From Dicyema japonicum (lineage: Eukaryota; Dicyemida; Rhombozoa; Dicyemidae): DNA of 64,000 bases. This document shows positions 1 to 64,000 of the stretch, one piece after another. The stretch is from the NCBI GenBank assembly GCA_011109175.1, contig RDEW01000001.1, positions 713,862-777,861 on the forward strand, written 5' to 3'. The translations under genes were made by a program, and so were the position numbers. Each line of letters starts with the position of its first letter. The first letter of the stretch is position 1. Under the pieces are notes generated by a model. The model was not told where the DNA came from. It did not search any database and was given only the letters and a program-made list of their open reading frames with translations.

Positions 1-48
1 TCGGTCTTCCGGAGCACGTAATATCCAAAAAACGTTAAAGTTGAATCT

Positions 49-1048
49 TTATGAGTAAGCTTTGATTCTTGAATTAAAGCGATATCCACTGAGTTGGACT
101 GAAAAAATCGTAAGTTCAATTATCTTTGTTCGAATTCCATTTATGTTGATTTGGGCAATAATCGGGGAGAGATCACTCAAAAACAAATTAAAAAAGATTG
201 GTGACAGAGGAGATCCTTGGGGTACACCATTGGGTAATAATCCCGATCTGGAACTCTTGTTTCCGACGGACACTTTCCCTCGGCGTCCACTTACGAAATT
301 TGCTTACCATAACTTTAGTGGTGCATCAATTTTTGTCAAAAATATTTTTCGTATGAGGATCTTCCTTGGGACAGAGTCGAAAGCTTTTTGAATGTCGATT
401 GTACATATGACCGATTTTTCCTGTTTTGGCTTGTTCTTGTGTCCTTCAGTTATGAACTTTATTAATGTTGTTAGGAAGGAGGTTGTTGATAATCCTTCCT
501 TGAAGCCATGTTGGAATGTAGGTTGTGGGAGAGAAGGGCGAATAACTTTCTCCAGGATCCTCGACAAAACACATATAAGGGAAACTGGTCTGTAAGAGCC
601 GGGATCGTTCTTCGGTCTTCCCGGCTTCAATATTGGTCGAATTTTTGATAGTTTCCATAAAGTCGGTATGGTATTTATGTTCAGCGATGTGTTGTAGATG
701 ATTGTTAATGCATTTATTGATGCTGGGCCCAAGTGTTTCAGCAGAATAAGAGGAATTCCGTCTGGGCCACATGAGTTTGTTTTTTTCTGATTTGATATTG
801 CTGTTCAGCGATGTGTTGTAGATGATTGTTAATGCATTTATTGATGCTGGGCCCAAGTGTTTCAGCAGAATAAGAGGAATTCCGTCTGGGCCACATGAGT
901 TTGTTTTTTTCTGATTTGATATTGCTTTGGATACATCTTTAGGGGGAAAATAAATCAGCGGGGCAAATTTGGATGGTTTTCTCTTTATTTTCGTTTGTGT
1001 GTTAATCTTTTTATAAGGAATGTGACTGATTCGAATAGAATGTTTCAT
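49..1048 (-). pseudogene. LINE reverse transcriptase, decayed
   Basis: Minus-strand segments give the classic order of LINE reverse transcriptase: GPDGIPLILLKHLG, then KLSKIRPILKPGRPKNDPGS, YRPVSLICVLSRILEKV, FDSVPRKILI and NGVPQGSPLSPIFFNLF. Residues that should precede LTIF (the F/YADD catalytic box) are missing: the sequence runs from IRTKIIE straight to LTIF. A 123-bp tandem duplication (679-801 and 802-924) repeats the GPDGIP...LGP segment. At least two frameshifts are present. It is therefore not expected to encode active enzyme. Confidence 0.85.
679..924. repeat. 123-bp perfect tandem duplication inside the LINE
   Basis: The unit beginning with tgttcagcgatgtgttgtag occurs at 679-801 and again at 802-924 with no spacer. 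The length is a multiple of three, but the downstream reading shows a slipped frame. It may be real, but it matches the many other 85-150 bp duplications in the window that look like assembly products. Confidence 0.85.
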
Positions 1049-1201
1049 ATATTTATTCAGATTGAGCTGGCATNAAAATAAATCAGCGGGGCAAATTTGG
1101 ATGGTTTTCTCTTTATTTTCGTTTGTGTGTTAATCTTTTTATAAGGAATGTGACTGATTCGAATAGAATGTTTCATATATTTATTCAGATTGAGCTGGCA
1201 T
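943..1201. repeat. Duplicated contig end around a single N at 1074
   Basis: About 128 bp starting aaaataaatcagcggggc lies directly before the N and is repeated directly after it. This is the pattern of two overlapping contigs joined with a one-base gap. Confidence 0.85.
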
Positions 1202-1666
1202 GTTCTTTGTTATCTTCGTATTCTGGGTTCTTCAGACGTCTCAACATCTTCCACATGTTGGAAATTGAGGTCTGATTATTCATGGCAGCAGAGATTCGCA
1301 TGAGTTTCTTCCTTTGGGTGTTGTTTGTGCTTTTCGTGATAAGAATGTTTAGTGACCTGATTCGATTAATGACCTCTCGTGAACGATGTATCATTCTCTT
1401 AAGGTTGTTTCCATAATTATTTTCTTTGTTTTTGAGTCGTATTTCAATTTTCGTTTTTTATATATGCTTTTCTGATAAAAATATTTCTCCCATCAATAAT
1501 TGTTTTGTTGAAATAGTATACAGCTTTGTCTATGGAGGAGAAATTTTCAGGTTGGAAATGTTGCAGTTTTGAATCAACAAAATTTGTAAAGCCAGTCCAA
1601 TTTGCATTTTTGTAATCATAAAAATGAATAGGCTTCGGTATAAAGCGTGGCTCGCGTTCAGCTTCA

Positions 1667-2068
1667 TTAACATTGAATGGTGGTCGCTCCGGAGGTCATA
1701 ACGGACCGACCAATTAAGATCAGGGAAAGACGAGGTGAGCAGACGGATAAGTCCGGAGATGTCACCATGTCCTTCGTGTTGTATGGTGTCCTAGTGTTCT
1801 TTTTCGGGTTGTTGATGATTAAGTTTTGCATTTGGGATAATAGCAGGTTTCCTCTGTTATCAGTGGATTGGTAACGAAACCAAGAAGGGTGCTTCGCATT
1901 CAGGTCTCCACATAAAAGCAAGTTCTCCAGTTTGTCCAAGGTAGATAAGTCAAAAGAGAAATTTTTCTTGTAGGAGCCAAGAGGAGGAACATAAACATTC
2001 GCAATTTCAATTTTTCCAATGGAAGTTATAACAGAGATTCCAATTATCTCCGTGTTCGAGTCTTCCAT
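1667..2068 (-). pseudogene. LINE endonuclease, C-terminal half
   Basis: Continues the APE endonuclease of the element in a shifted frame. IGKIEIANVYVPP is followed by LLCGDLNAKHPSWF, the conserved GDxNAxHxxW block carrying catalytic residues, and by DMVTSPDLSV. The canonical SDHxP end block is expected just downstream but the frame breaks near 1690. Further on, the minus strand still shows the conserved block that follows the nuclease domain (HFYDYKNANW, around 1595-1635). Very similar to the plus-strand fragment at 4995-5751, so the two belong to one family. Confidence 0.8.
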
Positions 2069-2529
2069 TAAGCTCTTGTAAAGAGAAGGGTTTTCTCGAG
2101 GTATTTTATTCCTTTTCTCACAAGAGTCAGTATACCCCCTCCTTGGCCAGATGGGCGGTCGGATCTTACTGTGTTGTATCCGTTAAATAGAGGAGTAGGA
2201 ATCTTATTTGAAAGTTTCGTTTCCTGGAGAAGGCAGATGTCCACTCTGTTCCTCTCCAAGAATAAGGAAAGTTCGGCAATCTTTTCTCTGATCCCGTTTA
2301 TGTTTAAGCTTTGGATTGTTAACTTCTTTGGGCCTGGGTTTTGTTCCACGTCTCCTAAGGTCAACAGTCTCAATCGATAGAATGTTCCAACAGTGAGAGA
2401 ATGCCGTCCAGTAGGAAGTCCTCTGGTTGGTAGAGAGCAAATGGTTCTTTTTAGATATAGTTTCGGACTATATCCGACGCCACCAGAAACGGTGAACCAC
2501 ATGACGCACGCTAAAATTATGAAATGCAC
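2068..2529 (-). pseudogene. LINE ORF start: signal-like leader, 2A ribosome-skipping motif, N-terminal endonuclease
   Basis: ATG at 2529-2527 opens a 153-codon frame. Residues 1-17 (MHFIILACVMWFTVSGG) look like a secretion signal or membrane leader. Residues about 55-67 read LLTLGDVEQNPGP, which matches the 2A consensus D-V/I-E-x-N-P-G-P exactly (positions 2329-2355). Endonuclease sequence starts immediately after the final proline: SLNINGIREKIAEL, then DICLLQETKL. 2A peptides make the ribosome skip one peptide bond, releasing the leader from the downstream product; N-terminal 2A motifs are known in some APE-type LINEs of animals and trypanosomes. The frame is lost near 2070, where the endonuclease continues in another frame, so this copy looks inactive. 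Confidence 0.85.
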
Positions 2530-2619
2530 GGCTCAATGTACAAAGAGTAAAGTGGTTTTAAATATTAATACAAATAATATTATAAAATAAATTGATTATT
2601 AATATATTATTTAAATAAT

Positions 2620-4298
2620 ATGCTCTATTCTTCATTAGACTGTGTTCTCAGACTTCCAATTCTCATAATTCTCGATCACTTCGGAGACTTACATGACAAT
2701 TTCCTAACAGCAGACGTACTTCCTTGTTTACTCAATGTTGGATTTTTTAAACTCCCATTAAGTCTATCAGGTATGGATTCTATTCATTGTAGTTATCCTC
2801 TATCTGATTTGTTGCCTTTTCCGTCCGCTTTCCTTCATTCTACGTCTCTACACACGTATTATCCTCATCCTCATTGCCATTCTGGTGAACTCAGCCTTTT
2901 CTCTACTTCAAATCAACATCAATGGAAGTTGCTTGCGATATACGACTTTTATTGTCGCCTTCCCCTTAATTTACGTGATGTGGTCCTCTCTGGAGTACAA
3001 GAGGAGTAAATTAGCTGTCATTTTCTGCTACACATCTTTGTATGCTTTCGTGTTGGCTGGTAAGGTGTCATCTCTCCTCTTTGGCCTTCTAGGACTGGTA
3101 CCTTTGATGATCTGTTTGTTTGAAGGAGTCAAGTTCCTTTCTCCCCGTTCTATGATTTCTGGGATTTTCAATATTAACCTAGATGGCATGGGACCGTTCT
3201 CGATTATCCTCAATTTCAACAGTCTGCGACTTTATGGATTCATTTTCTGTTTGATTCCCCCACTCATTAACCACTTTACGTGGGACTCATTGTTAGATTC
3301 TATTTTGGGGGAATTTTCATATAGTTATGTGAGGATTATCTGTTTGTCTGCCTACTTTTCTTATTTTGGTCGTGTTTTAGCATTTACTCTGTCACATTTC
3401 CGTATTGAGTCGGATGTGTACTTCATTTTGGACTTTCTTTACGCGGTGTTTGTTATTTGGATGTCCTTAGTGATTGGTCTTCCAAATTTTGAATCGTAAT
3501 TTTTGGTTTAATAGCAGGTCGGAAAGAGCGGGAATTTTGAGAAAGAATTTTTGGTTGGCTTTGCTGAATTCTCTGTTTTTGGTTCACGAAATGGTAAAAC
3601 GGCACATCAAAGATCACGGGGGGTTCCAAAATCTGCCTGGGTTCATGCCTCTTGTCTCCTCCATTATGGTTATCTTGGGCTCCACTCTAATTGGAATCTA
3701 CATGTTCTATACCAGGGTTGTAGACGCCTGGCTGTTGACTGTAATGCTCCTTGTTGCTGAGGTATACAAGTGGGTGGTTATTTAGAACAACGTTTCTGCT
3801 ATTTGCTGTCTCGTGTTGTACTTTTACTATAAATTTACTCAAAACTCTGAAAGTGAAAACGCTGGAAATTTTGAGTTTATTGTTGTTTTGGCGGGCGAAT
3901 CTGTTAATTTCGTGTTGGGAGTAATGATGCTCATCACTTCGATTTATACCTACTATCTGAAGGGACGCTTTTTTAGACTCCTGACAGTGTTACTGCACGT
4001 GTATGTGAATATATACGTGAAGGTCTGTTTTTGGTTATTGCAGTGGAAGGAGATATATGATTTGGTGAGATCCCACATTTGGATTCACATGGCCATAGGT
4101 AAGCTGCCAATGGCTTCACAGGACCAACTTGACAATCGGAGTAACATTTGCTCTATTTGCATTGATGATTTGGAATGTAAGGACTCGTGCTATCTCCATT
4201 GTACTCATGTTTTTCACGTGGCTTGTCTAAGAAAGTGGGCCGCTGTTAAGGAACTCTGTCCTGTATGTCTCGGCCCCCTTATTCTTACTAATAGATAG
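2620..4298 (+). CDS. TRC8/RNF139-like multi-pass RING-type E3 ubiquitin ligase with ultra-short introns
   Basis: TRC8/RNF139 is an ER membrane ubiquitin ligase that degrades misfolded or sterol-regulated membrane proteins. The N-terminus (LDCVLRLPILIILDHFGD) resembles the TRC8 start. Several hydrophobic helices follow, then FEFIVVLAGESVNFVLGVMM and LLHVYVNIYVKVCFW, which match TRC8's last helices. The C-terminus is a RING-H2 domain (about 4149-4280): CSIC, HCTHVFHVAC, LRKW, CPVC, eight metal ligands in C3H2C3 order. Three breaks become open if short introns are removed: an ambiguous first one (for example 2737-2770, 34 bp, or 2726-2762, 37 bp), 3496-3514 (19 bp, GTAATT...AATAG) and 3762-3785 (24 bp, GTATAC...TTTAG). 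The result is about 532-533 residues. The LRKW spacing and the helix preceding RING argue strongly for TRC8 over gp78 or HRD1. The start ATG at 2620 is the first in frame. An AATAAA lies 8 bp after the stop. Confidence 0.85.
3496..3514 (+). other. Candidate 19-bp intron in the TRC8-like gene
   Basis: Begins GTAAT and ends TTTAATAG. Removing it joins frame 2 (...LPNFES) to frame 3 (RSERAGILRKNFW) with no stop; unspliced, frame 2 ends at the TAA formed by the donor itself. Confidence 0.7.
3762..3785 (+). other. Candidate 24-bp intron in the TRC8-like gene
   Basis: Begins GTATAC and ends GTTATTTAG. It removes the only in-frame stop (TAG at 3783-3785) and joins LLVAE to NNVSAICC; seven extra residues plus a stop relative to TRC8 disappear. 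Confidence 0.7.
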
Positions 4299-4305
4299 AT
4301 TTGTG

Positions 4306-4311
4306 AATAAA
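4306..4311 (+). terminator. AATAAA polyadenylation signal of the TRC8-like gene
   Basis: AATAAA starts 8 bp after the TAG stop at 4296-4298, implying a very short 3' UTR. Close stop-to-signal spacing recurs at 24074 and 27070. Confidence 0.6.
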
Positions 4312-4990
4312 TTTATTTACCCCCGTTTTATTAATTATCTGTTTTTTTAAATGGGTTATTAGGTCAATCAGTCTAATATGACAGGGTTCATCACTTTTAT
4401 GACTAAATTAAGTAGGTCGTTGAACATTGTGGGATTTATTGTAATAGGGACGATTTTGACATAAAGATTCTTTACTTGTTGGGTCTTTATGATTATTATG
4501 TCACATGGCCGACTTAAAACTAATATGTCGCGTGCGCTGAGCACAGATAATTTGACAGGTGCCAACATCTGTCATGTTAATTGAAAATAAATCAATACTC
4601 AATTTTGGAATAATTTGTGCATTTTTATATAAAATCATTATTTTTCCTAATAGAAATTAATTTAAGGTAATAATAATTATTATGGGCAAAAATATTTTAT
4701 AAAAGATTTACACCAATTTTTGCTGGCATACCATAATTTTTGACAATAAAATCAAAAACTAACCCACATCAAGTTGTCCTGATGCCTAATAAAGTTACCG
4801 TAAAAACTACTTAAGAGTACAACATTATAAAATGCATTCTGGAGTGACAAGCCCTGAATGTATCAGCAACTCGGAAGTATAGAAAAGCTTTTATTTTACT
4901 TTAATTAAAATTTTAGTAGGAATTTAATATTATCGTCGTATGCTCCCATGTTCCGGAATTTGCTCCTTAACAGGTTAAATCCCATTATTT
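4312..4990. other. Intergenic, no recognised feature
   Basis: AT-rich sequence without a convincing reading frame or repeat copy. It ends where the next LINE fragment begins. Confidence 0.6.
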
Positions 4991-4994
4991 TGAT

Positions 4995-5751
4995 TCACTA
5001 AGCATAAATTGAGTGAAAGGGAAGATCCTCGAACTCAGAAACCTCTTAAAAAGGTATAATACTGACATTTGCATACTCCAAGAAACAAGACTGACTCTGT
5101 TTTCTTCTACTCCCGTCTTTCCAAACTATCACGTCATCAGGCGCGACCGCCCAGCTGAGCGGGGTGGTGGACTGCTTATCCTTATCAAAAAAGAAATTCC
5201 GTACGCAAACAAAACTTTTGTCAACTCAAGTCTCCCGTAGAATATATAGGTATTTCAGTCAAGACAAGCATCGGAAACATAAACATATTGAATGTGTATG
5301 TGCCACCGCCCAACTCTTGCCCCAAGGAATTCAGGTTCTCCCTGTCAGACATCGACAAATCAAAAAATATGTTACTTTGTGGAGACCTAAATGCAAAGCA
5401 TCCGACATGGTTCAAGAACCAACCATGCAATGTCAGAGGAAGCCAATTGTTATCGAATCTGGATGACCTGATAATATTAAACAACCCTACATTCAATACA
5501 AAGATTCCCTACAGAGCGAATGACAAGACATCGTCCCCCGATCTCACTCTTGCCTCACCAAACATCGCAACATTAACAAATGGACAGTGCTATACGAGAC
5601 CAGCAGTGACCATAATCCCATTATGATTACGTTTGAAGGAAGAGTGTCAATTGTAAAGAAACCTGTTTTATTTATCGACTACAAAAAATGTCGACTGGGA
5701 AAAGTTCTCAAATTTGCATCTATAAAAAAATATCTTCCGGTCTGTGTTTAA
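4995..5751 (+). pseudogene. LINE APE-endonuclease fragment
   Basis: Plus-strand endonuclease remnant of the same family as 1-2529. Reads DICILQETRL and RGGGLLILIKKEIPY in one frame, then NVYVPP, MLLCGDLNAKHPTWF and SSPDLTLASPN in a second, and SSDHNPIMITFEG plus FIDYKKCRLGKV in a third. GDLNAKH and SDHNP are the conserved catalytic blocks of APE nucleases. Two frameshifts (near 5240 and 5595) and a missing N-terminus and reverse transcriptase make it a dead, truncated copy ending at the stop near 5751. Confidence 0.85.
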
Positions 5752-8700
5752 ATGGGTGTGCGTTCTGTGTCACCACTAAAAGTAAAATATTACTAGAAAG
5801 TAGAAAAATGTCTATTTTAAGTAATATCTGAAAATGCGAATGGGGGATCATCTATTAGGTTTATGCTAGAATGAGATCTTATTTCGGGGATTCCCTGCAC
5901 AACTGACGCTGAAGTTAATGATATTTGAACAACCGGAATATTTAACTCAGATCCCCAATTAACATTGAAGTGATTTTTTTCATCAATCGACTTGGAAGAA
6001 TCCTCTTTGGTAGTTAAGGACTGAACTCATTACTAAGAAATTTACTACAGGCATATTTTTAGAACCCCGCGGTCTCCGAGAAAAAAAGATAGGCATAAAA
6101 AACGTCAGACAGTTAAGTAATCCCAGTTCCCGTAATCAAACAAGCCATCCAACGTCTGTCGTCTACCATTGTTCCGACTACTGTGCGAATAAGCCTTCTC
6201 TCATACCTGCAGAAGAATCCGTATGCGGATGGGAACTTTCCAAGTTTTTTCATCTTATGATTTCTTCTGTGTCTCTCAGTAGAATCCAAGTTTATTAATA
6301 TTTATGTTCATCAAGGATGTTGTCATTCTTTCGATTTCGGTTATTTCGATTTTTCCGGTTTACGATTAGGAACCATTCACCAAATTTGTCCGGTGCATTT
6401 TTCTGTCGATGTGAGAGAGCTTCTGTATCCCCGGATATGAAATTAAGCGGGCACATGAAAATGTCAAAAAGTGAAACAGTAATAGCCCCAAAGTATTAAA
6501 ACAGGAACAAATTCATTTAATGTTGTATTCCTTCTCAAAGGCAGCAATAAAATGGCACTAAATACAACCAAACGGCATACAAGTGAAAAAAATGTATTTT
6601 TCAGTAATTTTTTGTATAACGTGTAAGTCTATTTTTAAATTTCAATTCTAGTGGAAGAATTAGGGACTCTGAAATTAAGTTATTCGTAGTATTCTTTTTA
6701 TAATTTTTGATATTTTTTTATTGTCTTGTACTCCTCGTCAGTATTTTTATTATCTTCCATTTAATTAAAATAACTCCAAAGACCAAAGGTAACCAAACTA
6801 GCTAACTCGTTGATTTTTACTCGTTACAGCATTCTAGAACATGTCTCATGGTAACAACATTGTTCCCGGGGAAAGAATAGTGGATTCTCTTGATGTCGGC
6901 CGGGCATTAGGCGTCTCCTCACTCAGGTGGATCCAATGACGTCATCAAAGGGAATGAAAATAATTTTTGACTTACTAACCACATAGCTCCACATGGCGCT
7001 GTTGAAGTGATAATAATAATTATTATTACTTAATATTAATCTCTATTAATTAAAAATGATTTTACATAAAAATGATCAAAATTATTCCTATCTTAAGTAT
7101 TGATTAATTTTTATTAAACACGACAGATGTTGACACCTGTTAAAAAACGTGTCATCACTTTCAGCTACAAAATAAATATGAATGTACTGGGAAGAGATTA
7201 TAAGTTAATTAAAACAACAATAATAACAATGTATTAACAAAGAGTTAAGGAGTTTTATAAAAGGTGAAGTCAATTTTATTAAGGTTTATCTATTTCCTAG
7301 GAGTGAGAACCATCCCTTCAAGTATCACATCCAAATTTATAACTGTGATAACCACTCTACAGGAATAGAAAAAGTGATTCTTTTGAACACTATCAAATGA
7401 GCTAGTTTAACAAACAAAAAGAATAAAAATCAATGCTATAAAGCAAGATCAAAAAACACCATTATCACTGTGTCAAAAAAAATGAAATAAAAGATCTGAA
7501 CAAATTAGTTGATTTCAGTCCGACAAGAGCCACCAGTAAGGTTTATTTTCTGATGAAAGTTTTCTTTAATAAGGAAATCTGATAAAGCAATCAGATTAGC
7601 TAGAAAAATGCTCAACCAGGTCTTCAGGATGTAAGCCATCTTAATCATAAACTCAACCTGGGAGTTAGAAAATCATAAATTTTGGCGAATTAATGTGTAC
7701 TTGTGTCGGTCCATAAAATGGAAATCCAAAGATACAATTATTAAACTTGGAAATTCAGAATTTTGCATTTAGAATATAATCGGGAAATCAAATCGATAAT
7801 GATAATTCCCTAATTCAATGTAATAAAAAATAAAAAAAATTTTTAGTGAAAATAAATCATATATGTAAGAAATGACATTCGGATATTTACCGATTGGAAG
7901 TTTGGATAGGTTTAGGGATCTCGCCTGTGAACTTTTGTTGGAGAATGACATCCATAAAGAAAAGAGAGTACTCGATTATTATAATTCGCGGTCATTGGCT
8001 TTCAAGCAATTGGAGAAGTGAAGCAATTAGCCAAATAAACAATTATTATGACTTGAAAATGCAAAAAAATGAATTTGAGAGTTAATTTTGAGAAATACAA
8101 GTATGACTTGGACTTATTCTCAGAAAGCGCAAGAAAAGAACACAAATTTAATCCAGGTCTGTAGTGACAACCCAACTAGTGGGGGCCTGACTCAGAATTA
8201 TTTGGAAACTGTTATGAAAGTGATCAAGGTTCACTTTTTGTCCTTATGACAAAGATAGGAAGTTTTTCGTTTTCCCTCTGTTTGATGTGGATTATTTGGA
8301 TTTGGGACCGATTTGTAGACGAACACTATTCCACCTGACTCTTCGAAAGGAATGAACTCGGTATTATAGCCTCCCTATCGTTTTTGACTAACTGTTTGCT
8401 CACCGCTTACTTTAGATGAGCGGACCGCGAACATTACAGCTATCTTCACTGATCCAGTCATTTTAGACCGCATTATAACGGAACTTGAGTCAATTGTGCA
8501 AAGTTCTTATTGAGCGCTTCCAGCATTTTTGCAATATCGTCTACCACGTGCATAGCAAACCAATTTACTTTTAAAAAAGAAATAACTTTGATTTATTAAG
8601 AACAAAATTGTATATATTGTCAAAAAGATCGCTTTTGAAGAAAGCTTCTCCCGATAGTTGCCGGGACAAATCTCGAACTTTATAACCAACAACTAAAAAT

Positions 8701-9208
8701 ATTTCATTCAGCTAAATTTCACTGGGCTAAAATACTGTTATTAAAATGATGAAAGTTGTTCGCGATTTCTTTCATGTTGCCGCCTTGGAAATGAACTCTG
8801 AAAAGTCAGTCTCTAATGTTAAATCGTTGTCATTTTGTGAACTCTGGATGGAGTCAGTGGAAATCGATATTTAGGTGTTTTTGAAGATGAGGGAAGTAAT
8901 GTTCTTAAACAAAGTTATGTAGTCCATTTTTTGAAGACGAGGGACGTAATGTTCTTAAAAACAAAGTTATGGAGTCCATGTTAAGAAGAGAATAGCCATG
9001 CTTTCAAAAACTAAGTTAAATTTAGCGACACGCTAATAAATAAAATATTATTAAAGAGTATACCACAATGTAAATTAATTTTTAAAAATAAATTAATATT
9101 AAATTAATTTTTAAGTTATTTAATAAACTGAATTAAGACTAAGTGAAGAAACCAAACAGGGGTAAGGTTTCTGCCAGAAATTTTGGATGAGCCAGCCAAT
9201 TATAAAAT
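5752..9208. other. Long stretch without a recognisable gene
   Basis: No frame here shows a family signature. Visible items are a 50-bp direct repeat (about 8885-8985, gaagatgagggaagtaatg versus gaagacgagggacgtaatg) and AT-rich palindromic patches such as taataataattattatta near 7010. Weak short frames at 6317-6499 and 7769-7951 lack any support. Confidence 0.5.
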
Positions 9209-9436
9209 TCAGTTTATATTTTTAATTATGTACACTTTTTTAATTAAAAATGATGAGGACAAAACATTAGTTAGCTGCCTCTTCACTGCGTGGCTGTTCT
9301 CTCTGAGAATTGCGAGCGAAATTCGCTCAAACAGCCAGCGGCGTTCGCGGAGATCTCCAGAGTATGAGGTGATCCGGTTTCCAAGACGTCCGAAAAACTC
9401 TAGTGTAGAGAGGGAGTAAGATGCGGAAGTCTCCAT
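9209..9436 (-). pseudogene. LINE C-terminal domain fragment (RGN-type)
   Basis: Minus-strand frame reads LEFFGRLGNRITSYSGDLRE then RRWLFERISLAILRENS. This matches the C-terminal domain of one LINE type common in invertebrates (pattern F..LGRRI....GD.RE..WL.QRISLAI.RGN), also present here at 15639, 21233, 25000 and 28026. The fragment lacks the upstream F-x-P...ET block and any reverse transcriptase. Confidence 0.65.
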
Positions 9437-9649
9437 ATCAAGGGGAACAAATTAGATATTATCAGAAGGGTCGTCGTATTTTTCGAGTTTGGCCTAATCC
9501 GCCTTGACGGCTGCAGAGCAGGCCCTTGAGCGCACTCGTGAAGATTGTTTGCCTAGGCACTTAAAAACAGCGCTCTGCTAGATCGACATATACAAAGCTT
9601 TTTACTAAGTCTCGCGGAAGATTCTATCGAGAAAAAAATTTCAATCGTA

Positions 9650-9910
9650 GATCCCAGGGAAGTTCAAGCTTTGGAGCATCAACTTCCTAAGGGGACGTGT
9701 ATGCCTCGAAGGTCAGAAATCAATCTCGCGTCTCCTCCCCAACGGAGTCCCTCAAGGATATCTTTTATCTTCTACTCTAATTAACCTCATTTTGGACGGT
9801 CTCCCAACACTTTAATCTGATAATGATGCTCTACTCTCCCATGCGGATGATAATGTGTTGGCTTCGAGGATCGGGACATTCAGAAGGCCTCAGAATAGAT
9901 ATCCACGTCC
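9650..9910 (+). pseudogene. Decayed LINE reverse-transcriptase palm fragment
   Basis: Plus strand shows LLPNGVPQG (motif B) followed about 35 residues later by LLSHADDNVLASR, a degenerate YADD catalytic box. Stops interrupt the frame (for example TAA in the segment between the two motifs). Nothing else of the element is clear on either side. Confidence 0.7.
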
Positions 9911-10286
9911 CTTTTACCTCGGACAAAAGATTGAAAGAAAGACAGTCACCATAAAGTTAAACAAGGTCGACATCTTTTTCAAAAGATGTCAAAGAATCTT
10001 GGATGTGCCAAGTGATTGGATCTCTGTTACACACACGTAGACGTCTCCCGAGTCTATCGCCTTGTCCATGTTCACTAGAAGAAGAACCAATACAAGTACG
10101 TCACGACCTCAACCTTCAGACAAATTAATCACTTAGCTAACTGGTTATTTTTTCGAAACACAAAATGCTATCAAATTGAGCTCAACGTGTATCGTTTGCA
10201 TAAACAAGTCAAATTTTTAATTTATAGGTCAAAAATTGAAGTAAATTATAAAAATTAAATTTACAGTTCTTTTTATCAAATTTACG

Positions 10287-10840
10287 CTATTTCTGCTTTC
10301 TGCTAGAGAACCAAATCCTTATAGAATGCTCCGGTAGATTAAAGTTTTTTGCAACATTTGAATCTCTAATTTGGTCGGATAGATGTTCTTATTAAACATA
10401 TACTCCGACTTCTTTTTGATATCTCGTTTAAAACATCTTCTTTTCTTGACATCTTGACACGGTAACAAACTGATCTTGGATTTAGAGAGGCTGTCTCTCA
10501 TTATATTGACAAAATATTGACAAAATGAGGTCTTAGGTTCTCCATTTTTAAAAAAGGCATTTTCCCAGATTCAAAACGACAAACCGTCGATTGACAAATG
10601 AGGTACTCATATTTCTCCATTAGCGATGCGATGTCATATTGCGAATAGCCAATTTTCTGACGCTCTTTCATAAAGAAATTGGAGTAATGATTAATGTCTG
10701 ACTGTGGATTTTCTACTTTAAAATTACTGTTGGCTTCAAAATTATTTGTGATCCATTTGGTTGATGGGGACAACTCCAGAATAAACCATTACTATCTTGT
10801 CTGGAAAAATAGTCGGTCTCTTGATACTAATAAAGTTCAT
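10287..10840 (-). CDS. POU-homeobox transcription factor, compact, with two candidate short introns
   Basis: POU proteins bind DNA with two domains and regulate animal development. The POU-specific domain (within 10511-10773) reads FFMKERQKIGYSQYDIASLM, then CQSTVCRFES and LKMENLRP, matching the family's SQTTICRFE and KLKP landmarks. The POU homeodomain (10287-10490) has KKRRCFKRDIKKKSEYMF, PTKLEIQMLQ and helix 3 IRIWFSSRKQK, just before the stop. Best model: ATG at 10840, exon 10793-10840 (MNFISIKRPTIFPDKI), intron 10774-10792 (19 bp), exon 10511-10773, intron 10491-10510 (20 bp), exon 10287-10490; about 171 residues. One problem: inside the homeodomain, one A is missing from a run of six A's near 10350, so helix 3 lies in another frame. 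Domain spacing is exact if one base is restored, so a sequencing indel is likelier than true loss. Exon 1 sits inside a tandem duplication. Confidence 0.8.
10491..10510 (-). other. Candidate 20-bp intron between POU-specific domain and homeodomain
   Basis: Minus strand GTCAATATAATGAGAGACAG. Phase 2; connects the POU-specific frame to the linker LSKSKISLL in the homeodomain frame. A 14-bp alternative (ending AATGAG) also restores the frame, so the acceptor is uncertain. Confidence 0.45.
10774..10792 (-). other. Candidate 19-bp intron, POU gene
   Basis: Minus strand GTAATGGTTTATTCTGGAG. Phase 0; joins FPDKI to LSPSTKW and removes the stops upstream of the POU-specific frame. Confidence 0.5.
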
Positions 10841-11062
10841 CCGATTCGAAATTGCCCACAGAGTTGTAGTTCAGGAAATTATATGAATTCTCAGGGTATC
10901 TGCATAAAAGGGATCTGTAAATTTCAAATGAGAGCAATTACATGTATAAAGTTCATCGGATTCGAAATTGCCCACAGAGTTGTAGTTCAGGAAATTATAT
11001 GAATTCTCAGGGTATCTGCATAAAAGGGATCTGTAAATTTCAAATGAGAGCAATTACAGGGA
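10831..11062. repeat. 116-bp tandem duplication at the 5' end of the POU gene
   Basis: Two near-identical units (10831-10946 and 10947-11062) beginning taaagttcat. Upstream minus-strand sequence (NNDFVEYDFDYP and ENSYNFLNYNSVGNF) looks coding and could be an extra 5' exon of the POU gene, but the duplication makes this unresolvable here. Confidence 0.8.
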
Positions 11063-11677
11063 TAATCGAAGTCGTATTCCACGAAGTCATTATTGGGAAT
11101 CGTATAATTTTTGAAATTATTATGTTGCCAGTTTTAATAATTGCTTATCAGAGAGCGATGCACACGTGTACGGGTATTTACACTAAAATATTCCCAACGT
11201 TACGAAACTACGTTGAAACGAAATAAACTAGTGATAGATCTTGGTTTCTCTCATCAAGTCTACGACCACTGAATACTGGGTTAATCCAGAAGCAGCATAA
11301 AAGGTTGAAAACGTCCATTCCTCACAGTCGTGGGAACCCATCCAGTGGATTGGAGGAAAGAAAATGATCATTTAAATGCCACCCTGGCAGTGTGCGCCAT
11401 CTGAGACAGGCTGATCATATAGAACCACTATATTCTAACAGGACATTGGCCTCGGGATTGTGACAAATAATTCTTATTGCTTGCTCAACGCCTGCAAGCC
11501 ATAATGGAGACCTGTCATAACAACTTTACTTAATTTTAATAATTGTTTTCACATGATTTTAAAGTTAAAATGCAATAATTTGTATATTTTATTAAAAAAT
11601 TACCATAAAAAATCATGTTAGTTTCATAAATTATGTTAATATCGGAAACAGTTTATTAATTATGTTAATTCGATGAG
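11063..11677. other. Intergenic; includes one copy of a dispersed hairpin repeat
   Basis: About 11280-11400 carries a repeat related to 23125-23350 and more distantly to 30090-30220: a pyrimidine-flanked small hairpin (cccatccagtggattggag) followed by gaatgatcattt-like and tgccaccctggcagtgtgcgcc sequence. No gene seen. Confidence 0.45.
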
Positions 11678-13534
11678 AAATTCATCTGCAGTTATTCTAG
11701 AAATAATTAATTCTTGTTTTTAAAAATAAAATTACATAGGGGAAAAGACGATTGTCCAATCCTGAACAGATGCGAAAGTAAATTTACGTGATCACTAAGT
11801 AAACGCGCCATGTGGAAATGAACTTCCCGCGCTATGGAAGGTGGTGGAATACGTTCCAGACCTTGTTGATAACAAGGCTTCTAATGGCTTTAGTTGATAC
11901 CCGGTCATGGACTGCGATTGATAGGGCTCAGTCTCGTTTTTTGTATTGTAGATATAACATTTTAACTACATTTCAATGACAGAGATATATTAACAGTTGG
12001 GATTCCAGAGTACCGAGGTAAGAATCCTTTTCTTTAATTCCCCTTGAACTTCCCGAACTTATTTTTCCCATCTAATAATAGTTACGTTATACTGGAAGTA
12101 AGACATTCCTTTGCAAATCCAGTAGACCCTCCCAACTGTTACTATATCTCAGTCAAGGAAATCATTTTATATGTATCGTTGTATGATTTATTTTAATCAC
12201 TTGAAATTACCCCCACATAGAAAAGATAGCTCTTAACTCATCTTTATTCTTTCTCTCCATACGTGAGTCAGACATCTATCCTCTATGGCATTCAATGGGA
12301 TGTCCTCGTAATCACCGCTTAGTTGATCCTCAGGTTGATTAGAAGGAGAGATGAACTTATAATCAGACATCTTAATTCAATGCCTTTACTCGATTACTAT
12401 ACTCTCTAGAGTTTTCTTTAGTTTGAGTGATTGAATTTATGTTCTCATTATTTCTATATGTCCATATACTTTTCGAAGCACTAGATAACTCCATCATAGA
12501 TAAACAGTATTTATGACTAATTATGGTATATGTCGAAAAATAGATGAANTTCATCTGCAGTTATTCTAGAAATAATTAATTCTTGTTTTTAAAAATAAAA
12601 TTACATAGAGGAAAAAACGATTGTCCAATCCTGTACAGATGCGAAAGTAAATTTACGTGATACTAAGTAAACGCGCCATGTGGAAATGAACTTCCCGCGC
12701 TATGGAAGGTGGTGGAATACGTTCCAGACCTTGTTGATAACAAGGCTTCTAATAGCTCTAGTTGATACCCGGTCATGGACTGCGATTGATAGGGCTCAGT
12801 CTCGTTTTTTGTATTGAAGTTATAACATTCTAACACATTTCAAAGACAGAGATATATTAACAGTTAGGAGTCTAGAGTAACTTAGCGAACTTATTTTTCA
12901 TATCTAATAATAGTTACGTTATACTGGAAGTAAGATATTCCTTTGCAAATCTAGTAGACCCTCCCAACTGTTACTATATCTCAGTCAAGAAAATCATTTT
13001 ATATGTATTATTGTATTGATTTATTTTAATCACTTTAAATCACCCCCACATAGAAAAGATAGCTCTTAACTCATCTTTATTCTTTCTCTCCATACGTGAG
13101 TCCACTATGGCATTCAATGGGATGTCCTCGTAATCACCGCTTAGTTGATCCTCAGGTTTATTAGAGGGAGAGATGAACTTATAATCAGACATCTTAATTC
13201 AATGCCTTTATCCATACGTGAGTCCACTATGGCATTCAATGGGATGTCCTCGTAATCACCGCTTAGTTGATCCTCAGGTTTATTAGAAGGAGAGATGAAC
13301 TTATAATCAGACATCTTAATTCAATGCCTTTACTCGATTACTATACTCTCAAGAGTTTTCTTTAGTTTGAGTGATTGAATTTAAATTCTTATCATTTCTA
13401 TAGGAATTTGTCCATTTAATTTTTGAAGCACTAGATAACTCCATCATAGATAAACAGTATTTATGACAAAATATGGTGTCTGTTAAAAGATAGATGAACT
13501 GAGTCAGATAGGTTAGTCCGATGCTTATGCTCAA
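11678..13534 (-). mobile_element. Two near-identical copies of a LINE 3'-region remnant, joined at an N
   Basis: Sequence before the N at 12549 (from about 11678) is repeated after it (to about 13490). Both copies hold minus-strand remnants reading IQSLKLKKTLESIVIE, then stops, then MSDYKFISPSN and QLSGDYEDIPLNAI. The motif IQS..LK.TLES...EHK also occurs at 35400-35815 and 17540-17660, where the EHK is intact, and resembles a C-terminal region of some invertebrate LINEs. A further piece reads FLKDMIIEHKHR near 13510-13560. The second copy has an extra 122-bp duplication (13089-13210, 13211-13332). No intact gene. Confidence 0.5.
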
Positions 13535-15280
13535 TTATCATATCTTTCAAAAAACTATATGGCCAGGTAAAATGTAATTCCGTTGAGTATTGTCCAGATC
13601 TGGAAAAGTATCAGATAAATAGTTTCAAAGAAGAAGTAGATTTATCATCTCTGTTGTGCTCTCAAGAATAGATAGAACATAATCTCCCTTCTTGCCAATA
13701 GTATCAATATTTTTGAATATCTTTTTACATCAGGAGGACTCCTTTCGGATCTTATCGCTTTTAAAAGGCGCATGCATGAAAACAGCCACAGAGTTTCGTT
13801 TCGAGTCAACTCTTTTTAAGCGTTGTAACTGCTTCGTGAAGGCGTAGTGGATCAGCTAATCTTTCTTACATGGAATCGATTAATGGTAACATTATTCCAA
13901 TGAAAATACATCCAAGAATACAATGAGTGACCCTTAACCCCTAGCTCTCTTTCTCTCGATATATAAAGAACGTTCTGACAAAAGTCCTTCAGAAACTCAA
14001 AACCTTTTAAACTTCTGGACCCAGCCTCACAGGAATGCGCAGCCGTCTTATACTACTAGTTCTTAGAACCGACAATAGAGTACGCCATGCCTCATGGGCT
14101 TTCGGAATTTCAAACTTCTACAAAATAAATTCCCTAAGAAAAAATACTTAACTAGTTTCCCATTACTCGAAATTTCGGCAATCCGAAACAATAATTACGG
14201 CTTCATCACTATCTGCGACTCGGAGTCATCGCTTCTAGGAATCATCAATAGAAGCCGCCGATACACGTAAATTGAGAAAAATACTCACGCCTCTCCAGAA
14301 AGGAACGTCGTGGATTCAGAAAAGCTGTGGGTACTGTGGAGGAGCACCGACGAGCTCTCGATTCTGTTTAGCTCGACCAGGAGGAAGTCAAAACGATGCT
14401 AGAAGTTCCCACCATTGTGAATTACTTTTGTAGTTTCCTCAGCATGGTTATTTTAGTGAGTGTATTCCACGTATTACTGCTATTTTTAATTTATTGAGAA
14501 CAGAATGGAACTGAAAAGTCAAAGGAAGCTTTTTGTCTCTGTATATTGAGCTTACAAACGGTCTCTGAAATCATATAAGAATTCAGATTTGAATGCAAAT
14601 TATAATGAATAGGAGACAAAAGTACTTAGAGTCGTCAATCAACACGTTTTTTAGATCAATTTCACTATGGTTTAGTATCTTTTCAGGAACCTTCACCAGC
14701 TTGTTTCTATTTATTATATCAGAGCCACCCGAAAGGTATATCCCGGAATATTTATTTGCCTTCCGTATTTTTTCACAGAGCCACAGCGTCGACAGTTAAC
14801 CGTCTGCATGAAATCCACTTTGGCTCGGGAGAGATATTTATCCACCTAGCCTAAATAGCCTTAGGTTTCCCAGGTTTTTCTGTTGGAACTAGTAGCACTT
14901 AGCATAGAATGCCTAAATGTAATGCATTACCATTCCATTAAAAATATTTTTCCAAAAAATATTAATTTAATTTAATTTTACAATAGACTCGTACCTGAAC
15001 AGTTCTGCAGTTATTCAGTAAGGTGCCGGGGATTTACCAATATTGAGTTTAGACTTACAGACAGTGTTTCTTCGATTGTTATTTGGTACTTTAGTCCTTT
15101 GGGTTATCTTTATTGGGATGTAGGAACATGTCTTGTATAGTTTTGAGATAAGGGATTCCTTCTTATGCCTATCCATGATTATGTGTCCTTCTGGGTTCTT
15201 CGAGCTTTCTGCTAGTAGTCGTAGTTGTTACTGTAGAAGTTATAGAATCTCGACTTGTTTGATCTCGTAGTCCCGATGAC
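13535..15280. other. Mostly unassigned; possible plus-strand LINE C-terminus near 13970-14400
   Basis: Between about 13970 and 14400 the plus strand gives interrupted coding-like strings (for example HASWAFGISNFYKINS, FITICDSESSLLGI, RKERRGFRKAVGTVEEHRRA) reminiscent of LINE C-terminal regions. A 68-residue hydrophobic frame at 14593-14799 has no recognisable identity. The rest shows nothing I can support. Confidence 0.3.
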
Positions 15281-15620
15281 TTGCCTTGCTACATTTTTGA
15301 TTATAGTGACTGTTTCCTTTTATCATTGTTAAAGATATGTCTTCCAGTCGTTCCTGCTTTAGTCAGGGTGATCTTATATCTTTTTTGGGTTGTTTTATCA
15401 TCAACCAGAGTCTCTTCCGCCAATCTATCACATGCTCTTGTCTTCCGTATATCGGAAATTCCAAAGGCACGTTTCATACGACGTCAAGAAACTGTTGTAG
15501 GATTTCGTGTCAACTAGTAATCTTTTTTGTACTTGTTGGTTTCTTCTTGTCCCAGTCCATGTGGCAATGTACTTTACTGAGTGTTTTTTTTATCGAAAAA
15601 AACAGTTTAAATTAAATTAA
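15281..15620 (-). pseudogene. LINE pol fragment, same family as 27650-27901
   Basis: Minus-strand reading gives RRMKRAFGIS, TRACDRLAEE and ITLTKAGTTGRHIF with interruptions; it parallels RRMKRVFGISGKRETTACDR at 27650-27901. Decayed and isolated. Confidence 0.55.
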
Positions 15621-15638
15621 ACAATTATTCGAAAATAA

Positions 15639-15938
15639 CTAGGACGACAGAATGGCGAAGGCGTTACCTCTGATAATCACCATTTCGAGCCTCTGTCTTA
15701 ACCAGAGCCTCTCCCGTTGCTCACACCATTTTGAGGCGAGTTTGCATCCAATGCTGGAGAGAAAACCGTCCGTCTTCGCTCCCACGGTTCCAGTTGTCTC
15801 CACAGCAATGAAGGTGAAATGGTATTGGTCACCAAGGGATTCGTATTTACAGATCTTCTTGGCCTCCGCTTGGTCGGCTGCGTCTCCAGGAGAGTGCGTT
15901 GCCGTCAGCGATCTGCCCCTGAGAAGGTGTCCACACAC
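15639..15938 (-). pseudogene. LINE C-terminal domain fragment (F-x-P...ET..G type)
   Basis: Minus strand: KYESLGDQYHFTFIAVETTG, then TDGFLSSIGCKLA and WLRQRLEMVIIRGNAFAIL. These are the landmarks of a C-terminal domain found after the reverse transcriptase in some invertebrate LINEs. Homologous pieces are at 9209, 21233, 25000 and 28026. The reverse transcriptase itself is missing next to it. Confidence 0.75.
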
Positions 15939-16065
15939 GTTGCGTCCCAGACAAGTAATTTTCCGTGGAAGTATGGGAATAACTTCATGCTATCAGGCCT
16001 CTTCCGTCGCCTCTGTCTAAGCCCAAAGGTTCCAATTGGGCCGGAAATCCCGCGGCCTTGAGGGC

Positions 16066-16680
16066 TCAAAATGACAAATTATCGTATCTGTGAATGTAGT
16101 AGTATTGCACGGATACAATCGGTTCACCAGGAAGATTAATTATATTTCTTCCGTGTGATCCAATATATAGGTCTCCATCAGGTGCTCTTCCAGTTCTCGC
16201 ATTCCAGTCTCCAGCAATAAATAAGAAGTGGGACGAGGAGAGTTCAGCATGTTCACTTGAGAGGGCATCATAGAACTCTTCTATGTTTCTTGCCACTGTT
16301 GTTGGAATAAATCACAGATTTCAAAATTTTAATTCGATTATTGACTCTCTTATTTGCTGACATATGGTTCAATGCTATTAAGCACAGCGGAACCAAGACC
16401 ATAATTCGCGGATTCGGAGGGGAAGAACATAAACGTATAGTCAATAATACTGATCATCTGCTGCTTCTTTATATTGGTTTCTTCTAGACAGAAGATTGAT
16501 ATTTGTAGCTTCTAGAGCTAGCTCGCATTTCTTTTGATCATCATTTAGGACACGTGTATTTAGAAAGTCAAGAGTGAAAGAAGCCTTACTGTCGTATGGT
16601 AATAGATACTTTTGTGTCGCATAAGGGGACGTCACAACATAAACTAAATATTTCTTCTCCTGACATTCTTGGCTGAACAA
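16066..16680 (-). pseudogene. RTE-type LINE endonuclease fragment
   Basis: Minus strand N-terminal part (16441-16680) reads FLNTRVLNDDQKKCELALEA and TNINLL; the later part (16066-16296) reads MARNIEEFYDALSS, then FIAGDWNARTGRAPDGD and GSHGRN. GDWNAR.G...G.HG is typical of RTE-like endonucleases. The middle is missing and frames differ, so this is a dead fragment. Confidence 0.7.
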
Positions 16681-16915
16681 CGTCTGATGACATCGGAAAT
16701 TCTTACCTTAGATGAGTTAACTGCCAACCAATCTTTATTTCCAATTTCCTTAGAAAGACCGCAAAGATTAAAGGGACGTCACCACATAAACCAAATATTT
16801 CTTCTCCTGACATTCTTGGCTAAACAACGTCTGATGACATCGGAAATTCTTACCATAGATGAGTTAACTGCCAGCAAATCTTTATTTCCAACTTCCTTGG
16901 AAAGACCGCAAAGAT
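16624..16915. repeat. Tandem duplication of about 147 bp
   Basis: Units starting ggacgtcacaacataaac (16627) and ggacgtcaccacataaac (16774) run in tandem through gaccgcaaagat. A few base differences separate them. Confidence 0.75.
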
Positions 16916-16944
16916 CTCGACAGCGCGTTCAGCCGTTAGAGCAT

Positions 16945-17006
16945 GCTGAGATCACGTGATTAGTTAGTTTGTGTAACCGTGGTTTCTGGTGTTATTATTA
17001 TTATAA
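16945..17006 (+). mobile_element. Shared LINE/SINE 3' tail ending in (ATT)n
   Basis: gatcacgtgattagttagtt, gtgtaaccgtggt and tgttattattatt in order. The same tail occurs at 25650-25715 (plus) and 28555-28615 (minus), so it marks the 3' end of one mobile family with a trinucleotide tail. Confidence 0.65.
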
Positions 17007-17539
17007 TCGTCTGGATCAGGTAGCACACATTTCGTACTGCGTCAATCGTTTTCATTTATTGTTGTAATAATTTGATGAAGAATTAGAACTTGTTCACAAT
17101 TCCTTGGTTTAAGTTTATTGTAAGTTTTTTAAAGTTCTTGAATTGGTCCCAATGCTGCATAATATTAATTTATTACTCTCTCAATAATCTTCGCTTCCCC
17201 CAGTGACGATTTTGTTAAACTGTTTACTATTATCTCTGTAGCTTGCACAAAGTTCTCTTGAGCACTTTGCTTGTATATAATTTAGGCTTGGGAGAGGATC
17301 TGCATTGCTCTCATCTCCAAGTAATCTCCAATCGGAAGGATCTTTGATTCCCAATAAAGATGATCGATAGGGTTGATATGAGAGAATTCGAAATTCAAGA
17401 ATTTTGTTACTTAGAACCCGCCTTGATGTTCGATCAAACTCCTTGATTAGGTCAATCTAGGCAAGGAATTTAATGAATTTCCTGTTCTTCCAGCCGCTTC
17501 GACACGTAAAGGATTTTTTCAAACTACTTGATTAGGACA
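17007..17539. repeat. Unassigned sequence with an 85-bp tandem duplication
   Basis: cttgattaggtcaatctagg (17442) and cttgattaggacaatcaagg (17527) start two units of about 85 bp sharing ttcctgctcttccagccgc. No gene recognised in the remainder. Confidence 0.55.
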
Positions 17540-17660
17540 ATCAAGGGAAGGGATTTAATGAATTTCCTGCTCTTCCAGCCGCTTCGACGCGTAAAGTATA
17601 TTTTCAAGTGGTTTCTTGACTTTACGTTTGTGCTCGACAATCATACTTTCTAATGTTTTC
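17540..17660 (-). pseudogene. LINE C-terminal remnant (TLES motif)
   Basis: Minus strand reads VLRKTLESMIVEHKRKVKKP and ends YASKRLEEQEIH before a stop. It parallels LKRTLESVLIEHKHGIKV at 35400-35815. Confidence 0.5.
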
Positions 17661-19416
17661 CTTAACACTCATAGGAGACAAAAAATCACATTGAGTTTGA
17701 TTGTCGACTCTACCAGTGATTGAATGAAAGCAGTACAAAATTGTCACTTTAAAAAGTATTTTAATGGTTCTGCCATGGAAGAACTATTTTTTCGTAAAAT
17801 TGAACAAAATAACCAGACAGTAATGGAATCCACATCAAGTCATTTTTCTGTTTAACTGCTATATTGGACTGGTTGAGTTCGAACTAGAAGATTATGTTGA
17901 AGTGAATCTTAGTATTAGTCGAGTATTAAGGGATAATTATGATTACATAATGTTGATAGTCATCTACCGGCTGTACATGCCAGATTTATGTAAAGTCAGG
18001 TCTACATAATGTAGTCCGTATCCGTGAGAGCTTATTTGCTGTCTATGGTCCGGAAATTTGAGCCTAAAATAGCAACACTAGAGAGGAAGATGGTAATGAG
18101 GAGTTAAGATGAACCCACTCTCAATATGGGCCTAATTGAAAAAAAAGTATTAGTGCGAAAAAAATGCACAGTTACCAATGTAAAAGATCTTAATGGTCGC
18201 CTCTTAAACGCCTTAATAAATTTCTCGTGAATTTAAATGCGAGCTCCGTATAACTCCAGTTTGAAAACATAACAAAGGCGTTTATGACTTTTCTACTTTT
18301 TCTGTGGCATACGGGTTGGATAAGTAAATCAACGACGATTCAGGGGAGTCATCTGACTTTGATGAAGATACAAAGTAGAGCGAATCATTCGAGGGTAATT
18401 GGAACAACCATTAAAATATATTACTGAGAGTTTATCCTTGCATTTAACCAACTGATGGGACTGAAATTATTGTGGAAAGTGGCGGTTAATTCTTATGGAG
18501 AGATCAGAATAAAAATTTAAGTCAGATTTGACTAATAAAGTCCACATAAAGAAAAAAATAGCAACAGTGAAACTCAAAAATGACAGATTCAAATATTTAT
18601 CCTTTATATCCTATTTCATGGCAAGAAATTACTGTAAAAGAAGAGCGGAGGATATTTGAGTCTGGACGTCGATATAAGTTACCGTATTTCAAACTTTGGG
18701 TTTCAGAATTCTGTTGATTCTATTACTACCTGGAGACGTCATATTCACAAATAATAAGAACATTAAATGTGCTCGAGATATATCACTTGAGCTATTCCTA
18801 TAAGCCAATCTTGCTGTTGCGATCAATTATATTTATCAATAGAAAAACATGATAATTTTGATTCTTAAATATTATAATTAAAATAATAAATTTTATTTAT
18901 ATAAAATTTAAAATTAAACAAATAATCAATACCGAAAATTTTCAATGTTGGGCTGTGCCAATAGAATAAATAATTCTGATGATAAATGTAAATTCTATAC
19001 TAGATTAAACAATTCACCAATGAAAAAGTTAATTTACTAATCCAACCCTATATAAGCCAAAAAGAGAAATTACTGTTAAGATGGTCGAAGAGATACAATC
19101 CCTTGAAGAAAAAAAGAATAAGATTCGTGAAAAAATTAAGTCATAGACAAGTTTGACGCGAAATTTTAATATCTTAGAACTTGATTTTATTAAAGAATTC
19201 TAGGTTTCAATGAAAAAATTCAATAACTTGTTATTACTGTAAATGAATCTATTTTTCGATAGAATTGGTCTGATGACGTCATAACAAGGATTGCTAGAAA
19301 AAAGATATTGAAGAGCATAATTTAGTAGAATATTCAATTATTTTTAGACTCTGATCAAAAATCTTAAAAATCACAACGAATCATAAGAAGAAAGTTATTT
19401 TGAAATTCAACATATT
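17661..19416. other. No recognised feature
   Basis: AT-rich with short interrupted frames only; I see no family signature, repeat array or RNA gene. Confidence 0.5.
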
Positions 19417-20990
19417 TTGGCGGTAAATATCGACAAAATATTGAATCGACGTGGGTTCAAAAAAGTGCCCAATAGGAATAGACCATTAAAGAAGTTGGGC
19501 TCTGGCAAATGTGATAACCTGAAGGCGCTCATGAATAGAAAATTCCCATCTTTTAAAGGGAAAAATAGGAATAGACTTTTAAAGAAATTGGGCTCTGGCA
19601 AATGTGATAACCTGTAGGCGCTCATGAATAGAAAATTCCTTTCTTTTAAAGGGAAAGTTTATAGTGAAGCAAACCTATAGGAAATGGATGTCTCCCTCAG
19701 TGACATCTTTGAGGAATATATGCGGACAAATTTTCGACTACCTATGTATGGAGGAAGTCGACTGCGCATTTCAGGCCTGGTTTTGACTAAAAAAATTCTT
19801 AGTAAAAGGTTTATGCGTTACCGGGCTAAGTCTAGGTACAAGGAAAATTGTACCTACTGCATTAGGAAGATAAATGTTCTCCAGCGTGAAATTAGAAGGG
19901 CCTTGTGGTGCTGGAGAGTGAAAGATGGAGGAACACCTATGAGAGGGTGAACCTTACATGGACGGACCAAAGGAAGCACCTGAAGATCTTGTCGTAGAGG
20001 GGAGGATTAGTTTTCGCGTACTTTGTGTCGCTCGGATAGTTATAAAACCTGGAGACCAGAGAGAGTGATACACCAGAGGTTAGCTTAGGAATGCATAATA
20101 AAAGACACCCTCTCGGACCTTCAGATGGGATTCCGTAAGGTACGATCCAGTGCTGATTACCTCTCAGATCCGCAACCATAGGAAGATGAAAGAATGCACT
20201 GTTTCTTGATGTGGAAAGGGTGTTCGACTCGGTGTGGCATGACGACCTCCGATGCACCTTTGTCAAGGCAGGAATAACCTTGGAGTTGAGAAGTTGGTTT
20301 TCCAGCTTTTTGGAATACTAGATGAACAAAGTGAGGCATAAAGGCTGCTGATCTAGTTTTTTAGATCTTACCAGGGAGTTCCACAAGGTTCGGTGATGAC
20401 CCCCACCCTTTTTAATATATACATTTCAACGGTACTTCACCCAGCCAATGTGAGAACAGAAATGGCTCTATATGCTGATGACATAGTACTCTGGGATCAC
20501 TAGTGAAGACCAGATGTGACGTGTTGGAGGATGCAAGACGCTGTTGATGAAATCATACGCTGGTGTGATAGAGAGGACTCAGGCATGAAAAGTACAGGTT
20601 ATTAGTCTTTGGAGCCCTAAGCGGTATATTAATATATTACCTAGAGTGACCATCTATGTGATTTCTAGAGAGTCATTGGGAGGATTAGGTACCTTGGAGT
20701 GACTTTCAACTCCAAGTGTAGTTTCCAGGAGTACAATGTCCTCGTAAAGAGTTGGCCTGTAAAAAATTGGGTGCGATGAGGCCTATGCGCAACTACGGTG
20801 TACACTCATGGTATTACAGTGAGGAATGTGAAAATTGCCTCGAATGTCTGAGGAATATCCGGCGGCGTGTAATACGGTAATCTTTAGGGATGTCTTATAG
20901 AGCCCCATTAACTGGTAGAGTATACAGAGATTTCAAGGATCTACAAAATGTAATAGAGAAGATCCTCCGTAACTACATAATTCAGTGATA
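19417..20990 (+). pseudogene. Jockey-like LINE, linker and reverse transcriptase, heavily decayed
   Basis: Plus strand. 19417-19950 carries a basic linker region: EMDVSLSDIFEEYMRTNFRL, LVLTKKILSKRFMRYRAKSR, and CRRV-like EIRRALWCWRVKDGG. Reverse-transcriptase motifs follow in shifting frames: FLDVERVFDSVWHDDLRCTF (motif A, about 20196-20255), GVPQGSVMTPTLFNIY (about 20375), ALYADDIVLWDH (catalytic box at about 20465-20500) and IRYLGVTFNSKC (about 20680). Many stops and frameshifts. A 93-bp tandem duplication (19471-19563, 19564-19656) repeats LKKLGSGKCDNL. DSVWH and YADDIVLW place it near Jockey-type elements. Confidence 0.85.
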
Positions 20991-21232
20991 GGACATGGCA
21001 AGGGGAAGGCGAGAAGGGTGTCCCGAAAACGCTGCCACAAGGCTACGAAATGGACACAAAGTTATCTTTCATAACTATTATTTCTATGCCTAATAAAAAG
21101 TTAAACGCTAAAAAAGTCCTTATAATCGATTGACAATTCCATGATGCTTACAGATCAAACTTTCAAAAAATAACTTTAACTGGAAAAAATTTTTTTTTAG
21201 TTCATGAAATTTTTTTAACAATTAAACAAATG

Positions 21233-21484
21233 TCAGTTGAGGAAGCCTGCTGCGTGGATTGCGAACGAGTTCCCTCGGAGTATGGCTATTCCAATCTTTT
21301 GTCTTAGCCATAATTCTTCTCGTTGATCCCTTTTCTTTCTGGCAAGCAATCCTCCGAGTTCTTGCAAGAATTCAGCCGTCATTGGACCAACGGCTCCCGA
21401 TGATTCGGTCGCAACAGGAGTAAATTGGTAGCGATCCCCGAGGCAAGAATATTTCTTGACTGGAAAATTAACTATAATTTTCAC
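21233..21484 (-). pseudogene. LINE C-terminal domain fragment (F-x-P...ET..G type)
   Basis: Best preserved of the five fragments of this domain: KKYSCLGDRYQFTPVATESS, GAVGPMTAEFLQELGGLLA, then REELWLRQKIGIAILRGNSF. It is followed by a stop at 21233. No reverse transcriptase adjoins it. Confidence 0.8.
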
Positions 21485-22613
21485 TAGAGCTTATTTTTCG
21501 CTCTCATGTGAATTCTCAACTTTAAGTAACCTGTGAGACATGATTACGACTTTAATTATAACAATATCATTGTCATCCTGTTATTCGTTGAATTTCAACT
21601 TTGTCATACTTAACCTGACTCTCTGTCATCAATGTGATGTCCACTAAAATTTCGACCTTCTGAGTAGTAATAATAGAGTTGACAGAATGTGTCTTTAATA
21701 TTCATGACTTCTTGACGAAATAAATTCTGCATAAAAACTTCATTATGCACTTTTTTGTATTCACTAATGCGACAAGTATCACTTCAATAGATCCACATAC
21801 ATTCTAGTACAACACGTACCTCTTCAATAGGTCCACGAACATTTAGCCTTCTTGAAATGATTACAAAACGAATCTTTAACTCAAAGAACAAGTTTCTGTC
21901 TTAAAGAAGGAATTAATACCTCACGACCTCGTTTCCATTAACCAACCAATCTACCGATCCAATAATGTCAAAATTTACTTTCAATCGAAAAACCTAGAAT
22001 CCTAGTACAATTCATTATGAATTAACGCTGTTAATATTTAATTCAGCATGACGACGTTTATATCATGCAGTCTATCTAAGCGCACTGAGTCTTGATAACG
22101 TCCACCGACGAAAGTAATCCAAAGCCTCTGTCGAAACCACCACCCCTCAATGGTTCATTTAAGTGTGTCAATAACTCTTTCTGTCGTTTCCCCTTAGGTT
22201 TCGTATGCGATGGGAGAAAACGAAAACAGTCCAGAGTTTTGTTAATGTGAATATATCGTTTGAAGGAGTCCATATGTAAAAAACATCTAAAGTAGAAAAA
22301 TTTGGGAGATATTCATAAGAGCGAGCATCTGCTTCATGTTAATAAATTCAATCCTTGAATAATTCACAGCTAATTCTAGTTTTTTCAGTGATGACAATAC
22401 ATTGATGGACATATTACTAGAAATAGAAAGTAGAAACATTTAAGGTTATATTTCACACGTGCAACCCCCAAAACGATTCTGTCAACAAGCCTCTTTCAAC
22501 TCAGTTAACACTGAATATCATAAATAAGGATTTAGCCATAGTGATATCAGCAGTTTACCAATTTGATTGATTAACCCCGGATACACCGAGAAAGAAGTTA
22601 AAGTAATATGTTG
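21485..22613. other. No supported gene
   Basis: Contains a 65-codon minus-strand frame (22076-22273) with KELLTHLNEPLRGGGFDRG that I do not recognise. Otherwise AT-rich filler. The segment just downstream of the 22614 LINE fragment is probably its 3' UTR. Confidence 0.4.
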
Positions 22614-23084
22614 TTATGTTGTCCAATTTAGTCGTGTCCGACCCTTGGAGATCTCATGAACGAGTTTCCTCCACTCTCTCCGATTTGTTGCAATTTGGAG
22701 TACCCTTGATATAGGCATTCCCGTGACGTCTTCCACCGTGGATAGCCACCGAGTCCTTGGTCGGCCAGGTCTTCTCTTCCCAGTAATATTGTTCAGCATA
22801 ATGGTTCTTTCCAGTGAATCAGAGAGGACAACATTCCCAAAGAACGCAAATCTGTGTTTTACGATTCTTCCCTCTAGCGAAATGTCAGTCTCTACCCGTT
22901 TGAGTACATTGGTGGTTGTTACTTTGGAGGTCCAAGGGATTCTTAGTAACCTCCTCCAGCACCACAGCTCAAAAGCATTAATTCTTCGCCTATCCGCTTT
23001 TTTCAATGTCCATGATTCTGCGCCGTATAAAAAAACCGGGAACACGATTTCATTAACTAATCTGCATTTGGTTAAAGTAAACAA
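22614..23084 (-). pseudogene. RTE-like LINE reverse transcriptase C-terminus
   Basis: 156-codon minus-strand frame, unusually intact: FPVFLYGAESWTLKKADRRR, FELWCWRRLLRIPWTSKV, RFAFFGNVVL, GKRRPGRPRTRWLSTVEDV, ATNRREWRKLVHEISKGRT. This YG.ESWTL...WCWRRLLRIPWT...RPRTRWL...W..LVH series is the well-known C-terminal tail of RTE/BovB-like and related LINE polymerases. The catalytic palm is absent, so it is a 5'-truncated insertion, the usual outcome of LINE retrotransposition. Confidence 0.9.
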
Positions 23085-23275
23085 CTAATTAAATGTATCC
23101 AGTTTCTACTTCTACAGAGTCCATCCGGAATCAACATAAAGGGTAAAAGACGTCTATTCTTTCAGTAGTGATTTGGTTAAAGTAAACAACTAATTAAATG
23201 TATCCAGTTTCTACTTCTACAGAGTCCATCCGGAATCAACATAAAGGGTAAAAGACGTCTATTCTTTCAGTAGTG
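23066..23275. repeat. 105-bp perfect tandem duplication
   Basis: Units 23066-23170 and 23171-23275 begin atttggttaaagtaaacaac. The second runs into the hairpin repeat (cccctccaatggagtgggg) at 23280-23300. Confidence 0.85.
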
Positions 23276-23669
23276 GAAACCCCTCCAATGGAGTGGGGGA
23301 GAGTGAATGCTCTTTTTTCGTGCCGGCATGGCACTGGGCGCCACCTATACAAGTGGATTACATGACGCCACTCTAAGAGATCTTCATATAATTGTTGAAC
23401 TCAATTATCAAATCATGCAATCAACTGCGTTATCTAACGTCACTGGTCCAATATTATCACGACTACGAAATGATAGTCCTGCTAAATACTGCAGAGGAAT
23501 CTGATTGCAGCAATAAGTTTTCTTTTGCTTTTTATGAAAATAGTTGGGTTTCAATCTCCCTCATGAGCAGAGGAATTCTTATTCATAGTTACAGTCGTAG
23601 CTTCCATAAGTTAAAGGACTGACATTTTAGTGAGTATACAACGTAAAAATTGTTGTTCGAAAAAAGGAG

Positions 23670-24068
23670 ATGAGTTTGTGGAGCATAGTCTCAGATTCCG
23701 CTAATTCGTACACAACATCGACATACTCTACAAATTTGCTGGTAGTGGATCCCAATAGAGTCTTCAAATTTAATGAGGTTTTTTCGAACAAGTGCAGGCA
23801 CAACGTTCATATAATAGAGGCCTTTAATGAAAACTTGCTTCGAATACGAGACCACATCAGCAACCTGTCGTACGTAAATTCATTAACTGAAGCAGAATTT
23901 TTTACAGGTATTAAACAAAAATCCTCATATAATAGAGGCCTTTAATGAAGACTTGCTTCGAATAAGAGACCACATCAGCAAACTGTCGTACGTAGCTTCA
24001 TTAACTGAAGCAGAATTTTTTACAGGTATTAAACAAAAATCCAAGTTCTTCTATGCAACGACAGTATA
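23670..24068 (+). CDS. Hypothetical protein, 5' end unresolved, internal 118-bp duplication
   Basis: Begins MSLWSIVSDSANSYTTSTYS and continues with DPNRVFKFNEVF and AFNENLLRIRDHISNLSYV. An internal segment (23807-23924) is repeated at 23925-24042 with a few changes; the first copy runs into a frame slip, the second ends IKQKSKFFYATTV and a stop. With one copy removed it would be about 95 residues. AATAAA lies at 24074-24079. Upstream frames at 23392-23622 may be further exons. No family recognised. Confidence 0.4.
23807..24042. repeat. 118-bp tandem duplication inside the hypothetical gene
   Basis: tcatataatagaggccttta starts both units (23807 and 23925). About 5 percent divergence between them, which favours joined haplotypes or paralogues over simple slippage. 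Confidence 0.8.
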
Positions 24069-24079
24069 AAGTGAATAAA

Positions 24080-24750
24080 GTGTATGTCGGTTCAATTTCT
24101 CGAACTATTTTCTTCCTTTGTTAAGTCTCCATGTTCATCCGTGGCACAATTTGAAAAGAACGATCTTTCTCACACATTCATCCCCCATAGACTTCCTGTG
24201 TAAACACAAGCGCAGACACTTCTCGTAAACTTGAAGTCCCTCGACGATCACAAGATGGAAATGGCAAGGGTGGTATAGCAAACTGGGATCGCTTAATCAG
24301 TTCGGTTACTATTCCCTTGTTTCTCGGTTTTTCCCGGGTTATGTAAATAAATCATTTCGAATCTGTCATAACAGTCTGATGTTCCCTAGAAATGCCGAAT
24401 AAATGAATAATGTTAATAAATTGTTGATTTGTTTCGTGATTTTGTGTAAAATTTTTCTGTTTGATTTACCAGCTTAAACATGTAGCTTTAAATATCAATG
24501 AGTTAACAAGTGAATTATTACTCAGCAAAAATCCACTGCTAGAATCTGTCTTCATTAAATCATTTCTCGTGGAGTAGGTTTGAATACATGCAGGTAGAAG
24601 AAAGAGACAGTTTTATAGTTTTTTTTTATATTTGTGTATGTTTTACGAAGGATGCTTTAAAGAAATTATTATTGAATGAATGTGTGTTTTATTTTCAAAT
24701 TAATATTTTATTACACAGTTGAATTTTTTTACAAGTAAACTCAGTTTATT
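24080..24750. other. No recognised feature
   Basis: AT-rich sequence between the hypothetical gene and the tail of the next LINE. Confidence 0.5.
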
Positions 24751-24754
24751 AACA

Positions 24755-25440
24755 TTATTATTATTGTCCAAGGATCACCGGGTTAAAAGAATAAAGAAAG
24801 TTCTTAACTAAGTGATCCCAGACCGACAACTTGGGACCTGGGTCCGCCGGGACGGGGGTGGGTGGTTGGTTAAATGTTACGTAACTCACTGAACAGGAGA
24901 CATTTTAAAGAAAAGAGTTACACTGTCCCTATCCTACAAGGACGGACTGTCTCTGTGTGGGGACGTCGAATCGAACCCCAGTTCCCTAAAGATCATGAAA
25001 ATTTATTAACAATAGCAGGGAAGAGCAGCTGCTGACATTACGGAGTAAGCGTTTCCTCGAACAACTGCAATCCCAATTCGTTGCCTCGGTCAGACCGCTT
25101 CCCGCACGTTTTTCTTACGATGACTCAATCTGCTGGATCGCCAGCAGATTGCGCCGAAGTGAGTATCATCGAGTTTGAATAGAATTAACACAAAGCAGTC
25201 CATACTAGCGATTTTCCTCCAAAGAAAGAAAGATTGTTAGCCCATCCGGTCTTTTCCCGTCTCCGAGGTCCAATCCCACGGGCTCCAACACTGCAGGATT
25301 TCCGGTAGTGTTGAAGCACACATGATAATGTTGTTCATAGCAGCGTAGTGGGGTGCTCTGCCCGCACTCCTTTTGCACAAAAGCGGATGCAGCCCTTTGT
25401 CATCGACGATCCCTCCACAACGGAAGTGGTGTTGACACAT
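24755..25440 (-). mobile_element. LINE 3' end with internal deletion and (AAT)n tail
   Basis: Minus strand: CGGIVDDKGLHPLLCKRSAG, APHYAAMNNIIM and SPWDWTSETGKDRMG (25237-25440) belong to the zone after the reverse transcriptase. Downstream, RKKNVREAV, RIGIAVVRGNAYSVMSAA (about 25010-25110) is the end of the RGN domain; the F-x-P...ET block between is deleted. The 3' UTR holds gggatcacttagttaagaac and aacccggtgatcct and stops at a short (AAT)n near 24757-24770. The same UTR end recurs at 63655-63716. Confidence 0.75.
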
Positions 25441-25649
25441 ACATCAACTCCATTCACATTTGATGAAATCGATTCATAAAAAATATTAAAAATATTAATA
25501 AATTAATTTATTGATTGATTGTTATATAATAATTGATTGTGTGAACCGTTGAGCGTGCCGTCGTGACTACAAAGATCCGTTCATTCGGGCAATACGTGTT
25601 TGTGTGGGGTCGAAAGAGGAGCATCGGGCCAAGTTGAGATCGCTGCTAG

Positions 25650-25716
25650 GGCGTTCTGGGATCACGTGATTAGTTAGTTTGGTGTAACCGTGGTCTCTGA
25701 TGTTATTATTATTGGC
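25650..25716 (+). mobile_element. Second copy of the (ATT)n-ending 3' tail
   Basis: gatcacgtgattagttagtt, ggtgtaaccgtggtctctg, tgttattattatt; matches 16945-17006. Confidence 0.65.
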
Positions 25717-25849
25717 TGTATAGGTGTGTTCAATATTGATTTTTGTAAATATAAGGAAAATTTTATGCACATAATCGTGAAATAAAATGATTTGATATTA
25801 AAGTAAGGTTAGTGGCAATAAGAACATGTTGTCAGGTTAGAAGACAACG

Positions 25850-26455
25850 AAAATTTACTTTCACAAAATAATAACATCTTAGTAAATCAATTTAGTGAAA
25901 ATTGAATTTTCTTAAGTTATTCTTAAAAATGAACAACTTTCTCAAAATTTATAAAATACGATGTAAAGTCAAGATCCACCACATCAACGTGTAATTCAAC
26001 ATTTTAAGGTAAAAAAAGTTATCCGATTAAGTGATCTCTGTTTTTTATGATGGAAGCAATAAAGTTCGATTAACTAATCGTTGAAAGGAAAAGAGGCAAA
26101 AAATGTTCTTTAACAACTTTTTTGTTGTTGCGTGTGAATCCTTTACAGACNACAAAATGATAACATTTTAGTAAATCAATTTACTGAAAATTTAATTTTC
26201 TTAAGTTATTCTTAAAAATGAACAACTTTCTCAAAATTTATAAAATACGATGTAAAGTCAGGATCCACCACATCAACGTGTAATTCAACATTTTAAGGTA
26301 AAAAAAGTAATCCGATTAAGTGATCTCTGTTTTTTATGATGGAAGCAATAAAGTTCGATTAACTAATCGTTGAAAGGGAAGGAGGCAAGAACTGTTCTTT
26401 AACAACTTTTTTTTTGTTGCGTGTGAATCCTTTACAGACGATCAGATTGGCAGTA
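25850..26455. repeat. Duplicated contig ends around the N at 26151
   Basis: About 290 bp (aataataacatcttagtaaa ... gtgtgaatcctttacagac) is present before the N and, with a few percent divergence, after it (ending near 26440). No gene recognised inside. Confidence 0.8.
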
Positions 26456-26619
26456 AAGCATTCACTCGTTATACCCAAAATATCGTAGATGTGTGGAACA
26501 CATTCAAAGTGTTCAGCAACGAGATTCGAACCTATCAGGACTTATGAAACTTTTTAAATTCATTTTTTGATATTCCGAACGAACTACATTTTTGAAATAT
26601 GCTTACACGTTGCGTTCGA

Positions 26620-26627
26620 TATAAAAG
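26620..26627 (+). promoter_or_regulatory. Possible TATA box
   Basis: TATAAAAG, 22 bp before the candidate ATG at 26649. The spacing is tight for a TATA box with a 5' UTR, so this is only suggestive. Confidence 0.3.
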
Positions 26628-26648
26628 AACTCGTACCTTGGCGGATTG

Positions 26649-27049
26649 ATGTTGACTTTATTTATAACTTCGGTTTCACTCATAGTTAACACAAATTTAC
26701 ATACTCAAAGCTCACAAGGTAACTTTGATAATATTTAAAGCATGCGAGAGTGAGCTCCGTTCACTTAAGTCAGAATATTCACGATGGAAGCAAATCTACA
26801 GATTTATTAATATTCATGTTAATCACATCAAACGTGAATATGGAAGTGTGTAATGAATATAATAATATAACTTACTATATAACATTGGGACCAATTCAAG
26901 AACTTAATGAAACCTACAGTAGGCTTGTGAACTGTGAACAAATTCCATTTCTTCATCGAATAATTACAACATTGAATGAAAACATGAATGCAACATCTAA
27001 CAGCTTAAAGCAGTACGAAAGTTGTGCAATACCTAATCCAAATTATTAA
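26649..27049 (+). CDS. Candidate small secreted protein with short introns
   Basis: Exon 26649-26718 encodes a signal-peptide-like start (MLTLFITSVSLIVNTNLHTQ). Removing 26719-26740 (22 bp, GTAACT...TTTAAAG) continues into ACESELRSLKSEYSRWKQIY and FINIHVNHIKREYG (26741-26845). Removing 26846-26900 (55 bp, less certain) continues to NETYSRLVNCEQIPFLHRII, TTLNENMNATSNSLKQYESC and IPNPNY, stop at 27047-27049. All phases agree, total about 107 residues, mainly amphipathic helix with three cysteines. AATAAA follows at 27070. No homologue recognised. Without introns the frames close quickly, so the model rests on the splice sites. Confidence 0.45.
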
Positions 27050-27069
27050 ACTAATATTAAGGCGTTATC

Positions 27070-27075
27070 AATAAA
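27070..27075 (+). terminator. AATAAA polyadenylation signal
   Basis: 21 bp downstream of the stop of the candidate secreted protein gene. Confidence 0.5.
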
Positions 27076-27129
27076 TTTTCTTTATTATAGGCACGTGCTA
27101 TGCCAAGATCATGACAAAGCATGTGCAAC

Positions 27130-27901
27130 ACGAAAAGTTAACAATCTAATTACATCGCCAATCTTTTTCGATCCGTTGCCATGTTCCGTAGCATATCTAG
27201 ATCATCCTCATCTTTAAAGCACTTTCCTATCCTTCTGAGATCTTCATCTAGGATTACCGGCAGTGTTGTCTCCGGCCGGCCGCGGAAACACGAAGCCTCT
27301 AAGATAAAATACTCCTTCTTCTATTGCTATGTTGGCAAGGGACCCATTTCGTGGCGGAGTATGTGTCTAAACAGCTTCCATCTTGAATCAGTAATATCAC
27401 ATGATTTTGGCTCAATCCTGTTTTCTTGTATATGATTTCGGACGAGATTTTAAAAAAGCTCTGGAAAGAAAGATATTCTCGGAGATGATTTCTGTGAAAA
27501 AAATCAACTTTTCGAGTTCCTGCCTTGTACATGCCCATGTACCAACATTATATAATAGGATTGGCTTCACTATGACATTGAATAGTTTCATTCGAGTTTT
27601 CCTTCCATCATTCTTAGGGATATATCTTCCAGTTATTTCCTGCAGTTGGTCAGGGTGACCTTATATCTTTTATGGGTTGTTTATCATTTACCAGACTCTC
27701 CACTGCAAATCTATCACATGCTGTGGTCTCCCGTTTACCAGAGATTCCAAAGACACGTTTCATACGACGCCAGAAGATCGTTGTAGGATCTCGAGTCATA
27801 TAGTAATCTTTTTTCGCCTTGTCTGCATACCAGATAGTCGATTTACGGATGACCGCCAAAATTAGATTTTCCGTTTTTAAGGCCATTTCTTTATAGTTCA
27901 A
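27130..27901 (-). pseudogene. RTE-like LINE reverse-transcriptase C-terminal half, frameshifted
   Basis: Minus strand in order: AKKDYYMTRDPTTIFWRRMK and RVFGISGKRETTACDR (27650-27901), RMKLFNVIVKPILLYNVGTW (about 27530-27595), SRWKLFRHILRHEMGPLP (about 27330-27400), RGRPETTLPVILDEDLRRIG and DLDMLRNMATDRKRLAM (about 27140-27290). PILLY..GTW and GRP.TTLPV..DEDL are standard C-terminal landmarks. At least two frameshifts. A parallel fragment of the first block is at 15281-15620 and of the last block at 37680-39290. Confidence 0.85.
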
Positions 27902-28025
27902 AATAAAAACAGTTTAATATTTTGCTTGTAGAGATAATGTAAATTTATTCAGTTTTTCATAAATTGTCCGACGGGATCACAATTTTCCCATTCAAAGAAA
28001 GGAATTCTTTGGTCTGTGACGCTAC

Positions 28026-28352
28026 TTGTGTCGACCCAATTTGCCCGTCCAACAATGTCGGGACGCGGTATACACACTGTATGCCGCTGAAAAAGCAATG
28101 AATGCAAAGGAAAAAAAATATGAAGCATTGCACGATTGGTTCACTTTCTATCCCATTATGGTCGAGACAGCTGGAAGAATAAGTGGAAAATCGCTTCGCT
28201 TCCTAAAGAAATTTGGACGCCTAGCTACACTAAAAAACCACGACGTACGTGAGACCTGGCGGATTCTCCAGTTGATCTCTGTTGCAATCGTGAGAGGCAA
28301 CGCAACGTCGATAATGTCGGCGGGGTCCACTTTGGATGGTTGGCTGTGTTAA
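28026..28352 (+). pseudogene. LINE C-terminal domain fragment (F-x-P...ET..G type)
   Basis: Plus strand: KKYEALHDWFTFYPIMVETA, GRISGKSLRFLKKFGRLATL, VRETWRILQLISVAIVRGNA, then TSIMSAGS and a stop at 28350-28352. The reverse transcriptase is absent upstream. Fifth member of the set at 9209, 15639, 21233 and 25000. Confidence 0.75.
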
Positions 28353-31300
28353 CTTAATTACATTATAATAATTGATTATTTACCCCTTAAAAATAAAAGC
28401 ATATTACACATACTGCCGTAAACGGTCTATCAAATCCGTTCAAAGAAAATCTACATGAGAGGTAGCTTTCATCATATTTTCTAAATTTATAATTATAAAA
28501 AACCTTTTTGAATATTTTTGAAATCTTATATGCAATTATTTTTTTTCATTACAAATCTTATACTAATAACACCAGATACCACGGTTACACAAATTGACTA
28601 ACTAATCCAAAAGAGATACAAGATATAAGCGTGGATGTTTAATATAAAGTGAAGTCTCTAATATACAGTTGAGTCTCTAATTGAGTCTCTAACTCTTAAA
28701 TTGGGACTTTAATTTAAGGGACTTTACTGTATTTGATAATTAAAAATTATTATTAAATAAATTTTAATAAATTTCGCAGAACATGAGTTGGGAATCACTG
28801 TATTAGAGCCATGATTAGGGATAGGAGTTAAGTATAGGGATTAGTGTCAGGGTTAAGGTTGGGGGATAGGGATTAGAGTTATGTTTAGGGTTGGGAGTTA
28901 TAGTTACAGTTAAATTTGTATAAATATATTATCTTGTTACTTGATAATTAATCAGACAATAAGTAAAAGTTATTATTCTATAACGCTCGTCTAACTCAAT
29001 CATCTCTTCTTAGGGTTAATCTCTATTTCAATCTTCTCTTCTTGTGACTAACCACTATTGCCTGTACAGATGTGTTCAGGGCGCTGCACACCTCACATTC
29101 AGAAACTAACACAGGTTGTTAGCATTCCATGCCGTCTTCCTCCTCAACAGGGATCAATACTCCATGCCTCTCCTCAGCTTGCATACTCTCCAAAGTCTTC
29201 CGTAACACTAGAGTATGTATATAAGCTTTTGCCATCTCCTCCATCTTGAAGCATCCATGTGTCACTTGAAGAATCCACTCTTCGTGATTTTTAAAAAATT
29301 GATACTGAAACTACGACAGACAGAATTCAACGTTCAATTTCACCTTATCCCAATGTAAATGATTATAAAAAGCGTCTTGTAAAAACTCAACATATGAACC
29401 ATTTGTTTAAATAAATAAATAATTTGTTTTAATAAAAATAAATAAAAATTTACTTATAATGGAAATCAATAAAACCGCATAGAAAATAATGTGTGATGGC
29501 TTCTCTTTATCAAACCTCACGATGACAGCAACTCAACAAGGGTCGGTCTCAGCAAGAGCCGAGACTTTAAAAAAAATACATGAACTAAAGAAAGCAATTC
29601 GTATTCAAACGTGTAGCAACCGAAACCCAAATTGTTTCGTGTTTATGTGATAGTAAAATTTTACCATAGAAATCATTTAAGGGAATAAACCTATAAAGCC
29701 AATCACATGGATGATTTAAATCCTAGATTCATTTGCTCATTTCCAATCTGGAATTACACTCGGAGACCAGATCCATTGTATCGGAAGATGCAGCGGGGGA
29801 AGACGGGGAAGACGACTCCACATTTTTGTGAAGGTTTGCTTGCATGAGTCGTTAACTAGTTTAAAACAATTTTGATCAGCTTTTGTGGTAAGTGATATGT
29901 ATGATACCCAGCTTGGGGAGACATAAGAGAACAATACATTTTTAAGTTTGCCGTTTGTCGACCTGCTACATTGTGAATCCCTCTCTTCCCTACTGCACTG
30001 CAGGGAGCCTCATATTGACGAATATAAACGTAGTCAATTTTTGGAGATATGATAATAGAAAGAGGTTAATAGTTAATTAATTTCTATCCAGTCCCCCAGT
30101 TGGAGTGAAACCCATCCTTTCTGAGCATCTCCCATCCATATCTTTTACCCTGAAAACCCCTATGATGGAGTAGGGAAAAGATAAATCATTTTTGAATGCA
30201 GGCCCGGTGCTGTGATTCTCTTGAAAAAGGTGGATTAACTTATACTTTTTTGGAATTAAAGATGGGATATGTACAAGTAACAGTAACTCCCATAGTTTCA
30301 ACTTTTTCAAAATTTGTTAAGATGAATTCGAGGAATAGCGTATTAACCACTTCCTTGTTCCGAAACATTGTATCTCCAATCTCTAGTCATCTTTTGTCTT
30401 CTAGCAGGAGCAGACTATGTTTACGTATTAAAACTTCCCAACTGATGCAATAACTTATTGGAGAGACCATTGAGTGACTTGATAGGGATACTGCAAATAA
30501 TGAAGAGATTTCGCATTTGTTGTGAGACGAGAAACTTGAGTGAAGTGGTAATATTCAATTATTCTCATTGAATCAACCATCATCCTAAAATTGCTTTATT
30601 ACAACTTAGTTACTGATAAAAAACAACTTTAGCTATCATAGTTAACAACTACAAGAAGTTCATTTCAGGCAAGACTGGCTGCGTTAAGAATTGAAAACGC
30701 ATTTCCCCTGAAGATTTGTAAGAAAATGAGGTCAATAAGTCAGCTCCTTTCGTTCCCATAATCTATCCAATACAGTTCAACAAGGTGGTGATCAACTTCC
30801 AATGAGTCATAGTGTTTCTACGGCGACTGGTTAAAATGAACTGTCCACCGAGACATTCGTTATCTTTAGTGGTTAAGAGCTCTTTTGCGTAGACCTAAAA
30901 GGGTTCTGCTTGTCCCATGCATCGCAGTCATCATCCTTGGCCACGTCATCTTGTTTCTTTCCATCATTCGAACATCTTACAGATCGTTAGCTTTAATGAA
31001 CTCATTTTGTATATTTTGATAACTAATCTCACGAATTTTTAACATAAATAGATATCTTGTCGAACTAATCATACATTGACGAACTGAAGATCATAAAGAG
31101 TTATTGAACAACCTTTACTGTTTGCTAGATTATCAATGTTATTGTTTAATTAACGTAACACTTCACATTGATCATATGTTCTAAATGCCAACCACAAAAA
31201 AGGAAACATCTAGAAAAGTGTTAAACCATCTAATAAGTGATCCCGATAGTCATCAACAGGTCCGTGAGGTTTCTCCTGTGCTCCTACATAGTTTCCACTG

Positions 31301-31446
31301 CTTTTCTGCAGCTACGACGCTTATCTGTCTGCACTATTAGAAGAGACGTGTGTTTCTTTAAGAATTTATGCGTGTAAATGCCTTCTACTGCTGATCTAAA
31401 GAAACAATCAGATTTGATAGATTTTCTACTGAGACTCAGATTCGAA
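28353..31446. other. No supported gene; G-rich degenerate repeat at 28806-28910
   Basis: 28806-28910 is rich in irregular GGGATTAG, GGGTTA and TAGGGTTGGG motifs, like an eroded (TTAGGG)n tract. About 30090-30220 carries a distant copy of the hairpin repeat (aacccctatgatggagtag). Minus-strand frame 29737-29934 and others are unassigned. Confidence 0.4.
28555..28616 (-). mobile_element. Third copy of the (ATT)n-ending 3' tail, minus strand
   Basis: aataacaccagataccacgg, ttacacaaattgactaacta: reverse complement of the tail at 16945 and 25650. Confidence 0.6.
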
Positions 31447-31744
31447 GCCAAATAGAATAAGAGAACCGAACCCAATATTCCATATTACAGACTGGTCAAG
31501 GAGAGTAGAAAAATAGAGTAAAGAGGTTTATTAGTCCAACCATTTCCCTTCATAGAGAATGTATGGAATTGTAGCTTGAGATCGAGATTCCACACGCCAA
31601 ATAGAATAAGAGAACCGAACCCAATATTCCATATTACAGACTGGTCAAGGAGAGGAGAAAAATAGAGTAAAGAGGTTTATTAGTCCAACCGTTTCCCTTA
31701 ATAGAGAATGTATGGAATTGTAGCTTGATACTGAGATTTCACAA
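31447..31744. repeat. 149-bp tandem duplication
   Basis: gccaaatagaataagagaac begins units at 31447 and 31596; a handful of substitutions differ between them. Confidence 0.8.
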
Positions 31745-31959
31745 GCTCAGGAAACACAGGCGTACTCCACTTGAAAGCTGACTGTATAAGGTGGACGTGA
31801 AACAAAAGTTTCTTGAGAAAATTATTACACATTTTATAGTCGATCTCATAGTTTTCTTAGCAGCTATCAATTCCATCTTCATAAAAATAAGATTATATTT
31901 TTAATTTTATTGAAAATTATTTTAATTATTCAAAACATTGCATAATAATTAGATAATCA

Positions 31960-33120
31960 AAATTGCATAATGATCAGATAATCATTAATATATAAGAAAT
32001 GCAAAATAAAATCGAAAAATATTGAAAAAAACATTTTTCCTTGTCGTTTAAAACATTATTTCTTGATTCTCTCAAAAATCACTTCTCTCAATAGTAACAT
32101 TTCTTTAAAACATTATTTGACAAATATTACTTTTTTGGAAAAAAAAGAACACTCGTTATACTTCACATTAAAAAAATTACATTTTAACAAATTTGATAAA
32201 TTTTTAATCTCGCGCATTTATTAGAGTTTTGAAAAAAAACCAACAAAATAATTTTGATAAAAAACTTTAAATTCAAAATAAAACATAAATTAATTTTCAA
32301 ATCATTTTTATTTTCGAAACTCTTATTTTCCTGTTTGATGCAAATATGATTTCTATGAATCCTCGAATGAAGCATGATATGTATTCCTCTATTTGACTGT
32401 CCACATATATTTGCATAAATGGGAAATCTTGTATAGAAATCTCGCACTCAGTTATGACTAAGTCAATATTCGCTTCAATGGTCGTTAACATTTCGAGGTC
32501 TCTCGTACTCAATTCCGTTTCCGTTGATATATAAAAAGTCAAAATAAAATCTAATAAAATATATACAGAAACATTTTTCTTTGTCGTTGAAAACATTAAT
32601 TTTTAATTCTCTCGAAAGCATTTCTCAATAATTACATTACTCATAAATCATTATTGACAAATACAGTTTTGAATAAAAAGAACATTTGTTGTACATCAAG
32701 TTAAAACAACTTACATTTTAAAAAATATGAGAAAGTTACTATTTCTCTGATTTATCGAATTCTGAAATATAACACAATAATGTCATTTTGATCAAAAACT
32801 ATAAAGTCACTGTAAAATATAACTCATGTTGGCGATACTTTTTTATTTTCCTGTTTTATGGAAATATGATTTCGATGAATCCCTTTTATNAAAACATTTG
32901 TTGTACATCAAGTTAAAACAACTTACATTTTAAAAAATATGAGAAGGTTACTATTTCTCTGATTTATCGAATTCTGAAATATAACACAATAAAGTCATTT
33001 TGATCAAAAGCTATGGTCACTGTAAAATATAACTCATGTTGGCGATATTTTTTTATTTTCCTGTTTTATGGAAATATGATTACGACGAATCCCTTTTATT
33101 GTAAATTCAAGATAGAATTC
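31960..33120. repeat. Diverged tandem repeat unit of about 540 bp plus an N-flanking duplicate
   Basis: Block around 31990-32360 aligns with 32530-32889 (shared caaaataaaatc, gaaacatttttctttgtcgt, ttttcctgttttatggaaat). The end of the second block is repeated after the N at 32890 (to about 33105), which is probably a contig overlap, whereas the first pair is truly diverged. Confidence 0.6.
32297..32596 (-). CDS. Candidate small secreted or membrane protein, tandem paralogue
   Basis: ATG at 32596-32594. Hydrophobic segment KNVSVYILLDFILTFYIS near the N-terminus looks like a signal peptide or anchor. The rest is predicted helical and acidic: ETELSTRDLEMLTTIEANID, LVITECEISIQDF, DSQIEEYISCFIRGFIEIIF. 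99 residues. Sequence upstream of its start (about 32600-32890) is homologous to about 32060-32360, which leads into a second, broken start (EKCFFQYFSILFCISYILMI); a third partial relative lies at 33030-33370. So this is a small tandem family. No known domain recognised. Confidence 0.4.
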   Translation of the reverse strand: MFSTTKKNVSVYILLDFILTFYISTETELSTRDLEMLTTIEANIDLVITECEISIQDFPFMQIYVDSQIEEYISCFIRGFIEIIFASNRKIRVSKIKMI

Positions 33121-33136
33121 TCAACTGAAGTATTAA

Positions 33137-33367
33137 TTGAATCCCGCTATTACACTTTCCACAATTAATCACTATTTTTCTATTGTTGTCATAGATTTTA
33201 AGGACCAAGTATGGACTAAGTTAGACAAAAAATTGGAAGACAAGTTTTTGTTCACTATGAGGCAATCATACATGCTTAGTATTTCATCATCAAAACTCTC
33301 AATTTATGCCAGCAGCAAGGAATTTGATTATTTACTTGGCGGTCTAAAGGACATTTCGATATCTTAA
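33137..33367 (+). CDS. Doubtful ORF, unrecognised
   Basis: Plus-strand frame with DFKDQVWTKLDKKLEDKFLF and YASSKEFDYLLGGLKDISIS lacks an ATG start. The minus strand of the same stretch may hold the next paralogue of the 32297 gene (IESFDDEILSMYDCLIVNK). Strand cannot be decided. Confidence 0.2.
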   Translation: MNPAITLSTINHYFSIVVIDFKDQVWTKLDKKLEDKFLFTMRQSYMLSISSSKLSIYASSKEFDYLLGGLKDISIS

Positions 33368-33369
33368 TT

Positions 33370-35395
33370 TCACTGTTTCACTCTCTCATCAAATATCTTC
33401 TTTTTCCAAAATTGTAACATAGTGAGTGCTAGATTTGGACATTTTTGAGTATAAAAGCTGACATGTTAGCTACCCAATAAAATCAAGTTTCAAGAGTATA
33501 GAAGAATTCCATGTCATAAATGTTCAAACTGACTAAAAATGAATAAAAACTCACGTTCACTTGAAAAAAAGTTAATCGCTTTTAATAAAGAATGAATATC
33601 TGAGGTTTCAAAAACGATAGGATATTTTTGTTAAATATAAAAGCTTGTCAACTAGATCAGATCAAAATTTATATTCTTTGTGGAAATCTGCTCCATTACA
33701 AGACTAAGGGAACCAAATGTATATACATGGTCATATTCAGTCTCTGATTCAAAACTTCGAAACTCTGTACGATTAGAAAATTCGTTCCATATCTCTGATC
33801 AAAAATCTTTGAAATCTTGTACTCACTTATGAAGTATCTCTTATTTATAGATGAAGTACATGCTCTGTTAACGTTTCCACGTAAATTAGCTTTAACTTAA
33901 AATTTCCTCATAGTAATAATTTTTCGTATTACTACAACTACACGTGCGACTTTTGATTTGAAATTGAAATGCAACTTTGTATTTTATTTATAAGTAAATC
34001 TATAATTACTCATTACAGTAATTATTTTGGTGGTTAGCCAATTTTAATAAATATTTTTCTTCTTGTCTTGTTTTTTATTGTGATTGCTCTTTAACTGAGA
34101 AATACGAATATAAACGTCTTTAAAAAATCCTCTAATTTTTAGAGTTGTAAAGAAAATGTAGAACTCAAGTTATTTATTCATCTTCAGTACCTCCAAGTAA
34201 AGGAAACTGGTGCCTAAGAAAAATGTAACTACCATTTACAGACGTTCTTAGAATCCAAAAGGTTGATACCACGCGGAGAAGAAACAAAAGGCGGGACAGG
34301 ACATGAGAAAAGGTTATTTGTCCTATGGTCTTCAAGTAAACAGGAAAAGCAAAGTGACAACATGGACATTTTTGAGTAAAAAGCTGATGTGCTATTGAAA
34401 AGGGGAACCTGACAGTGTAATAACAACAAAGCAATGCGATAGCCTAGGCGGTTTTAACACTGATTTCTGCCCAGTGCCCTTAATGTCAGCGAGAAATGGG
34501 AAAAAGCGGTTACTTTAATTAATAGTATGAAGGGGGAAAGGGACCACGAATATCTCTAACTTTTATAATGCGAATCCTCGTAGATATTCCAATTACTCAT
34601 TAAGGTATTACTGATGCGGTGTTGTTTCTTTTCTTTTAGCTGCGTTTGAGTCCAAGTAAACAATTTAGTGAAAGGATAACCATGAGATTTAAAATTCGTA
34701 TCTAATTGGAAACATTTGAAATATTTCTAAAAACTTAATGCCTTTCAAAAGAATATATTGCCTTGTTACTTTTGAGTTCCACCGTGATCACCTCCTACTA
34801 CAGAAGACTATATGAACATAACTAACAAGAGGGAGCCTAAAGAGTCAAGAGAACAATAAAGAATATAGTACGGGAAAGAACTTCAAAAAGGAAACATATG
34901 TAGTTAATAGCATAAGTTATGGGAAAGTGAAAATTGAGTATTATCCGCTAAAATGAATGAAGCTGGTGACCATTTAGAAACGCCTCGCCAAATCAATCAC
35001 ATAGATCCTGCACGTCAACAAACAGTCCTGAAGTTCCAGAGTAAAAAGATACTGAACTTTTATCATATCCAGATATGAGTGAATCCCACAGGCCCTTTAG
35101 GAGCAATAATTTTAAGAGGTCTTGTTATTGTGTTTTCTCGTCCACAATGACTCGAATAGCGCGAGAGTACCCATAAATTAAAGAATATGGAAAATTATAT
35201 AATTTCTAATATTTTAATTATTCAAAAAAACATATAATAATTTTATAATCATTAATAAGTAATTTTTATATTTGTACCACACTTCTTCTAAGAGAAGAAG
35301 ANTGTGTCATAAACTCCCTGTTGTTTCCCATTTCCACATCAGATTCAGTCGAAATATCTTCGTTAGAGTAGTGGGCTGTCCTCACGGCATGCCAG
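33370..35395. other. No supported gene
   Basis: Short hydrophobic minus-strand frames at 34174-34434 are not convincing. A stretch near 33430-33470 (gacatttttgagtataaaagctga) resembles 34362-34392, suggesting a weak dispersed repeat. N at 35302. Confidence 0.4.
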
Positions 35396-35399
35396 TTCC

Positions 35400-35815
35400 A
35401 CAAGGGAGGTAGCAAAGGCGTACTCTTCATCGTATACCTTTATCCCATGCTTATGTTCAATGAGCACACTTTCGAGCGTTCTCTTCAGATTAACCGATTG
35501 GATGTAAGTATTTGTTGATTCTTCAATAGATAATCTACTATATCATTCTTGACCATCTTGAGACAGCTCCATCCCATGTCAAAACCACTGGAATAATCTT
35601 CACTTGGCATTCATAAAGCAGGGAAAGTTCTTTTGTAAGCAAGTCATATTTGTGAAATTTCTCAACTTGCTTAATGATATATCACATTCCTTGCCTACCA
35701 ATGATTTATACGATAGATTCTCGTAATATTGAACACATTTAGAGAAAACGGCTACTTTTTGTACTTGCTCATACGAGATCAGACGGGGTTTTCCCTTATC
35801 CTCTTGAGTTTCCAT
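35400..35815 (-). pseudogene. LINE C-terminal region remnant (PVVLTWDG and TLES motifs)
   Basis: Minus strand: METQEDKGKPRLISYEQVQK and KLRNFTNMTC (35600-35815), then in other frames ELSLLYECQVKIIPVVLTWD, GAVSRWSRM, and TYIQSVNLKRTLESVLIEHK, HGIKVYDEEYAFATS. The order (IPVV.TWDG..S then IQS..LK.TLE) matches a conserved C-terminal stretch of some invertebrate LINE polyproteins. Three frames are used, so it is broken. Confidence 0.6.
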
Positions 35816-37679
35816 GTTATCCAGAGTTTTTGGTTAAAATGCGATTATTTCCCGCTTTATTATTTTCGTATCAATCAACAAATAAATAAATCAAAAATTA
35901 CATATTTGAATATTTTTATTATTTGTGAAAAAATAAAATCACTTCCAGTACAACTCAATGGAAAATCCAATGAAACATCAAATTCAAAGATGATTGCAAC
36001 ATGTTTTTATGTTCGGGGTATTCTGAAGAAAAAATGTCTGATTAAGGAAATTTGAAATTTAATTATCAAAAACATCATTGAGTGCTTATTGGAGATATTT
36101 CGAAGCACAAATGAAGGTAGGTGAAAAATCTAACCTATACTCATCGGCTACCACCATTTGTACGTCTTGGGGGAATTCTGCTAATATCTTTATACTTTAC
36201 AGAAAATACTATCTTCAACAGAAAATATAATTTCAACTCATTTAAAATACTTTTTTTATGAATTGTAAATATAATTTAAATTCAGATTGCCTTTATTTTT
36301 CCATATACCGTGGTATTGCCTAGGTTAATTACCATGGGAAGTGAGAGATCCTTATTTAATCTCATTTCTTAGGTTCAGCTACTATCTTCCATCGAAAATA
36401 AAGTAATCCTTTATCCACGTTTAAGCATTGAGGGATAAAATTGAGTATTTTTATTCAAGTCATTATAACTCTAAAATTATAAACGATAAACGAGTCGCTG
36501 GAAGGCTAAAATATAAGTGTCTGAAATATGCTAGATTCTCATTGATGTGACGTTTTTTCTTATCCCAAAGAGAGCTCCGAGGCGTTTGGACTTTTGTTTT
36601 ATGTTTTCTTCAAAAGACTTGGAAATTTTTCTTAGTACGCTCAGGAACGACCNTTGGAAGGCTAAAATATAAGTGTCTGAAGTATGCTAGATTCTTAGTG
36701 ATGTGACGTTTTTTCTTATCCCAAGGAGAGTTCCGAGGCGTTTGGACTTTCGTTTTATGTTTTCTTCAAAAGACTTGGAAATTTTTCTTAGTACGCTTAG
36801 GAACGACCATGTTCTTCAGAGTCTTCTTAATGGTAGCGATTGTATATATCCAATTGCCTTCTGACCGCAGTGATTAGCTAAGTCAAGCAAATAAAGTCAC
36901 TTTAAAAAAAGATTGCAACATTAATGAGAATCAGGAAAATAAGTTAATTACCGGGCAGCACTTCCAAAGTGATTTCAAACAAATCTGAAAAAATGTCATT
37001 TTTCCATGCAACAGATACCAAATTGATTGAAACTTTATCTAGAAATCATCAACACTGTTCAATTGTGTTGAATGAGGATTCTTGTTCGATTTTTGCAGTT
37101 TAAATTTAAGAGAATCTTCTGCTAATGATATGATGTTTGTCCTCTTTTTTTCAGTGAATGAGAAGTCAATCTCAATTTCTGAAATTTCCGACAATGTTCT
37201 TTGTTATTTCATCGCATTTCTCTCGGAATTAGAGAGAAGAGNACTTCAAGACGACTGGCGACACTTTAAGTTCCATTTTGGTCTTATTTCACACACTAAA
37301 ATACGTGACGTCTTTTCAAGCCTAACGTACAACTAACAACTCTATTTGACTGACGGGAGTCTAAGTGGCAATACACCTCCACGTGTCGTGTGATTGATGT
37401 CTTTACGAAAGACTTTTGTAAACGAATATCTAAAGCAAAAAAATTTTGTTCCAGTTGGTCGTCATTATAAATAGTTATTTAAATCAAACCATTGTGGCTG
37501 CCATTATAAACCCACGTGGAGTTGAAGATATACCTTTTCTCCTCAAAAATCAAAAAGTCAATTTGGCCACATGGCAGCATTTATGACAACAAATGGCCTT
37601 AGAAACGACGGAGGGTAATTACTCCAGAATATATCAGAAAGAGACCACAGTGACTCAGCCATCCAGAGTTCCTTCATCC
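35816..37679. other. Unassigned; duplicated block around N at 36653
   Basis: About 36500-36652 is repeated at 36654-36808. On the minus strand this block encodes LRKISKSFEENIKQKSKRLG and ALFGIRKNVTSMRI, coding-like but unrecognised. A hydrophobic plus-strand frame (37082-37336) spans the N at 37242. Confidence 0.4.
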
Positions 37680-39290
37680 ACCAGTTAGTTAAAGCACATT
37701 CATATTACCAGTGAACACTATTTATGGTTTCGCTTGTGCCATGTTTTTTGATAATCTGTCCGTTAGTCTTCGCCATCCTTATCGCTGTCGTACTCGCTTT
37801 TAGATTTTGTCCAGATCGTCTGGATTCATCAGTCCGCCCACGATCACTGCGTAATCCTCCTCAAGTGTCCTTGGACAAATACTTTTTGGACGTCCTCTGA
37901 ACGCAGGAGATACAGTATGGACAAAAAATTCTTCCATGGCGGCATTGCATAGTGTTTATTCAACATCCGTAAAATATGTCCAAACATATTAAGCGACAGC
38001 GGGCTTCAAGTACGTTCAGACTTATTGGTCCGCAATCGGTCAGTCTGTATAATTTATTCGTCCACCAAAAATACTATTTTCGTTTCCTTTTCCACAAAAT
38101 ATCCACTTTTAAGGAAATATCAAATTTGACCAACCGGTAGATAACTCCATTTATCTATACTCCACATCTGGATTCAAATTACTTTAGCTCTTCAAGGAAA
38201 CTTTTACTTAGAAAAACGGTCAGCATCTTGTTGAGCCATCTCAGAACTCTCGGCGAATTTCTTAAATTTTAAAGATCACGAAAAACGTTTTTTTACTTTC
38301 ATTAAACATCACAATTTTCAAGACAAATTTATGTGAGTTTTTCTTGCATAAAATTTGGATTTTACAGTCTGGTCACAGTTCGATCAAAGTATCGTCAAGA
38401 CAGTCCAAAGCACTTTCCATTGATAGAGCCAAGGATTTCACTAGTAGTATATTTATTGTTGAGCACGTGGTAAAGNTTCCTTCATCCACCAGTTAGTTAA
38501 AGCACATCCACGTTACCAGTAAACAATATTTATGGTTTCGCTTGTGCCATGTTTTTTAATAATCCGTCCGTTGGTCTTCGCCATCCTTATCGCTGTCGTA
38601 CTCGTTTCCTGATTTTGTCCAGATCGTCTGTATTCATCAGTCGGCCCAAGATCACTGCGTAATCCTCCTCAAGTTTCCTTGGACAACAAATTCATGGACG
38701 TCCTCTGAATGCAGGAGATACAGTATGGCCAAAAAATTCTTCCATGGCGGCATTGCATAGTGTTTGTTCACCCATCCGTAGAATATGTCCAAATAAGCGA
38801 CAGTGGGCTTCAAGTACGTTCAGACTTATTGGTCCACAATCGGTCAGTCTGTATAATTTATTAGTATACCAAAAATACTATTTTCGTCTCCTTTTCAACC
38901 AAATATGCACTTTTAAGGAAATATCAAATTTGACCAACCGGTAGATAACTCCATTTATCTATACTCCACATCTGGATTCAAATTCCTTTAGCTCTTCAAG
39001 GAAACTTTTACTTAGAAAGACGGTCAGCATCTTGTTGAGCCATCTGGAACTCTCGGCGATTCTCTTAAATTTCAAAGATCACAAAAAACGTTTTTTTACT
39101 TCATTAAACATCACAATTTTCAAGACAAATTTATGTGAGTTTTTCTTGCATAAAATTTGAATTTTACAGTCTGGTCACAGTTCGATCAAAGTATCGTCAA
39201 GACAGTCCAAAGCACTTTCCATTGATAGAGCCAAGGATTTCACTTGTAGTATATTTATTGTTGAGCACGTGGTAAAGGCTAACAAATTCT
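37680..39290 (-). pseudogene. RTE-like LINE reverse-transcriptase C-terminus, duplicated around N at 38476
   Basis: Minus strand, both sides of the N: LEAHCRLFGHILRMGEQTLC, NAAMEEFFGHTVSPAFRGRP and KLEEDYAVILGRLMNTDDLD KIRKRVRQR. LFGHILRM and the GRP...L..D block are standard for RTE-like tails. The 780-bp flanks of the N are near identical with scattered indels, so these are probably two haplotypes of one locus. Confidence 0.75.
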
Positions 39291-39347
39291 TCTTTGTCGC
39301 TGCCCAAATGTACAAAATCTAAGCTTTATAAAATTCAAACTCTTCTT

Positions 39348-39887
39348 TTATGTTATTTCCCGCTCCAGTTGTAAAGTTAATGTCATACAAACGTCACTGA
39401 TGACTTTGTATTCAACCTCTCGTTCTGACTTTTCAGCCTTGCTCGATATAAAGTAACCGACTAAATCTTCAAAAATGATTTTAAAAAAAATGTTCTCCAT
39501 CCACAAAGTTTCCCAAGACTTGAAAGTTTGAACAAGATTTTTATGCATGTCAATAACTACAGTGTACAGGCAAGTAATTAATGTTGAGGATATGGAAAAC
39601 ACAAGCGAGTTGGGGTCACTTTTTAGGTTCAGTTTCGTGTTTAAGGCCTGATTCGCCTTCCAAATTGATTTGACGCAGATCATGGTGTTGTAGGCCTCGA
39701 TCTTCCTTTTAAAGCGAATGTAGATAAATCTGAATGTTAGTTGACTTACAACCTGTCAATTTTGTCAATGTGGAGGTTTGTGACATATCCAAAGTAGGAA
39801 AAGAAACCTTTAAGAGCACACGTGGTCCAGTTTGCAAAGTGATCCGTATTTGTCCGACTCACTGTTAAACAGTAATATAATTTTCAT
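39348..39887 (-). CDS. Candidate small secreted helical protein with a 20-bp intron
   Basis: Exon 3 (39348-39729) is a long open minus-strand frame: FIYIRFKRKIEAYNTMICVK, LNLKSDPNSLVFSISSTLIT, VVIDMHKNLVQTFKSWETLW, FEDLVGYFISSKAEKSEREV, CMTLTLQLEREIT. Just upstream, 39730-39749 reads GTAAGTCAACTAACATTCAG, a textbook intron in 20 bp (consensus donor, CTAAC branch site, CAG acceptor). Removing it joins SYFGYVTNLHIDKIDRL (exon 2, 39750-39807). Removing 39808-39862 (55 bp, GTGAGT...AAAG) joins a start MKIILLFN (exon 1, 39863-39887), giving a signal-like N-terminus. Phases agree; 154 residues. Unrecognised. The first intron is less sure than the second. Confidence 0.5.
39730..39749 (-). other. 20-bp intron with full consensus
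   Basis: Minus strand GTAAGT donor, CTAAC branch-like motif and CAG acceptor within 20 bp; phase 2. Both flanking frames are open for dozens of codons. Confidence 0.65.
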
Positions 39888-39936
39888 TGTTTATTTTCAT
39901 AAAAATGCTAATATACGTCGTATAAGGTTCAATTTG

Positions 39937-40341
39937 TAGAAATGCATTTTCTACCATTCATACTTGGAAGACTTCACATTGTCACTGCTCCTTTTCTTTG
40001 TCGATTATTCATCAATCAACCTGTCACAGGGAGCGCCCAATGTCAAGACGGTATCAAAAATAATCATTCGTTCTTTTCCATCTTTACAGGCAATTCGTTT
40101 AAAGGGTTCACAATGTGGTTTTTGTGAACTTGTCTGCTTGGAAGGACTTGTCTCTTCGCAATCATGGGAATCGGGGTTAATTATGTTTCATGTAAATCAT
40201 CTCCTCATAGAAAAACTGTCTACATTTGTACCAAACACACCAAACCTCTCTCTCTTACCAAGTAACTACAAAATAATTTGCTTTGTAGCGTCTATGGGAC
40301 GATCACCAAACAAGGGTTTGTTTTTAGTTGGCTTTATTTAA
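39937..40341 (+). CDS. Unrecognised ORF
   Basis: Open plus-strand frame with coding character: INLSQGAPNVKTVSKIIIRS, GSQCGFCELVCLEGLVSSQS, MFHVNHLLIEKLSTFVPNTP, CFVASMGRSPNKGLFLVGFI, stop at 40339-40341. No ATG at its start; an overlapping frame from ATG 39942 (MHFLPFILGRLHIV) could supply an N-terminus through a short intron. Head-to-head with the 39348 gene, about 50 bp apart. No family recognised. Confidence 0.35.
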
Positions 40342-40401
40342 ATTAAAAATTTAATAATATAAAATCAACAAAATTTAATTAAAATTTAAAATAATAATAA
40401 T

Positions 40402-40671
40402 TCAACATTTCCGCCAAACAATCGTAATGTTTCTATTACTCATCTCAGGTGAGGCAGAACTCACACTTGATTTGAGAAGTAAAGAAACGTTATGCTGATT
40501 AATTCGAGACCAAGACATTGACGGTGTTATTAATTTTTTTTCTTTTTGCCCGCGTGTGACTCCATGATGCAACCCGGTTCTTCTGTAATTAATCACTGAT
40601 GACGGCGTTAGTTTTTGGCATGAAAATTCAAAAATTGAATCCTTCAACCCAACTTGAAGGATTTCATTCAA
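40402..40671 (-). CDS. Unrecognised ORF, doubtful
   Basis: Minus-strand frame with SVINYRRTGLHHGVTRGQKE and KSSVSSASPEMSNRNITIVW. No ATG at the beginning; the codons upstream (MSKAVLMSVVYD) lie in another frame. Converges on the 39937 ORF. Confidence 0.25.
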   Translation of the reverse strand: MNEILQVGLKDSIFEFSCQKLTPSSVINYRRTGLHHGVTRGQKEKKLITPSMSWSRINQHNVSLLLKSSVSSASPEMSNRNITIVWRKC

Positions 40672-41679
40672 TCATACACGACTGACATTAGGACTGCTTT
40701 CGACATGAAGGACTACCAAAAGGTCATTAAATGGTTATATTGCAATTTAACATGAAGTATCAATTCCATCCACAAACAGTTGAACTGTACAGTTTAACGT
40801 TTCTTAGCTTGACACTGCCGTTTCAACGCGAAATTATAAACAGGGAGTCTATGATGTTCGAGAAAACTCCAAGCATGATCGAATCCGACTCGACTTCCTG
40901 GAAATAAATCCGAACAAACATATGAAATGTTCGTATTCTTGTACTCCTGTGAGGAATAAAGAACCGCTAATAAAATACATGTAAATTTTCACTGCATCGA
41001 TTTATGGTTGCTGGAATTTATATTTGCAGATCAATCCGTTATTTCTGATAAGTTGAAATCATTTAATGCATAAAGTGGAGATCACGTGTCTTTCGAATCT
41101 AAAGTAGCGAAAGGAAGGCTTGAGAATAAGATAGAGTGGTTTATATATTCTAAGAATTACGGTCAAAGTCCGTCTAATCAGGGAGAATAGTCTGAAAACC
41201 CATTTGAGATTTTATCAACCTTACAAAAGCGAATGAGTGATGAATCAGAAATGCAAGGCCTCGAACGCTTTTGGGACGCATGCGAAGTCTGTCCACCTTA
41301 AAACCACAAGTAAAATGTTTAAAACACGTGTAGGAAATCCAAAATCATTTGTGGGGATGTGATAATCTCTCAAAGTCATCCCTCTGAAGTTAAATGCAAG
41401 GGAAAGGTCAATTCAATATTGCGTGAATGTACAATGGAAAACTGGATGAAGAAACTCTAAGTCACTCAAAATGGGGACGCCTTTATTTGAACCTTAAGTA
41501 TCAAGGACTATCAAGATATGGATTGAGTGGTGGACGCTTTTAAATGTGATGTGTCAAATGGTTATTCCATTGGGAAAAATTAATTTCAGTGAAGTACGAT
41601 ATCTGTAAATCTTTGGTTGACTCAATCCTACCTGAGGAAAGTGTCCTCATGGAAAATTATGTGGGCATCAGTCAGGTAA
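40672..41679. other. No recognised feature
   Basis: No repeat copy or reading frame I can support; possibly the decayed 3' UTR of the LINE to its right. Confidence 0.4.
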
Positions 41680-42475
41680 GTTATTTTAAAGTAAACACTG
41701 CAAATTAAGTGATAGGGGAAATACCGACTTCTAACCCGACAGTCTCCCCAATAAATCCTTAGACACAGGATCATCTCTGAAGATAATTACCTGAAACTTT
41801 AGTGCGGTTTTTGAAACTCTAATAAGATTTTCGATAGTTCCATAAACCTTGCACATTTTTTCTTCCAACCATAGGGGAATTGGTATACGAGAACTTATCA
41901 CGTAATCAAGCTTTGAAGCAAAATTACGCGTTTTCTCAATTTTTTTAAAAATTAAGTCTCTCCTTTTTGAATCGTACCATTTTTATAAACCATATAACAT
42001 TCCAGGAAGTATTGCGGAGTTGAAGACATAAACAAAGGTTTCCGACTCGAGCTTCAATTTATAACGCAGAACAAAGCGTTCGTAGCTTTATCATGCTTCA
42101 TAAAATTACCTCCCTTTTCAATTATGAGGCCAGGGTATTTCATAGTTTTTTTTCCGAATTATGTCTTGTGACGAGTTCTTTAGGTTAGCCAGCCTATTGC
42201 ATCCAAATATCCTCACTAGACCAGACTTCTCATGTGCAACTGAAATTAAGTTTTCATCACAAGTCAACCATGTACGTCTTCAACCGTTTCTCAGATACCG
42301 AAAGAATTAAAAAGACATCAAATTATGACGTTATCAGCATATGCCAAGATTTATATACGTTGGTTTCTGGGCAAGGCAATTCTCTCATTACAACGTTGAA
42401 CAGTAAATGACTGAGCACTGAACCTTGAGGGACACCTCAGCCAAATTTCACAAGATTCATAGTGGTATTACAGTG
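41680..42475 (-). pseudogene. Decayed Jockey-like reverse transcriptase
   Basis: Minus strand: GVPQGSVLSHLLFNVVMREL (about 42375-42440), ILAYADNVII (about 42320-42350, degenerate catalytic box), then KTMKYPGLIIEKGGNFMKHD and KATNALFCVIN (about 42060-42150). Frames shift between motifs and stops are present. Confidence 0.75.
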
Positions 42476-43184
42476 CATACAAGAAGCGTTTTATATTGTT
42501 TCTTGAAAAATCGAAACGCAAGGATAAAGATCGCCTTTCACAAACGGGTCGGCGAGAGGTTAGATGGGGACTAAGATATGCTATTAGTGTGGATCAGAGA
42601 AATAACAGAGAAAAGGATTGCAAACTAAAAGAGATGTTAAACTTGACTTGTATGTCGCAGAACGGAATGAACCATAAGAGGAGTCAGGTCCAAGCTATTA
42701 TCAGGACTTTAGTAAGAAGCCTCAAATTAATACCCTCTTTACTTTTTTTTGTTAATAAAGAAAAAGTTAAAGTTTAAAAACAAGGCGCCTTTAACAGTGC
42801 CACAGTAAAATGAAAATGAATTAAACAACAGGTTAAGGAATAAGTATCTATCAGTCCGCTAGTTGGCCTGGACTGTTCATCCGGGTACCCTTTTTCCCTG
42901 CTAACATCCATTTACTCGTCTAGTAAGTTACTCATCCTAATTTCATCTCCAGAACGTTATAGGTACAAAGCCAGTACGCCCATCTCTAGTTAGTTCTCCC
43001 TTTGTAGGTCCTTTCCCCAGTATGTTCTTCCACAGTGGTCCCAAGCCGTCCTGTAGGGACCGATGATGTGGTAAACAAAGTCCCGTGTAGACCTTGATAC
43101 GAATGTAGGGATCAATTGGAGTGGGCACTAGGTCCAACTTGGAAAATATCCGGAGATTTTGATTTTTTGGCTGCTGCGTCCCCC

Positions 43185-43410
43185 AAAAGGTTCCTTTGTT
43201 CTTGTAGAATATGTCCATTCGGTCCGTAATATGTTTCTCCACCTTGTAATATGTTCCTTTGTTTTGTAGAATAAGTTCAATCGACTTGTAATATGTTTCT
43301 TCCCCTTGAAGAGATTCCCTTGCAGTGCAATAGGTTCCTTCGTCTTGTAATTTGGCCCTTGTAATGTGGATCCTCGCCTTGAAACTCCTTCGACTTGAGA
43401 ACATGAAAGT
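43185..43410. repeat. Degenerate 21-bp minisatellite
   Basis: About ten imperfect units of the form cttgtaatatgttcctttgt. Overlapping minus-strand frames (42943-43469) are long only because the repeat lacks stops; their products are repetitive (KGTYYK, KEHITR) and probably not genes. Confidence 0.55.
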
Positions 43411-43681
43411 AGCACCAGTGACACCACCTTAATTACCTGTTTTTCCCAGTGCACAGTGACCTCGCACAAGTACTGGACAGAGAACTGGCCGATTTTAATT
43501 ACCGGTTCCTTGCAGAAACGGAGAAAACCTTGCCCATTGTATCTGGTAGAAATTTCTAAAGAGAAGCAATCGATCCGAAATCCTTATAAACAATTTAAAT
43601 GAATTTTTTATAAATTAATAAATAATATCAAAATAAATTAGCGGGAGTTTATTTAATTTTTAGTATTTTGTTGAGTTCATT

Positions 43682-44119
43682 ATGCGAGATTATTATGACG
43701 AGTACTTTGGATTTATCCCCGAGGATGACACAGATGAAAGTAACTTTGATTTTTATTCTCATAGTGGTTGAATTAACGGAAGAAGATCATGAAAACCTGA
43801 AAAAAAACTTACTCCCACTTAGAATCGAGGTACTTAATCTAAGTTACCGAATAAGACCAATTCCGATGAGGATTGGACTGACTTTACCGAGGATTCCCAC
43901 AACAATTATATAGCGTTTATGGAAGACTTCATGTGTCCATCATTTGAACATTCTGTCTCAGATGTGGATCCAATTTCGTCAATTTTTAAGATCCCGTTCA
44001 ACGTGGCGGTCCAGTGTGATAAAGAAAGCGACAAATATACTACAGAATGCGACCCTACTGACAATGAGCAGAGTGAATTTGTGGAAAGAGCCTCTCAGGT
44101 TTGCTTTGTGGTCACCTAG
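43682..44119 (+). CDS. Candidate acidic protein gene with short introns
   Basis: ATG 43682: MRDYYDEYFGFIPEDDTDES, NFDFYSH. Removing 43764-43782 (19 bp, GTGGTTGAATTAACGGAAG) continues KDHENLKKNLLPLRIE. A second break is bridged by 43830-43843 (14 bp) or 43830-43870 (41 bp) into DWTDFTEDSHNNYIAFMEDF, VQCDKESDKYTTECDPTDNE and VERASQVCFVVT, stop 44117-44119. Strongly acidic, no known domain. Phases agree for both choices. Could equally be a LINE ORF1-type remnant. Confidence 0.35.
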
Positions 44120-44286
44120 ACTACGCTTGATGTCAGCAATGATAATGCTGTAATAAGGACCTTGAAAAGTGTATTGGGAAAATGCAGTCTTTTTTGAATG
44201 ACAATTAGTCCTTTTTGTTTTTTGTTAGATTTGCTTTTATATTTGAATTCGATGATTTTTAGTCCGGTAGTATAGTTTTTTTACTG

Positions 44287-44566
44287 ATGCTCCCTAACGA
44301 CCGTGGACCATTCTACGGAGACATGGATTGGGAGCTGTCTAGAGAGGGAGAATGTGAGATGGAGTATGGGAGTTTGTTGTAACAGGACAGCAAAGGAGGG
44401 TGACGCTGCTGTTGATTTTTCAGGTTGCACCGCTTTGGCATGGCAGTGCAATAGTGAAAGTGTATTGGTGGTGACTTACCTTAATTTCGGGATATGTCTA
44501 TGCAGCTTGATGAGATGTGAAAGTCTTATTGTTAAATGGAAGACTCTGAAAACTTGGATACACTAA
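44287..44566 (+). CDS. Candidate cysteine-rich small protein with a 19-bp intron
   Basis: ATG 44287: MLPNDRGPFYGDMDWELSRE, GECEMEYG. Removing 44372-44390 (19 bp, GTTTGTTGTAACAGGACAG) continues KEGDAAVDFSGCTALAWQCN, VLVVTYLNFGICLCSLMRCE, TLKTWIH; 86 residues. Acidic N-terminus like its upstream neighbour, so the two may be parts of one gene. Unrecognised. Confidence 0.3.
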
Positions 44567-45192
44567 GCTTTGAACTAAAAAAATGTCGGACATTCAACAT
44601 TTTCGAGTTCGAATTGGTCATGTTCTCATTTTACTTGTGGCAAGCTTGATTGAAGCTAACGTGTGATTGATGCTAATATGTGACATGCTGGAATGGTTAA
44701 CATCACCATTTCGATTGATCGAAAGGTTATATAATAAAGTAAGAGCTATGAGGACAAGGGGACCGAATTTCATTTAGTATTTCATCTTGTCCGCTGGATT
44801 TTAATCTCTGTAAGTGAGAAAGTAACTAGATAGCGAAAACACCATTGTTTCAACCAGGATATTTTTATAGAGTGACTATTTTTAGAACTGAAGTTCATTA
44901 AATTATTGAGTCTTTTGTTGTCTTCCAGTTTGTTAAAATCCCTGAAGCTTGCTGCTACGTGGGCCGGTTATTGAAGCTGACGACTCAGATTGAATGATGA
45001 TAAGTGGAAGTAACATGTCAATATTTCTTCCTCTAATAATGCAAAAATTCTGAAAACACGTCGATTTTGGCTTTCAAAATTGATAGTTTTTAGACTCGTT
45101 CGACTACTTCATCAAAAAGAAGTACAATAAGAATTTCAAAATTATTTAAATCATAAATTACGATTTTACTTTGATCGGTAATTACTCATGTT
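44567..45192. other. No recognised feature
   Basis: AT-rich sequence with no frame or repeat I can support. Confidence 0.5.
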
Positions 45193-45603
45193 GTGGTCAC
45201 TCGCCATGTAGAAACAATACCTCCAAAATCAAGCCATTGGAATCTTTCTTTATTGGATGGTCCTCTTCTAACAAATTTGTGGCCAAACGAACCAGAGGAA
45301 GTTCAAAATCAAATGCAAAAATTTCTGGCATCGGGGTTACTACAGCTTAATCTGACGANAGAAACAATACCTCCAAAATCAAGCCATTGGAATCTTTCTT
45401 TATTGGATGGTCCTCTTCTAACAAATTTGTGGCCAAACGAACCAGAGGAAGTTCAAAATCAAATGCAAAAATTTCTGGCATCTGGGTTACTACAGCTTAA
45501 TCTGAAGAAGGCCAAATCCTTCTGTAGCTGGACATGTCCGTCGTTCTCGGGAACTCTTGGCAGGGGAGAAAGCCTTTTTCTCTATCTGGATTCGACCTAT
45601 TAG
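45193..45603 (+). CDS. Unrecognised ORF, duplicated around N at 45359
   Basis: Reads ETIPPKSSHWNLSLLDGPLL, TNLWPNEPEEVQNQMQKFLA and SGLLQLN on both sides of the N, with one or two differences; the second copy continues KKAKSFCSWTCPSF...LDSTY and a stop. The 150-bp duplication is probably a contig overlap, so the real frame would carry one copy. No ATG in a good position. No family recognised. Confidence 0.35.
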   Translation: MVTRHVETIPPKSSHWNLSLLDGPLLTNLWPNEPEEVQNQMQKFLASGLLQLNLTXETIPPKSSHWNLSLLDGPLLTNLWPNEPEEVQNQMQKFLASGLLQLNLKKAKSFCSWTCPSFSGTLGRGESLFLYLDSTY

Positions 45604-46170
45604 ATGTTGATGGACTCCTCCATCGTCTTGACTAACTCGTATCCTGGAGGGTCATCTAGTTTAGGATTCCAAGATTAGTTGCCACCTCTTACTTTTCAAA
45701 GTTAATCATTGGGACCATCGAGGACGACATTAATAAAAAAGGCATTTGAATTGATTGATAAACATGTTTCAGGGTTAATGGAAATTAAATAAACGGAATT
45801 GAAAATAATGGGACTTTATATAATGGAAATGATGAAATTGAAGGGATATGTTTAAAAGATTCAATAAGAATGATGAATATCTCGAAACTTCTTTATTCAA
45901 TACTTGCCATGAAGGCTCAAAGAATACTATGAATTAAGAATAAAAATTTTAAAGATTCTAAGAAATAAGTACAATAATGAGTTCAAAATAACTGATTATT
46001 TTTCATTAAATAAATTAAATCCTCTTTTTAGAATAGTATGAATTCAGAATAAAAATTTTAAAGATTCTAAGAAATAAGTATAATACTGAGTTCAAAATAA
46101 CAGATTATTTTTCATTAAATAAATTAAATCCTCTTTTTTTAGAAACAGCATATTTTGTTAATAAAAAATA
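45604..46170. repeat. Intergenic with a 109-bp tandem duplication
   Basis: gaattaagaataaaaatttt (45931) and gaattcagaataaaaatttt (46040) mark two units that both end ttaaatcctctttttag. Nothing else recognised. Confidence 0.6.
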
Positions 46171-46176
46171 CAAATA

Positions 46177-46661
46177 CTGTAAAGTCTCTCGAATCCGCCA
46201 ATTTCGGGAATCGGCAAAATCTGGTCTATTCGAGAGACTTGTTGATTTTTTCGTCCATTAATAATGTAAATCCAAAAAATTATTTATAAACAAAAAATTC
46301 AGTAAGTTTTGATTTGTTTCTTTCGGGTCATTGAAGATCCAAGCTTTTCAATAGACTCAAGATTTTAGACATTAAAGAATTCTTCTTGATTATAGAATTT
46401 TTTTAATTAATTGAGGCTAGAAAAGCCTCGTTAATAGTGACACCATTCTGACTTTATTCAAGAGGTCTTTCACTATCAATTTCTTGTTCTATTTTCTCCG
46501 AATTATTCAAATCATGTTCTTCATTTTCATTGTAGTCAACTTCGATATAAAGTCTCTCTTCTAAAGGATCACTTATGTTCATTTTGTCTAGAATATATTC
46601 TAATTTTTAATAACAGGGTTTTCATAATAGTTATAATTGGCGAATCCGAGAGACTTTACTG
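46177..46661. mobile_element. Non-autonomous pogo/Tigger-type DNA element (485 bp)
   Basis: Terminal inverted repeats: ctgtaaagtctctcgaatcc at the left and ggatccgagagactttactg-like (cgaatccgagagactttact) at the right, flanked by TA on each side (46175-46176, 46662-46663), the target site of the Tc1/mariner-pogo group. Internal sequence equals both ends of the longer element at 49733-51144 with about 830 bp deleted, so it is a deletion derivative. It keeps the 3' end of the transposase frame on the minus strand. It sits inside the left copy of the segmental duplication, in the gene opposite the LAMP-like gene. Confidence 0.8.
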
Positions 46662-46679
46662 TAATAGATAAAAAAACTG

Positions 46680-46797
46680 TGATCATATTAAAAAAACTGT
46701 GATCCTGTCTGGCGTAACCATAAAAAAAGTTGAAAATGCAGAAGACCTTGACTACTTAAAAGAGAAAACAAGAAAAGAGCTTCTTAAAAGAGGATAA
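46680..46797 (+). pseudogene. 3' end of an unrecognised gene, left copy
   Basis: Reads KKVENAEDLDYLKEKTRKEL LKRG and stops at TAA 46795-46797. Homologous stretches lie at 51640-51941 (plus) and 59932-60200 (minus), where the same stop is conserved. Its upstream part is cut off by the pogo-type element. It converges on the LAMP-like gene, tail to tail, 70 bp apart. Confidence 0.45.
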
Positions 46798-46866
46798 TTA
46801 CGAAATTATTATGAAAGTGCTTGGGAGCATTTAAAATAAAAAAAACAACGAGAAAATTAATAGCAG

Positions 46867-48032
46867 TTAAAGAACAGGAAGATATTCCATTGATCTTATA
46901 TTTCGGCATTTAATAACAAATGTGATGAGTCCGATGATTGTAAGTGCGAGAAAAGAGAACATAATTCCTATAATTATAAAATTTTTTGAATCATTAGAAT
47001 TTGTATTTTTTCCAGGAGTTACTTTTTCAAAACACTCTGACTCTAAAATTCAGGAAAAATCAAACCTTTTCCAGTATAATGGGAATTAAACTCACTCTGA
47101 AGAATTTGTGCCTTAAATGATGAAAACTCAGCATATATGTCATCAGAAAATTTAGTGAGAGACAATTCGAAGTTACAGGAATTTCCAACATCAATCAATT
47201 TGGTTTTATTAGGACTCCAAGACCCGTTATAGATATTATTGATGACTATCTGAATTTTGGAAATATAATATTTGTTTTGAGACAAAATAAATGTAAAAAG
47301 TATCTCAAATTAAAACTCCTTAAGAGATAACACAACACTATTGTTATCAAAGTTAATCTTCGAATTCAGATTCTCGAAAACTAACAAATTATCAATCTAA
47401 TATTAAAATATACAATTTACAATTTCTACAGTGTGATTATAAAAAAAGGTGATTCTAAAATGCCCACTTAATATTCCTTTCAGTCGATTTTCCGCAATAA
47501 AATACCAATATTGAACATTTGGATCGTTAGATGGATCACAGTCATGTGCTAAATTAAATTATGTCAAACCTTTTCCAATAAAATATGGATTTGATTGTTT
47601 AATGTAGTATTCTATCACCAAAGAATATAATGTGAGAATATTACCATTCTCAAAACTTACGGACATATATCCGCATCTGTAATAATCTCCATGTTTAATA
47701 TTTGGTAGATTTGTTGTATTTGTGTAGGTTTTATTATCTTTGAGTGTTAACTATTAAATACTAGAATTTAATTCTATTTTTATTGAAATGTTGTAAAATT
47801 TGTCTGAGAATTCAATAAAAAATTGGTAGATCAAATTATTTGTTTTGATTGTAATTGGCATTTTATCATAAAAGTGGTGAGAAATAGTTTTAATTGAATA
47901 ATTGTTTGTCTACCATTATTATTCATAAAATACATTTGTAAGTGTACTTTTCAATACACTTTTAAAATATACTGACATTGGATGTTTAAAGTCGAAATTC
48001 CTGATTGAGGACAAAAATATTAACAACAACAT
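46867..48032 (-). pseudogene. LAMP-like gene, left copy, one nonsense codon
   Basis: Same six-exon structure as the intact copy at 58700-59864: exons 47934-48032, 47762-47909, 47570-47737, 47421-47548, 47066-47396, 46867-47042; introns 47910-47933 (24 bp), 47738-47761 (24), 47549-47569 (21), 47397-47420 (24), 47043-47065 (23). Encodes signal sequence MLLLIFLSSI, GDYYRCGYMSVSFENGN, VGNSCNFELSLTKFSDD, HYTGK joined to ESECFEKVTPGKN, a membrane helix and the tail RSMEYLPVL. Exon 5 has a TAA (SLKEF then stop) where the other copy reads SLKGNNLEI. Exon 1 is tandemly duplicated. Either a decaying paralogue or an assembly variant. Confidence 0.75.
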
Positions 48033-48182
48033 AATATGTAAAATGAACACGTTATAAAATACATTTGTAAGTGTACTTTTCAATACACTTTTAAAATATA
48101 CTGACATTGGATGTTTAAAGTCTAAATTCGTGATTGAAGACAAAAATATTAACAACAACATAATATGTAAAATGAACACGTC
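47925..48182. repeat. 129-bp tandem duplication covering exon 1 of the left LAMP-like copy
   Basis: ataaaatacatttgtaagtg begins units at 47925 and 48054. Each encodes MLLLIFLSSI, FKHPMSVYFKSVLKSTLTN. The right arm has only one copy, so this is either recent or an assembly product. Confidence 0.8.
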
Positions 48183-49732
48183 GATGTGTATAATTTAGGT
48201 CACTCGTTATATTATTGAATTTATTTTTAATAATTAAAAAAATGATTTTTATATTAATTTTATAATTACACTTATTTTCATGAATTCATTAATCAAGAAA
48301 GTCCTACACCATAATGCAAAGTTATACGTCTTTAAGAATTTCATGGTATTTTATCGTAATCCACCAAAAGTCCTTCGGTTTTGGCGGAATTTTTAATGAT
48401 CGAAGAAAAACTTAATCAGCGATATTCGTAAATGATCAAAACAACTATTTTATCGCACAATCGAATAAATATTTGTTACCAAATGATTTAATATATCTTT
48501 AAATTGTAAACGTATTTCCTTTAATTCGTCAGGGGAAATGGGTTCTCAATTATGAGACTGGCCACTAGTAGTTAACTGCTTGTTTTTGTATTAAACCGTT
48601 TTTATTTAAAAAACTTGTTACCAAATGATTTAATATATCTTTAAATTGAAAACATATTTCCTTTAAATCGTCAGGGGAAATGGGTTCTCAATTATGAGAC
48701 TGGCCACTAGTAGTTAACTGCTTGTTTTTGTATTAAACCGTTTTTATTTAAAAAAATATTAATACTAGGAGAATATTCTGAAGTGAATTGAATATAAAAA
48801 TTAAAGCCAGTATTAACAAATAATACAGATATTCATTAATAGGTGGCATAAAAGGAATTCATACACAAATCGTTAATTCATACACTAATTCATTAATAAA
48901 TTTTTGCTGCTTTTATGTGCTAAAGTGGATAGGATAAGATAGTAAATTGGTTTATTCGNCAGGGGAAATGGGTTCTTAATTATGAGACTGGCCACTAGTA
49001 GTTAACTGCTTGTTTTTGTATTAAACCGTTTTTATTTTAAAAAAATTTTAATACTAGGAGAATATTCTGAAGTGAATTGAATATAAAAATTAAAGCCAGT
49101 ATTAACAAATAATACAGATATTCATTAATAGGTGGCATAAAAGGAATTCATACACAAATCGTTAATTCATACACTAATACATTAATAAATTTTTGTTGCT
49201 TTTATGTGCTAAAGTGGATAGGATAAGATAGTAAATTGGTTTATTGGTCGGGCCTCTATTCCTTAAATGTCTAATTAATGACATACTAAGTCTCCCGGTG
49301 GTATGAATATAAGGATTTGTTTTTTCTCAAATCATAGCGAAATTAGCAGAAAGGTCACGAACAATGAAGCCAATGACAATTCCATCTAAACTTGAATGTT
49401 TTCATAAACTCATTTTATTAAAATTATACAATTTTATTTATTTAACAGTTCTTACGGAAGGAGCATGTATTGTTTCCATTACTTAAACCTCACCTTAGGC
49501 AAAAGTCACACTTTATTTTAAGAGTAGAAGCAGTAGTGTGAATTAATCAAAAGCATATCTAAGACATTGAAAATTTTCTTGACTTTTTTTTGTTTGTGAG
49601 TCCCAGAAGACAATTCAGTTCCGAGTGATGACATGCTCGCTGATAACGGCGTCACTCGTTAACCCTAATTTTATTTTTGTTATAATTTGGGCGATTTTTT
49701 TGACTTTATAAATGCGAAATTTTGACCTAAAA

Positions 49733-51144
49733 TCCGCCAATTTAGGGGATCATCAAAATCTGGCCTATTCGAGAGACTTATTGATTTTTTCGTCCATTAA
49801 TAATGTAAATCCAAAAAAATTATTTATAAACAAAAAATTCAGTAAGTTTTGATTTGTTTCTTTCGTGTCATTGAAGATCCAAGCTTTTCAATAGACTCAA
49901 GATTTTCGACATTAAAGAATTCTTCTTGATTATAGAATTTTTTTAATTTATTTGAGGCTAGAAAAGCCTCGCTAATAGTGACACCATTCTGACTTTCTTC
50001 AAGGGGTCCTTCACTATCAATTTCTTAAAGAATTCTTCTTGATTATAGAATTTTTTTAATTTATTTAAGGCTAGAAAAGCCTCGCTAATAGTGACACCAT
50101 TCTGACTTTCTTCAAGGGGTCCTTCACTATCAATTTCTTGTTCTATTTTCTCCGAATCATTCAAATCAAGTTCTTCATTTTCATTGTAGTCAACTTCGAT
50201 ATAAAGTCTCTCTTCTAAAGGATCACTTATGTTCATTTTGTCTAGAATATATTCTAATTTTTAATAACAGGGTTTTCATAATTTATATTTTCAATGTTTT
50301 GAATTCATTTTGCGTGCATTTGAATATTAAGAACTATCTACTTTTTTTAAGCATTGACTGAAAATCTGTCTTTCAATACTTAATAACCTGATTTAAAGTT
50401 ACTACAAACACTTTTGGACTGTATCATATTGTAAAATAAACCAGTTTCGTCGGCATTATAAACATTGAGCTCCATGGAGATTGATTTTATTTTTGATTAA
50501 TTCAATAAAATCTGATACCACATTAGGCTCACAATTTAAAGTTGCAGATTTTCCATGCATTTTTCATAACTTAAAACCATTCCTCTTTTTAAATTTAACA
50601 AGCTACCTTTTGGTTCCTTTGAATCAGTGATCTTACGTTTCTATGCAAATATTGTGGCTATCTCAGTAATAATTTAATCGTTCAAAATGGCTCCTTTAAC
50701 ATTCATTGAATTAACCTAGGAAATCTTATCATAATGATTTCACTTCACTTTAAATATTCTTTGCGAGAAATGTCAGATCGTAGTTATTCAACATATTTTC
50801 AGATCCTCTTTTACTTCTCAGATCATCAGTGAATTTAAGAGAAAAAAGTGCATTATATTTTTTGGAAAAAATTTCTGAAATTTTTATTGAGAGTATTCAA
50901 TATTCAATTCAATAAACTTTAAAATGGCAATTTTTGTTTGTTGTTTAATCGTGTGCAGCTACATTTCATAAAAACAACAATAAACAATGACAACGTGATA
51001 ATAAGTTATTTTAAAAAATATTTAAAATTAAGAGACATGGCGGATTCATTAAATAAATCTAGCGGATACAAGAAATTTTGTTAGAAAAAATGGCGGATTC
51101 GAGAATTTATTAGTTATAATCGGCGGATCCGAGAGACTTTACTG
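49733..51144 (-). mobile_element. pogo/Tigger-type DNA transposon with decayed transposase
   Basis: Right terminal repeat cgagagactttactg ends at 51144, followed by TA; the left terminus has lost its first bases. Minus strand shows the DDE catalytic block NVYNADETGLFYNMI (about 50425-50475) and the transposase C-terminus EEVDYNENEELDL-like sequence, SQNGVTISEAFLALNKLKKF (49958-50236). NADETGLF is diagnostic of the pogo/Tigger DDE domain. Stops interrupt the frame and the N-terminal DNA-binding part is not clear. A 113-bp tandem duplication lies at 49914-50139. Confidence 0.8.
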
Positions 51145-51639
51145 TAATTGTTTTAAAATGTAAGAATTATATATACTCTCTATATTTGGGGCACTTTTCT
51201 ATTGGGGCGGGGTTGTACTGTAGATTGATTTGCTTTTCTTCATAATAGTCGATTGTTTTGACAAATTATTGCGAAGCCACCTGTGTAGATGGCCTCTCTC
51301 CTTCTAACCTTGTTATGACAGCAACTAACCTAGACTCTTCTTCGGGGAGGCTAAAACCTTAAAGCTGAAGAAATACGTATGTCCCGGTGGACAGTTCATT
51401 TTTGATCAGTATCCGTGGAGACTTCAAAATTTAAAAAAAGCAGGTCAATGATTCTGCTAGACAGAATCAGATCGCTCGTCGCGAAGAAAAATGATAAGAA
51501 GTTTAAAAAAATATGATAAATTCAAGGTCATTATACCGCACAATCGATTGTTACAATTCATATAGAAAGTTGCTCAATTTTAATATCATTCTCTTAAGCG
51601 ATCTTAAAAAGAGATCTTCTAAGGCCCTATGACTTAACT
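51145..51639. other. Intergenic, short shared repeat only
   Basis: About 51280-51340 (gatggcctctctccttctaa, gacagcaactaacc) resembles 29495-29545, a weak dispersed repeat. No gene. Confidence 0.35.
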
Positions 51640-52130
51640 TGTCTCGGCGACAACGGTCTGCTCATGAAATCTAATCAAAGGCTGTTGCAATTGGTTATTT
51701 AAAGTTCTCGAATACTAGCAATGCCTCCTTAACATTCAATGGGGAATCTTATAATTTTGACTGCAAAAAGGTGTATGCAGATGCCACATTGCGATTCAGA
51801 TTTTTTCAGAGATAAAAAAACTGTGATCATATTAAAAAAACTGTGATCCTGTCTGGCGTAACCATAAAACAAGTTGAAAATGCAGAAGACCTTGACTACT
51901 TAAAAGAGAAAGCAAGAAAAGAGCTACTTGAAAGAGGATAATTACGAAATTATTATGAAAGTGCTTGGGACCATTTAAAATAAAAAAAACAACGAGAAAA
52001 TTAATAGTAGTTAAAGAACAGGAAGATATTCCATTGATCTTATATTTCGGTATTTAATAACAAATGTGATGAGTCTGATGATTGTAAGTGTTAGAAAAGA
52101 GAACATAATTCTTATAATTACAAAATTTTC
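51640..52130 (+). repeat. Third, partial copy of the duplicated gene pair
   Basis: Same orientation as the left arm. Carries the unrecognised gene (YDLTCLGDNGLLMKSNQRLL, FDCKKVYADATLRFRFFQR, KVENAEDLDYLKEKARKELL ERG, stop 51939-51941) and only the last coding part of the LAMP-like gene (complement of 52011 onward), breaking off near 52130. Frame breaks in the first gene could reflect short introns (for example a 25-bp GTCTGC...CAAAG) but are not resolved. Confidence 0.65.
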
Positions 52131-52399
52131 GAATCTCGAATGTTACAAATTTTGAATGGAACGTAGACAAGTCTACATTGAGAGGGAACAAGGGAGTTAA
52201 TAGTTAATTCCCAAACTAAGGAAATTAATAAAATTTTCAATTCTTAGAGGTTTCTTAGATTTTATTTGCAGTCAATAGGAAATTGAGGTTGAGATGGTGA
52301 CGACATCTCTATTGCACAAATGTCTGAAACGAACTTAAAGCTCTTATTATAATTAGCACTTTTACGAGAGCCATGATATCTATAGCCCCGCATGTACAG

Positions 52400-52765
52400 C
52401 AAAGAATATAAGAGAATTAGTTAGGTTGCTCCAAACTCTTCTGTTCTTAGCTAGAACCATCAGTGAGTCCAGATCGTTCTTCACGGCCTTCAAATCGTTT
52501 TATAAAACGACCGGATGGACCCCACATCACTTGCAAATTTGGGAATGGAATAATATTTTGTTGCAAGTGGAAAGAAATATTGGGGGCGCCCGCGTACTAC
52601 GCTACCGGGGGAGCTAGATGAGGATCTCAAGGCAATCAACCGGAGGCTCGTGAGTGGGGAGAACCGAAACCGAAAACACTTTATTCAACAGGAATTAGGA
52701 ATTAGCTTGGAGGTTATTTACGAGTCCGCCTATGCGGCCTGGACTCTTCCGATGCACCCCATCTC
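52400..52765 (+). pseudogene. LINE C-terminal fragment, plus strand
   Basis: RLLQTLLFLARTISESRSFF, TGWTPHHLQIWEWNNILLQV, ERNIGGAR in one frame, then LDEDLKAINRRLVSGENRNR, HFIQQELGISLEVIYESAYA in the next. A close relative is at 63265-63500. Both look like the C-terminal end of a LINE polyprotein; no reverse transcriptase adjoins on the same strand. Confidence 0.5.
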
Positions 52766-52779
52766 CATTTTAATCTCTT

Positions 52780-54872
52780 CCTAGCGTCGGATCCCTTGAT
52801 CCTCTTTCCAAAATTTTTTGACTGGTGCAAGAATCTTGTTTTCTTTCGTACTTGGGACATCAAACAACTTTTTTCCCAAGGCCAACTTTATTGCTGACCT
52901 TCTCGACTTTTCCATGAGTAACATTATCCTATCTCTTTGGCGAGAGAAAAACCACGCTTCACATTCTTATAGTAGCTCCGGTAGAATAATCCTCATGAAG
53001 ATAAACAAGAAGGTCTCCAAGCTTACGAAAAACTTGCTTGTACAGAGAAGCGCTTGTAGCGTCTTCTTCCTTCTTCGTCTGACATCCTCCATGAAGGAAC
53101 CTCCTCCATCGATGACTATCCCGAGGTAGCGGAGTGAATTTACTTTTAGAATACAAAGCGAGTAGGGCTGCGTAGGATGTCTCCGTAGACGACTAACTCT
53201 CAAGTATCTGGACTTCTCAGTAAAGAGTCTCATCCCTCTCTTGGAGCACCAATCTTGCACTTGGTCAATGAATGACTTGATTCTTCTTTCCGATAGAGTT
53301 GACTTCCTCGACGTATTCGTAATCAGAATATCATCTGCGTATATTATCAGTTTGGTGTTCGCATCCGACGGAGTAGGGAAATCAGACAGAAACACATTGA
53401 ACAGAAGAACGCCCCTCTTCAATAGGAAATCCTTTGACATATTTGCCCCAACACGTATTCGGGAAGTACGTCCTGTTAAGAAATCTTTTATCTATGTGAA
53501 GAGTTTCTTTTGGATGTTAGCAGCCGCTAGCCTTGATAGGAGGGCTTTATGCCACACCCTATCGAGGCCTTGGACAGGTCCAAACACACCAGGTTGATTT
53601 GCCTCTTGAATTCCAGACCTCTCAGTACCATCGAATGCATGTGATGGATACAATCCGTGCAGGATTTTCCGGGTCTGAAGTTACATTGTTCCGCGAGGAG
53701 GAAACAGGTCTCTTCCATGTGTTCGTTTAGTCTCTTTAAGATAATTCTCACAGCAATCTTGGAGATAGAGCAGATTAGGCTGATTGGCCTATAGTTGAGG
53801 GGGTCTCTCCCCGACTTTCCTGATTTAAGTATCATCCTGACAATAGAGATTTTCCAGCGTCTTGAAATATATTCATGATCAATGCTTGCGTTGAATAAGT
53901 TTTTCAGCACGAGCAGCAGATCTTCTTGACCTTCCTTGAACATTCTCATGCTAATATGGTCATGTCCAGGGCCGTTAGCTTTGCATGCTCTAATAGCAAT
54001 AACGATGTCCTCTTGGTTATTTTCATATCAGTATCTTTGAGATTGTCCGGGGAGTAAGTAAGAAGTTCTTTTGAAGCTCTCAACTCTTCCCTCGGGATCA
54101 GCTCCGTCGGGTTGACTCCCTGGATACGGTCTAGTTGCTTCTTAAAAATATCTGGGACTTCTTCCATAGAATATGATCCACCTTCCGGTTTGTTCAGAAA
54201 GATTTTCATATCAGTTCTCTTCTGGCCTGTTATTCTTTTGTAGATCTTCTAGAACGAACGGTCTTTGGTTTTAGTTTGCTTCCTTCGACCCTCCAACATT
54301 GTTCTATTGCCAGTCATGTTCCCTCTTCAATGGCTTTTTTGATTATCTTTAGTTGACCAGTCAATGTAATCCATCCAGTCTACACATCTTCTGAGTTCGT
54401 TCCTCAGTCGGTTTATTTCTTTAATCATAGATAGCGTAGAAGGAGAGAAATTAATGCTCTTCTTATAAATGGTACCGGGGAGTCTCCTCCTGGCGTAAAG
54501 TGATATGTATATCTCCATCACAATTGAAAGGTCTCTGTCTATGTTGTCAATATCACTTCGGGGATAAGGCCCCTCCTTCCAGTTTTTGAGGTTTCTAGAT
54601 ATGTATTTTCTATAGTGTCCCCAATTCAGTCTAGTAGCCTGTGAACAATGACTCCGTAGTGTCCGGAGTCAAGTTCAGTGACATCTCTTGAGGGATGTGG
54701 TCGCTCCCGATTTCCCACATGATCATCGGTCTTTCCACATAAGTGTAGAGAAGTTGTGACACCAGGAACACCCCAGGCATGTCTCCCCCGTAGTATGAGA
54801 AGTGATTCGGCTTCTCTAACGTCATAATCTCGAAGCCAGTCATTTCGCTCAATTTTCTTAGCCTGATTCCAT
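52780..54872 (-). pseudogene. Jockey-like LINE, endonuclease end through reverse transcriptase
   Basis: Minus strand in order: endonuclease end IMWEIGSDHIPQEMSLNL (54631-54852), a basic linker EINRLRNELRRCVDWMDYID, VPDIFKKQLDRIQGVNP, reverse-transcriptase fingers RMILKSGKSGRDPLNYRPIS and EQCNFRPGKSCTDCIHHM, LVCLDLSKA, then palm LIIYADDILITN, DWCSKRGMRLFTEKS and SLRYLGIVID. Motif order and YADDILI place it with Jockey/R1-type elements. Short deletions and frameshifts (for example after LDLSKA near 53540) make it inactive. Truncated upstream at the N at 54873. Confidence 0.9.
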
Positions 54873-54873
54873 N

Positions 54874-55575
54874 ACTTCTTTTTTTCTTTTTCTTCTGTGT
54901 GGGTCTTTTTTAGACTATCCAGTTGCGCAGTGAATGTCCACTGATGACGGGTTCATTTGTCAAGCCTTTTTAACATCGTAGATAGGTGGAACCTTTCACC
55001 AGGTGAACAGCTGCGAGAATCTATGCCACCCGGAAATTTAATCAGTCATATTTAATTAAAAAAACAAACAAACAGTATTTCCCAGATTTCATTAAATTTT
55101 GATTTTCAATAGATTGACGTGATTAAGAATAACTAGACAACTGCTAAACCTTGTGCATATTGATGATTTTCTGTATTAACATTTTAGCATTAAAAATTGA
55201 TTTTGCTCATTACTAAGTACACCATTGAACAATAAATTGCTTCCGTTGTACATCGTGAGACTCTGTAGTAGTGTAGGTTAAGTATTTTAGTTTAATCAAA
55301 GGGACAATTTATAAACATCATTTGAAATGTGTTAGATATGAATCTATGTTATATTTATAGATTTCTGGAATCGTGATGAATTTTTTAACCTCGTCTTCAA
55401 TTAAGGTTGTTAACTAAATTATATTGGTTAATAAAGTTATATTTATAATGACTATACAAATCGAATTCAGGTGCGAGAAGAAAATCATAGTTTCTAACGC
55501 AAAAATAAAAACAAGAAAATGCGAAATCGAGAAACTATAGATTGTAATTTCATTAATTTGACCAAAGGACAGGTC
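54874..55575. other. No recognised feature
   Basis: A polypyrimidine stretch follows the N (54875-54920); the remainder is AT-rich without a supported frame. Confidence 0.45.
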
Positions 55576-55938
55576 TCATTTACGGTTTCCATATAGGTGG
55601 AAATCAAGTCGGAAGGAGCCCGGTCCTCTGTGGTTCATCCTCATAGATCCGTACTGGTCATAGTATTGTAGAACGTTTGCAATCTTTATCGCACTCATAG
55701 TAGAATCGACTGTGATCAATAGAGTCCGGTTATCTATAGGATCTGCTTTCATTGGTTCGTCTGTAGGTTTGGCCACTTCCGCGGGCTCGTGTTTCGTAAG
55801 ATCATTTGCAGGTTTAGCAGGTTCTGCCTTGTACGGCGTCTTGTTATCCAAAGTGAATAAATCAGCCGTAGCACTTCCCGAAGGACGAGAAGTGCTGCTG
55901 GCTTTCGTGGTCGTTCTTTTCTCTTTAGCAGTAACCAT
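55576..55938 (-). CDS. Hypothetical protein with basic, P/K/A-rich linker
   Basis: ATG at 55938, 120 residues, stop 55576. N-terminus MVTAKEKRTTTKASSTSRPS is basic and low-complexity; residues 35-65 repeat PAKPAND, PAEVAKPTDEP. The C-terminus (RTLLITVDSTMSAIKIANVL, QYYDQYGSMRMNHRGPGSF) looks like the first half of an RRM or similar small alpha/beta fold. Possibly the first exon of a nucleic-acid-binding protein or a LINE ORF1. Complete and open, so more credible than most unassigned frames here. Confidence 0.45.
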   Translation of the reverse strand: MVTAKEKRTTTKASSTSRPSGSATADLFTLDNKTPYKAEPAKPANDLTKHEPAEVAKPTDEPMKADPIDNRTLLITVDSTMSAIKIANVLQYYDQYGSMRMNHRGPGSFRLDFHLYGNRK

Positions 55939-56167
55939 TGTCTAATTCCGCGATCCGAATTCTATATTGGGGAGGACCTGAATGCTATCAGAAGTTTGGC
56001 GAGTAACAGGGAAGGATGGACAAGATTGATCCGAAAAATCGCTTTAAGTGCAGCACGTGTATAAATATAAAAATTATTATTCTACGATAGTTGCCTTTAA
56101 TAATATTAAACATTTTAAAAAGTTATTAAACAAATCTGAAAACCCTGTAACAAATAATAGAATTTTT

Positions 56168-56240
56168 GTCGGATGGCGCAGTGTTATAAGTACCAGACAA
56201 AATTCAGATGTCCGGTTTGAATCTCGCTACTGTCAATCCT
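56168..56240 (+). repeat. tRNA-derived SINE or tRNA relic
   Basis: TGGCGCAGTGTT fits the pol III A box (TGGCNNAGTGG) and, about 40 bp later, GGTTTGAATCTC fits the B box (GGTTCGANTCC). The T-stem pairs poorly and no acceptor stem forms, so this is not a functional tRNA. Promoter boxes without a cloverleaf suggest a SINE head. Confidence 0.4.
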
Positions 56241-56365
56241 GGTTCAAAGATCATGCATCTAAGATACTTCAAGGCTTGACGAGTAACACCGTCGTCAGGT
56301 GATCTATTAAAGAACTCGTTAAATGATAACTGATTTTCTGAAGAGCCGACAGTGTTTGATGTTCT

Positions 56366-56589
56366 TCATTTTTGTCTGAAGTAGTAGTTCATATAATACT
56401 GCATTTTACGGAGAGCCTTATTAGCTATTGCTCCTTCCTGGTAGGATCCACACTTTATTTTAAGTAAAAAACAGTTATCATAACTAATTGATGAGGGAAA
56501 ATCAATGAATGAGCTTATTGCCCGATAACTGATTGTTAAATACCCAGGTTTCCCAGATTCACGAATTTCCTTACCTCCGTCAATTTCCA
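56366..56589 (-). CDS. Unrecognised ORF fragment
   Basis: Minus-strand frame LEIDGGKEIRESGKPGYLTI, SYRAISSFIDFPSSISYDNC, IKCGSYQEGAIANKALRKMQ, YYMNYYFRQK, stop near 56366. It abuts the (ATT)n tail of the LINE on its right, so the LINE may have inserted into or next to this gene. No ATG at its 5' end. Confidence 0.3.
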
Positions 56590-57347
56590 ATTATTATTAT
56601 TATTAAATACAAAAAATCACCGACAAATTAAATAACTACATAGCCGCCAGGTGATTCCGGCCGCCTCGAGTAGCCATCTCATTCTTGCTCGGTGTTCTTC
56701 CAGGGTTCTAACGCATTTCCGGATTGGGCGGGGGTTTCTAACTTTTTTGTAGGGTAGTAAGGCTCCGGATTTCCTCACAAATTCATCAAAAGGTGTAGGG
56801 TTTAGAGGTCTCCAAGAAAACCTTTGCAAAACCTTAATGCGAATGTATATAACCCAACCTGATACTGCACGTATAGAGACATCCCAGATATTCATAGAGT
56901 ACCTGGGGTGCTTCCTTGAATTAACAAATAGAGATCTTGTCCTTTCCAAACATTGGTTTTGGTGCATTTACCGCATTTTCAACTTTTCCAGTATTTATAG
57001 GGTTGTGACTTAGAGGTAAAGAACTAATTAATTTTCCAGCTTTTCTTTTAGAAAAGTGAAGGCTAAAGGAGACAGTCGCTCATCAGGGTTAACCTGCTGT
57101 ATTTTCGAGAGTTCGTCCCTAAACAGGATAGGAATTTCTTCTAAAAATACAGGAGACCCACATGACATGGCAACAGTGGAATTTCTATTCTGGATTTACG
57201 TCCGGTTACTTTATTTAGACTTTCCAAAAGTTTGGGTTTTTTTCGATACAATCCGCTCCACTGAGCTATCCAAAAATTATTCTTCTTTACTTTTTCTAAT
57301 CTGCGTATTTCTTGCGTGATCATCATAATATCTAGCTCCATGAGCAT
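56590..57347 (-). mobile_element. Jockey-like LINE fragment with (TAA)n 3' tail
   Basis: Minus strand: KKNNFWIAQWSGLYRKKPKL, LNKVTGRKSRIEIPLLPCHV, FLEEIPILFRDELSKIQQVN then PDERLSPLAF (about 57060-57347), equivalent to the linker of the 52780-54872 element. After an internal deletion: CLERTRSLFVNSRKHPRYSM, RTLEEHRARMRWLLEAAGIT (56617-56967). It ends in a short TAA repeat at about 56590-56607. Confidence 0.65.
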
Positions 57348-58699
57348 ACGGTCATGGGGATCAGGACATCGACGTAGTTCGTTTTTGCAAACATTGTTTC
57401 CTTTTCAAAAAAACTATAATATTTTTTGTTGTCAAAAAAAGAATTCTTGTTAACCGAATAGACTTTATTCGACTATATGCTTCGAGGTACGATTAAAAAA
57501 AATAATTTGAGTCACTCGAACTCTCAAGATAAGGATACGAAGATTGCACTTTTTTTAGGTCAAAATTTCCCATTTATAAAGTCAAAAAAATCGCCCAAAT
57601 TATAACAAAAATAAAATTGGGGTTGACGAGTGACGCCGTTATCAGCGAGCGTATCATCTCTGCGGAACTGAATTGTCTTCTGGGAATAGACTCACAAACA
57701 AGAAAAAAAGTCAACAAAATTTTCAGTGTCTTAGATATGCCTTGGATTAATTAACATTACTGGTCTTACTCTTAAAATAAAGTGTGACGTCTTCCTAAGG
57801 TGAGGTTAAAGTAATTGAAACAATACATACTTCTTCCGTAAGGACTGTTAAATAAATAAAATTGTATAATTTCAATAAAATGAGTTTATGACAACATTCA
57901 ATTTTAAATTAAATTGTCATCGGCTTCATTGTTTGTGACCTTGCGGCTAATTTCGTTTGAGAAAAACAAATTTATATATTCATTCCATCGAGAGACATAG
58001 TAGGTAATTAAGTAGACATTTTGTGGAATAAAGGTTCGAACAATTAACCAATTTACTATCTTATCCTATCTATTTTAAGAAAATCAGAGCAGCAAAAATT
58101 TATTAATGAATTTGTGTATGAATAAACGATTTGTGTATGAATTCCTTTTATGCCACCTATTAATAAATATCTGTATTATTTGTTAATACTGGCATTAATT
58201 TTTATATTCAATTCACTTCAGAATATTCTCCTAGTATTAATCTTTTATTTTTTAAATAAAAACGTTTTAATACAAAAACAAGCAGTTAACTACTAGTGGC
58301 CAGTCTCATAATTGAGAACCCATTTTCCCTGACGAATTAAAGGAAATACGTTTACAATTTAAAGATATATTAAATCATTTGGTAACAAATATTTATTCGA
58401 TTGTGGGATAAAATAGTTGTTTTGATCATTTACGAATATCGCTGATTAAGTTTTTCTTCGATCATTAAAGATTCCGCCAAAACCGAAGGACTTTTGGTGG
58501 ATTACGATAAAATACCATGAAATTCTTAAAGACGTTTAACTTTGCATTATGGAGTAGGACTTTCTTGATTAATGAATTCATGAAAATAAGTGTAATTATA
58601 AAATTAATATAAAAATCATTTTTTAATTATTAAAAATAAATTCAATAATATAACAAGTGACCTAAATTATACACATCGACGTGTTCATTTTACATAATT

Positions 58700-59864
58700 A
58701 TGTTGTTGTTAATATTTTTGTCTTCAATCACGAATTTAGACTTTAAACATCCAATGTCAGTATATGTAAAAAGTGTATTGAAAAGTACACTTACAAATGT
58801 ATTTATGAATAATAATGGTAGACAAATAATTATTCAATTAAAACTATTTCTGCGGTGTATTATGGTAAAATGCCATTTACAATCAAAAGAAATATCTACC
58901 AATTTTTTATTAAATTCTCAGACAAATTTTACAACATCTCAATAAAAATAGAATTAAATTCTAGTATTTAATAGTTAACACTCAAAGATAATAAAACCTA
59001 CACAAATACAACAAATCTTCCAAATATTAAACATGGAGATTATTACAGATGCGGATATATGTCCGTAAGTTTTGAGAATGGTAATACTCTCACATTATAT
59101 TCTTTGTTGTTAAAATACTACACTAAACTATCATATCCATATTTCATTGGAAAAGGTTTGACATAATTTAATTTAGCACATGACTGTGATCCATCTAACG
59201 ATCCAAATGTTCAATATTGGTATTTTATTGCGGAAAATCGATTGAAAGGAATATTAAGTGGAAATTTTAGAATCACACGTTTTCATAATCACAATGTTGA
59301 AATAGTAAATTGTATATTTTAATATTAGATTGATGATTTGTCATTAATTTACGAGAATCTGGATTCGAAGATTAATTTTGATAACAATAGTTTTGAGTTA
59401 TCTCTTAAGGGGAATAATTTAGAGATACTTTTTACATTTATTTTGTCTCAAAACAAATATTATATTTCCAATATTCAGATAGTCATCGATGATATCTATA
59501 ATGGGTCTTGGACTCCTAATAAGAGCAAATTGATTGATGTTGGAAATTCCTGTAACTTCAAATTGTCTCTCACTAAATTTTCTGATAACATATATGCTGA
59601 ATTTTCATCATTTAAGGCACAAATTATTCTGAGTGAATTTAAATCCCATTATACTGGAAAAGGTTTGATTTTTCCTAAATTTTAGAGTCAGAATGTTTTG
59701 AAGAAGTAACTCCTGTAAAAAATACAAATTCTAATCATTCAAAAAATTTTATAATTATAGGAATTATGATATCTGTTCTAACACTTACAATAATTGGAGT
59801 CATCACATTTGTCATAAAATACCGAAATATAATAAGACCAATGGAATATATTCCTATTTTATAA
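58700..59864 (+). CDS. LAMP-like type I lysosomal membrane glycoprotein, six exons, five 21-24 bp introns
   Basis: LAMPs are heavily glycosylated proteins of the lysosome membrane. Exons: 58700-58798, 58822-58963, 58988-59155, 59177-59304, 59329-59662, 59686-59864 (1050 bp, 349 residues; phases 0,1,1,0,1 all consistent). Seen in the product: signal peptide MLLLIFLSSITN; a luminal region with four cysteines paired by spacing as in a LAMP domain (YYRCGYMSV to AHDCDPSND, 37 residues between; VGNSCNFKLS to GKESECFEE, 39 between); many N-x-S/T sites; membrane helix FIIIGIMISVLTLTIIGVI; and a 15-residue tail RNIIRPMEYIPIL ending in YIPI, a tyrosine-based YxxPhi lysosomal sorting signal. The GNSC...TGKESEC-helix-Yxx layout closely follows LAMP1/2. 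Unspliced, every exon ends in a stop within a few codons. The left copy preserves the same splice sites. Confidence 0.8.
58799..58821 (+). other. Intron 1 of the LAMP-like gene (23 bp)
   Basis: GTATTTATGA...ATGGTAG, phase 0. The homologous intron in the left copy is 24 bp with one extra T, yet both splice to the same frame. Confidence 0.8.
58964..58987 (+). other. Intron 2 of the LAMP-like gene (24 bp)
   Basis: GTATTTAATA...CTCAAAG, with a TTAAC branch-like motif; phase 1. Contains in-frame TAA and TAG. Confidence 0.8.
59156..59176 (+). other. Intron 3 of the LAMP-like gene (21 bp)
   Basis: GTTTGACATA...ATTTAG, phase 1; identical in the left copy. Contains an in-frame TAA. Confidence 0.8.
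59305..59328 (+). other. Intron 4 of the LAMP-like gene (24 bp)
   Basis: GTAAATTGTA...ATATTAG, phase 0; identical ends in the left copy. Contains an in-frame TAA. Confidence 0.8.
59663..59685 (+). other. Intron 5 of the LAMP-like gene (23 bp)
   Basis: GTTTGATTTT...ATTTTAG, phase 1; joins HYTGK to ESECFEE and shifts into the frame of the membrane helix. Confidence 0.85.
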
Positions 59865-59931
59865 CAGCAATTAATTTCCTCGTTGTTTTTTTATTTTAAA
59901 TTCTTCCAGCACGTTCATAATAATTTCGTAA

Positions 59932-60200
59932 TTATCCTCTTTCAAGTAGCTCTTTTCTTGTTTTGTCTCTTAAGTAGTCATGGTCTTTTGCATTTTCAAC
60001 TTTTTTTCTGACATCGTGATTATGGAATGCGCCCAGACAGGATCATAGTATTTTATTCTATCTTGAAAAGTCTGATTCGCAATGTGGCATCGGCATACAT
60101 ATATTTAGAGTTAGAGAACTTAAATAATCTATTACAAAAGCGTCTAACCAGATTTTATTAGCAGACTGTTGTCGCCGAGACGAGTGAAGTCATGGGGCCT
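59932..60200 (-). pseudogene. 3' end of the unrecognised gene, right copy
   Basis: Minus strand: DFTRLGDNSLLIKS, then YMYADATLRIRLFKIE, then AFHNHDVRKKVENAKDHDYL RDKTRKELLERG and a stop at 59934-59932. Compared with the copy at 51640 it lacks about 60 bp in the middle. Convergent with the LAMP-like gene (68 bp between stops). Confidence 0.4.
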
Positions 60201-60680
60201 CAAAATTTTTTTTAAGATTGCTTATGTCAATAAGATCGATATTGAGCAACCTTCTATATAAATTGTAACAATCGATTTTCCTTATAATGACCTTAAATTT
60301 GAAGACCATGACATCGGTCCCTGATTTTTAAAGGAAAAACAAAATTTCTAATCTTGTACAAAAACATGTTCGACGTAATATATAACAAAAATGGGAGACC
60401 TTATAAATTTGGATTGGTTAAAGTCAAATTCTTGAACGGGTTAGGGTGAATTAGAATGGATTAGGATGTATTAGAGAACGATTTTGGGTAATTAGAGCAT
60501 CGGTTGTTTCTATACATTCATAAAGTTTATTTTATTGACAGAATACGATGTTCGAACTCTAATTAAATTCACTTTTAAGTTTTATCCATAAATTCTTTTT
60601 TTTATTTTTGATATTAATATATTATTACTATAAATAAATCCTTAGTTAAACGCAATTCAAATTTTATTATACATAATTCA
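60201..60680. other. No recognised feature; weak TTAGG-like motifs
   Basis: 60430-60500 contains scattered gggttaggg, gattagga and attagag motifs, similar in style to 28806-28910. No gene. Confidence 0.35.
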
Positions 60681-60683
60681 AAT

Positions 60684-61299
60684 ATGAATTTTTTAGGGTT
60701 TCTGTGTTATCCAAGCGTCAGCGCTCTTAAAAAGAGAGTGCAACCACCAAAAAACCAGAAGTATTCAGGATAACCCTGATTAATGCCCGTTCTTTTTGGA
60801 AACGGGCCTCAGTGCTGGTTGCTCTAGCCAGCACGATCCAAATGGATGTTCTAATTATAAACGAAACTAAATTGAAGAAAAGACCAATTAAAATTGATAG
60901 ATACGACTCATTAGATAATTGTTGGAAGATTGGTTCTTGTGCTAGAACAGGAACTTCAATTTACTACAAAACTTCTTTAAATACAAGACTACCCACGATC
61001 GATGAAAAAAATCTTTGTGAACTAGCAAGCATTCAACTACAAACAACCATGGGATGGATAACTATCGGAGGAATCTATTCTAAAAAAACTACGAGAGTAT
61101 CCATGGATTGTTGACAAATATGGAAAACAATAAATATCCAATCCTTGTTGGGGACATGAACGCTAAACATACTGACTATAATTGTGTAACAAACAATCAA
61201 GATGGAAAATGTTTTTGTAAAATGGACAAAGTCTGGAGAGTTAAAGATTTTAACTTCAGTCGAAATTATGCAATTAAACTCGCACATGGATTGGATTAG
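60684..61299 (+). pseudogene. LINE APE-endonuclease N-terminal fragment
   Basis: ATG 60684 (MNFLGFLCYPSVSALKKRVQ), then after a slip in a run of six A's, RITLINARSFWKRASVLVAL, IQMDVLIINETKLKKRPIKI and QTTMGWITIGGIYS; the next frame has PILVGDMNAKHTDYN. INARSF, INETKL and GDMNAKH are the APE nuclease blocks. It ends after about 200 codons without reverse transcriptase. Different family from the 2A-bearing element. Confidence 0.75.
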
Positions 61300-62795
61300 C
61301 ATTTTTAATTCTTTTGATAATGTTGCAATTGTTCAATTCTTTTGGTTATAATGGAAATACATCGTGATTTCTTTGGTTTCATTAATGACTCCTGTAACAA
61401 TATGTTTTGGACTGATAAGTTTGACATATCATACCGGACACGAAGATGGCCCGGGTTCTCATACAATACGACAATAAATGAATAAATTCTCACAGTTTAT
61501 CACGAGTCCTCTTATATTTTTTTATTTTAATTAATTTAAAAAAATAAATTAAAAATTTAACTTTGGCGGTAAATTTAAATTTGATAAATATTGAGCCAGG
61601 AAGAAAACAGTCAGAAATAGTAATCTACTAAATAATTTAATTAATTTAAAAAAATAAATTAAAAATTTAACTTTGGCGGTAAATTTAAATTTGATAAATA
61701 TTGAGCCAGGAAGGAAACAGTCAGAAATAGTAATCTACTAAATAATATTAGTTTCTTCTAATATACTAAACAACTCACTTCAGGAAATAATCTCTGATTT
61801 GAATAAAAAAAGATGAGGATATATTTATTCAAACAAATTCAAGGAAGAAATGGAGAAATTTACTAGAATGGAGTGAATCCAAGAGAACTTGTACAATGCT
61901 TATGAACAAGAAAGGAGGATACTTGAAAATAACATTGACGTTATAATAGCACTAATTACTAGAAAATCAAGGAATCAATTCAAGAGATAACGAATGAAGA
62001 GGTTAAGATAGGCAAATTCAAATCATCTTTACTATTATATGGATCTAGTCTATATTTTCAATAGTTTGTCGTTACCTTATTTTATTGGATGTATGTGGAC
62101 TGAAAAGAAGGAGTTCGAATTTATTTGACGTCCTATATTTCTTTTATATTAAGCGGTTTTAAGGATTTTATAGAGGAGGCAGTTTTGTAGGTTGATTGCA
62201 CTCAGGAGATCATTTTGACGGAAGTATTCAAAATGGATATAATCGAGTCCGATGACTATGTTGGTGTCTTAATGAATAATTTGTGTAAGGAAAAGCGGAG
62301 GGAAATGAATATTCCGTTTTGTGTTGAATAAACATGTTATTGAGGATGTTGGTTTTACTGCTGTGATGTAGTATGTATGTAGAAGAGTTGAGAAGGATTT
62401 TACATAAACTACTTCGACCCAGGTTTATACACGAGGCATGTTAAGGCTTTAAAGTTCCTTTTCCTGCAAAAAGACGATTTCGTACGAATATAAGAAAAAA
62501 GGGAGTTGTGAAAGTGTAGAACATTCGAAAACATCATTGGGAAGAATTATTACCCAAGGATTACTAAATCCAAAAAAACGAAGTAAAGTTTTTAATTTAC
62601 TAATTGATCCCAGACAGACAATGGGAAGGACGAGTACAGTGGGGTCGAGAATCCTGAACGTCCCTTCTCATTAGACATGACATCGGCTCAAAATTTTGGT
62701 ATGATTGTAGATATTTCGATTGTGTATGGAATAGAGGGGAGCTTGGTAAACTAGCCTCCTTTAAGAGTTATCGTTATAATTAGAATAAGAGATTC
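61300..62795. repeat. Mostly unassigned; 110-bp tandem duplication at 61527-61746
   Basis: taatttaattaatttaaaaa starts both units (about 61527 and 61637); each ends cagtcagaaatagtaatcta. 62580-62690 (tgatcccagacagacaatgg ... gtggggtcgagaatcctgaa) resembles the reverse complement of 24790-24990, a LINE 3' UTR. No gene recognised. Confidence 0.45.
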
Positions 62796-63240
62796 TCAAT
62801 GGGCTGGATTTTGTGTTCTGGTCCAATTATCTTTATTGCGGTCTCTTCGATTGCGGATAGTTTCAATGAGGAGAAAATCTGCATTGCCCACAAAGGACTT
62901 GCATACGACATCATGGGTCGGATTGATTGTTAATAAATCGTGCAAATACACCAGTGTGTTTTTAAGTGATTTTGAGAGAACTTTTAAAATTCTCATTTTT
63001 TTAGAGCAGAATTTACTACGTTCTCAACATGTCTGATAAAAGTGAGTCCCTTATCAAAGGTGAATCCCAGAATTTTCGGTGTTTTGTCAATAGAAATTTC
63101 CTCGTTCTTCATAAAGAATTTTGGTTTGACACAGAGCTGTCTTTTATATGTAACAGCGTTACAGAAGACCCAAAAATCTTAACTCCCTACACGAAGGCAA
63201 TTACGAATACTTTGCGGGGTACAATGTCCGACACGTATCA
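62796..63240 (-). pseudogene. LINE reverse-transcriptase thumb fragment
   Basis: Minus strand: FDKGLTFIRHVENVVNSALK, MRILKVLSKSLKNTLVYLHD, LLTINPTHDVVCKSFVGNAD, with an upstream KILGFTFDKG-like start. The sequence following the YADD box in LINE polymerases has this form (L.F...H...V.......L). Frames shift at about 63000. Confidence 0.55.
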
Positions 63241-63264
63241 AAAATGAGGCACTGTACCAAAAGT

Positions 63265-63500
63265 GCTTAACGCGACCTGCCCACATCACTTGCAAGTTTG
63301 GAAATGGAAAAATATTTTGCTGCAAGTGGAAAGAAATATCGGGGGAGCTCGCACTACGCAACCGGGGAAGTTGAATGAGGATCTCAAGACAATCAACTAG
63401 AGGCTCGTAAGAGGGGAGGAAGGAAACCGAAAACTCTTTATTCAACAAGAATTAGGAGTTAGTTTGGAGGTTATTAACAAGTCCGCCTTTGCTGGCTAAC
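63265..63500 (+). pseudogene. LINE C-terminal fragment, second copy
   Basis: CPHHLQVWKWKNILLQVERN IGGAR, then LNEDLKTIN, RLVRGEEGNRKLFIQQELGV SLEVINKSAFAG with stops. About 85 percent identical to 52515-52745. A short direct repeat (caagtccgcctttgctggct) follows. Confidence 0.55.
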
Positions 63501-63654
63501 AAGTCCGCTTTCGCTGGCTCGAATTTTCCATTGACAATTTGTTAGACTTGAAGATATTGAAACATTGTATTCTAACATATTATGTCACATGGGCGACGCG
63601 TAACGCATGGGCAGCCTGTTACATTTTTTCGACCTTGAAAAGGTCTTTTGATTA

Positions 63655-63716
63655 TCCGACATTATTATTATTACCCCCAGGATCACTGGGTCAAAAAGAA
63701 AGAAATAAAAGTTCTC
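63655..63716 (-). mobile_element. LINE 3' UTR end with (AAT)n tail, running into the gap
   Basis: attattattattacccccag, gatcactgggtcaaaaagaa; same end as at 24755-24830. The body of the element is in the assembly gap. Confidence 0.55.
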
Positions 63717-64000
63717 NNNNNNNNNNNNNNNNNNNNNNNNNNNNNNNNNNNNNNNNNNNNNNNNNNNNNNNNNNNNNNNNNNNNNNNNNNNNNNNNNNNN
63801 NNNNNNNNNNNNNNNNNNNNNNNNNNNNNNNNNNNNNNNNNNNNNNNNNNNNNNNNNNNNNNNNNNNNNNNNNNNNNNNNNNNNNNNNNNNNNNNNNNNN
63901 NNNNNNNNNNNNNNNNNNNNNNNNNNNNNNNNNNNNNNNNNNNNNNNNNNNNNNNNNNNNNNNNNNNNNNNNNNNNNNNNNNNNNNNNNNNNNNNNNNNN
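63717..64000. other. Assembly gap
   Basis: Run of N to the end of the window. Confidence 1.

Follow-up and report, generated by a model that had tools for sequence, protein, structure and literature searches.

A Dicyema japonicum gene with five tiny introns is one intact member of a large, fast-changing LAMP-like family

Results

The gene at positions 58700-59864 of the window, the whole 64,000-nucleotide stretch of Dicyema japonicum DNA analysed here, belongs to a large multigene family with about 126 loci or more, of which it is an intact copy. Its product is probably a type I glycoprotein of endocytic membranes, perhaps acting as an endocytic coat or receptor, and made from a transcript from which the tiny introns are spliced. 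The structure of the gene, its family, the repeat architecture of its product and the slow change of its introns were all established by computation.

Splicing of the six exons gave 1050 nt, equivalent to 349 codons and a TAA. All five introns (5/5) have GT...AG ends, as the original prediction had stated, and their retention would introduce an in-frame stop (introns 2-5) or a frame shift (intron 1). An exhaustive count of chains with GT-AG introns of 18-35 bp found none open from ATG to TAA with zero to four introns, and eight open chains with five introns between the same ATG and TAA. Since eight such chains are open, an open frame alone was insufficient to define the model and relatives were needed to choose between them. 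Forty copies, the window copy counting as one, were fetched from the 68 loci of a first genome search; their spliced alignment showed that 21/40 have all five introns in identical positions (codon/phase 33/0, 81/1, 137/1, 179/0 and 291/1). In these 21 copies the introns are nearly always 21-24 bp long, though the proteins differ by up to 40%; intron 3 of the intact copy L014 is 35 bp. At least three of the five introns are kept in copies of only 35-41% identity (L015, L016, L017 and L031). The paralogues thus confirmed the six-exon model, and the 349 residues and consistent phases originally proposed were borne out by both the frames and the paralogue intron positions.

The encoded protein starts with a hydrophobic N-terminus, has a single hydrophobic stretch beginning at residue 312 and ends in the tail MEYIPIL, in agreement with the signal peptide, single membrane helix and YxxPhi tail that had been predicted. 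It contains four cysteines (102, 140, 254 and 294) and eight N-glycosylation sequons, and the YYRCG motif that includes C102 is unchanged in 12/12 rows of the family alignment A1, which was made from 12 of 17 prepared sequences with L009 and L034 trimmed at the C-terminal side. The features of the gene and its surroundings are collected in Table 1.

Table 1. Positions in the window of the gene, its parts and related copies
Feature	Position	Strand	Description
Exon 1	58700..58798	+	Residues 1-33; hydrophobic start / signal peptide, about residues 1-16
Intron 1	58799..58821	+	23 bp, phase 0, codon 33; 24 bp in 16/21 copies
Exon 2	58822..58963	+	Residues 34-81; contains variable segment, residues 36-47 (58828-58863)
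Intron 2	58964..58987	+	24 bp, phase 1, codon 81; in-frame stops
Exon 3	58988..59155	+	Residues 81-137; YYRCG motif with C102 (59050-59052)
Intron 3	59156..59176	+	21 bp, phase 1, codon 137; in-frame stop; most variable of the five
Exon 4	59177..59304	+	Residues 137-179; C140 (59185-59187)
Intron 4	59305..59328	+	24 bp, phase 0, codon 179; in-frame stops
Exon 5	59329..59662	+	Residues 180-291; most of LAMP-like repeat 2; C254
Variable segment in exon 5	59332-59364	+	Residues 181-191
Intron 5	59663..59685	+	23 bp, phase 1, codon 291; in-frame stop; slowest-changing
Exon 6	59686..59864	+	Residues 291-349 and TAA; C294, membrane helix from about residue 312, tail end MEYIPIL
LAMP-like repeat 1	58748..59217	+	About residues 17-150, with introns; hhalign of repeat 1 against repeat 2
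LAMP-like repeat 2	59218..59714	+	About residues 151-300, with introns; hhalign and structural re-ranking
Second family copy (L013)	46873..48161	-	One internal stop, exon 1 duplicated, introns conserved
Third, partial copy	51518..52157	-	Last-exon end (residues 301-348) and 3' flank only
Duplicated stretch around gene	57526..60300	+	Flank homology to other copies; ends vary between copies

Introns of this size are ordinary in the genome. For genes matching chaperonin, kinesin and PAX (three sets of rows, of which 40/40, 47/70 and 8/8 were used), the distances between exons implied introns of 15-35 bp in 41/49 cases, with a median of 23 bp; the remaining eight values were -7, -1, -1, 1, 1, 11, 46 and 47. 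Only neighbouring matches separated by a profile gap of -20 to 8 were counted and values outside -10 to 200 bp were dropped, so that introns longer than 200 bp could not appear; none lay between 60 and 200 bp. Profile matches also revealed PAX and homeodomain loci, which identifies the genome as that of an animal. Published values are a mean of 26.2 bp (n=16) for Dicyema acuticephalum (PMC2222250), medians of 27 bp for Dicyema sp. versus 57 bp for an orthonectid (PMC6543705), and a mean of 38.2 bp reported for D. japonicum with its genome of 67.5 Mb and 36.7% GC (PMC6736024). Introns of about 23 bp are thus the rule here and a known dicyemid trait; the sizes first noted for this gene stand, but not as anything remarkable.

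A six-frame search of the D. japonicum genome (64,672,829 bases, 191 contigs) with the window protein gave at least 132 matches, corresponding to 68 loci on 34 contigs. A search with a distant member gave at least 156 matches and 58 more loci, bringing the total to at least 126 on 48 contigs. Both searches score best candidates only, so the match counts are lower bounds, and the loci include partial and broken copies. From the first search 84/132 rows (one entered twice) were clustered, and from the second 71 rows; inspection by eye suggested that the remaining rows were parts of loci which these already covered. Some adjacent pieces may have been split or merged in the total of 126 (e.g. two entries 1 kb apart on contig C149). 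Pairs of loci no more than 50 kb apart numbered 101, where 12.2 were expected. Loci from the first search and those from the second form separate clusters, with 45 and 51 pairs within and five between them. By a strict reading, 7/40 fetched copies are intact (the window gene, L011, L045, L033, L014, L028 and L020), while 33/40 have a frameshift, a stop, a missing part or an unresolved model. No relative was found among 5.8 billion proteins searched. The earlier suggestion of LAMP ortholog status is not supported: the gene is a single locus among some 126 or more, and its family was found in this genome alone.

Several features of the copies and their surroundings were also observed. The sharp end at 60300 is a junction of the window copy; flank ends differ between independent copies, and constant element ends were not seen. 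At window 57526-57530 some copies (e.g. L035 and L046) have about 420-435 bp of extra DNA, the flanks of which overlap by five bases, as if from a small insertion with target duplication that is absent from the window copy. L022, L023 and L024 (C115:2188934-2194677) form a head-to-tail array of three copies with a unit of about 2.28 kb, and in L013 the first exon and start are tandemly doubled, 129 bp apart (window 47919-48194, minus strand). Elsewhere in the window there are fragments of LINE-type reverse transcriptase and endonuclease (PF00078, PF03372) at 304-2532 and 52967-54027, both on the minus strand. On the plus strand, at 2762-4298, a hydrophobic frame that resembles a membrane protein precedes a RING finger frame (PF13639); the two may belong to a single gene for a membrane E3 ligase, interrupted by short introns. 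Repeated acidic frames occupy 49839-50260 (minus strand), with no Pfam match for 49961-50260; a stretch within them presumably resembles the C-terminal part of Tigger/jerky transposases.

The relationship of the family to LAMP was analysed at the level of profile, motif and fold. The profile search of the spliced product, proposed as a check of the original prediction, fell short, since Pfam PF01299 scored 15.6 bits against a cut-off of 27.2. Only 5/12 members matched this profile at all, with a best E of 0.015, and the best score genome-wide was 19.3 bits. The two tandem repeats align to each other by hhalign. When compared with LAMP domains, represented by four LAMP sequences only, repeat 2 and the stacked repeats exceeded 300/300 shuffles, repeat 1 matched weakly (above 296/300 shuffles), and repeat 2 of distant members exceeded 150/150 shuffles, again with four LAMP sequences only. 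HH-suite gave the LAMP match a probability of 7-11%, with lower scores against LAMP subsets; repeat 2 scored 20.5 with the -glob option and 28.4 without it, and a comparison with LAMP-1 domain 1 (16.2 versus 24.1) lessened the support for homology. Structural re-ranking placed LAMP chains as three of the top five, and the family shares the motifs Y-x-C and F-G...C with LAMP. The family does have the two luminal domains, the single membrane helix and the short tail carrying a sorting motif, and lacks a hinge; YxxPhi occurs in 24/27 readable tails and is missing from several distant members.

The LAMP domain is defined by two conserved disulfides per domain (PMC3409847), whereas 7/7 intact copies have one cysteine pair per domain (102/140 and 254/294 in the window copy) and lack the first LAMP disulfide. 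A fifth cysteine lies close to the end of the membrane helix in 5/7 intact copies. A remote, fold-level resemblance to LAMP thus survives from the earlier proposal, but not the LAMP-like cysteine layout: the four cysteines do not make up a single LAMP domain, and each of the two tandem domains has one pair, corresponding to the second disulfide only. LAMP homology of the family has support from some of these comparisons and evidence against it from others, and is not proven.

Rates of change were compared on a tree of 21 copies, seven of them intact and 14 not intact. The 96 sites of the intron interiors had changed 40 times, or 0.417 times per site. The corresponding rates were 1.066 for codon positions 1+2 (P 3e-11 versus introns) and 1.146 for synonymous sites (P 6e-11 versus introns), making introns 2.5 times slower than codon positions 1+2. 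Pairwise differences in the same copies were 0.063 for introns, 0.091 for fourfold sites, 0.128 for codon positions 1+2 and 0.198 for the 3' flank. In non-intact copies the introns (0.063) were also slower than codon positions 1+2 (0.139) and the 5' flank (0.215), while in intact copies the 5' flank (0.068) was no faster than the introns (0.064). The individual introns 1-5 differed by 0.038, 0.071, 0.124, 0.051 and 0.025, so that intron 3 is not slow, and four of the five are clearly constrained in sequence. Slow introns beside fast codons indicate that constraint was maintained on the splicing signals, the protein meanwhile being almost free to change.

The N/S ratio on this tree was 0.91, and the median NG86 ratio was 0.88 (23 copies, 253 pairs). 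Among the seven intact copies, amino-acid changes were not overdispersed (variance/mean 0.99) and were clustered along the chain (lag-1 autocorrelation 0.194, reached in 0/2000 permutations); the changes peak in two segments, residues 36-47 and 181-191. Such clustering would fit diversification of exposed segments. Single-site selection tests gave three weak candidates only, and with 33/40 copies not intact, relaxed constraint may also account for an N/S ratio near 1.

Discussion

From these results we infer the splicing, location and function of the gene as follows. The short gene would be transcribed, and the spliceosome would recognise and remove five introns of 21-24 bases. The product, with its signal peptide, one membrane helix and short cytosolic tail, would enter the secretory path, be glycosylated and fold into a tandem of two LAMP-like beta domains that contain one cysteine pair apiece. 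The tail motif (YxxPhi and an acidic-dileucine-like end) would retrieve it into endocytic membranes, while parts of the luminal side would keep changing, and the family would have grown by tandem and segmental duplication. Dicyemid epidermal cells absorb nutrients from host urine by endocytosis. The protein would there most likely serve the endocytic membranes, from apical to lysosomal, as a coat or receptor that bears glycans; a glycoprotein coat of these membranes is the simplest role, plausible although by no means assured. The most amplified gene clusters of D. japonicum are described as tied to endocytosis (PMC6736024).

The main alternative is a variable surface coat, in which a glycoprotein repertoire diversifies its luminal segments in contact with the cephalopod host, as in the antigen families of other parasites, and the tail would merely recycle the protein. 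The number and local clustering of the loci (about 126 or more; 101 close pairs versus 12.2), the N/S ratio of 0.91 with two clustered variable segments, and the many broken copies beside intact ones would suit such a coat. However, a sorting motif in 24/27 tails suits internal membranes, a ratio near 1 is also obtainable by relaxed constraint, and the single-site tests yielded only three weak candidates, leaving this account somewhat unlikely. That the family is an unrelated set of beta-rich membrane proteins, LAMP-like by convergence, would agree with the score below the Pfam cut-off, the HH-suite probability of 10-11%, the missing first disulfide and the zero matches among 5.8 billion proteins; it is rendered unlikely by a collinear profile match exceeding all shuffles, by the common Y-x-C and F-G...C motifs and by the three LAMP chains within the top five of the structural re-ranking.

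We also considered whether the copies are largely dead, relics spread with repeats of which an intact frame is a recent survivor. The 33/40 copies not intact or unresolved, the flanks common to copies and the LINE pieces elsewhere in the window point this way. Against it, introns are far slower than exons and flanks even in broken copies (0.063 versus 0.139 and 0.215), element ends are not constant, and seven copies are intact, where a neutral simulation left a stop-free frame in about 4% of runs at 5% divergence; we therefore regard this explanation as distinctly improbable. Dispersed copies with flanks in common might even suggest a cargo gene or envelope gene belonging to a mobile element or an endogenous virus, yet this would be very surprising given five conserved introns, heterogeneous flank ends, the L022-L024 head-to-tail array and the fact that inspection by eye noticed no terminal repeat at common ends.

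A type I glycoprotein of endocytic membranes remains our preferred reading, and the expanded, fast-changing LAMP-like family to which it belongs, with more than 100 copies, is apparently new. No publication on such a dicyemid family appeared in the literature searched; the D. japonicum paper mentions in its text ten clusters of well-characterised genes with over six copies (PMC6736024). According to the same source, repeats with more than 30 occurrences were masked before transcript mapping and Pfam was applied at E 1e-5, and the family could have been overlooked on both counts. The loci, about 126 or more, equal 2.5% of the published dicyemid gene count of 5,012, and in so reduced an animal they would point to a main interface, either endocytic feeding or host contact. 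It is conceivable, if doubtful, that the family derives from LAMP and diversifies by positive selection at exposed segments with its introns mostly near-static, forming a candidate variable host-interface coat missed through masking and cut-offs. The aligned copies in addition reveal where, within an intron of 21-24 bases, the sequence can vary, a natural test of the minimum needs of the spliceosome.

Among known systems, LAMP-1 and LAMP-2 (PF01299; PDB 4akm, 5gv0, 5gv3) are likewise type I membrane glycoproteins with two tandem luminal domains, sequons and a short tail with YxxPhi, and share a cysteine pair placed as the second LAMP disulfide, a Y-x-C start (clearest in distant members) and an F-G...C end. 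In contrast, the dicyemid family has one cysteine pair per domain rather than two, lacks the hinge, scores under the Pfam cut-off, numbers some 126 loci or more where LAMP has a few genes, and does not keep the tail motif in distant members. Parasite surface multigene families (e.g. stevor and SERA) are similarly large, fast-evolving families of membrane or surface proteins; the protein is different, however, and a surface location, switching and host contact would be putative traits of the dicyemid family. With the miniaturised introns described for dicyemids (PMC2222250, PMC6543705, PMC6736024) those reported here share uniform GT-AG ends and a length in the twenties of bases, with no difference in kind; what is added is that four of five are slower than the codons around them in a fast-evolving family. 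The tiny introns of ciliates and nucleomorphs fall in the same size range (PMC2222250), but here they occur with an animal gene set (PAX, homeodomain) and standard stop codons.
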